NCBI GenBank assembly: GCA_016290195.1
Contig: JAEETF010000038.1
Span: 1 to 36,271 of the forward strand
From: Bacilli bacterium
GTDB taxonomy: Bacteria; Bacillota_I; Bacilli_A; RF39; UBA660
Direction of reading: 5' to 3'
DNA: 36,271 nt
The translations under genes were made by a program, and so were the position numbers. The notes under the pieces were generated by a model, which made no database searches, had not been told where the DNA came from, and was given only the letters and a program-made list of their open reading frames with translations. This document shows positions 1 to 36,271 of the stretch, one piece after another; the first letter of the stretch is position 1, and each line of letters starts with the position of its first letter.

Positions 1-146
1 ATGAAGATGATTTATTTTATCTTGGATTAAGAGGTATAAATAAGATTGAAGCTACTAAGTTATTAGTAAAAAGTTATCTAATGTCAGATATTTGTGAAAG
101 TGAAAATAATTATATTATTGATTTAACTAAAAAATATTGGAGGTGA
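1..146 (+). CDS. sufD: SufD (Fe-S cluster scaffold subunit), C-terminal fragment
   Basis: Only the last 47 codons are in the window, in the frame beginning at base 3 and ending at a TGA at 144-146. The peptide contains LFYLGLRGI and EATKLLVKSYL, which resemble the conserved C-terminal helix region of SufB/SufD proteins (compare LFYLxSRGI..EEARxLL). SufD joins SufB and SufC in the cytosolic scaffold that assembles Fe-S clusters. The gene is followed after four bases by a cysteine desulfurase, the usual sufC-sufD-sufS order in Gram-positive bacteria, and this favours SufD over SufB. It is partial because the window begins inside it. The assignment rests on a short tail plus context. Confidence 0.75.
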   Translation, partial: EDDLFYLGLRGINKIEATKLLVKSYLMSDICESENNYIIDLTKKYWR

Positions 147-150
147 TATT

Positions 151-1344
151 TTGAATCGTGATGATTTTGAAGTTTTAAAAGAAAATTATATATATTTTGA
201 TAATGGTGCAACTACTTTTAAACCAAATATTGTTCTTGAAAAAATAAAAGATTATTATACTAAATATACTGCTAATGCTCATCGTGGTGATTATGATTTT
301 AGTTTAATAGTTGATAATTTATATGAACAAACAAGAAAAGATATAAAAGAATTCATAAATGCTAAAAGTGAAAAAGAAATTGTTTTTACAAGTGGAGCTA
401 CTATGTCTCTTAATCAAATAGTATTTGGATTTTTTAAAAATTATTTAAAAAAAGATGATGAAGTTTTAATTACAAAAGCAGAACATGCATCAAATATTTT
501 ACCTTGGTTTGAACTTGAAGATAGTAATAATATAAAAGTAAATTATATACCACTTAATGATGATTATACTTTAAGTTTTGAAAGTGTTTTAAATAGTATA
601 ACTGATAAAACTAAAGTAATTAGTATTGCTCATATTACTAATGTAGTTGGTGATGTTCGTGATATTGAAAAAATAATTAATTTAGCTCACTCAAAAAATA
701 TACTTGTTGTAATAGATGGTGCACAAAGTGTACCTCATATGAAAATTGATGTTCAAAAATTAGATATTGATTTTTTGGCTTTTTCAGGTCACAAAATGCT
801 TGGCCCAACTGGTATTGGTGTTATGTATGCTAAAGAAAAATATTTGAATAATATGTTTCCACTTTGTTATGGTGGGGGAATGAATGCTAGTTTTATATCA
901 GATGGAACTAGAGAATATAAAGAAATACCATATTTATTTGAAGCAGGTACCCCAAATATTGAAGGTGTTCTTGGACTTGGGGCTGCTATTAATTATTTAA
1001 ATAGTATTGGTATGTATAAAATAAGTACTTATGAAAAAGAATTAAAAAAATATTTAGTAAATCGTTTAAAAGAAATAAAAGATATTATTATTTATAACGA
1101 AAATACTGAAAGCGGTATTGTAACATTTAATTTAAAAGATATATTTGCTCAGGATTTGGCTGTTTATTTAAATAAGTATCATATATGTGTTAGAGCAGGT
1201 AATCATTGTGCTAAAATCTTAAAAGATGATTTAAAAATTAAAAATACTTGTCGTATTAGTTTATACTTATATAATACTAAAGAAGAAATTGATAAGTTAA
1301 TAGAAGTACTTAAAAATCCTAATTTGAAAAATGAATTAATCTAG
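151..1344 (+). CDS. sufS: Cysteine desulfurase SufS
   Basis: This PLP enzyme removes sulfur from cysteine and supplies it to the SUF Fe-S assembly system. The 397 residues are a full-length group II desulfurase. SGHKM carries the PLP-binding lysine (Lys215), and RAGNHCAK carries the active-site cysteine (Cys353; the family usually has RAGHHCAQ). DNGATT near the N-terminus and DGAQSVPH are also typical. Translation starts at TTG 151, with the Shine-Dalgarno GGAGGTGA at 139-146 overlapping the sufD stop, so the two genes are translationally adjacent. The operon ends here because a terminator hairpin begins within the stop codon. No SufU or SufB gene follows in this window, unlike the Bacillus sufCDSUB order. 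Confidence 0.93.
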   Translation: MNRDDFEVLKENYIYFDNGATTFKPNIVLEKIKDYYTKYTANAHRGDYDFSLIVDNLYEQTRKDIKEFINAKSEKEIVFTSGATMSLNQIVFGFFKNYLKKDDEVLITKAEHASNILPWFELEDSNNIKVNYIPLNDDYTLSFESVLNSITDKTKVISIAHITNVVGDVRDIEKIINLAHSKNILVVIDGAQSVPHMKIDVQKLDIDFLAFSGHKMLGPTGIGVMYAKEKYLNNMFPLCYGGGMNASFISDGTREYKEIPYLFEAGTPNIEGVLGLGAAINYLNSIGMYKISTYEKELKKYLVNRLKEIKDIIIYNENTESGIVTFNLKDIFAQDLAVYLNKYHICVRAGNHCAKILKDDLKIKNTCRISLYLYNTKEEIDKLIEVLKNPNLKNELI

Positions 1345-1363
1345 ATGCATATGCATCTTTTTT
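1343..1363 (+). terminator. Intrinsic terminator of the suf operon
   Basis: An 8+8 nt perfect inverted repeat, agatgcat/atgcatct, is followed by a run of T. The left arm begins in the sufS stop codon, so the terminator reuses coding sequence. Confidence 0.8.
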
Positions 1364-1385
1364 ATATTTGATGTAGTTTAGTAGT

Positions 1386-1414
1386 TTGACAATAATAAAT
1401 ATTTTTGCTACTAT
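1386..1414 (+). promoter_or_regulatory. Sigma-A type promoter for the lipoprotein gene
   Basis: TTGACA at 1386-1391, a 17-nt spacer, then TACTAT at 1409-1414 preceded by TGC (extended -10). It lies about 25 nt upstream of the GGTGAT ribosome binding site of the following gene. Confidence 0.75.
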
Positions 1415-1439
1415 TAATTAGTATAGATAGGGTGATGAT

Positions 1440-1877
1440 ATGAAAAAAATATTATTATTTAGTTTATTATGTTTATTAGTAGTTACTGGTTGTGGAAGTA
1501 AAAAAGAAGAAAAGAAAAACTTAAAAGATATTGAAAAGAAAATAATTGCTCTTGATAATTTTAAAAATCATGAATCTGTTTCTAAAGATACTATTGAAAA
1601 GAAATATAGTATTGATTTAGGAGATGCAGATGTATTAATGATTGCTGCTAAAAAATATGATGATGCAAGTATAGTATTTATTACTGAAAAAAATGATAAA
1701 ACTAAGACTGAAGTAGATGCATTTGTTAAAGCATATAATGATCAATGGGTAAAAATGAATTACTTTCCAGAACAAAAAGAACTAGTTGAAAAGGCTACAT
1801 ATAAAACAGAAGGTAATTATATAATTTATATTGTTTCAGAAAATAATGATGAAGTTTTAAAAATAGTAAATGAATAA
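1440..1877 (+). CDS. Small lipoprotein, DUF4358-like
   Basis: The 145-residue protein starts with a lipoprotein signal: MKK, a hydrophobic stretch, then the lipobox VTGC with the lipidated cysteine at residue 18. A Lys/Glu-rich linker follows. The mature domain of about 110 residues has the pattern of the DUF4358 family (a central DADVLMIAAKKYDDAS stretch and a C-terminal NYIIYIVSENND), a family common in gut Firmicutes with no known function. It should be anchored on the outer face of the membrane. It has its own promoter upstream and a long terminator that includes its stop codon, so it is probably monocistronic. The DUF assignment is from memory of family appearance and is moderate; the lipoprotein call is strong. 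Confidence 0.7.
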   Translation: MKKILLFSLLCLLVVTGCGSKKEEKKNLKDIEKKIIALDNFKNHESVSKDTIEKKYSIDLGDADVLMIAAKKYDDASIVFITEKNDKTKTEVDAFVKAYNDQWVKMNYFPEQKELVEKATYKTEGNYIIYIVSENNDEVLKIVNE

Positions 1878-1903
1878 AAATCTATTTTAAAACTTCTTTT
1901 TTT
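1851..1903 (+). terminator. Long intrinsic terminator overlapping the lipoprotein gene end
   Basis: gaagttttaaaaatag at 1851-1866 pairs with ctattttaaaacttc at 1882-1896 (15 bp with one bulged A), followed by seven T. The stop codon of the lipoprotein lies in the loop. Confidence 0.8.
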
Positions 1904-1954
1904 GTGGTATGATAGAATGGTAATGAATAATATAGATGTTAGGAGTTTTGTTTT

Positions 1955-2584
1955 GTGCAATTTAATATAGATGATAAGACATATAATATTGTTATTATAA
2001 AAAAACATAATAAAAATACATATATACGTATTGATGAAGAATTAAATATAGTTGTTACTACAGGTATATTTACTACTAAAAAAATGATTATTGATATTCT
2101 TGAAAAAAATGAAAAAGCAATTATAAGAATGCTTAATCAAAAAGAAAAAGAATTAAATAAAAAGAATAATTTTTATTATTTAGGTAAAGAATATCAATTA
2201 ATATTAACTAATTTAGATGAAATAAAATTTGATGGTAATTATTTGTATGCTAATAACAAAAAATTTAATAATTGGTATAAGAAACAAATGCAAACAATAT
2301 TTAGTGAAAGATTAAAGTATAATTATGATTTATTTGAAGAAAGTATACCTTTTCCAAATTTAAGAATTAGAACTATGAAAACTAGATGGGGAGTTTGTAA
2401 TATTAAAACCAAAACAGTAACATTAAATAGTTTATTACTTAGATATGAAATTGATAAAATTGATTATGTTATTATTCATGAATTAAGTCATTTAATATAT
2501 GCTAATCATTCTAAGGACTTTTGGAAATTAGTTTCTAAATATTGTCCAAAATATAAAGAAATGCGTAAAGCATTAAAGGAGTAG
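1955..2584 (+). CDS. YgjP-like zinc metallopeptidase
   Basis: A 209-residue protein of the YgjP/DUF45 metallopeptidase family. The C-terminal half has WGVCN followed by the zinc-binding HELSH (His175, Glu176, His179) and a third ligand in NHSKDFW (His185), ending KYKEMRKALKE as is usual for the family. The N-terminal half is a beta-rich domain with the NRRKxxxIRI-like pattern of this group. It has no signal peptide, so it is probably cytosolic; the biological substrate of these enzymes is not known. Start is GTG 1955, eight to nine bases after AGGAG at 1941-1945. An extended -10 (TGGTATGAT, ending at 1913) just after the previous terminator could drive it. It sits 6 nt upstream of the M23 gene and is probably cotranscribed with it. 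Confidence 0.85.
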   Translation: MQFNIDDKTYNIVIIKKHNKNTYIRIDEELNIVVTTGIFTTKKMIIDILEKNEKAIIRMLNQKEKELNKKNNFYYLGKEYQLILTNLDEIKFDGNYLYANNKKFNNWYKKQMQTIFSERLKYNYDLFEESIPFPNLRIRTMKTRWGVCNIKTKTVTLNSLLLRYEIDKIDYVIIHELSHLIYANHSKDFWKLVSKYCPKYKEMRKALKE

Positions 2585-2590
2585 TGAAGT

Positions 2591-3802
2591 ATGTTTAAAA
2601 AGTTATTTTCAATATTAACTATTTTTCTTTTACTTATTCCACATGTAATAATTCCTGATATGGTTGTTAAAGCTGAAACACTTGGAGATGTAGAACGTGA
2701 ACTTGAAAAATACAAAGCTGACTACCAGGCAAATAAGGAAATGCAACAACAAACAAAAGAAGAAATGCAAGATACTCAAAATAAAATAGCTAAAGCAAAT
2801 AATGATATTGTGGTTGCTAATAATGAAATTATTGCACTTCAAAAAGAAATAGAGGACTTAAATAAAGAGATATCTAAAAAAGAATCAGAAATAAAAGAAA
2901 TAATGAATTTTTTTCAAAAATCTAATGGCGAATCTGCTTATTTAGAGTATATGTTTGGTGCTAAAACATTTACCGATTTTATTTATCGTATGGCAATTTC
3001 TGAACAAATGACAGATTATAATAAACGTTTAATTAAAGAATATGAAGAAAAAATAGAAGAAAATAATAAAAAAACTGAAGAATTAGGTAGTAGAAAAACA
3101 GAATTACAAAAAATGCAACAAAATTTGGAAGTTTTATATAAAAGTTTACAAACTGATTTAAATTCATACATTGAAGATCAAGTATCTATTGAAGAAGAAA
3201 TTCGTATGAAAGAAGATGCGATTGCAATGTATAAAGAAATGGGTTGCCAAACTGATGATGAAATAGATATATGTACTAGAGAAAAACTTCCACCAACAAC
3301 AGAATTATTTAGACCACTTGTATCTGGTTATGTAACTCAAGAATTTGGAAGACCTGATTCATCAACATCATATTTATATTCAATCCATGGAGCTATTGAT
3401 ATTTCAACTTATGACAATAATACACCAGTTTATGCAGCAGGTAATGGACTTGTAGTTGCGATTTCAAGAAATCAATCTTGTGGTAATAACATTGTTTACA
3501 TTCAACATGTTTTATATAGTGGAGAAACATATACAACTGCGTATTGGCATCTTAGAAGAGTATTAGTTGATGAAGGTGATGTTGTTACTAAAGATACACC
3601 AATTGGTATTATGGGTGGTGCATATTATGATTATGATGAATGTGCAATGGGCGCTCATGTTCACTTTGTAGTAGCAACCGGTCTATATTTACAAGATTAT
3701 TATTATATTTCAACACTTAATTCAAGAAGAATTAATCCTCGTATGGTAGTTAATTTCCCAGATTATGGAGTTGAATGGGAAGATCGTTTAACTAAATATT
3801 AA
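2591..3802 (+). CDS. Secreted coiled-coil M23 peptidoglycan endopeptidase
   Basis: The 403-residue protein has an N-terminal signal peptide (hydrophobic residues about 6-25, then VVKAE), a long charged coiled coil (about 30-230, with many Gln/Lys/Glu heptads), and a C-terminal LytM/M23 domain (about 240-403). Zinc ligands are present: HGAID gives His266 and Asp270, and GAHVHF gives His356 and His358. This layout is that of EnvC/PcsB-type hydrolases, which cut peptide cross-links during division; in that group the coiled coil often keeps the enzyme inactive until a membrane partner (FtsEX) engages it. No ftsEX is in the window, so that partner is only a family-based suggestion. It is cotranscribed with the YgjP gene. 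Confidence 0.85.
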   Translation: MFKKLFSILTIFLLLIPHVIIPDMVVKAETLGDVERELEKYKADYQANKEMQQQTKEEMQDTQNKIAKANNDIVVANNEIIALQKEIEDLNKEISKKESEIKEIMNFFQKSNGESAYLEYMFGAKTFTDFIYRMAISEQMTDYNKRLIKEYEEKIEENNKKTEELGSRKTELQKMQQNLEVLYKSLQTDLNSYIEDQVSIEEEIRMKEDAIAMYKEMGCQTDDEIDICTREKLPPTTELFRPLVSGYVTQEFGRPDSSTSYLYSIHGAIDISTYDNNTPVYAAGNGLVVAISRNQSCGNNIVYIQHVLYSGETYTTAYWHLRRVLVDEGDVVTKDTPIGIMGGAYYDYDECAMGAHVHFVVATGLYLQDYYYISTLNSRRINPRMVVNFPDYGVEWEDRLTKY

Positions 3803-3846
3803 CAATATATGACATTATAAAGATTTATAATTATATTGGTGATAAT

Positions 3847-4026
3847 ATGAAAGTTAAAGTATTTGATGAAAGTCATGAAAAAGATTTAGAAGTATCTATA
3901 AATAATTTTTTAACTGAATTAGAAGGTGATGTTATTGATATTAAATATCAGACATCTATAGGTATTTTTTCTGATGAACAAGTATTTTGTTTTTCAGCTA
4001 TGATTATATATTGCGAAAAAGATTAA
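3847..4026 (+). CDS. Cse60-like small protein (59 aa, absent from ORF track)
   Basis: A 59-codon ORF starts at ATG 3847 behind GGTGAT, the ribosome binding site form used elsewhere in this window, and ends at TAA 4024-4026. The N-terminus MKVKVFDESHEKDLE and the segment VIDIKYQ...CFSAMIIY match what I know of the Cse60 family, small proteins named for a sigma-E-controlled gene of Bacillus sporulation. Biochemical function is unknown. It was below the length limit of the supplied ORF track. A terminator directly follows, so it ends a transcription unit. The homology is fairly clear; a sporulation role in this organism is only inferred. Confidence 0.75.
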   Translation: MKVKVFDESHEKDLEVSINNFLTELEGDVIDIKYQTSIGIFSDEQVFCFSAMIIYCEKD

Positions 4027-4042
4027 GTTTTAATCTTTTTTT
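4017..4042 (+). terminator. Intrinsic terminator after the Cse60-like gene
   Basis: aaaagatta/taatctttt stem (9 bp, 5-nt loop) followed by further T residues; it includes the stop codon. Confidence 0.75.
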
Positions 4043-4063
4043 GTTAAAAAAACATAATATTTC

Positions 4064-4092
4064 TTTAAAAAAAAGGCAATTTAATATATAAT
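4064..4092 (+). promoter_or_regulatory. Promoter of the comN-secDF-rel operon
   Basis: TTTAAA at 4064-4069, 17-nt spacer, TATAAT at 4087-4092. An AGGAGG ribosome binding site (4114-4119) and ATG 4125 follow. Confidence 0.65.
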
Positions 4093-4124
4093 ATAAATGT
4101 AATGTTTATTATTAGGAGGTAAAA

Positions 4125-4427
4125 ATGGATGACGTTGCTTTTTCTTCAATAGAAGAGTTATATAAAAGAGTAAAACCAGCCCTAGTTACAAAATGTAGTG
4201 AACTTAAAAGAATGGGTATCAACTATGTAACAGAAGAAGATATATGGAATTATCTTAAAGATAATGTATGGAATAATAGTCGTAATTTACGTTTATTTCA
4301 TATGGTTGATGATATTTTAAATACCGATAATCTGCAAATAGATGATTATGTAAAAAACAAAATGGGTTCTAAAAATAGAACCGTATATTTTAATGACAAG
4401 ATGGAGGACGATATAAATGAAAAGTAA
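4125..4427 (+). CDS. ComN-like post-transcriptional regulator
   Basis: A 100-residue cytosolic protein whose first 80 residues fit the small Post_transc_reg family typified by Bacillus ComN (YrzD): LYKRVKPALVTKCSE, then YVTEEDIWNYL, then RLFHMVDDILN. In Bacillus, ComN affects the localisation and accumulation of comE mRNA. In Bacillus comN also lies just upstream of secDF and rel, and here its 3' end overlaps the secDF start by 11 nt, which supports the assignment. The tail after residue 80 is charged and not family-specific. It is the first gene of the long operon running to about 12.8 kb. Whether its role is shared outside competent species is unknown. Confidence 0.75.
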   Translation: MDDVAFSSIEELYKRVKPALVTKCSELKRMGINYVTEEDIWNYLKDNVWNNSRNLRLFHMVDDILNTDNLQIDDYVKNKMGSKNRTVYFNDKMEDDINEK

Positions 4428-6636
4428 AGTATTTAGAAATATATGCTTAGTAGTAATAATATTAGGCATTGTAGGATTAGTATCAATTCCAATTTTAAAA
4501 GATATTAAATTTGGTCTTGATTTAAAGGGTGGTTTTGAAGTTTTATATCAAGTAGATACAATTGATGGCTCTGAACTTGATAGTGATATTGTTAACAATA
4601 CAGCTAAAACACTTAATAAAAGAATAGATGTTTTAGGTGTATCTGAACCAGAAATTGTTATTGAAGGAAGTGACAAGATTCGTGTTAAACTTGCTGGTGT
4701 AACAGATCAAAAAACAGCACGTGAAACTCTTGGAAAAGCAGCAAGCTTAAGCTTTAGAGATTCTAGCGATAAACTTATAATGTCTAGTAGCGTATTAAAA
4801 GCTGGTGGAGCTAGTGTAGGAAGAGATCAATATGGTAAACCTGCCGTATCTCTTAAAATTTCTGATAATGAAACATTTTATAAAAAAACAAAAGAAATTA
4901 GTGAAACAGATGATAAATTAATTGTTATTTGGTTAGACTTTGATGAAAGTAGTGATTCATATAGTAAAACAAAAATGACAACATCACTTGGAGAAACAAT
5001 TAATTTATGTGGTACTGATGCATCAAACTGTTTGTCAGCAGCAACTGTTTCTCAAGGATTTTCTGGAGATGTAATTATTCAAGGAGATTTTACTGAACAA
5101 GAAGTTAAATCACTTGTAGATCTTATTAATTCAGGTAGTTTACCTACTAAATTAACTGAAATATCATCAAAAACTGTTGCAGCATCATTTGGTGATTCTT
5201 CACTTACTAAAACATGTATAGCTGGAATAGTTGGCGTTTCATTAATCATTTTATTAATGATTGTTGTATATCGTTTTGCAGGATTTATTTCTGGGGCATG
5301 TATTTTAATTTATGCATTTACAACATTATTTATATTCTGGTTAGTTGGTGGTGTTTTAACACTTCCTGGTATTGCTGCCATGGTTATTGGTATTGGTATG
5401 GCAATTGATTCTAGTGTTATTAGTTTTGCCCGTATTAAAGATGAATTATCTGGTGGAACTAAACTTCAAATGGCTTATGTCAATGGTAATAAGAGTTCAT
5501 TCTCATCAATTTTTGATTCAAATTTAACAACTTTAATTGTTGCAATTGTATTATTTATATTAGGTGAAAGTAGTGTAAAAGGATTTGCTACTATGTTAAT
5601 TATAAGTACTATTGTTACAATGTTTGTTATGGTATTAATTAATAGATCATTATTAAAATTATTTGTTAAAACAGGTACTTTTGATAATAAATTAAATTTA
5701 TTTATTGGTTATAAAGAAAAGAAAAATAAAAAGAAATTTGAATTTAACTATGTAAAACATAGTAAAAAAATACTAATGTTTACAGTATGTATAATTATTG
5801 CTGGTGCAGTAGCACTATTCCGTACTGGATTAAAACTTGGAATTGATTTTAAAGGTGGAACGTCTATTACATTAAAAGCAAGTACTGCTTTTGTAGAAAA
5901 AGACTTAAAATCTGATGTTGAAAAATTAGGATTAAATCTTCAAGAACTTGAAATGATTGATAAGAATAATGTAATAATTAAAGTAGAAGATTCATTAGCT
6001 CAAGAACAAGTATTGAATTCTGAAAATTATTTTAAAGAAAAATATCAAGCCCAAACTGAAATTGGTGTTGTTTCAAATGTAGTTAAAAAACAACTTATAA
6101 AGAATGCAATTATATCATTATGTGTAGCTTTAATCTGTATAATTATTTATATTTCTATAAGATTTAGATTTAGTTTTGCAATTAGTGGTATATTTGCTCT
6201 TGCACATGATGTATTCTTAGTTATTGCAGTATTTAGTTTATTAAAATTAGAAATTAATAGTATGTTTATAGCTGCTATATTATCAATTATAGGATATTCA
6301 ATTAATGATACTATTGTTACTTTTGATAGAATAAGAGAAAATTTAAAAGAAAAAGAAAAAGATAAAATGCCATCTAAAGAAGTACTTGCAGGTATCGTTA
6401 ATAAGAGTTTAAATCAAATATTTGGACGTAGTGTTATTACTACTATAACTACACTTTTACCTGTTATTGCTCTTATTGTTTTAGGAGCTCATGAAATTAT
6501 TAATTTCAATATAGCTTTATTAATAGGATTAATAGCTGGTGTATATTCATCTTTATTTGTTGCTAGTCAATTATGGTTCTTAATTGAGAAACATTATGCT
6601 GGTAAAACAATTAAGAAAAAATGGTATGAGGAGTAA
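4417..6636 (+). CDS. secDF: Fused protein translocase subunit SecDF
   Basis: A 739-residue membrane protein joining SecD and SecF, as in Bacillus. It uses the proton motive force to help SecYEG finish protein export. The N-terminal helix is followed by the SecD signature FGLDLKGGFEVLYQV (from about residue 32), a large extracellular P1 domain, then five more helices. The SecF half repeats the pattern with LGIDFKGGTSIT at about residue 475 and another extracellular domain and helix bundle; GYSINDTIVTFDRIRE is the typical SecF helix-4 motif. ATG 4417 has GGAGG at 4403-4407 and overlaps the end of comN. Translation ends 3 nt before the rel start. Length and motifs are complete. Confidence 0.95.
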   Translation: MKSKVFRNICLVVIILGIVGLVSIPILKDIKFGLDLKGGFEVLYQVDTIDGSELDSDIVNNTAKTLNKRIDVLGVSEPEIVIEGSDKIRVKLAGVTDQKTARETLGKAASLSFRDSSDKLIMSSSVLKAGGASVGRDQYGKPAVSLKISDNETFYKKTKEISETDDKLIVIWLDFDESSDSYSKTKMTTSLGETINLCGTDASNCLSAATVSQGFSGDVIIQGDFTEQEVKSLVDLINSGSLPTKLTEISSKTVAASFGDSSLTKTCIAGIVGVSLIILLMIVVYRFAGFISGACILIYAFTTLFIFWLVGGVLTLPGIAAMVIGIGMAIDSSVISFARIKDELSGGTKLQMAYVNGNKSSFSSIFDSNLTTLIVAIVLFILGESSVKGFATMLIISTIVTMFVMVLINRSLLKLFVKTGTFDNKLNLFIGYKEKKNKKKFEFNYVKHSKKILMFTVCIIIAGAVALFRTGLKLGIDFKGGTSITLKASTAFVEKDLKSDVEKLGLNLQELEMIDKNNVIIKVEDSLAQEQVLNSENYFKEKYQAQTEIGVVSNVVKKQLIKNAIISLCVALICIIIYISIRFRFSFAISGIFALAHDVFLVIAVFSLLKLEINSMFIAAILSIIGYSINDTIVTFDRIRENLKEKEKDKMPSKEVLAGIVNKSLNQIFGRSVITTITTLLPVIALIVLGAHEIINFNIALLIGLIAGVYSSLFVASQLWFLIEKHYAGKTIKKKWYEE

Positions 6637-6639
6637 AAA

Positions 6640-8811
6640 ATGAAATCAGTTAATATTACACATTATGAAGATCTTTATGATGCAGCTAAGTGTTATATTA
6701 CTAATAAAAAAGAATTAAATTTACTTAATGAAACTTATGAATATGTTTCAAAAAAATATTTTGGTATTAAGCGTTTAACGGGTGATGATTTTATCGTTCA
6801 CCCGCTTAATGTAGCTTATATCCTTACTGATTTAAAGGTAGATGTACAAACACTTTGTGCTGCACTTTTACATGAAATCTTAAAAGATGAAAAAACAACT
6901 AAAGAAGAAATAGAAAAATTATTTGGAAATGAAATTGCTGATTTAGTAGAAGGTATTGATAAAATAAATCGTATGAGTTTTTCTAGTGAATCAGAAAGTA
7001 TGGCTAATAACAATCGTAAAATATTAGTTGGTTTATCTGAAGATGTACGTGTTATATTTATTAAACTTGCAGATAGACTTCATAATATGCGAACTATTTG
7101 GGTTCATCCTGAAACTGTTCAAAAAGAAAAAGCTAAGGAAACACTTGATATATTAGCTCCTATTGCGCATCGCTTGGGTATTAGTAAAATTAAAAGTGAA
7201 CTTGAAGATTTAGCTCTTCGTTATTATAAACCAGATGTTTATTTTTCTATTGTTGAATCTGTAAACAAAACAAAAAAAGAACGTGATAGTTTAATTGTCG
7301 AAATGATTAATACTATAGCTAATATATTAGAAGAAAATCATATTACTGCTGAAATTAAAGGTCGTGCTAAAAGTATTTATAGTATTTATAAAAAACTTGA
7401 TAAAGGTAAGAAATTTAGCGATATATATGATTTACTTGCACTTCGTGTTTATGTTGAAACTAAAGCAGAATGCTATCAAGTATTAGGTTTAATTCATGCA
7501 ATATATAAACCACTTCCTAAACGTTTTAAAGATTATATTGCTATGCCAAAACCTAATATGTATCAATCACTTCATACAACAGTTATTGGTATTGATGGTA
7601 ATTTTTTTGAAATACAAATTCGTACTTATGAAATGGATTATATAGCTGAAAAAGGAATTGCTGCTCATTGGTCTTATAAAGAAAAGGGTAGTGGTTCAAA
7701 AGCTAATATGGTAAGTACTATGGAGCAAAAACTTCAATTTTTTAGAGCTATTATGGAATTAAAAGAAGATGCTAAAAATGATGAAGAAATGCTTGATAAT
7801 TTACAGAATGATTTCTTTAATGATACTATTTATGTATTTACACCAAAAGGTGATGCTTTAGAACTTGCTAAAGGATCAACACCAATTGATTTTGCTTATG
7901 CAGTTCATACTGATGTAGGTAATAAAATGGTTGGAGCTATTGTAAATGGTAATATTGTATCATTTGATTATGAACTTCAAAATAATGATGTTGTTAAAAT
8001 TAATACTAATAAAAATTCTATTGGACCTAGTGCTGAATGGCTTAAACTTGCTAAATCAGGTCAAGCTAGAGGCAAAATTAAAAGTTTTTTAAATCGTGTT
8101 GATAGAGAAAATTATTTAAAAAATGGTCAAGAATTACTTAGTAAAGAATTACGTCGTAAAAAAATTGTTTTTTCAGATTTTCTAACAACTGAAAATATTG
8201 ATAAAATTTTATCAGAATTTAAATTAACAGATATTAATGAATTATATATTAATATTGGTTCTAATAAACTTACACCAATTCAAATAATACATTTTATTAA
8301 TAATAGTGATATTAATACTAAAGAAGAAATAATATTAAAAAAATCTATTATTTCAAATACAAATATTAAACCAAATAAAAATGATATTATTGTAGAAGGT
8401 ATTGATGAAATAAAAGTAAACGTTGCTTCATGTTGTAAGCCAATTCCAGGTGATGAAATAACAGGATTCATTACTAAAGGATATGGTATTACTATTCATA
8501 AACTTGATTGCCCAAATGTTGAAAATGAAGATGAAAGATTGATTGACGTAAGATGGAATGATAAAATTAATCAAAAATATTTAACAACCCTTTTAATTAG
8601 ATGTAATCCTAATAATAATGTATTATTAGATATTATAGCTAAAACAACTAGTAATGATATTAATGTTAATAGTATAAATACTATTAATAGTGATAATAAT
8701 GTTTTATATGAAATAACATTTAATGTCATAAATGTTGAAAGATTACATAAATTTATAAGAGACATAGAATTAATAAATAATGTTAATTCTGTAGAACGTA
8801 TTATAAAATAA
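6640..8811 (+). CDS. rel: Bifunctional-type (p)ppGpp synthetase Rel with altered hydrolase site
   Basis: A 723-residue long RSH protein with HD hydrolase region (about 30-185), synthetase (about 225-355; YDLLALRV, RFKDYIAMPKPN, YQSLHTTV, EIQIRT), TGS (about 390-455), zinc-finger segment with VASCCKPIPGD and ACT (from about 650). It makes the stringent-response alarmone (p)ppGpp from GTP/GDP and ATP. The synthetase core looks intact, although EMH is EMD here. The hydrolase site is unusual: R45, H54, H78, D145 and N149 are present, but the metal-binding HD is His78-Glu79, and the catalytic ED pair is Lys82-Asp83 (ALLHEILKDEKTT where LHDVVEDT is usual). Hydrolase activity may therefore be weak or lost. 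Operon position after secDF matches Bacillus, although recJ and apt are missing. Confidence 0.93.
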   Translation: MKSVNITHYEDLYDAAKCYITNKKELNLLNETYEYVSKKYFGIKRLTGDDFIVHPLNVAYILTDLKVDVQTLCAALLHEILKDEKTTKEEIEKLFGNEIADLVEGIDKINRMSFSSESESMANNNRKILVGLSEDVRVIFIKLADRLHNMRTIWVHPETVQKEKAKETLDILAPIAHRLGISKIKSELEDLALRYYKPDVYFSIVESVNKTKKERDSLIVEMINTIANILEENHITAEIKGRAKSIYSIYKKLDKGKKFSDIYDLLALRVYVETKAECYQVLGLIHAIYKPLPKRFKDYIAMPKPNMYQSLHTTVIGIDGNFFEIQIRTYEMDYIAEKGIAAHWSYKEKGSGSKANMVSTMEQKLQFFRAIMELKEDAKNDEEMLDNLQNDFFNDTIYVFTPKGDALELAKGSTPIDFAYAVHTDVGNKMVGAIVNGNIVSFDYELQNNDVVKINTNKNSIGPSAEWLKLAKSGQARGKIKSFLNRVDRENYLKNGQELLSKELRRKKIVFSDFLTTENIDKILSEFKLTDINELYINIGSNKLTPIQIIHFINNSDINTKEEIILKKSIISNTNIKPNKNDIIVEGIDEIKVNVASCCKPIPGDEITGFITKGYGITIHKLDCPNVENEDERLIDVRWNDKINQKYLTTLLIRCNPNNNVLLDIIAKTTSNDINVNSINTINSDNNVLYEITFNVINVERLHKFIRDIELINNVNSVERIIK

Positions 8812-8826
8812 TTAAGGGTTGATTTT

Positions 8827-9843
8827 GTGGGGATAAATAAAAGAATACTTAATTTATTTATTATAATTTTTATAATATATTTAATATATCAAAGTAGTGG
8901 ATTATGGATAAATGTTATAAATTTATCTAAAAAAATAATATATCCACTTCTTTTTTCTTTTACACTAGCATATGCGATTTATCCCTTTTTTTTATTTTTA
9001 AAAAAAAAGAAACTGCCAAGTAGTATTTGTGTTATAATCATAATTAGTATTTTTTTTAGTATTGTTATTAGTTTTATATTATTTATAGTACCAATAATAT
9101 CTAAAGAATTATATAATCTTTTTAATAGTTTAATAGTTTTTTTAGAATATTTAATGCATAAATATAATTTAAATATAACTAGTATTGAAAATATAATATT
9201 TGATAATTTCAATATAATAACAGATAATATTCAGGTATTACCTAAAATATTTAGTAAATTATCTAGTTTTATAACACTTATATTTTTATCGTTTTCCTTT
9301 TTTATTTATATACTTATAAATATGGATAAAATAAGAGGAGTTATTAAAAATATTAGTTTAAAAAAATCACAAAAAATACTATATTTATTAATAAATATTG
9401 ATAAGGAATTAAAAGATTATTATAAAGGATTTACGAAAATTATGATTATTACATTATTTGAATATACAATATCATTTGTCATAATTGGACATCCAAATTA
9501 CTTAATATTGGGATTTTGTGCTGCAATATCTAGCTTTATTCCATATTTTGGTGGTATAATAATCAATGGTGTAGCACTTTTACTTGCTTTTGTTATTAGT
9601 AAAAGTTTGTTTATAAAAACACTTATATTATCTTTTATATTATCAATGATTGATAGTTATGTAATTAATCCCTATGTATATGGAAAAACAAATAAGATAC
9701 ATCCATTTGTATCAATACTATCCTTTTTTATAGGTAGTACATTATTTGGAATTATAGGAATAATATTTTCGATGCCAGTAACTATTATATTATTAAAGAT
9801 ATTTAAGTTTTTAAAGGAGGATTTATATGATACAAAAACCTAA
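8827..9843 (+). CDS. AI-2E family (PerM-like) membrane protein
   Basis: A 338-residue protein with about seven or eight hydrophobic helices. It has the layout of the AI-2E/PerM family: two N-terminal helix pairs, a polar domain at about 110-150, a helix hairpin, then conserved motifs near SSFIPYFGGIIINGVALLLAF and DSYVINPYVYGKTNKIHPFVSILS. Members act as transporters or exporters (AI-2 in E. coli TqsA, Na+/H+ in some Bacilli); the substrate cannot be told here. Start is GTG 8827 after AAGGG at 8814-8818. The gene sits between rel and hisS, where Bacillus has dtd, and overlaps hisS by 17 nt, so it belongs to the operon. Confidence 0.85.
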   Translation: MGINKRILNLFIIIFIIYLIYQSSGLWINVINLSKKIIYPLLFSFTLAYAIYPFFLFLKKKKLPSSICVIIIISIFFSIVISFILFIVPIISKELYNLFNSLIVFLEYLMHKYNLNITSIENIIFDNFNIITDNIQVLPKIFSKLSSFITLIFLSFSFFIYILINMDKIRGVIKNISLKKSQKILYLLINIDKELKDYYKGFTKIMIITLFEYTISFVIIGHPNYLILGFCAAISSFIPYFGGIIINGVALLLAFVISKSLFIKTLILSFILSMIDSYVINPYVYGKTNKIHPFVSILSFFIGSTLFGIIGIIFSMPVTIILLKIFKFLKEDLYDTKT

Positions 9844-11089
9844 AGGAACATATGATGTTTATGGAGAAAAAGGTAAACAAATATTATATATTGAAAAATT
9901 ATTTAAATGTTTAATGAGTAAATATAATTATGAATATTTTAAAACACCTATTTTTGAAGCTAGTGAATTATTTCATAGAGGAGTCGGAGAAACTAGTGAT
10001 ATTGTTTCGAAAGAAACATATGATTTTAAAGATCGTGGTGATAGAAATATGACTTTAAGACCAGAAGGTACTGCTGGTATTGTTAGAAGTTATATTGAAA
10101 ATAAATTATATGGTAATGGTGGTTTAACTAAAGCTTGGTATTATGGTTCTATGTATCGTTATGAAAGACCACAATCAGGACGTTTTAGAGAATTTAATCA
10201 ATTTGGTGTAGAAGCATTTGGAAGTAATGATCCTGCTCTTGATGCCGAAATAATTAGTATTCCTGTAACGCTTTATAAGATGTTAGGTTTAAAAGGAATT
10301 AAAGTAAATATCAATACACTTGGTGATAATGAATCAAGAAATAATTATCGTAATGCTTTAATTGAACATTTTAGACCACATCTTGATGAATTATGTGAAG
10401 ATTGTAAAAATCGTTTTGAAAAAAATCCTCTTCGTTTACTTGATTGTAAACAAGATAAAGATTTAGAAGTAATGAAAACAGCTCCTAAAATTATTGATTA
10501 CCTAAATGAAGAAAGTAGAAAACACTTTGAACTAGTTCAAGAATATTTAACACAAATGAATATAGATTATAAAGTTAATCCAGGTGTTGTTAGAGGACTT
10601 GATTATTACACACATACCGTATTTGAAGTAGAAGCTGATATTGAAGGATTTGGTAGTCAAAATGTTTTATGTGGTGGTGGAAGATATAATAATTTAGTAG
10701 AAACACTTGGTGGACCATCAGTTCCAGGTGTTGGATTCGCATTTGGTCTAGAAAGACTTCTTGCAGCATTAGAAGCAGAAAAAATTAATTTAGAGGATGA
10801 AGAACAAATTGATTTTTATATTATTCCAGTGGATGAAACAGTAAAAGCTTATGGAATGAATGTTTTAAATTTACTTAGAATTAATGGATTTAATGGTGAT
10901 ATTGATTATTTAAATAGAAGTATAAAAGCTAATTTTAAAACTGTAGATCGCTTAAATCCAAAATATATTATTATAATTGGTGAAGATGAAGTAAAAAATA
11001 AATTAGTTACTATAAAAAATAATAGTACTAAAGAAGAAGTTAAAATTAAAATAGATGAATTAATTGATTATTTAGATAATCAAGATTAA
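9827..11089 (+). CDS. hisS: Histidyl-tRNA synthetase
   Basis: A 420-residue class II synthetase that charges tRNA-His. Motif 2 region MTLRPEGTAGIVR and YRYERPQSGRFREFNQFGVEAFG, the histidine-A motif VRGLDYYTHTVFEV and motif 3 PGVGFAFGLERLL are all present, and the C-terminal anticodon-binding domain (about 330-420) is complete. ATG 9827 lies behind AAAGGAGG and overlaps the AI-2E gene, showing translational coupling. The hisS-aspS pair is conserved in Bacilli. No T-box or other leader is seen upstream, since the gene is internal to an operon. Confidence 0.96.
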   Translation: MIQKPKGTYDVYGEKGKQILYIEKLFKCLMSKYNYEYFKTPIFEASELFHRGVGETSDIVSKETYDFKDRGDRNMTLRPEGTAGIVRSYIENKLYGNGGLTKAWYYGSMYRYERPQSGRFREFNQFGVEAFGSNDPALDAEIISIPVTLYKMLGLKGIKVNINTLGDNESRNNYRNALIEHFRPHLDELCEDCKNRFEKNPLRLLDCKQDKDLEVMKTAPKIIDYLNEESRKHFELVQEYLTQMNIDYKVNPGVVRGLDYYTHTVFEVEADIEGFGSQNVLCGGGRYNNLVETLGGPSVPGVGFAFGLERLLAALEAEKINLEDEEQIDFYIIPVDETVKAYGMNVLNLLRINGFNGDIDYLNRSIKANFKTVDRLNPKYIIIIGEDEVKNKLVTIKNNSTKEEVKIKIDELIDYLDNQD

Positions 11090-11100
11090 TGAGGTGTAGT

Positions 11101-12414
11101 ATGGATAAAATATATATGAAAGATTTAAAAAATTGTTTAGGACAAAAAATAGAAATACAAGCATTTGTAGATAATATACGTAATTTACAATATGTACAAT
11201 TTGTAATATTAAGAGATAGTACTGGTAAATTACAAATGACTATTGAAAAAAATGAAGATAATAGTAAATTAGTAGAAATAATTGATAATCTAACACTAGA
11301 AAGTACTATTAAAGTAGTAGGTACTTTAATGGATAGCCCTAAGGTAAAATTAAATGGTATGGAATTAATACCAGAAAGTATTGAAGTAACATCAAAGTCA
11401 CTTCCTGAACTTCCAATAGATATTAAAAATAAAGATAATACATTAAGAGAAACAAGACTTGATTATCGTTTCTTAGATTTAAGACGTGAAGATAATAATT
11501 TATTGTTTAAATGTGAAACATTACTTGAACATGCATTAAGAGAATATTGTATTAATAATAATTTTATGGAAATACATTCTCCTAAGATTGCTGCAGGAGC
11601 AGCTGAAAGTGGTGCTGAAGTATTTAAAATAGATTATTTTGGACAAACTGCTTGTTTATCACAATCTCCACAATTCTATAAACAAATGGCTATGGCATCA
11701 GGATTTGATAAAGTATTTGAAATAGGACCAGCATTTAGAGCAGAAAACTCACATACAAGTTATCATGCTACTGAAATTAATATGGCTGATGTTGAAATAT
11801 CTTGGATTAAATCTTTTGAAGATGTAATGGATTTTGAAGAAGCATGGATTAAATATGGAATTGATAAACTAAAAGAAAAATATGGTGAAGAAATAGAAAA
11901 AACATTTGGTGTTAAATTAAGTGACACAAGTGTAAAAATACCTAGAATTACTTTTAAAGAAGCTAAACAAATATTAAAAGATGAATTTAATTATATTGGT
12001 GAAAAAGAAGAAGATTTTGAACGTAAAGAAGAAAATTTATTATGTGAATTTGCTAAAAAGAAATATAATTGTGATTTCATCTTTGTAACTAAATTTCCAT
12101 TTAGTGCAAGACCTTTTTATCATATGTTAGATGAAGAAGGACTTACTAATAGTTATGATTTATTATTTAAAGGTGTTGAAATTACTACTGGTGCTCAAAG
12201 AGAACACAGAGTTGATATTCTAGAAAAACAAATGGTAGAAAAAGATATAAATCCAGAATCACTTGCATTCTATTTAGATTTCTTTAGATATGGTTGTCCT
12301 CCACATGGTGGATTCGCAATCGGAGTTGCTAGAGTATTAATGCAAATATTTGAAATAGATAATATTCGTGAAGCTACATTTATTTATAGAGGACCAACTA
12401 GATTAAATCCATAA
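11101..12414 (+). CDS. aspS: Archaeal-type aspartyl-tRNA synthetase (AspS2-like)
   Basis: The ORF track starts at 11089, but that ATG has no ribosome binding site; ATG 11101 follows GAGGTG and gives 437 residues. That is the short archaeal/eukaryotic AspRS form (OB-fold anticodon domain, then class II core) and lacks the GAD insertion of the bacterial AspRS of about 590 residues. Motif 2 is FRAENSHTSYHATE and motif 3 is GGFAIGVARVLMQI..RGPTRLNP. Enzymes of this type in bacteria are often non-discriminating, charging both tRNA-Asp and tRNA-Asn, which requires GatCAB; that is inferred. Odd residues: TSYH where this subfamily usually has TSRH, and AR rather than ER in motif 3. AsnRS is the main alternative; YHATE..DVEISW favours AspRS. 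Confidence 0.8.
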   Translation: MDKIYMKDLKNCLGQKIEIQAFVDNIRNLQYVQFVILRDSTGKLQMTIEKNEDNSKLVEIIDNLTLESTIKVVGTLMDSPKVKLNGMELIPESIEVTSKSLPELPIDIKNKDNTLRETRLDYRFLDLRREDNNLLFKCETLLEHALREYCINNNFMEIHSPKIAAGAAESGAEVFKIDYFGQTACLSQSPQFYKQMAMASGFDKVFEIGPAFRAENSHTSYHATEINMADVEISWIKSFEDVMDFEEAWIKYGIDKLKEKYGEEIEKTFGVKLSDTSVKIPRITFKEAKQILKDEFNYIGEKEEDFERKEENLLCEFAKKKYNCDFIFVTKFPFSARPFYHMLDEEGLTNSYDLLFKGVEITTGAQREHRVDILEKQMVEKDINPESLAFYLDFFRYGCPPHGGFAIGVARVLMQIFEIDNIREATFIYRGPTRLNP

Positions 12415-12427
12415 GGAAATGGTGAGA

Positions 12428-12802
12428 ATGAATAAATTTTTTGATGATAAAGTAATGTCAAATGAACTTGTACATGATTTTCCTAAAGATTTTAGAAATA
12501 TATGTACTAGTGTAGTAACTAAAATAGGTGTAGAAGCAAAAGGATTATCAGCAATTAAAGTAAGAGATGCTGGACCACTTACACATTTAATAACTTTCTT
12601 ACTTTTAAAACAATATCAATTACAGTTTTCATATGGTGATGCGAAAATAACAAGTGCTTCATTTTATGACAAAGATAAAAATCCTGTACTTAGTCTTGCA
12701 GATGTAAGCAGTGAAGAAGTAATTTCTTTATTAAAAACAGTTATTGAAGAAACCATTGAAAGAGATAATATGATAGAAAATACAAGAAAAAGAAGCAAAT
12801 AG
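12428..12802 (+). CDS. Conserved-looking hypothetical cytosolic protein
   Basis: I do not recognise this family. The protein is about 124 residues, with no signal peptide or membrane helix. It has a mixed alpha/beta pattern: NELVHDFPKDFRNICTSVVTKIG, then IKVRDAGPLTHLITFLLLKQYQLQFSYGDA, and a charged helix at the C-terminus ending KRSK. ATG 12428 (AAGGAA at 12413-12418, spacing 9) is preferred over the track start at 12419, which would leave no space after the ribosome binding site. It follows aspS by 13 nt and ends the operon at a terminator. Coding capacity is supported by tight packing and composition like its neighbours. Confidence 0.65.
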   Translation: MNKFFDDKVMSNELVHDFPKDFRNICTSVVTKIGVEAKGLSAIKVRDAGPLTHLITFLLLKQYQLQFSYGDAKITSASFYDKDKNPVLSLADVSSEEVISLLKTVIEETIERDNMIENTRKRSK

Positions 12803-12813
12803 CTTCTTTTTTT
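12789..12813 (+). terminator. Terminator of the comN-to-aspS operon
   Basis: aaagaagc/gcttcttt stem with a 5-nt loop, then T residues. The left arm lies in the last codons of the preceding gene. Confidence 0.85.
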
Positions 12814-12838
12814 GTATATCAAATGTGAAGTATAGAGT

Positions 12839-12873
12839 AGTGTGTATACAAACATACTATTATTTGGTATAAT
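12839..12873 (+). promoter_or_regulatory. Promoter of the large surface protein with overlapping inverted repeat
   Basis: TATAAT at 12868-12873 with a weak -35 (tataca, 12845-12850) and 17-nt spacing. An imperfect inverted repeat agtgtgt/acatact (12839-12858, one mismatch) covers the -35 region and could be an operator. The promoter is fairly clear; the operator is speculative. Confidence 0.5.
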
Positions 12874-12900
12874 ATATAATATAGGAATGGAGGTATGAAT

Positions 12901-15900
12901 ATGAAGAAATTATTAAGTATTTTACTAATATTTGCTTTTTTATCGCCATATTTTATGCCTCTTTCAATTGTATTTGCTGCTACTGATGAATATGCAGTAA
13001 TTGCTATTAAAAGTAATGGATCAGTTACAGAAGTTGGAAAATATAGTGAATATAGTAGTGCTAAAACAGCTATGAATAATTATAATTCAACAGAATCAGA
13101 TGTTGCTGCTATTACTAGAAATGGTGTTTTAGTATATGTGAAATATGGTGTATTTAGACCAAATGCAGATTATTCTACACTTACATTTTCATCAGATTAT
13201 GGCAGTAGATATATTAGTCCAAATTATAATAATGATGCAGTATTTCTAGATTATGATCCATCAACTAATAAAGTAGAATTTATGCTTTCTGGTGTTAGAG
13301 GATGGACTAGTGTGGAAAATGGGATGATATATCCAATTTCTTATATTACAGATGGTAGTAATACTTCATTTGATCCAAATAAAAAATATGTCCGTATTCT
13401 TTATTCCGGAGGAATAAGATTTAGAGAAGGACCTGGTACAAACTATAATCAAATAGGTTGTAATGGAGCTAATAGATGTACAACTGCTCAAGGTGGAATG
13501 TGGGCAACAGTTGGTGCTATTTATGAATGGTTAAATTATGGTAATGTTGTTAGCAATGAAGGATATGATTGGTATCAAGTTAAAATAAATGGAAAAGTAG
13601 GTTATATTGCTAATGAAGTAGCTACTCATGACCTTGAAGAATATAGTGTTAATTTGGGTACAAAACAAGACCTTCAAACATATTATTATGTAAATGGTAA
13701 TGGTGAATTATATCATCAATATTACATTGCTGATAAATATATTGGTTATATTCGTATTGGAAAAGCACCTTTATATTTAACAAGTGATAAAATTTATTAT
13801 AGTTTTGATGGCAATTATTTTTATACTAGTTTTGCTACTATGGTTAATGACTTAAGAAATAATAATCATAATAATGCGGTTAATAAAATGGCATATTATA
13901 ATTATTATCAATATTTACCAACAAGATCTAGAACTAATTATGATGCAAATAATTTAAATAGTTATATTGGTTTTAATTCTAAAATTAATAGAACTGATTT
14001 TTATGAATTAAGATATAATGAACAAAAACAAACATATAAGTGGACTGCTAAAGATGGATGGGATGATTTCCCATCTGGACAATCAATGTTATATGGTGAA
14101 GGTGAAAATTTAATTTATTCACAAGAACAATATGGTGTTAATGCTGCTACAACACTTGCGATTTCTATAACTGAAAGTGGTTGGGGAAGAAGCTATATGT
14201 CAGTTCGTGAATATAATATATTTGGTCATGGTGCTTTTGATAATGCTCCAGATGAAAATGCTGCAAGTTATGAATCAATTGGAGCAGCAATAAATTCTCA
14301 TGCATTCAATTATATTGCTCTTAATTATGGTAATCCAATTGATGGTTGGTGTTATAATGGTAGCCATTATGGTAATAAACTTAGTGGTAATAACGTCATG
14401 TATGCGTCTGATGCTTATTGGGGCGAGAAAATGGCAAGCAATTATTATTCACTTGATAAGAATTATGGTTTCCAAGATTATAATCGTTTATTAATTGGTA
14501 TTAAAGAAAGTGCTGCATCTGCACCTGTTTATAGTAGTGCTACTACAAAGAGTGTTAAATACTATGATTTAAAAGCTGCTCCAAATATTCCAGTTATTAT
14601 TTTAGGAGAAGTAAAAGGTGAAGAAATAAATGGTAACAGTGTTTGGTATAAAATACAAAGTGATGTACCAATTAATGAAAAACGTGAACTTGTTGATTTA
14701 AATTTAGGTACATATAATTTTGATACAAGTTATGCTTATATACATTCATCTTATATTGTAAAACAAAATAAAGAACCAATTATTAGTGCTACAAATAAAG
14801 AAATAGTTGGTGGTAAAACATTTAATCCTCTTGAAGGAGTAACGGCTTATGACATATTAGATGGAGATGTAACTTCTAAGATTGTAGTCAAGTCAAATAA
14901 AGTAGATACAAATAAAGTAGGAGTTTATGATGTTACATATACAGTAACAGATAGTGAAAATAATACTGCTACTAAAACAATAAAAGTTACAGTACTTTCT
15001 AGTAAACCAACAATATCTGCTGAAAATAAAACTATTGACGGTGGTAAAGCATTTAACGCACTTGAAGGAGTAACTGCTTATGATACAACAGATGGTGATA
15101 TAACATCTAAAATAGTTGTTAAATCAAATAAAGTAGATATAAATAATGCTGGAATATATGATGTTACATACAGTGTAACTGATAGTGATAAAAATACTAC
15201 TGAAAAAACAATAAAAGTTACAGTAACATTTGGTAAACCAATCATAAGTGCAAGTAATAGAGATGTTAGTATTAATTCTAAATTTAATCCTTTAGAAGGA
15301 GTAACAGCAGTTGATTATGCAGGAAAAGATATTACATCTAGTGTTAAAGTAAAAGAAAATACTGTTGATACTTCAAAAGCAGGAACATATAAAGTAACAT
15401 ATAGTGTAACTGATGATAAAAATAATAATGTTGAAAAAACAATTACTATTGTTGTATTATCTGCTAAACCAGAAATAGTAGCTGAAAATAAAACAATAAT
15501 TATGTATGATATATTTGATCCTTTAGCTGGTGTTACTGCTAGTGATAGAGAAGATGGAAATGTTACTTCTAAAATAGTTGTTAAAGAAAATAAAGTTGAT
15601 ATTGGAAAAGCAGGAACATATAAAGTAACATATAGTGTAACAGATAGTAATAATAATACAACTACTAAAACTATTGATGTAACAGTTAATAAATCAAATT
15701 ATAAAGAAACTGATAATTTATATTATTTTGATTCAATGAAAATTGTTGATAATAAATTAAGAATTAAAGGTTCTATGGCACTTGTTAATGTAAATAATAG
15801 TTTAGAAAGTAATATCAAATATACACTTGTAATGACAAATGAAATAGATGGTTCAAAGATATATCAAGATATACCTAGAATTACTGATAAAAATAATATG

Positions 15901-16638
15901 CCATTTATTATTGATAGTGATCCAGGATTTGATTATACATATTCATGGTTTGATGGTGAAATAGATTTAACAAATGTTCCATATGGTGATTATTCTCTTT
16001 CATTAGTTGCTCATAGTAATACTTTTATTTCATCAATAACACTTACTAATATATTTGGTGCACCAATGCCAAATGTATATAAAACAACTGGTAAAGAAGT
16101 ATTAATAAGAAATGAATATGAAACAAGAAATGCACCAATACAGTTATTTGTTCGTGAAAAAATATTAACTGATAAAACTGCAGATTCTAATTATAATATT
16201 TATAATGAATATAGTACTATTAATATTAAAAATGATATTTTAAATATAAAAGGTGCTTCACATATAATAGGTGGTAATTATGCATCTGATACTAAAGTGA
16301 CAAGAACTCTTGTATTTGAAAATATCAATACATTTGAAAGGTATACATATGATATAGGAAGTATTACAACAGGTGATTATACAATTGAACTTCGTGCTTC
16401 AGATGGATTTGATAAAACTAGAGCATGGTATGAAACTGCTATTAATATTGCTGATTTACCAGTAGGTACATATAGCATTTTAATAGCTACATCATCTAAT
16501 GTTTCTGATTTTGGTGAATTACAAGATATCTTTAATAGAAAAATAGACGTAACAGCAACTATTAATGGTAAGAAGTATTCATTCAATGTTAATACTGATA
16601 AAAGATATAGAATAGAGCTTAAAGTTGAAAAGAATTAA
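12901..16638 (+). CDS. Large secreted SH3/glucosaminidase/Ig-like cell-wall protein
   Basis: A secreted protein of 1245 residues from ATG 12901; the track start 12895 directly abuts the GGAGG and is unlikely. Order: signal peptide (about 1-27, ending VFAA); an unrecognised region; a bacterial SH3-like domain (about 150-240, VRILYSGGIRFREGPGTNYNQIG); a GH73-type glucosaminidase (about 395-540) with the likely catalytic Glu425 in ITESGWGRS; a short region; four tandem Ig-like repeats of about 75 residues (DUF5011 type, about 625-930); then two copies of a C-terminal domain of about 120 residues that I do not recognise. It probably cuts the glycan strand of peptidoglycan at the cell surface. There is no LPXTG or SLH anchor, so retention may come from SH3 or the C-terminal domains. 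Confidence 0.85.
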   Translation: MKKLLSILLIFAFLSPYFMPLSIVFAATDEYAVIAIKSNGSVTEVGKYSEYSSAKTAMNNYNSTESDVAAITRNGVLVYVKYGVFRPNADYSTLTFSSDYGSRYISPNYNNDAVFLDYDPSTNKVEFMLSGVRGWTSVENGMIYPISYITDGSNTSFDPNKKYVRILYSGGIRFREGPGTNYNQIGCNGANRCTTAQGGMWATVGAIYEWLNYGNVVSNEGYDWYQVKINGKVGYIANEVATHDLEEYSVNLGTKQDLQTYYYVNGNGELYHQYYIADKYIGYIRIGKAPLYLTSDKIYYSFDGNYFYTSFATMVNDLRNNNHNNAVNKMAYYNYYQYLPTRSRTNYDANNLNSYIGFNSKINRTDFYELRYNEQKQTYKWTAKDGWDDFPSGQSMLYGEGENLIYSQEQYGVNAATTLAISITESGWGRSYMSVREYNIFGHGAFDNAPDENAASYESIGAAINSHAFNYIALNYGNPIDGWCYNGSHYGNKLSGNNVMYASDAYWGEKMASNYYSLDKNYGFQDYNRLLIGIKESAASAPVYSSATTKSVKYYDLKAAPNIPVIILGEVKGEEINGNSVWYKIQSDVPINEKRELVDLNLGTYNFDTSYAYIHSSYIVKQNKEPIISATNKEIVGGKTFNPLEGVTAYDILDGDVTSKIVVKSNKVDTNKVGVYDVTYTVTDSENNTATKTIKVTVLSSKPTISAENKTIDGGKAFNALEGVTAYDTTDGDITSKIVVKSNKVDINNAGIYDVTYSVTDSDKNTTEKTIKVTVTFGKPIISASNRDVSINSKFNPLEGVTAVDYAGKDITSSVKVKENTVDTSKAGTYKVTYSVTDDKNNNVEKTITIVVLSAKPEIVAENKTIIMYDIFDPLAGVTASDREDGNVTSKIVVKENKVDIGKAGTYKVTYSVTDSNNNTTTKTIDVTVNKSNYKETDNLYYFDSMKIVDNKLRIKGSMALVNVNNSLESNIKYTLVMTNEIDGSKIYQDIPRITDKNNMPFIIDSDPGFDYTYSWFDGEIDLTNVPYGDYSLSLVAHSNTFISSITLTNIFGAPMPNVYKTTGKEVLIRNEYETRNAPIQLFVREKILTDKTADSNYNIYNEYSTINIKNDILNIKGASHIIGGNYASDTKVTRTLVFENINTFERYTYDIGSITTGDYTIELRASDGFDKTRAWYETAINIADLPVGTYSILIATSSNVSDFGELQDIFNRKIDVTATINGKKYSFNVNTDKRYRIELKVEKN
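14776..15690 (+). repeat. Four tandem Ig-like repeats inside the surface protein
   Basis: Each unit has the pattern KPxIxAxNK, FNPLEGVTAxD, DGDVTSKIVVKxNKVD, GxYxVTYSVTDSxNNT, TIxVTV. Units 1 and 2 are nearly the same in protein sequence; unit 3 lacks the DG pair (AGKDITSSVKV). This is the usual spacer/stalk form of secreted Gram-positive proteins. Confidence 0.85.
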
Positions 16639-16649
16639 GCTCTTTTTTT
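16614..16649 (+). terminator. Terminator of the large surface protein gene
   Basis: agagctta (16614-16621) pairs with taagctct (16636-16643), followed by six T. The left arm is coding sequence. Confidence 0.8.
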
Positions 16650-16652
16650 GTA

Positions 16653-16680
16653 TAAAAAAACATTAGCTTAGCTAATGTTT
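16653..16680 (-). terminator. Terminator of the convergent PASTA gene
   Basis: Perfect aaacattagc/gctaatgttt stem with a 3-nt loop. On the minus strand it is followed by a run of T (seen as A residues at 16654-16660). It stands back to back with the plus-strand terminator. Confidence 0.8.
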
Positions 16681-18439
16681 ATTCATTTATAATAATTGTA
16701 TATTCTTGACAATCTTGAATTGTAGAACCTGATGTAATAGGGGAATCACTATGAATATAACCAGATGATCTATTACCAGCTCTTGTTGTAAAATAGAATG
16801 TGACATTTGGATATTTACTTGATAATTTTTCTCTTAATGTCGCAATAGTTGCATTTGCAGATCCTCCAACCCAAGCAGGTTGAATAATTAATGTATGCGT
16901 TTCAGTAGATGTACAAGTATAAACAGGTTCTGGCTCTGGTTCAGGACCACTACTTATATAAAGAGTCATACTTGTGTATTCAGCCACTTCTGAGCCACTA
17001 CTCATTGTTTGATACATAATATAACCAGCATCAACATCAGAACTATATCTATAACTGAAGTAACAATCAAGTGCATAATTATCACATAATGTAGATGCTT
17101 CATTTTTAGATTTATTATAGAAGTTTGGAACAGTTGTAGATTTTCCTTTAGAATATGTTACATGAATTGTATCTTTAATATTAATTACTTCACCAATACC
17201 AGGTGTAGTACTGATTATTTCACCATTTAATTTATCAGAAAATTCAGCATTTTCTTCATATTGAAGTCCTAAGCTATTAGCCCAAGAACGAAATGCTCCA
17301 ATACTATCAAATCGTTCCATTTTTAATTTTCCTTTAGAAACTGTTATTTCAACAATTGCGCCTTCTTCTAATTTAGTATTTATAGCGGCACTACTTGAAA
17401 TAATTTTTCCTTCTTCAATTTCATTATCATATGCTTCTTTAAAAGTTAATTTAAGTTTATGTTCACTGACCCAACTAGTTACTTCATTAACGCTCATAGT
17501 TGTAAAATCAGGAATATTTATTTCTTTGCCTTTAGAAACTATTAAAGTAATTGTATTAGTTTTAGGATCAATAATAGTTCCTGCTTTTTCACTTTGACTT
17601 ACACAATAATTACGACTAATAGTATCAGAAAATTCATAAGCTATTTCATATTTAATACCATTTCTTTTAAGCCATAAATCAGCTTCATTTAATGATTTGC
17701 CTTTAAAATCAATTAATTCAACTGGAACTAAATCACTTTCTTTACCTAGAGATACTAAAAGTGTTAATTCATAACTTCTTCTAATTTCACCACTTATACT
17801 TTGTTCAATTATTATATCTCTTGCATATGTATCATTAAGTTCATAATTTATTTTAACATTACTCATAAAGTTTTTATTAATTATTTCCATGGCATCATCA
17901 ATATTCATACCAATTAAACTTTGAAGAATAAATTTTTTATCAAGACTAGGTCCACTAGAAACTAAAACATTTATTTCTTTTATATCTTTAAGAAGAGTTC
18001 CAGCTGCAATATCTTGACTAATAATATTGTATTCAGGAATAGTATCACTATATTCATATAGTTGATTAATAGTAATATTATTTTTTTCTCCCCATAATAA
18101 AACATCATTAATATTAGTATTATAAAAGCTCTTAAGTGTAACTAAAGTATTAAGTTTAATAGTATTAGTTAAAACTAATAAATTAAAACCAATAAATATA
18201 AATACTAAAAAACTACTTATACTAAATAAAATATTATGAAATTTCTTTTGCTTAAATAATGAAGTCATAAGTAAAGAAATTGATGTTAAACATAATATTA
18301 AACTACTTATAATTAAAAATGTTTGATTGATTTGTTTATCACAAAATACTAATGTATAAACTAAAAATACAATTGAAATTGTAAAAGTTAAACCTGACAC
18401 AATAGTACTAATTAAAAAAGATTTATTTGATTTTTCCAT
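16679..18439 (-). CDS. Membrane protein with six PASTA domains and no kinase
   Basis: 586 residues: three hydrophobic helices (about 9-31, 40-62, 70-92), then six PASTA-type repeats of about 65 residues running to about residue 500. Each repeat has a core such as VxxWxxxxxIxxxxxxxxSDTIxxxxxISQxxxxGT and ends xVSxGx. A short PEPEPE linker and a final domain of about 80 residues (TCTSTETHTLIIQPAW...) follow. PASTA domains bind muropeptides or lipid II and are usually attached to Ser/Thr kinases or penicillin-binding proteins; here neither catalytic domain is present. It is monocistronic on the minus strand with AGGAGG before ATG. It may be a wall-sensing or scaffold protein; that role is inferred. 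Confidence 0.8.
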   Translation of the reverse strand: MEKSNKSFLISTIVSGLTFTISIVFLVYTLVFCDKQINQTFLIISSLILCLTSISLLMTSLFKQKKFHNILFSISSFLVFIFIGFNLLVLTNTIKLNTLVTLKSFYNTNINDVLLWGEKNNITINQLYEYSDTIPEYNIISQDIAAGTLLKDIKEINVLVSSGPSLDKKFILQSLIGMNIDDAMEIINKNFMSNVKINYELNDTYARDIIIEQSISGEIRRSYELTLLVSLGKESDLVPVELIDFKGKSLNEADLWLKRNGIKYEIAYEFSDTISRNYCVSQSEKAGTIIDPKTNTITLIVSKGKEINIPDFTTMSVNEVTSWVSEHKLKLTFKEAYDNEIEEGKIISSSAAINTKLEEGAIVEITVSKGKLKMERFDSIGAFRSWANSLGLQYEENAEFSDKLNGEIISTTPGIGEVINIKDTIHVTYSKGKSTTVPNFYNKSKNEASTLCDNYALDCYFSYRYSSDVDAGYIMYQTMSSGSEVAEYTSMTLYISSGPEPEPEPVYTCTSTETHTLIIQPAWVGGSANATIATLREKLSSKYPNVTFYFTTRAGNRSSGYIHSDSPITSGSTIQDCQEYTIIINE

Positions 18440-18458
18440 ATAACTTCCTCCTACATTA

Positions 18459-18464
18459 ATTATA
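18459..18464 (-). promoter_or_regulatory. Probable -10 element of the PASTA gene
   Basis: TATAAT on the minus strand, about 20 nt upstream of the AGGAGG and ATG of the PASTA gene. No convincing -35 was found. Confidence 0.4.
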
Positions 18465-18525
18465 CATTACTTTAATTTAAAAATAAACAAACAAAAAAAA
18501 TCTATTGTAAAGTATTTGAATATGA

Positions 18526-18531
18526 TATAAT
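18526..18531 (+). promoter_or_regulatory. -10 element of the GT2 gene
   Basis: TATAAT preceded by TGA (extended -10), 24 nt upstream of the ATG. The intergenic stretch is short and divergent with the PASTA promoter. Confidence 0.5.
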
Positions 18532-18554
18532 CTATTTAATAGGAGAAATGATAT

Positions 18555-19475
18555 ATGTGTAAATTTAGTATAATTATTCCTGTTTACAATGTCGAAAAAT
18601 TCTTAGAAAAATGTTTAAACAGCATTTTAAATCAAGATTATGATGATTATGAAGTAATAGTTATTAATGATGGTTCAACTGATAATTCAAGAAATATTTT
18701 AAAAAATTATGAGAATAATAAAAAGATTACTATAATTGATGAAGAGAATCAAGGATTATCAGCAGCACGAAATAATGGTATTAAAAAAGCTAAAGGTGAT
18801 TATTTATTATTTGTTGATAGTGATGATTATGTAGCTTCTGGTTTTTTAAAACATCTTTCTCATTTGTCAGTAAATAACTATGATTTAATTAAATTTCAAT
18901 ATGAAGAAGTATATGAAGATAAAAATATATCTAAAAAAGATTCTTTTAAACTTGATAAAGAAATTAGTGGACAAGATTATTTTTTAGAAAAAGTAGAAAC
19001 TCATAGTCCATTTGAAATGGCCTGGGCTTATGCTTATAATCGTAAGTTTTGGATAAAAAACAATTATGCTTTTCGAGAAGGAACTTATCATGAAGATTTT
19101 GGATTAATACCATTAATAATAATTAAAGCTAAAAATATTTATGTTACATCATTTACGGGATATTATTATAATCAAATTAATAGTAGTATTATGCGAAATA
19201 CTAATTATGAAAAAGAAATAAAAAAAGCTAATGATTATTTAATTCATTTTGATTATTTATATGAGAATTCTAAATATGTAGCTATGCCAATTAAAACTAG
19301 AAAATACTTTAATAGTTATTTAGCTAATGCGATTTTAGATAAATATAATTTGTTAAAAAAAGAAGATAAGAAAATATATTTAAAAGAAATAAAGAAAAGA
19401 AAAATTACTAATTTACTTATAGATGATAGTTTAGTACGTAAAATAAAAAAACTTTTTATGAAAATAAAATATTAG
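18555..19475 (+). CDS. GT2 family glycosyltransferase
   Basis: A 306-residue GT-A fold enzyme. The N-terminal 110 residues show the GT2 signature: FSIIIPVYNVEKFLEKCLNSILNQ, VIVINDGSTDNS, GLSAARNNGIKKAKGDYLLFVDSDDYV, where DSDD carries the metal-binding acidic residues. The C-terminal part (HEDFGLIPLIIIKA, then a Lys-rich tail) is typical of enzymes that add sugars to capsule, teichoic acid or surface polysaccharide. It has no membrane helices. It stands alone between its own promoter and a strong terminator, next to surface-protein genes. The sugar donor and acceptor cannot be read from the sequence. Confidence 0.88.
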   Translation: MCKFSIIIPVYNVEKFLEKCLNSILNQDYDDYEVIVINDGSTDNSRNILKNYENNKKITIIDEENQGLSAARNNGIKKAKGDYLLFVDSDDYVASGFLKHLSHLSVNNYDLIKFQYEEVYEDKNISKKDSFKLDKEISGQDYFLEKVETHSPFEMAWAYAYNRKFWIKNNYAFREGTYHEDFGLIPLIIIKAKNIYVTSFTGYYYNQINSSIMRNTNYEKEIKKANDYLIHFDYLYENSKYVAMPIKTRKYFNSYLANAILDKYNLLKKEDKKIYLKEIKKRKITNLLIDDSLVRKIKKLFMKIKY

Positions 19476-19497
19476 CACTCTAAAGAGTGCTTTTTTT
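19474..19497 (+). terminator. Terminator of the GT2 gene
   Basis: Perfect agcactct/agagtgct stem with a 2-nt loop (or 4-nt loop with one pair fewer), followed by seven T. A TTGACA follows at once (19496-19501) and may serve the next gene as a -35, but the matching -10 is poor. Confidence 0.85.
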
Positions 19498-19543
19498 GAC
19501 AAAAAAAGACAATTAATTATGCCAAAATAATATTGGTGATAAT

Positions 19544-20017
19544 ATGCGATTTAAAATTATAGTTCCAATTATACTGGCAATTATATCAGGTTTTTTAATG
19601 ACTAAATTTGTATATAATCAGTATGATTATAGTTTTGATTTAAAAACAGTATTTGATGGTAATGTTTCAAGAGCATACTTTATTGAAATAGGATCATTTG
19701 ATACATATGAAGATATGAAAATAGGTGCATCTAATTTAGCTTCATATATATATGAACAAATTTCCAATAAATATTATGTATATACAGCAATTACAAAAAG
19801 TAGAGAAAATGCTAAAAAACTAAAGGAATACTTTAGTAAAAATGGGTATAATATATATATAAAAGAAATTGCTATTGAAAATGAAGCATTTATGGAAAAA
19901 TTATATGAGTATGATACATTACTTGCGAATCTTAATGATGAAAAAGCAATAATGACACTTTGTACTCAAGTACTAACAACATATGAGGAGCTGGTTACTA
20001 AAAATGTACACAATTAA
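19544..20017 (+). CDS. Membrane-anchored SPOR-like protein (SpoIIB position)
   Basis: 157 residues: one N-terminal helix (about 4-23), then a SPOR-like domain. YFIEIGSFDTYEDMKIGASNLASYI and YYVYTAITKSRENAKKLKEYFSKNGYNIYIKEI give the beta-alpha repeat typical of SPOR, which binds denuded septal glycan. In Bacillus, spoIIB (an SPOR-type protein of the sporulation septum) lies upstream of maf-radC-mreBCD; here this gene lies directly upstream of radC and overlaps it by 14 nt. A division or sporulation-septum role is thus reasonable but inferred. Start ATG 19544 follows the genome's common GGTGATAAT ribosome binding site form. Confidence 0.65.
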   Translation: MRFKIIVPIILAIISGFLMTKFVYNQYDYSFDLKTVFDGNVSRAYFIEIGSFDTYEDMKIGASNLASYIYEQISNKYYVYTAITKSRENAKKLKEYFSKNGYNIYIKEIAIENEAFMEKLYEYDTLLANLNDEKAIMTLCTQVLTTYEELVTKNVHN

Positions 20018-20684
20018 AGATATTCCAATAAATGAAAGACCTAGAGAAAGATTAATTAATTATGGATCTGAAACACTATCTAACGAAGAATTACTGGCAA
20101 TAATTATTAAAACAGGTACTAAAAAAATATCTGCAAAAATGCTTGCTAATAATTTATTAGTTGCTATTGGTGGAATTGAAAAACTAAAAGAAATTAATTA
20201 TGAATATTTAGAAAGTATTATAGGTATTGGCCCTGCAAAAGCTTGTGAACTTTTGGCGGCTATAGAACTTGGAAAAAGGATAAATAGAGAAGTTAAAAGT
20301 TTAAAAAAAATTAAATTTAATAATTCTAAGGTAGTTTATGATTATTATTCTAAAGAACTAGATGGAGTTAAACAAGAACATTTTTATGCTATATATTTAG
20401 ATAATAATAAAAAAATAATAAAAGATAAATTATTATTTGTAGGTACTTTAAATAAAAGTTTAGTTCATCCTAGAGAAATATTTAAAGAAGCATGTTTAAT
20501 TAGTGCATCTAGTATTATTTGTATTCATAATCATCCAAGTGGTAATATTATTCCAAGTAAAGAAGATATAGTTCTTACTAATAATTTGAAAAATATAGGT
20601 AATTTAATGGGAATACCTATTGTTGATCATATTATAATTGGTAAAAATAATTATTATAGTTTTTTTGAAAATGGGGATATTTAG
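20004..20684 (+). CDS. radC: RadC-family JAB/MPN protein
   Basis: 226 residues from ATG 20004 (the start MYTIKDIPINERPRERL is typical of RadC; the track start 19983 has no ribosome binding site). The N-terminal part has helix-hairpin-helix features (IIGIGPAKACELLAAIELGKRI). The C-terminal MPN/JAB domain has GTLNKSLVHPREIFKEA and the metal site HNHPSG..PSKED. Despite the name, a DNA-repair role is not established, and the cellular function remains unclear. Its place before mreC-mreD matches Bacillus except that maf and mreB are missing. GAGGAG (19985-19990) is 13 nt upstream, a long spacing. Confidence 0.92.
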   Translation: MYTIKDIPINERPRERLINYGSETLSNEELLAIIIKTGTKKISAKMLANNLLVAIGGIEKLKEINYEYLESIIGIGPAKACELLAAIELGKRINREVKSLKKIKFNNSKVVYDYYSKELDGVKQEHFYAIYLDNNKKIIKDKLLFVGTLNKSLVHPREIFKEACLISASSIICIHNHPSGNIIPSKEDIVLTNNLKNIGNLMGIPIVDHIIIGKNNYYSFFENGDI

Positions 20685-20730
20685 CTTTTATTGTTAATTA
20701 AAATATATTATAATTAAAAGGGTGGGGTTT

Positions 20731-21591
20731 ATGTATAGAAAGAAAAGAAAAGATAAAAAGAGTATTGTTATTGTTATAAGTTTAATTATAGTATTAGTTA
20801 TTTCTGTATTTATTTATATCATGAATAAAAAAAGTAATCTAAACCCTTTTGAAAAAATAATTAAAGATACTGTTTTAACAATTGGTAGTGTTATTACTAA
20901 ACCAGTTAGTTTTATATCTGATAAAATAAATGAAAGTAAAGAAAAAAATAATTTATATGAAAAATATAAAGACTTAGAAGAAAAATATAATAATATTAAA
21001 AATTATGAAGAAGAAATAGATAATTTAAAACAAGAAAATACTGAACTTGCTAAATTATTAGAAATTCAAAATATTTTAACTGATTATGATTATGTAAATG
21101 CTACAATAGTAAATCGTGAAATTAATTTTTGGTATGATACATTTACTATTGATAAAGGTGAAAGTAGTGGCATTGATATAAATATGGCTGTTGTAACACC
21201 TGATGGATTACTTGGAAAAGTAATTGAAACTAGTAATTTATATAGTAAAGTAAAACTAATAACTAGTGAATCATTAGGACAAAAAATATCAGTACGTATT
21301 AAAATTGCTGATGGAAAATATGTATATGGTCTTTTATATGATTATGATAGTGATAAAAAATGTTTTTTAATTGAAGGAATATCTGAAAATGTAGATATAC
21401 CTATTGGTTCAACTGTTAAAACAACGGGTATGAGTGACATATTTCCTAAAGGTATTGTAATTGGCAAAGTTGAAGGAATTGAAAAAGATAATTTTGATTT
21501 AACAAAAATAGTAGAAGTAAAACCAAGTGTAGATTATGATTCTTTTAGTTATGTTACAGTTCTTAAACGAAAGGAAGTAAATAATGAATAA
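20731..21591 (+). CDS. mreC: Cell-shape protein MreC
   Basis: 286 residues: basic N-terminus, one membrane helix (about 11-33), a coiled coil (about 70-115, YKDLEEKYNNIKNYEEEIDNLKQEN), then the two-beta-domain MreC core (NREINFWYDTFTIDKGESSGI, VVTPDGLLGKVIETS, TTGMSDIFPKGIVIGKV). MreC is an external scaffold of the elongasome that works with MreD, RodA and PBP2. ATG 20731 sits behind AAGGGTGGGG; the track start at 20722 lies inside that site. A TATAAT at 20709-20714 may provide a promoter. mreB, normally just upstream, is not here. Confidence 0.92.
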   Translation: MYRKKRKDKKSIVIVISLIIVLVISVFIYIMNKKSNLNPFEKIIKDTVLTIGSVITKPVSFISDKINESKEKNNLYEKYKDLEEKYNNIKNYEEEIDNLKQENTELAKLLEIQNILTDYDYVNATIVNREINFWYDTFTIDKGESSGIDINMAVVTPDGLLGKVIETSNLYSKVKLITSESLGQKISVRIKIADGKYVYGLLYDYDSDKKCFLIEGISENVDIPIGSTVKTTGMSDIFPKGIVIGKVEGIEKDNFDLTKIVEVKPSVDYDSFSYVTVLKRKEVNNE

Positions 21592-22066
21592 ATATTTAAT
21601 TGTTATTCTTTCTTTCTTTATTGAACTTAGTTTATCACTTATATTTTATAAAAATACTATTTTCCTTAATACATTTTCATTATTATCAATTTATATAATA
21701 TATCCTTTTTTTAAAAACAATAAAAGAAAATTTTTTATAATAATTATTATTTTAGGATTTATATATGATCTTGTATGTAGTAGTATTTTTGGTGTTAATT
21801 TGATATTATTTTTTATTTCAGCAGTTATTATTGCATTTATACATGATAATTTTAGTGTAAATTATTTAAACAGTTTAACTGCTAGTATATTAATGCTTAT
21901 TATATATCGTTTTCTTACTTATTTTGCATTTATTAAAGTAAATAAATTAGGATTTGATTTTAAAATATTCATAAGTAGTATTTATTCAACATTAATTTTA
22001 AATACTTGTTATATAACTATGCTTTATTTTTTATTAAGAAAAAGAATGTATAAATTAAAATATTAA
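21584..22066 (+). CDS. mreD: Rod-shape protein MreD
   Basis: 160 residues with about five membrane helices and few charges, the usual size and hydrophobicity of MreD. GFIYDLVCSSIFGVNLILFFISAVIIAFI corresponds to the family motif (YDxxxxxxxGxxxLxxxxxxxxxxxL). It overlaps the mreC end by 8 nt, so is translationally coupled. MreD interacts with MreC in the membrane during wall elongation. Confidence 0.88.
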   Translation: MNKYLIVILSFFIELSLSLIFYKNTIFLNTFSLLSIYIIYPFFKNNKRKFFIIIIILGFIYDLVCSSIFGVNLILFFISAVIIAFIHDNFSVNYLNSLTASILMLIIYRFLTYFAFIKVNKLGFDFKIFISSIYSTLILNTCYITMLYFLLRKRMYKLKY

Positions 22067-22082
22067 ACATATTGTTTAATAG
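22062..22082 (+). other. Stem-loop between mreD and spoIVFA
   Basis: tattaaaca/tgtttaata inverted repeat with a 3-nt loop. No T-run follows, so it is not an ordinary terminator. It could be an mRNA processing or stabilising hairpin; that is speculative. Confidence 0.35.
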
Positions 22083-22091
22083 GGTGATTAT

Positions 22092-22673
22092 ATGAATGAG
22101 TATTTATATTGTAGTAAATATAATAATGCACATAAATTTTTCTTTAATAAATATATTATTAAATTTTTAATACTTGTTGTAGTAACCCTTATTTTATTAA
22201 TTATCTTAAAAACTAATAAATCTTTTAGAAGTGTTTTTTATAAAAATATTTATGAAAAGCACTTTTCTTTTGTAAGTATTAATAATTATTATCAAAAATT
22301 ATTTGGAAATCCTATACCATTTTCTGATTTTTTTACAGATAGTGATAAAACAGTATTTAGTGAAAAAATTAAATATGATGCAGTTACTAAATACTATGAT
22401 GGATATTCATTTACAGTTAATAATAATTTATTAGTTCCAGTTATAGAAACAGGAATGGTTATTTTTATAGGTGAAAAAGAAAATTTAGGAAATACAATAA
22501 TTATTGAACAAATAGATGGTACAGAAGTTTGGTATGGAAATATTACGGATATTAATGTAAAAATGTATGATTATATAGAAAAGGGTAGTGTATTAGGAAA
22601 TACTATATCAGATAAATTATATTTAGTCTTTAAAAAAGATGGTGAGAGTATTTCTTATGAAAAATATTTATAA
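22092..22673 (+). CDS. spoIVFA: SpoIVFA-like membrane protein with degenerate M23 domain
   Basis: 193 residues: a basic N-terminus, one membrane helix (about 25-44), then a C-terminal LytM/M23-like fold (about 100-193: VPVIETGMVIFIGEKENLGNTIIIEQIDGTEVWYGNI...IEKGSVLGNT). The zinc ligands HxxxD and HxH are absent, so it cannot be an active M23 peptidase. This, and its place between mreD and a SpoIVFB-like protease, matches SpoIVFA, the regulator that holds SpoIVFB in the forespore membrane in Bacillus. minC and minD, normally between mreD and spoIVFA, are absent. ATG 22092 is preceded by GGGTGATT. Confidence 0.78.
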   Translation: MNEYLYCSKYNNAHKFFFNKYIIKFLILVVVTLILLIILKTNKSFRSVFYKNIYEKHFSFVSINNYYQKLFGNPIPFSDFFTDSDKTVFSEKIKYDAVTKYYDGYSFTVNNNLLVPVIETGMVIFIGEKENLGNTIIIEQIDGTEVWYGNITDINVKMYDYIEKGSVLGNTISDKLYLVFKKDGESISYEKYL

Positions 22674-23409
22674 ATTAAAGTTTCATCCTCTTTTTAGTTT
22701 ATTAACAATTATTTGCGTTATAACAGGAAATTTTAAAAAATTCTTTTTATTTATGTTAGTAATTTTATTACACGAATTAGGTCATATATTAATGGGAATA
22801 ATATTAAAACAAAAAATAGAAAAAGTAATTATTTTACCATTTTGAGGAATAACTATATTTAATATGTTTTTAAATATAAAAAAATATAAAGAATTTTTAA
22901 TAGCTATATCAGGACCAATTATGCAAATAATTAGTTTTATGATTTTAAAAAATATTATAAATAATTATAATTTTTATTATTATAATTTAGTAATTTTAAT
23001 ATTTAACTTAATACCTATATATCCTTTAGATGGAAGTAAAATATTAAATGTTATATGTAATTGTTTTTTTAGTTATAATTATTCTTTTCATATTATGATT
23101 ATAGTATCACTTATATTTATATCAATTTCTATATTTATTTTAATTAATTTAAAAATAAATCTTTTATTAATAATAATATTTATTTTTTTAATAATAAAAA
23201 CTATCCAAGAATTATTTAATTATAGAAATATATATAATAAATTTTTATTTGAAAGATATTACTATAATTTTAATTTTTCAAAAATAAAATATATCAAAAA
23301 TATTAAAGATTTTTATAAAGATCGAAGACATTTAATCTATAATAATAAAATTTATCAAACAGAAAAAGATATTTTACGAAAAAGGTTTGACTTCCAAAGG
23401 AATATATGA
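22657..23409 (+). pseudogene. spoIVFB: SpoIVFB-like M50 site-2 protease interrupted by in-frame UGA
   Basis: One reading frame of 250 codons runs from ATG 22657 (GGTGAG upstream, 17-nt overlap with spoIVFA) to TGA 23407-23409, with a single TGA at codon 63 (22843-22845). The track lists the two halves separately. The first half has HELGH (His39, Glu40, His43); the second has AISGP and NLIPIYPLDGSK (Asp125), so the zinc site is split across the stop. Bacillus SpoIVFB reads LLPFGG where this reads ILPF-stop-G, so the UGA stands at the first conserved Gly (GGA to TGA is one base). SpoIVFB activates pro-sigma-K in the mother cell. The remaining 187 codons are open, so decay is recent, the base is a sequencing error, or the stop is read through. 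Confidence 0.8.
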
Positions 23410-23415
23410 TAAAAT
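23387..23415 (+). promoter_or_regulatory. Promoter of the rplU-prp-rpmA operon
   Basis: TTGACT at 23387-23392, 17-nt spacer, TAAAAT at 23410-23415. The -35 is inside the last codons of spoIVFB and the -10 just after its stop. Confidence 0.8.
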
Positions 23416-23420
23416 CAATA

Positions 23421-23502
23421 GGTATGTAGAGCCTCACTCTACAACCACACAGAAGAGGTTTAAAAAAATTACCTCAATGGTGAGTCTTAGTTAAAAGGAG
23501 GT
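23421..23502 (+). ncRNA. L21 ribosomal-protein leader
   Basis: The transcribed leader has a gtagag/ctctac hairpin (23426-23442), a gaggt/acctc hairpin (23455-23475), and a gtgag (23480-23484) that can pair with ctcac (23433-23437) in and next to the first loop, making a pseudoknot. Position before rplU and the TAGAGCCT...GTGAGTCTTA elements fit my memory of the Firmicutes L21 leader (Rfam L21_leader). It probably allows autoregulation by L21. A covariance-model search was not possible here. Confidence 0.75.
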
Positions 23503-23508
23503 AGATTT

Positions 23509-23811
23509 ATGAAAGCAGTTATTGAAACTGGTGGAAAACAATACTTAGTTGAAGAAGGTTCAGTTATCTTTGTTGAAAAATTAGATGCTGAAGAAGGAAA
23601 GAAAGTTACTTTTGATAAAGTATTAATGGTAAATGATGCTGTTGGTTTTCCTTATGTTGACGGAGCTAAAGTAGAAGGTGAAGTTGTTAAACAAGGAAAA
23701 GAAAAGAAAATTATTGTTTATCATTACAGACAAAAGAAAAAATTCCGTAAAAAACAAGGTCATCGTCAACCATATACTAAAGTAGAAATTAAATCAATTA
23801 AAGTTAAATAA
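23509..23811 (+). CDS. rplU: Ribosomal protein L21
   Basis: 100 residues, normal for L21, a 50S subunit protein that binds 23S r[20 protein letters not shown] and the C-terminal [25 protein letters not shown] are conserved. AAGGAGGT precedes ATG 23509. It is the first gene of rplU-prp-rpmA, with only one base before prp. Confidence 0.97.
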
Positions 23812-23812
23812 T

Positions 23813-24115
23813 ATGATAAAAATTAGTATAGAAAAAGATAATGACATAATCAAAAAAATTACTATTAAAGGTCATTCTGGATATGCAGAGGCTGGATCAG
23901 ATATTGTTTGTTCTAGTGTTAGTACAATGGCTATTACAACCATTAATGCATGTTTAAGAATAGATGAAAGTAGTATTACTTATAAAGATAGTGATGGTTT
24001 CCTTGAAATGAAAATTAATAAGGAAGATAAAATAATAAATAGTTTAATCGAAAACATGGTTAATTTGCTAGAAGAGTTAAAAAGCAATTATCCTAAAAAT
24101 ATACAGATTAATTAG
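23813..24115 (+). CDS. prp: Ribosomal-processing cysteine protease Prp
   Basis: 100 residues. The catalytic pair is visible: GHSGYAEAGSDIVCSSVS with His21 and Cys33. Prp (Bacillus YsxB) removes the N-terminal extension of L27 before ribosome assembly in Firmicutes and related groups. Its place between rplU and rpmA is the family's standard context, and the next gene has the matching cleavage motif. Confidence 0.93.
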   Translation: MIKISIEKDNDIIKKITIKGHSGYAEAGSDIVCSSVSTMAITTINACLRIDESSITYKDSDGFLEMKINKEDKIINSLIENMVNLLEELKSNYPKNIQIN

Positions 24116-24127
24116 GAGGTGTTAATT

Positions 24128-24421
24128 GTGCTTAATTTAATGAAACTTAATATTCAGTTATTCGCTCATAAAAAAGGACAAGGTTCAACTAAGAACGGTC
24201 GTGATTCTGAATCAAAACGTCTAGGAGCTAAAGCTGCTGATGGAGAATATGTAACAGGTGGTTCAATATTATATCGTCAACGTGGAACAAAAGTTTATCC
24301 AGGAAAAAATGTTGGAATTGGTTCTGACGATACAGTATATGCTAAAGTACCAGGATATGTAAAATTTGAACGTGTAGGTAAAGATCGTAAACAAGTTAGT
24401 ATTTATCCTGAAAGAGTTTAA
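24128..24421 (+). CDS. rpmA: Ribosomal protein L27 with Prp-cleavable N-terminus
   Basis: 97 residues from GTG 24128. The track start (GTG 24119) overlaps the AGGAGG ribosome binding site at 24114-24119 and is rejected. The N-terminal extension [13 protein letters not shown] precedes [16 protein letters not shown], the usual L27 start; Prp should cut after LFA. L27 reaches the peptidyl transferase centre with its processed N-terminus. Length and motifs are normal. Confidence 0.94.
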
Positions 24422-24439
24422 AATTTAATAATAGTTTAA

Positions 24440-24556
24440 TTTGAAAGTAGAAGTATCCACTTCTCACCCGATTATGAATAATTTTGGGTCAAAGCAAGAA
24501 ATTTGTTTTTTTGGTGGATACATATATGTATTCACTTTTTTGATATTTTGGAGGTG
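24440..24556 (+). ncRNA. infC-rpmI-rplT leader with attenuator (L20-leader-like)
   Basis: The leader contains a hairpin agaagt/acttct at 24450-24464, an accc/gggt helix, and a terminator stem gtggataca/tgtattcac (24514-24535) with six T. An upstream segment GTATCCAC (24453-24460) is fully complementary to the terminator's left arm GTGGATAC (24514-24521), so antitermination and termination exclude each other. Position matches the Bacillus L20 leader, where L20 promotes premature termination. The structures were paired by eye. Confidence 0.7.
24514..24541 (+). terminator. Conditional terminator upstream of infC
   Basis: Nine-pair stem including one G-T pair, 4-nt loop, six T, just ahead of the GGAGGTG of infC (24550-24556). 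It is part of the leader described above. Confidence 0.7.
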
Positions 24557-24562
24557 TCATAT

Positions 24563-25093
24563 ATCGCTATAAAAGAAAAAGATTTGTTTATTAATGAACA
24601 AATAAGAGCTAAAGAAGTAATGGTTATAGGACCTAATGGTGAACAATTAGGAATAAAGTCTTTAAAAGATGCATTAACACTTGCTTCATATGCAGGTTTT
24701 GATCTTGTACTTATTAGTCCAAATGCAACACCACAAGTTTGTAAAATAATGGATTATAGCAAGTTCAAATATGAAAATAAGAAAAAACAAAAAGAAAATT
24801 TAAAAAAACAACGTGAAAGTAATTTAGAAATGAAAGAATATCGTTTATCAGTATCAATTGATGTTCATGATTTTAATACAAGAGTTAATAATTCACGTAA
24901 ATATTTAGAAAAAGGACATCGTATTAAAGTTACAATTCGTTTTAAAGGAAGAGAACTTGCACATACTGAATTAGGTGCTGATGTACTTATGAGATTTGCA
25001 ACTGCTCTTGAAGAAGTTGCAAGCATAGAACAAAAACCAGCAATGGATGGTCGTTTTATGACAATGATATTAATGCCAAAGAAAGAAAAGTAG
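24563..25093 (+). CDS. infC: Translation initiation factor IF-3, probable AUC start
   Basis: IF-3 helps select the initiator tRNA and start codon on the 30S subunit. The body INEQIRAKEVMVIGPNGEQLGIKSLKDAL...LISPNATPQVCKIMDYSKFKYE...RIKVTIRFKGRE is complete. The track start (TTG 24503) lies upstream of the leader terminator and would put a Trp/Phe-rich stretch at the N-terminus. GGAGGTG at 24550-24556 is six bases before ATC 24563, in frame with AIKEKDLFINEQIR, giving 176 residues, the family length. The first in-frame ATG lies inside the conserved domain. Unusual AUU/AUC/AUA starts are known for infC and allow autoregulation. Confidence 0.9.
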   Translation: MAIKEKDLFINEQIRAKEVMVIGPNGEQLGIKSLKDALTLASYAGFDLVLISPNATPQVCKIMDYSKFKYENKKKQKENLKKQRESNLEMKEYRLSVSIDVHDFNTRVNNSRKYLEKGHRIKVTIRFKGRELAHTELGADVLMRFATALEEVASIEQKPAMDGRFMTMILMPKKEK

Positions 25094-25103
25094 GAGGAAT
25101 AAT

Positions 25104-25295
25104 ATGCCAAAGTTAAAAACACATAAAGGAACTGCAAAAGTTTTAAAAGTAAGACCAGGTGGAACAATTAAAATTGGAAAACCAGGTTCAAGACATAATA
25201 CAGGAAAGAAGAATACTGCACAAAATCGTAGTGCACGTAAAGGTTCTTTACTAACAAAAGCAGATTACAATCGCTTAAAAGAAATAATTAAATAA
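25104..25295 (+). CDS. rpmI: Ribosomal protein L35
   Basis: 63 residues, very basic, standard for L35: MPKLKTHKGTAKVLKV, then RHNTGKKNTAQNRSARKGS. It is located in the 50S subunit. It lies ten bases after infC behind TAGGAGGAA, in the conserved infC-rpmI-rplT operon. Confidence 0.97.
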   Translation: MPKLKTHKGTAKVLKVRPGGTIKIGKPGSRHNTGKKNTAQNRSARKGSLLTKADYNRLKEIIK

Positions 25296-25329
25296 ATTTA
25301 CAATTTATAATTGAAGGAGGAAAGATAAT

Positions 25330-25920
25330 ATGCCAAGAGTAAAAAATGGTACAATTCATAGAGCTCGTAGAAAAAAAGTTTTAAAACAAGCAAAAGGATA
25401 TTTTGGAAGTAAACATAGATTATATAAAACAGCTAAAGAACAAGTTATGCATTCACTTAGTTATGCATATAGAGATAGAAAACAAAAGAAACGTGATTTT
25501 AGAAAATTATGGATCACAAGAATTAATGCAGCATGTCGTTTAAATAATATTAGCTATTCTAAATTTATTAATGGACTTGCAAAAGCAGGAGTAGATATCA
25601 ATAGAAAAATGCTTTCTGAAATAGCTATTGCAGATGCTAAATATTTTGCAAATTTAGTTAAGGTAGCTAATGATGGACTTGCTGGTAAAAAACCAGCTGC
25701 TGTTAAACCAGTTCCAGTAAAAGAAGTTACTGCTGAAAAGAAAGAAACTGTTAAAAAAGAAACAGTAAAAGCAGCACCAGCTAAGAAAGAAACAGCTACT
25801 AAAAAAGCAACTGCTCCAAAAAAAGAAACTGCTACTGCTAAAAAAGCAGCTCCAAAAAAAGAAACAACAGCTAAAAAAACAACTACAGCAAAAAAAACAG
25901 CTACTAAAAAAGCTGAATAA
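25330..25920 (+). CDS. rplT: Ribosomal protein L20 with long Lys/Ala/Thr-rich C-terminal tail
   Basis: Residues 1-118 are a normal L20 ([64 protein letters not shown]), which binds 23S rRNA early in 50S assembly and represses its own operon in Bacillus. L20 usually ends near residue 119; this one continues to 196 with a low-complexity tail of KKETA, KKAT and APKK repeats that resembles eukaryotic H1-type histone tails. The reading frame is continuous and the stop is followed by the operon terminator, so the tail is part of the gene. Its function is unknown. AAGGAGG precedes ATG 25330. Confidence 0.95.
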
Positions 25921-25928
25921 TACTATGA

Positions 25929-25950
25929 ATAAAGGCTTAGGCCTTTTTTT
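25929..25950 (+). terminator. Terminator of the infC-rpmI-rplT operon
   Basis: aaaggc/gccttt stem with a 4-nt loop and seven or more T. Confidence 0.85.
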
Positions 25951-25981
25951 GTTTTTCTAATTTACTTAATTATATATATCA

Positions 25982-25990
25982 TGATATAAT
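25982..25990 (+). promoter_or_regulatory. Extended -10 promoter of the glycan gene cluster
   Basis: TGATATAAT: an extended -10 with TATAAT at 25985-25990. No clear -35. It is 18 nt upstream of the GT4 start. Confidence 0.5.
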
Positions 25991-26007
25991 TATAATGGTG
26001 ATGCAGT

Positions 26008-27147
26008 TTGAAAAAAGTAACAATTCTTGCACTTCATTTAGGATATGGTGGTATTGAAAGATGTATATCTAATCTTGCTAATGTCTTAATTAAAGATTAT
26101 GAAGTAGAAATAATTTCAACATATAAAATATATGATAAACCATCATTTTATATAGATGATAAAGTAAAAATAAAATATTTAATAGAAGATTTAAAACCTA
26201 ATCAAAGAGAATTAAAAGCTGCAATTAAAAAGTTTAAGATAATTACTTCTATAAAAGAATTTAAAAAAGCTTTAAAAATATTAAAATTAAAAAAGAATTT
26301 AATGATAGAAGCAATAAAAAATTGCAATAGTGATGTAATTATTTCTACAAGAGATATACATAATTTATGGCTTAGTAAATATGGAAATAAAAAAGCTTTA
26401 CGTATTGGTTGGGAACATAATCACCACAATAATAATCAAAAATTTATTAAAAAAATAGTAAATTCAGTTAAAGAACTTGATTATTTTGTACTTGTATCTA
26501 AAGAATTGACTTTATTTTATCAAGAACAACTTAAAGATACTAATTGTAAGGTAGTACATATACCAAATATGCTTGATTATTATCCTAAAAAAGTATCAGA
26601 TTTAAAAGAAAAAAGAATTATATCTGTTGGTAGATTAAATCCTGAAAAAGGATATTTAGATTTAATAGATGTTTTTAAAATGGTTCATGATGTATACCCT
26701 GATTGGTCACTTGATATTATGGGATCAGGTGTATTAAAAGAACAAATAGAGAAAAAAATAAAAGAGTATAATTTAGATGACAAAATAAAATTACATGGTT
26801 TTCAACCTAGAGAATATATAAATGAATATTTGGAAAAAAGTTCAATATATGTTTTGCCTTCTAAAACAGAATCATTTGCAATAGTACTTTTAGAAGCATT
26901 TGCATTTGGTATTCCAGCTGTTGCATTTACTAGTGCTCAAGGTGCAAATGAAATTATCAAAGATAACTGGGATGGATACTTAATCAAAGATAGAGATAAA
27001 CAAAAAATGGCAAAACGTATTTGTGAATTAATTAGTAATTATAATAGAAGATTTATAATGGGACAAAATGCTTTCAAAAAATCTAAAAATTATTCTCAAG
27101 AAAAAATAAAAAAACAATGGATTATGTTAATAGAAAATGGTAGATAA
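26008..27147 (+). CDS. GT4 family glycosyltransferase
   Basis: 379 residues, GT-B fold. The N-terminal half has LHLGYGGIERCISNLANVL. The C-terminal half has the GT4 features ISVGRLNPEKGYLDLIDVF, LHGFQPREYINEYLEKSSIYVLPS, and the E-x7-E motif in KTESFAIVLLEAFAFGIPAVAF. Such enzymes use a nucleotide sugar to extend surface glycans or glycolipids at the inner face of the membrane. Start is TTG 26008 after GGTGATG (25997-26003). It overlaps or abuts the Alg14-like gene and heads a four-gene group ending in galE. Donor and acceptor are not predictable. Confidence 0.9.
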   Translation: MKKVTILALHLGYGGIERCISNLANVLIKDYEVEIISTYKIYDKPSFYIDDKVKIKYLIEDLKPNQRELKAAIKKFKIITSIKEFKKALKILKLKKNLMIEAIKNCNSDVIISTRDIHNLWLSKYGNKKALRIGWEHNHHNNNQKFIKKIVNSVKELDYFVLVSKELTLFYQEQLKDTNCKVVHIPNMLDYYPKKVSDLKEKRIISVGRLNPEKGYLDLIDVFKMVHDVYPDWSLDIMGSGVLKEQIEKKIKEYNLDDKIKLHGFQPREYINEYLEKSSIYVLPSKTESFAIVLLEAFAFGIPAVAFTSAQGANEIIKDNWDGYLIKDRDKQKMAKRICELISNYNRRFIMGQNAFKKSKNYSQEKIKKQWIMLIENGR

Positions 27148-27148
27148 T

Positions 27149-27619
27149 ATGCGAAAAAGAGTTTTATTTATTTCTAGTACTGGTGGACATTTAACTGAAT
27201 TATTAGAATTAAAAGAATTATTCAAAAAATATGAGTATGCAATTGTTACAGAGAAAACTGCATCTACACTTAGTCTTAAAGAAAAATATAAAAATGTACA
27301 TTATTTAATATATGGTACTAAACATCATATGTTGTCTTATATATGGAAAACACCAGTAAATATTATAAAAAGTTTATATTTATATTTTAAAATAAGACCA
27401 AAAGTAATTATTACAACTGGAGCTCATACTGCAGTTTGGATGTGCTATATTGGTAAAATATTTAGAAGTAAAATTATATATATTGAAACACTTGCAAATA
27501 TGAAAACAAAAACATTATCTGGTAAACTTATTTATCCTATTGCTAATAAATTTATAGTTCAATGGGAAGATATGTTAAAGTTATATCCTAAAGCTATATA
27601 TGGAGGTTTTATATTTTGA
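27149..27619 (+). CDS. Alg14/PssD-like glycosyltransferase membrane-anchor subunit
   Basis: 156 residues from ATG 27149; the GGTAGATAAT before it resembles the GGTGATAAT site seen at other genes, and the start MRKRVLFISSTGGHLTELLEL is typical. The track start 27137 lacks a ribosome binding site. It has the Alg14 features TGGH, TTGAHTAV and YIETLANMKTKTLSGKL. In bacteria this half-enzyme (PssD/Cps14F type) pairs with the catalytic half encoded by the next gene to add a second sugar to a lipid-linked repeat. Its stop TGA overlaps the TTG start of that gene, suggesting equal production. Confidence 0.85.
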   Translation: MRKRVLFISSTGGHLTELLELKELFKKYEYAIVTEKTASTLSLKEKYKNVHYLIYGTKHHMLSYIWKTPVNIIKSLYLYFKIRPKVIITTGAHTAVWMCYIGKIFRSKIIYIETLANMKTKTLSGKLIYPIANKFIVQWEDMLKLYPKAIYGGFIF

Positions 27620-28101
27620 TATTTGTAACACTTGGAACTCAAGATAAAAGTTTTAAAAGACTTTTAGAATTAATAGATAAAGCAATTGTTGATGGATATA
27701 TTAAAGATAAAGTTATAGTTCAAGCAGGTGTAACTGATTATAAATCAGATAAAATGGATATATATAATTTAATATCAATGGATAAATTTAATGAATATAT
27801 TGAAAACTGTGATTTATTAATTACTCATGGTGGTGTTGGTTCTATTTTAAATGGATTAAAAAACAATAAAAAAGTTATTGCTGTACCAAGACTTTTAAAA
27901 TATGATGAACATGAAAGCGATCATCAAATACAAATTGTAGATGCTTTTTATGAAAAAGGATATATATTAAAGGTAAATGATGGTGATGACTTTAATAAAA
28001 TATTAAATGAAAGCAAAAAATTTGAACCAAATAAATTTATATCAAATAATCAAAAATTTGTTAGTTTAATAGATGATATGATAGGAGAGTGGATTAAATG
28101 A
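27616..28101 (+). CDS. Alg13/PssE-like glycosyltransferase catalytic subunit
   Basis: 161 residues, equal to the C-terminal half of a GT28 enzyme: MIFVTLGTQDKSFKRLLELI at the start and the donor-binding LITHGGVGSILNGLKNNKKVIAVPRLLKYDEHESDHQ. It partners the Alg14-like protein. Start is TTG 27616 overlapping the upstream TGA by two bases, and its own TGA overlaps the galE ATG (ATGA), so three genes are coupled. The sugar is probably from a UDP donor; galE next door makes UDP-galactose or a related sugar plausible. Confidence 0.87.
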   Translation: MIFVTLGTQDKSFKRLLELIDKAIVDGYIKDKVIVQAGVTDYKSDKMDIYNLISMDKFNEYIENCDLLITHGGVGSILNGLKNNKKVIAVPRLLKYDEHESDHQIQIVDAFYEKGYILKVNDGDDFNKILNESKKFEPNKFISNNQKFVSLIDDMIGEWIK

Positions 28102-29093
28102 AAGTACTTGTAACTGGTGGAGCTGGTTTTATTGGAAGTCATACTTGTGTAGAACTTCTTAATAATAATTATGATATCGTAGTAGTTGATAATTATTCTA
28201 ATTCTAAACCAGAAGTAATTGATAAAATAAAGAAAATTACTGGTAAAGATTTTAAAAATTATGAAATTGATATTTGTGATAAAGAAAAATTAGATAAAAT
28301 ATTTGCTGAAAATAAAATAGATGCAGTCATTCATTTTGCTGGTTATAAAGCAGTAGGTGAAAGTGTAAAAAAACCACTTATGTATTATCGTAATAATATT
28401 GATTCCACATTAACTCTTTTAGAAGTAATGAATAAATATAATTGTAAAAATTTAGTATTTTCATCAAGTGCAACTGTATATGGTAGTCCTAATAGTTTAC
28501 CTATTAAAGAGGATTTTCCATTATCAACAACTAATCCATATGGAACTACTAAGTTAATGATTGAAGGTATTTTAAAAGATTTATATATTTCAGATAAAGA
28601 TTTTAATATTACACTTCTTCGTTATTTTAATCCAATTGGTGCTCATGAATCAGGTTTAATAGGGGAAAATCCTAATGATATTCCAAATAATTTAATGCCA
28701 TATATTGTTAAAGTTGCTACTGGTGAATATGATCATTTAAATATTTTTGGTAATGATTATGATACTATTGATGGAACTGGTGTTAGAGATTATATTCATG
28801 TTGTTGATTTAGCTATTGGGCATATTAAAGCTTTAGAACATTTAAATGGACTTAGAATTTATAATTTAGGTACTGGTAAAGGTACTAGTGTATTAGAACT
28901 TGTAAATACTTTTTCAAAAGTAAATAATGTGCCTGTAAAATATGAAATAACAGATCGCAGAGCTGGAGATATAGCTGCTTGTTATGCTGATGTAAAGAAG
29001 GCATTTAATGAAATTGGTTTTAAAGCTACTAAAACAATTGAAGATATGTGTCGCGATGCATATAATTTTGTAATACAAAATAAAAAGTATTGA
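28098..29093 (+). CDS. galE: UDP-glucose 4-epimerase GalE
   Basis: 331 residues, short-chain dehydrogenase family. VTGGAGFIGSHTCVELL binds NAD; FSSSATVYG and NPYGTTKLMIE carry the catalytic Ser and Tyr-x3-Lys; RYFNPIGAHESGLIGE and RDYIHVVDLA are GalE-specific. It interconverts UDP-glucose and UDP-galactose (or the GlcNAc forms) in the cytosol, here probably supplying the glycosyltransferases upstream. ATG 28098 overlaps the preceding stop (ATGA). It ends in TGA, which confirms UGA as a stop in this organism. Confidence 0.94.
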   Translation: MKVLVTGGAGFIGSHTCVELLNNNYDIVVVDNYSNSKPEVIDKIKKITGKDFKNYEIDICDKEKLDKIFAENKIDAVIHFAGYKAVGESVKKPLMYYRNNIDSTLTLLEVMNKYNCKNLVFSSSATVYGSPNSLPIKEDFPLSTTNPYGTTKLMIEGILKDLYISDKDFNITLLRYFNPIGAHESGLIGENPNDIPNNLMPYIVKVATGEYDHLNIFGNDYDTIDGTGVRDYIHVVDLAIGHIKALEHLNGLRIYNLGTGKGTSVLELVNTFSKVNNVPVKYEITDRRAGDIAACYADVKKAFNEIGFKATKTIEDMCRDAYNFVIQNKKY

Positions 29094-29118
29094 AAATTTA
29101 AATACAATAATGTATAAT
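29090..29118 (+). promoter_or_regulatory. Promoter of the exported unknown gene
   Basis: TTGAAA at 29090-29095 (overlapping the galE stop), 17-nt spacer, TATAAT at 29113-29118. Confidence 0.75.
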
Positions 29119-29141
29119 GATTACGAAAGAAGGTAGGGAAA

Positions 29142-30260
29142 ATGGAAAAAGCAAAAACAGCAATAATTGTTGTATTGATGTGTATCATTACTGGAATTAC
29201 TTCAATATATATCTATAAGAAGTATGATAAAGCTAATGAAGACATTAAGAAAGATAGTGAAAAGAGAACAGAAAATAATACACAAAAGGGAAATAATACT
29301 GTAACACCAAGCAATAACAATAGTGGAAGTACTGAAACTGAAAAAGTAGTTGTCACACCAACAGAAAGTGTAGTTACACTAAATGTTGAAGTTAAAAACA
29401 ACAGATTTTATGTAAATGGTAATATGGTTGATTTTTATACTCCATCAGAAGTTCGTGCTAATAATAATGTACATTCTGAAGATGAATTCTATTGTAATGG
29501 AACTGAAAAAACTGGTTATAGATATGAACAAGTAGGTGATGTTTTATTTGTTCAAGTAGAACCATGTAATACAATTTATATTACTGAAAATTATTTTGTA
29601 GATGCAACTGGAAAAATATTAAAGAAAGTAAATGGATATCTTCCAGATATTACTCTTAGTACAACTGATCCATTTATTGAAATTGCTAAAATTACTGATA
29701 ATTCAATTTATTTAATAGTTAGAGATACAGGAATTATTTTAGGTTCAGAACAACCGGTTTGTGACAGAATTGCTGCTGGTAAACAAGAAGATATAGCTAG
29801 ATATGTTGATAAAATAACATATGAAAATGGAGAATTTACTGTAGAATATGCTGTTGATAAGACAACATTTGCACAATATCGTGTTATACGTAAAATAAAT
29901 TGTCCAGATGTAGTTGCTGATTATGGTAATTCAAAAGCTGTAGAGGGAACAACTGATGAAGTTGCTGCTATTAAAGATAATAAATTATTAATTTTGAATG
30001 ATAAAAATGAAGTACTTTCAGAACTTGCGACTTTAGATTCCAACAATTATGAAATATATAGTGCTAAATTTATTAATACTGATGATAAATTATGTAAGGT
30101 TTCAAATGCAGGTACATATATCTTCTTAAGTAAAAGAGTAACAAATGGTAATGGTGAAAAAGTATATGCTATCTATTATAATGGAAAATATGGTACTCAT
30201 TCAGAATTAACTGAACAAGATGCAACAGGTGCTTTTGGTAATTTAGTATCATGTAAATAA
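29142..30260 (+). CDS. Membrane-anchored extracellular protein of unknown function
   Basis: 372 residues. One N-terminal helix (about 5-25) without a clear cleavage site is followed by a Lys/Glu and Asn/Ser/Thr-rich linker (about 27-80) and a globular extracellular part (about 80-372) that I do not recognise. This part is beta-rich and contains several cysteines (YCNG, EPCNT, QPVCDR, INCPDV, KLCKV, final LVSCK) which may form disulfides. It has its own promoter and terminator, so it is monocistronic. It lies directly upstream of the OLE RNA unit but is not cotranscribed with it unless the terminator is read through. Confidence 0.7.
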   Translation: MEKAKTAIIVVLMCIITGITSIYIYKKYDKANEDIKKDSEKRTENNTQKGNNTVTPSNNNSGSTETEKVVVTPTESVVTLNVEVKNNRFYVNGNMVDFYTPSEVRANNNVHSEDEFYCNGTEKTGYRYEQVGDVLFVQVEPCNTIYITENYFVDATGKILKKVNGYLPDITLSTTDPFIEIAKITDNSIYLIVRDTGIILGSEQPVCDRIAAGKQEDIARYVDKITYENGEFTVEYAVDKTTFAQYRVIRKINCPDVVADYGNSKAVEGTTDEVAAIKDNKLLILNDKNEVLSELATLDSNNYEIYSAKFINTDDKLCKVSNAGTYIFLSKRVTNGNGEKVYAIYYNGKYGTHSELTEQDATGAFGNLVSCK

Positions 30261-30261
30261 A

Positions 30262-30285
30262 AGAACTTTTTAGTTCTTTTTTTGT
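30262..30285 (+). terminator. Terminator between the exported protein gene and the OLE unit
   Basis: aagaact/agttctt stem with a 4-nt T loop followed by T residues. Confidence 0.8.
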
Positions 30286-30313
30286 TTAAAAACATATAAT
30301 AAAATGTAACACT

Positions 30314-30342
30314 TTGACAAATTTAAAAAAATATGATATGAT
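30314..30342 (+). promoter_or_regulatory. Near-consensus promoter of the OLE RNA-oapA unit
   Basis: TTGACA at 30314-30319, 17-nt spacer, TATGAT at 30337-30342, predicting a start near 30349. It is one of the strongest promoters in the window, which suits an abundant structural RNA. Confidence 0.85.
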
Positions 30343-30348
30343 GTTACG

Positions 30349-30930
30349 CGGAAATGGCGCATTATTCTAGTCGACCATTTTACTATGAAGACAGGGCTAA
30401 AAAACTGTTAAAGAGCATATCTGTGAAGCCTCTGGTGCTTGCTTCTTACGCCCAGTTTGGGGTGAGTGCTGGTTGATAGGAATGTCTGGGCGAGCGTAAT
30501 GGCATACGTATCCGACCCACCATTTGGGAGACCTATTATTGTGGTGAGCCTATACACGAATAGTTGACGGACTTATTACGAAATGGGATTAAACCTACTT
30601 TGTGGCGAAAGCTATGGGTAGTGTAGCTTGTCTTGAGTGATATGCGGGGATAAGTAGTTCTATATATGTTGTTTGGCCGAATAATATATATACTGTACTT
30701 TGAAACGTATGTTGCAAAAAAGAACTAATAGTAAAAAAGTCGGTGGGGAAATCCCCTAGAGTGTATTATTACATAGGATTGCAGTGTGTACTAAGTGGCA
30801 ATCAAGTCATACAATTGGCAACAATGTATTGTTTCTTTTAAAGGGGAACCACATATTTGGTAACGAATATGTAAGAAACAGGGAAATCCTATCTTGACCT
30901 AAGACGCAAAGTTAACTATGGCAATAGGCC
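30349..30930 (+). ncRNA. ole: OLE RNA (ornate, large, extremophilic RNA)
   Basis: About 580 nt without a useful ORF, much richer in G and C than the flanking intergenic DNA, starting just after a strong promoter and ending 25 nt before oapA. Helices found by eye: aaatgg/ccattt (30352-30380), ttacg+cccag/ctggg+cgtaa with a 4-nt bulge (30446-30499), aagcta/tagctt (30609-30629), tagttct/agaacta (30655-30727) enclosing tatatat/atatata, gattgc/gcaatc (30777-30803), acatatt/aatatgt (30851-30872), and a 3' domain with cctat/atagg and ttgac/gttaa (30888-30928). The 3' segment GACCTAAG..CTATGGCAATAGGCC fits my memory of the OLE consensus. OLE forms a membrane ribonucleoprotein with OapA that matters for stress and Mg2+/energy adaptation in Bacillus halodurans. 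The OapA-like gene directly downstream is the strongest support. Confidence 0.88.
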
Positions 30931-30939
30931 ATTTTTTTT
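30918..30939 (+). terminator. Weak terminator-like hairpin at the OLE RNA 3' end
   Basis: atggc/gccat stem with a 5-nt loop followed by seven T. It uses bases that otherwise pair in the 3' helix of OLE, so it may release the RNA from the oapA mRNA in part of the transcripts. The short stem makes this uncertain. Confidence 0.4.
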
Positions 30940-30954
30940 AATTAAGGAGTTATA

Positions 30955-31545
30955 ATGAGAAAGAATAAAGAGATACTTAATTTATTGAATTTAACAAATA
31001 AAAAAGAAAAGAAAATAAAAAGACTGATTGATTGGAAATGGATTATTAAAATTCTAATAGTTGCTTTTTCTATATCACTTGCATTTTCATTTATAGCTGA
31101 ATTAACAATACCAAATGTTAATATAGCAATTGGTATAATACTTGTTATAACCTTTATCATTATAGGTGTTATATTTGATATGATTGGTGTTGCAGTTACA
31201 GCAGCAGATGAAAAAATATTTAATTCTATGAGTGCTAGAAAAGTAAAAGGCGCACGTCTTGCTGTTATTTTTAAAAAAAGTGCTGATAAAGTTTCATCAT
31301 TTTGTAATGATGTAATAGGGGATGTATGTGGAATTATTTCTGGTTCTGCAGGTGTTATTATTGCTACTTCAATTGCTAACAGATTTAATTTTAATTCACT
31401 TTGGACATCACTTATTATTACAGCAATTATAGCTGCATTAACAATAGGGGGTAAAGCAATTGGTAAAAGTTATGCTATAAATAAAAGCAATGTTATTTTA
31501 TATAGATTTGCAAAATTTATATCACATTTTAAGAAAGAAAAATAA
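30955..31545 (+). CDS. oapA: OLE-associated membrane protein OapA
   Basis: 196 residues with a basic N-terminus and four predicted helices (about 29-50, 55-80, 125-142, 149-168). Between helices 2 and 3 is the highly conserved core FDMIGVAVTAADEKIFNSMSA, RKVKGARLAVIF and SFCNDVIGDVCGIISG. In this core Asp119-x3-Asp123 and Gly126 match the DxxxD motif and the glycine whose mutation inactivates OapA in Bacillus halodurans (D104 and G111 there, same spacing). Such proteins are often mislabelled as a Mg2+/Co2+ transporter CorB. OapA binds OLE RNA and brings it to the membrane. ATG 30955 follows AAGGAG; transcription is expected from the OLE promoter. Confidence 0.9.
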   Translation: MRKNKEILNLLNLTNKKEKKIKRLIDWKWIIKILIVAFSISLAFSFIAELTIPNVNIAIGIILVITFIIIGVIFDMIGVAVTAADEKIFNSMSARKVKGARLAVIFKKSADKVSSFCNDVIGDVCGIISGSAGVIIATSIANRFNFNSLWTSLIITAIIAALTIGGKAIGKSYAINKSNVILYRFAKFISHFKKEK

Positions 31546-31559
31546 TCTTTCTTTTTTTT
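31531..31559 (+). terminator. Terminator of the OLE-oapA unit
   Basis: aagaaag/ctttctt stem around the oapA stop codon region followed by T residues. Confidence 0.75.
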
Positions 31560-31612
31560 CACATTTTTTTCATATTTCTATTATTTAAATTACATAATAC
31601 TCTAGTAATATT

Positions 31613-31694
31613 GTAGGTGTAAAGGAGATGATACATGATTAATATAAATTAAATGAATTAAATAATTAAAACAATAAATGTTAATATAAATTAA
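31613..31694 (+). other. Intergenic stretch with micro-ORF and 14-bp direct repeat
   Basis: A strong AAAGGAG (31621 region) precedes ATG 31635, but the ORF is only five codons (MININ, stop 31650-31652). The 14-mer ttaatataaattaa occurs at 31639-31652 and again at 31681-31694, the second after another ATG. It could be a leader peptide, a remnant of a lost gene, or chance in AT-rich DNA. No larger gene is seen in 31560-31719. Confidence 0.3.
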
Positions 31695-31705
31695 GAAAGA
31701 TGGTG

Positions 31706-31736
31706 ATAAAAAAAACTTTCTAATCAGAAAGTTTTT
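31706..31736 (-). terminator. Terminator of rnhC
   Basis: aaactttct/agaaagttt stem with a 4-nt loop; on the minus strand it is followed by a T-run (A residues at 31708-31715). It includes the rnhC stop codon. Confidence 0.75.
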
Positions 31737-32652
31737 CGGCATTTTTAAAATTCATTTTAGCTATTTCTTTTAACTTAGAAATACCATATTTTTCTTTTAT
31801 AGTTTTAGCAACTTCATCAACTGCAGTTCCCGCACCTTTTGGTAAGAACATATCAAGACTTTGTCCTAATTTGTCAAATTCTTTTATAAATATAAACCTA
31901 CTAATCATAGATGCACACGCAACACTTAAGCATTTATCTTCAGCTTTTGTTGTAAAAGTAATACCACGACATACTTCTTTCGAATCCCTAAGATAACTAT
32001 AATAAACAAACTCCTTGGCAAATTGGTCAACAACAATATAGTCTGTATTATGATATTGTTTAGCAAGTTCAATTAAAACTTTGTTATGAAGAATAGCTTT
32101 AATTTTATTCATATTTAAATCCTTTGAATAAAAATTATTATACTCTTTATTAGTTAAGATGAAACTTTTATATGGAATTCTTTTAATAATTTTTGGTACT
32201 ATTTCCATAATTTTCTCATCAGTTATTTTTTTAGAATCTCTTACTCCTAATTCTTCTAGAAAAGGAATATCTTCCTTCGTAACATAACTGCTAGTAACAA
32301 CAATAGGGCCAAAGAAATCCCCAGTTCCAACTTCATCAGAACCAATAGTAGTAGCATTATATAATTTTTTATCAATAGGATTTTCTTTTTTTTCTTTTGT
32401 TTCTTTTTTCTCTTTTTCTTTAATTTCTTTACCTGGATTTAAATGCCTTTCGAGTTCTTTCCACATATTCGCATCTATATCAGCACTTACTCCTTGAAAA
32501 ACCATAGATCCTGATTCATATAAAGTTACTACAGTATCTTCTTCATCAGCTTGAAAAATCGCATATTGTGGTGTTTTTTCACGTTTTTTATCTTGAAAAT
32601 ATTCAATAGCTTTTTGTTTAGTATTTTCACTTACTTTAAATGATATAGTCAT
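31720..32652 (-). CDS. rnhC: Ribonuclease HIII
   Basis: 310 residues. The N-terminal TBP-like substrate-binding domain (about 1-75) is followed by a Lys/Glu-rich linker (about 76-95) and the RNase H core. TTIGSDEVGTGDFFGPIVV gives Asp106-Glu107; RDSKKITDEKI, IVVDQF and SVACASMISRFIFI give the remaining RNase HIII motifs. It removes the RNA strand of RNA-DNA hybrids. The N-terminal domain and the DE rather than DEAG motif separate it from RNase HII. AGGAGG precedes ATG on the minus strand, with a TAAAAT -10 a little upstream. It is divergent from cvpA; in Bacillus rnhC is also close to cvpA. Confidence 0.93.
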   Translation of the reverse strand: MTISFKVSENTKQKAIEYFQDKKREKTPQYAIFQADEEDTVVTLYESGSMVFQGVSADIDANMWKELERHLNPGKEIKEKEKKETKEKKENPIDKKLYNATTIGSDEVGTGDFFGPIVVTSSYVTKEDIPFLEELGVRDSKKITDEKIMEIVPKIIKRIPYKSFILTNKEYNNFYSKDLNMNKIKAILHNKVLIELAKQYHNTDYIVVDQFAKEFVYYSYLRDSKEVCRGITFTTKAEDKCLSVACASMISRFIFIKEFDKLGQSLDMFLPKGAGTAVDEVAKTIKEKYGISKLKEIAKMNFKNAEKLSD

Positions 32653-32719
32653 AAAAATGCCTCCTACATTTATTTTACCATAAAAAATTAAAAATCTTTC
32701 TTTTTATTTCATTTTGTAA

Positions 32720-32725
32720 TATAAT
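32720..32725 (+). promoter_or_regulatory. -10 element of the cvpA-trxA unit
   Basis: TATAAT with a poor -35 (tttctt at 32697-32702, 17-nt spacing), 25 nt upstream of the cvpA start. Confidence 0.45.
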
Positions 32726-32749
32726 TTTAATAGAAGGGTGTATGATTTG

Positions 32750-33457
32750 ATGAATTTTATTGATATTTTAATAATTGTTTTCTTAGCATTTGGTGCCTTT
32801 TTAGGATTTATAAGAGGATTTTTTAGAGAATTAGTATCAGCTTGTGGTTTTATAATTGCGGTAATACTTGCATTTTTATTTAAAAATCCAGTATCAGCAT
32901 TTTTATATTCTCATTTACCATTTTTTAAATTTGGTTCCTTACTTAAAGGTGCACCAGTATTAAATATTTTACTTTATGAAATAATTGCATTTTTAATTAT
33001 GTTAGCAATCTTTATGATTATTGTAGAAATAATAAAATTTGTAACTAAATTAGTAGAATTTGTATTAAAATTAACTATTATTTTAGGTATACCATCTAAA
33101 ATACTTGGAGCAGTAGTAGGTTTAGTAGAATTTTATATTATAACATTTATTATACTTTATGTTATGTCAATGCCAGTTAATTCATTTGATGCATTAAATT
33201 CATCTAAACTTAAAAATCCAATATTAACAAAAACACCAATATTATCACATTTTGTAGATAAAAGTGTAGAAATATTTGATGAATTTGAAGAATTAAAAGA
33301 TAAGTATAGTGATACTACAAATGAGCAATTTAATAATGATACTGTTGATTTAATGCTTAAATATAACATAGTATCTAAAAAAACTATTGAAAAATTAGTT
33401 GAAGACAAAAAAATAGAAGTAGATAAAGAAATACTTGATAAATACGAGGAGGAATAA
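32750..33457 (+). CDS. CvpA family membrane protein
   Basis: About 235 residues with four helices in the first 150 residues and a charged cytosolic tail. MNFIDILIIVFLAFGAFLGFIRGFFRELVSACGFIIAVILAF is the CvpA signature (DxxIxxxxxxxxxxGxxxGfxxe). CvpA proteins are needed for colicin V production in E. coli and for envelope homeostasis; Bacillus YshB is the nearest named example. The exact start is uncertain: ATG 32750 or TTG 32747, both behind GAAGGGTG; the track GTG 32738 overlaps that site. It is followed two bases later by trxA. Confidence 0.82.
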   Translation: MNFIDILIIVFLAFGAFLGFIRGFFRELVSACGFIIAVILAFLFKNPVSAFLYSHLPFFKFGSLLKGAPVLNILLYEIIAFLIMLAIFMIIVEIIKFVTKLVEFVLKLTIILGIPSKILGAVVGLVEFYIITFIILYVMSMPVNSFDALNSSKLKNPILTKTPILSHFVDKSVEIFDEFEELKDKYSDTTNEQFNNDTVDLMLKYNIVSKKTIEKLVEDKKIEVDKEILDKYEEE

Positions 33458-33459
33458 AT

Positions 33460-33762
33460 ATGGCTGTTATACATGGAAATGATAATAATTTTGAAGAATT
33501 AATAAAAGAAGGAATAGTAATAGTTGATATGTTTGCTACTTGGTGTGGACCTTGTAAAATGCTTGGACCTGTTGTTGAAGAACTATCAAATGAATATACA
33601 AATATTAAATTTGTTAAAATAGATGTTGATGAATGTGCTGATGTAGCTAAAAGATATGGTATTATGAGTATTCCAACATTAATTAAATTTGAAAATGGTC
33701 AAGAAATTGATAAAAAAATTGGTTTTATAAATAAAGAACAATTTAAAGAATGGTTAAAATAG
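33460..33762 (+). CDS. trxA: Thioredoxin
   Basis: 100 residues, standard thioredoxin: IVDMFATWCGPCKMLGP with the redox cysteines Cys29 and Cys32, cis-proline in GIMSIPTLIKFENGQ. It reduces protein disulfides in the cytosol. GAGGAGGAA precedes ATG 33460 directly after cvpA, so the two are cotranscribed. A terminator follows. Confidence 0.95.
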   Translation: MAVIHGNDNNFEELIKEGIVIVDMFATWCGPCKMLGPVVEELSNEYTNIKFVKIDVDECADVAKRYGIMSIPTLIKFENGQEIDKKIGFINKEQFKEWLK

Positions 33763-33785
33763 AAATTACTTTCTATTTTTTTCTT
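33758..33785 (+). terminator. Terminator after trxA
   Basis: aatagaaa/tttctatt stem with a 4-nt loop, then a T-rich run; it overlaps the trxA stop codon. Confidence 0.75.
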
Positions 33786-33813
33786 TTAATGATAGAATAT
33801 ATGTGGTGATTTT

Positions 33814-34641
33814 ATGAAAAAACTTATTTATCCAACAAGTTTAAATTTAATTGAAAAATCTATTGATTTAATAGATGGTTTTATTGTGGGTATAAATAGT
33901 TTAAGTGTAAATATACCATTAGTAATAGAAAAAGAAGAAATTACTAAATTTAATTATGATAAAGAAATATTTATTAGTTTGAATAAAAATATTTTTAATA
34001 GTGATATTGAAGATTTAAAAGATACATTATTATATTTAAAAGATAAAAAAATATCTGGTATTTTATTTTATGATTTAAGTGTATTAAAATTAGTAAATGA
34101 ACTTAATATTAATATTCCACTTGTATGGTCACAAGAACATTTAACAACTAATTATTTAACATGTAATTATTATTATGAAAAAGGTTGTACATATGTTAAT
34201 CTATCTAGTGAAATTACTTTAAAAGAAATAATTGATATTACTTCTAAAACAAAACTTTTGACAATTGTTCCTATTTTTGGTTATTTACCTATGTTTAATT
34301 CTAAAAGACATATAGTTAATAATTATTTAGATACTTTTAATTTAGATAAAAATTCAAATGTTCATTATATGTATAAAGAAAATAATTATTATCCTATATT
34401 AGATGATAAAAATGGTACTACAGCTTATAGTAGTAAAATCTTAAATGGTTTAGATGAAATAAATATATTATCTAAAAATAAAGTGGCTTATGTAACATAT
34501 AATAGTTTTAATATTGATGATAATAAATTTTTAAAAGTACTTGAAGGAGAAAATCCTGATAACTTATTTAATAATACAGATAAAGGTTTCTTATATAAAG
34601 AAACTATATATAGGGTGAAGAAAAATGATAAAGAAAATTAA
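33814..34641 (+). CDS. U32-like protein, TrhP1 (YrrN)-like
   Basis: 275 residues, shorter and more divergent than the next gene but with a similar TIM-barrel-like layout (IDGFIVGINSLS, ISGILFYDLSVLKLVNELNINIPLVWSQEHLTTNY). In Bacillus two U32 proteins, YrrN and YrrO (TrhP1 and TrhP2), lie together upstream of greA and are needed for 5-hydroxyuridine at wobble position 34 of tRNAs; the order here is the same apart from a missing udk. The conserved U32 cysteine set is not seen in this protein, so it is probably an accessory partner. It overlaps the next gene by 17 nt. Confidence 0.7.
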   Translation: MKKLIYPTSLNLIEKSIDLIDGFIVGINSLSVNIPLVIEKEEITKFNYDKEIFISLNKNIFNSDIEDLKDTLLYLKDKKISGILFYDLSVLKLVNELNINIPLVWSQEHLTTNYLTCNYYYEKGCTYVNLSSEITLKEIIDITSKTKLLTIVPIFGYLPMFNSKRHIVNNYLDTFNLDKNSNVHYMYKENNYYPILDDKNGTTAYSSKILNGLDEINILSKNKVAYVTYNSFNIDDNKFLKVLEGENPDNLFNNTDKGFLYKETIYRVKKNDKEN

Positions 34642-35830
34642 AAAGCCAGAACTTTTAGCTCCAGCAGGTGATCTTGAAAGACTTAAATATGCATTTATTT
34701 ATGGAGCTGATGCTGTATATGTTGGTGGTCCAGAATATGGACTTAGGGCTAATGCTATTAATTTTACATATGATGAACTTAAAGAAGCTACTAATTTTGC
34801 TCATAATTTAAATAAAAAAATATATGTTACTATTAATATTGCTATGCATAATAGTGAAGTTGATGGTTTATATGATTATTTAAAGAAATTGGAAGAAATA
34901 GGTGTAGATGCTATAATAGCTAGTGATCCAGCTATTATAAAAATGGCACTTGATAAAACTAATATTCCAGTTCATATTTCAACACAACAATCAACACTTA
35001 ATTATGAATCAGTTGCATACTGGAAAAATGAAGGAGCAACTCGTGTAGTACTTGGAAGAGAAACATCTAAAGATGATATTAAAATGATTAAAGAAAAAGT
35101 AGATATAGAACTTGAATGTTTTATTCATGGAGCTATGTGTGCATCATTAAGTGGTAGATGCGTTATGTCTAATTTTTTAACTGCTAGAGATGCAAATAGA
35201 GGTGGATGTAGTCAAATATGTCGTTGGGATTTTGATTTATTAGATAGTCAAATGAATGAATTAAAAGGAGATAAACCATTTACATTTTGTGCAAAAGATT
35301 TATCAATGCTTAAATATATTGGTGATATGATAGAACTTGGTATAGATTCTTTTAAAATAGAAGGAAGAATGCGTTCTATTTATTATGTTGCTACAGTTAT
35401 AAACATTTATCGTAAGGCAATAGATGATTATTTTGATGGAAAATTTGAATATAATAAGGAGTATGAACATATACTTAGAAGGGTTGCTAATCGTGATGCT
35501 ATACCACAATTCTTTAATGGAGAATATGGTAAAGAAGTGCAATATTATAATGGTCGTGAAGAAATATCTAATCAAGATTTTTTAGGAATAGTTTTATCAT
35601 ATAATCCTGAAACTAAACTTGCATTAATTGAACAACGTAATTATTTTAAAATAGGTGACGAAGTAGAATTTTTTGGACCAAATTTAGATACAACTAGTTA
35701 CAAAATAGAAAAAATATATGATGAAAATATGGAAGAAATAGATATAGTAAGACATCCTAAACAATTAGTATATTTAAAATTAGATTTTGAAGTACAAAAG
35801 TATGACATGATTAGAATTAAAATTATGTGA
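34625..35830 (+). CDS. U32 family protein TrhP2 (YrrO)-like, tRNA U34 hydroxylation
   Basis: 401 residues, a typical U32 peptidase-family protein: KPELLAPAGDLERLKYAFIYGADAVYVGGPEYGLRA at the start, VHISTQQSTLNYESVAYW, and the cysteine-rich core ECFIHGAMCASLSGRCVMSNF...RGGCSQICRW, which is thought to hold an Fe-S cluster. Then FKIEGRMRS and a C-terminal beta domain. Bacillus YrrO and E. coli YegQ act in prephenate-dependent 5-hydroxyuridine formation at tRNA position 34; peptidase activity is doubtful for this subgroup. The placement before greA matches Bacillus. It ends in TGA. Confidence 0.88.
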   Translation: MIKKIKKPELLAPAGDLERLKYAFIYGADAVYVGGPEYGLRANAINFTYDELKEATNFAHNLNKKIYVTINIAMHNSEVDGLYDYLKKLEEIGVDAIIASDPAIIKMALDKTNIPVHISTQQSTLNYESVAYWKNEGATRVVLGRETSKDDIKMIKEKVDIELECFIHGAMCASLSGRCVMSNFLTARDANRGGCSQICRWDFDLLDSQMNELKGDKPFTFCAKDLSMLKYIGDMIELGIDSFKIEGRMRSIYYVATVINIYRKAIDDYFDGKFEYNKEYEHILRRVANRDAIPQFFNGEYGKEVQYYNGREEISNQDFLGIVLSYNPETKLALIEQRNYFKIGDEVEFFGPNLDTTSYKIEKIYDENMEEIDIVRHPKQLVYLKLDFEVQKYDMIRIKIM

Positions 35831-35836
35831 TTTATA

Positions 35837-35865
35837 TTGACATTAATTTTGATTAGTGGTATTAT
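35837..35865 (+). promoter_or_regulatory. Promoter of greA
   Basis: TTGACA at 35837-35842, 17-nt spacer, TATTAT at 35860-35865, starting directly after the U32 stop. Confidence 0.8.
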
Positions 35866-35897
35866 TTAGAGGCTTAACAAATATGAGGTGAATTTAA

Positions 35898-36271
35898 ATG
35901 GCTAATAAAAAAGAAGTTTTTTTAACACAATCTGGATTAGATGATTTAAAAAAAGAATTAGATCACTTAAAACTAGAGAAACGACCAGAAATTATAAATG
36001 CACTTAAAGATGCTAGAGCTCAAGGAGATTTAAGTGAGAATGCTGAATATGATGCTGCAAGAAATGAACAAGCAATTGTAGAAGGTAAAATAGCTGAACT
36101 TGAAGCTATGATTGAAAATGCAGTTATTATTAAAGAAGTTAATACTGATAAAGTTGCACTTGGAACTACAGTTAAATTAAAATATTTAGAAGATGGAGAA
36201 GTAGATGAATACGCAATTGTTGGTAGTAAAGAAGCAGATCCATTTGCTAATAAAATATCTAATGAATCTCC
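35898..36271 (+). CDS. greA: Transcription elongation factor GreA, partial
   Basis: The gene begins at ATG 35898 (GAGGTG at 35885-35890) and runs off the window after about 124 codons; it is missing from the ORF track. MANKKEVFLTQSGLDDLKKELDHLKLEKRPEI and the tip motif ARAQGDLSENAEYDAARNEQ (the acidic residues that act in RNA polymerase cleavage) are clear, followed by the start of the FKBP-like C-terminal domain (LGTTVKLKYLEDGE). GreA rescues backtracked RNA polymerase. About 35 residues should remain beyond the end. Confidence 0.95.
   Translation, partial: MANKKEVFLTQSGLDDLKKELDHLKLEKRPEIINALKDARAQGDLSENAEYDAARNEQAIVEGKIAELEAMIENAVIIKEVNTDKVALGTTVKLKYLEDGEVDEYAIVGSKEADPFANKISNES

Follow-up and report, generated by a model that had tools for sequence, protein, structure and literature searches.

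A full-length OLE RNA and oapA in a compact locus of an RF39/UBA660 Bacilli bacterium

OLE RNA and OapA in the Window

A genuine, full-length OLE RNA was confirmed in the window (the whole stretch of 36,271 nucleotides that was analysed, contig JAEETF010000038.1), and a gene encoding an OapA protein follows it on the same strand. We put the probability at about 0.93 that this locus is a stand-alone two-gene unit making an OLE ribonucleoprotein (RNP), with a dimerizing RNA, OapA binding and a role in stress. What the analysis demonstrates directly is the RNA family match, covariation, the promoter pattern, the adjacency of RNA and gene, the OapA motif and predicted fold, the co-occurrence of RNA and protein, and the family-wide absence of OapC. 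OLE RNA is among the largest bacterial noncoding RNAs, and we know of no biochemical function for it. Fernando and Breaker (2024, PMC11332333) had already described OLE from genomes of RF39 and TANB77, most of which lacked OapB and OapC. The window is a new example of this published RF39-type occurrence and not the first. In the literature search, no report on OLE in Tenericutes was found, and for RF39 PMC11332333 was the only one.

Table 1. Coordinates of the OLE locus in the window and of the mini-OLE loci in related genomes.
Feature	Position	Strand	Remarks
Putative exported protein gene	29142-30260		Upstream neighbour
Promoter TTGACA-N17-TATGAT, sigma-70/sigma-A type	30314-30342	+	TG ahead of the -10 box; predicted RNA start about 30349
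-35 box TTGACA	30314-30319	+	Followed by 17-nt spacer
-10 box TATGAT	30337-30342	+	
OLE RNA (RF01071)	30338-30948	+	Whole-model match, model 1-616; predicted transcript about 30349-30939
P4 loop CUAAAAA	30397-30403	+	Covariance-model alignment; contact role from PMC12265935
P5.1 loop GCCCA	30450-30454	+	Kissing partner of P6.1; model alignment; PMC12265935
P6.1 loop UGGCAU	30500-30505	+	Kissing partner of P5.1; model alignment; PMC12265935
P7 and P8 hairpins	30532-30623	+	Approximate limits; model alignment; alignment pairs 205-277, 284-316
P9 loop GGCC	30675-30678	+	Symmetrical kissing loop; model alignment; PMC12265935
Hairpin ATGGC-AATAG-GCCAT	30918-30932	+	With T-run to 30939; terminator-like OLE 3' end; called by pattern scan
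SD AAGGAG of oapA	30944-30949	+	
oapA	30955-31545	+	196 aa, predicted four-helix membrane protein
rnhC	31720-32652	-	Downstream neighbour
Mini-OLE	L118:4001-4378		oapA adjacent
Mini-OLE	L119:4001-4381		oapA adjacent
Mini-OLE	L225:3016-3393	-	

Identity and Structure of the OLE RNA

The RNA matched the Rfam covariance model of OLE from end to end with a score of 384.7 bits (E 9.7e-110), the gathering threshold being 50 bits. An earlier note made from the sequence had proposed OLE for a GC-richer, highly structured region of about 580 nt without an ORF, and this description was borne out. The GC content of the OLE RNA was 39.8%, against 25.0% for the window and at most 33% for all other 591-nt stretches, and the ORF list of the window contained no ORF of at least 60 aa overlapping the RNA. 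The minimum free energy had a z-score of -3.3 compared with shuffles. Compensatory changes were found in 85 of 151 predicted pairs in an alignment of 25 family OLEs that was folded independently of Rfam. The only other RNA match in the window at the gathering score was an ordinary ribosomal protein L21 leader (RF00559, 48.3 bits) at 23433-23497 (+), ahead of the L21 gene.

Cryo-EM of a clostridial OLE placed the RNA dimer contacts in the P4, P5.1/P6.1 and P9 loops (PMC12265935), and the published bS21 site on OLE is P6 (PMC12054373). Since the model match includes the P4, P5.1, P6.1 and P9 loops, all published dimer loops are present in the window at the sequence level. Both strands of the 3' domain (5' and 3') and the GGNNAC hairpins were matched as well. 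The RNA shares P4, P5.1, P6.1, P7, P8, P9, the 3'-domain GGNNAC hairpins and a downstream oapA with the full-length RF01071 OLE of Halalkalibacterium halodurans and Clostridia. It differs from them in its AT-rich stems, its own promoter and its two-gene arrangement, and in a genome with no OapC and no visible OapB. OLE commonly, though not by definition, belongs to a long operon that also holds isoprenoid genes, recN and the like, and a long OLE operon is reportedly present in H. halodurans.

Promoter, Termination Signals and Neighbouring Genes

The promoter described in the earlier note was found at the start of OLE, and its position was conserved: a promoter with at least 10 of 12 matches was located there in 86 of 97 family loci, compared with 107 of 1940 random stretches (5.5%). 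The exported-protein gene and rnhC that had been named as flanks were both confirmed. The claim that the unit is bounded by terminators held for the 3' end of OLE, where the scan supported it, while the two flanking terminators (about 30261-30285 after the upstream gene and about 31530-31558 after oapA) are AT-rich, were visible by eye and were not called by the pattern scan. The 3' arm of the OLE hairpin probably doubles as the 3' strand of P1. This arm may equally well pair with the 5' end of the RNA, and formation of P1 and termination may then compete. The ATG of oapA lies 15 nt past the T-run that closes the OLE RNA. Between oapA and rnhC, at 31620-31652 (+), a strong SD (AAAGGAG) is followed by a five-codon ORF, ATG ATT AAT ATA AAT TAA.

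OapA Protein

As the earlier note had stated, oapA encodes a four-helix protein of the OapA type, and the window protein contains SFCNDVIGDVCGIISG. Its DxxxD is invariant and its predicted fold is CNNM-like. Residues D75, G78, D119, G122, D123, G130, K167, A168 and K171 were invariant in 97 family OapA sequences. The DxxxD corresponds to D119 and D123, which were also invariant in an alignment of 22 sequences. AlphaFold, given 22 sequences, predicted helices at residues 27-51, 57-83, 110-144 and 148-176 (pLDDT 87). The best six PDB fold matches were all CNNM/CorB/CorC transporters (MtCorB and CorC; probability 0.98-1.00, TM 0.45-0.54), and 7m1t, 7m1u and 7cff were among the best matching entries. 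The H. halodurans OapA was also reported to match MtCorB (PMC11332333).

Searches of Pfam and NCBIfam with the window OapA alone gave nothing significant and did not reach Pfam CNNM, and the OapA profile matched no sequence in the PDB; the fold search alone succeeded. Pfam CNNM was weakly matched (E at most 0.01) by 17 of 22 relatives of the window protein. With the CNNM/CorB/CorC transporters it shares a helical membrane domain of CNNM-like predicted fold and, through its relatives, the weak Pfam match, but it has no CBS or CorC/HlyC domains, and the DxxxD is not a CNNM feature (PMC11332333).

Homologues of OapA, which the earlier note had proposed to search for, were found in Clostridia and Bacilli. 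The protein profile picked out fifteen loci in genomes that carry a name, and these loci were scanned for OLE. OLE was present just upstream in 14 of the 15 (378-507 bits), and the fifteenth, L122, was without OLE. The OLE-linked relatives include Oscillibacter sp. ER4 and an Agathobaculum, with identities of about 40%, and further Clostridia. The upstream OLE at these loci therefore identifies the protein as OapA independently of the RNA in the window.

The family OapA carries a basic N-terminal tail (median 28 residues, net charge +7), which is about 5 residues long in the clade with P7/P8-less and mini-OLE forms. Whether the tail was lost in connection with P7/P8 was considered, and such a link was rejected; the cases fall mostly in one clade and give only 3 independent pairs, and the association was not significant.

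Distribution in the Family and Partner Proteins

The host genome has 1.13 Mb in 88 contigs and is 89% complete, and many members of the class that were sampled have single-contig genomes of 0.7-1.3 Mb. Relatives with names were mostly gut MAGs labelled Bacilli, Tenericutes, Mollicutes or Erysipelotrichaceae bacterium. The lineage of the window, GTDB order RF39 and family UBA660, was described as genome-reduced Bacilli from animal guts (PMC13155120), and the host is an uncultured, genome-reduced and probably gut-dwelling bacterium. This agrees with the earlier description of a compact unit in a genome-reduced, host-associated-looking lineage, the unit having its own promoter. OLE was found in 98 of 145 family genomes and OapA in 97 of 141. 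The case is hence not a rare one, as roughly two of every three family genomes carry OLE and RF39 OLE was published in 2024 (PMC11332333). When 392 genomes sampled across the phylum were searched, 14 OLE matches were obtained, all within the family of the window. OLE is known elsewhere in Bacilli too.

The earlier note had suggested looking for OapB and OapC genes elsewhere in the genome. OapC/YbxF (PF01248) was found in none of 22 family genomes. OapB was probed indirectly, by a Pfam KOW search and by gene position: practically all KOW matches above the cut-off were proteins the size of L24 and NusG, and no KOW gene was present between map and infA, which are adjacent in the genome of the window and between which an OapB-like gene would be expected in Firmicutes. 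At 89% completeness, the lack of OapB or OapC in a single genome is weak evidence, whereas absence across the family gives real support. bS21 was encoded in 15 of 15 genomes, including that of the window.

A strong MpfA-type CNNM protein was encoded in 6 of 141 family genomes (loci L211-L216), five of which were OLE-positive, so OLE-negative members are mostly without both. In this family MpfA is thus apparently no substitute for OLE, and its scarcity in OLE-negative genomes limits the published idea of MpfA replacement.

Linkage, Inheritance and Alternative Explanations

The sets of OLE-positive and OapA-positive genomes coincided except for G034 and cases at contig ends. In 97 loci OLE was followed by an OapA homologue in the same orientation, at a distance of at most 250 nt in 89 and of 0.5-3 kb in 8. 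The tight linkage, the promoter and the terminator-like hairpin between RNA and oapA would fit an OLE RNA that acts solely in cis, as a long leader of oapA such as an attenuator or riboswitch, but we consider this very unlikely. The 0.5-3 kb gaps, together with G003, in which OLE and oapA are on separate contigs, indicate that OLE is more than a mere leader. G034 has a 359-bit OLE at L224:2077-2679 (-), and OapA was not found anywhere in this 93% complete genome. A terminator-like element was detected at just 27 of 101 family loci, in an incomplete custom search that overlooked the hairpin of the window, which the pattern scan did call. In addition, the OLE described in the literature functions within an RNP (PMC12265935). 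Conversely, orphan OapA genes without OLE were considered in G085, G087 and G112 (second copy) and rejected, all being at contig ends; OLE 3' sequence was recognised in G085 and is apparently visible in G112.

The earlier note had proposed that the unit either moved or persisted through genome reduction as a module of its own. The idea of a persisting module fits: a long isoprenoid/recN-type operon around OLE was absent family-wide in the flanks, which extended to at most 4 kb and were often cut by contig ends. Leaving aside oapA and the spurious frames within it, each neighbour family occurred in 13 loci at most, and rnhC, cvpA and trxA adjoined OLE in the window only. The unit therefore has no fixed address in the family. 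Such unshared flanks could suggest that a recent horizontal transfer inserted the unit between rnhC and the gene of the exported protein, which we consider very unlikely. In 23 genomes, RpoB distance correlated with that of OapA (r 0.49) and of OLE (r 0.47), and OapA with OLE (r 0.77), with 0 of 2000 permutations as high in each case. RpoB was not found in the incomplete assembly of the window. For G062, which belongs to the same genus, the nearest relatives were largely identical by RpoB, OapA and OLE, and its OLE was the closest to that of the window (82% identity). Because OLE is present in 98 of 145 genomes, OapA shows the same pattern and both distances track RpoB, inheritance appears to be mostly vertical. 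Mostly vertical descent, with the neighbourhood rearranged, explains the data better than transfer does, and the unit can be said to have moved only in the sense of a chromosomal rearrangement. The reduced genome, the shortened OLEs of other family members and the roughly one third of members without OLE might also point to a decaying relic in a shrinking genome. We regard this as very unlikely too, given that the conserved OLE blocks, dimer loops, promoter and an intact oapA are all kept and that the compensatory changes extend across the family.

Proposed Function of the Unit

For the preferred reading, a stand-alone OLE RNP unit, we propose the following sequence of events. Transcription of the OLE RNA would be driven by its own sigma-A type promoter and, as the hairpin and T-run suggest, would largely stop at the 3' end, with read-through yielding the oapA mRNA. 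By analogy with the cryo-EM structure of clostridial OLE, the RNA would fold and dimerize through the P4, P5.1/P6.1 and P9 loops. By analogy with published work on H. halodurans, it may then bind the four-helix, CNNM-like OapA to form a membrane RNP, and this RNP may help the cell under Mg2+, cold, alcohol or similar stress. It would work without OapC and, as far as visible, without OapB, bS21 being the only other known partner found. A bare unit of OLE and OapA, with shuffled neighbours and graded RNA sizes, separates the RNP core from its accessories and suggests that OLE can in places do without the operon context, OapB and OapC.

Size Variants and Mini-OLE

An approximate division made here by length and motif spacing placed 96 family OLEs in four classes: 65 full, 6 with short P9, 23 without P7/P8 and 2 mini. 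OLE variant 2, which is without P7/P8, is common in RF39 (PMC11332333). It apparently comes from the same clade as the window OLE, and OapB and OapC are likewise largely missing, but P7/P8 are kept in the window and in about two thirds of the sampled OLE-positive family genomes. The published bins were scored with another model and therefore do not map one-to-one onto the classes made here. The forms without P7/P8 and the minis were mostly found in one OapA clade, which holds 21 of the 23 former and both of the latter (SH-aLRT 95).

Mini-OLEs of 378-381 nt were observed in three genomes (G106, G035 and G520) of two closely related genera, and no published report of such a form was found in the literature search. 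They scored 134-139 bits, below the 235-bit cut of PMC11332333, though that cut belongs to another model. In the alignments, model positions from about 74 to 281 are missing, as is the greater part of P9; P4, the 5' strand and the complete 3' domain are kept. In G106 and G035, oapA starts 4 nt past the end of the OLE model. The fold of a single mini-OLE was weakly better than that of shuffles (z -1.9). The lost features, P5, P6, P7, P8 and the P9 arch, comprise the published OapC k-turn site, the bS21 site and three of the four dimer contacts. We lean slightly towards a stepwise shrinkage of OLE in this family that ends in mini-OLE as a new form, with the window at the unreduced end. In the mini-OLE relatives, what stays together with OapA seems to be domain 2 and P4. 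If mini-OLE is functional, the irreducible OLE would consist of domain 2, P4 and OapA, and domain 1, which was resolved by cryo-EM, would be largely optional.

A second OLE was observed in G025 (L117:3946-4414), where it is cut by the contig end. Its 5' part (GUGGUGCA...CUAGU, P4) has diverged and P5-P9 are kept; decay after duplication or contamination may account for this copy.
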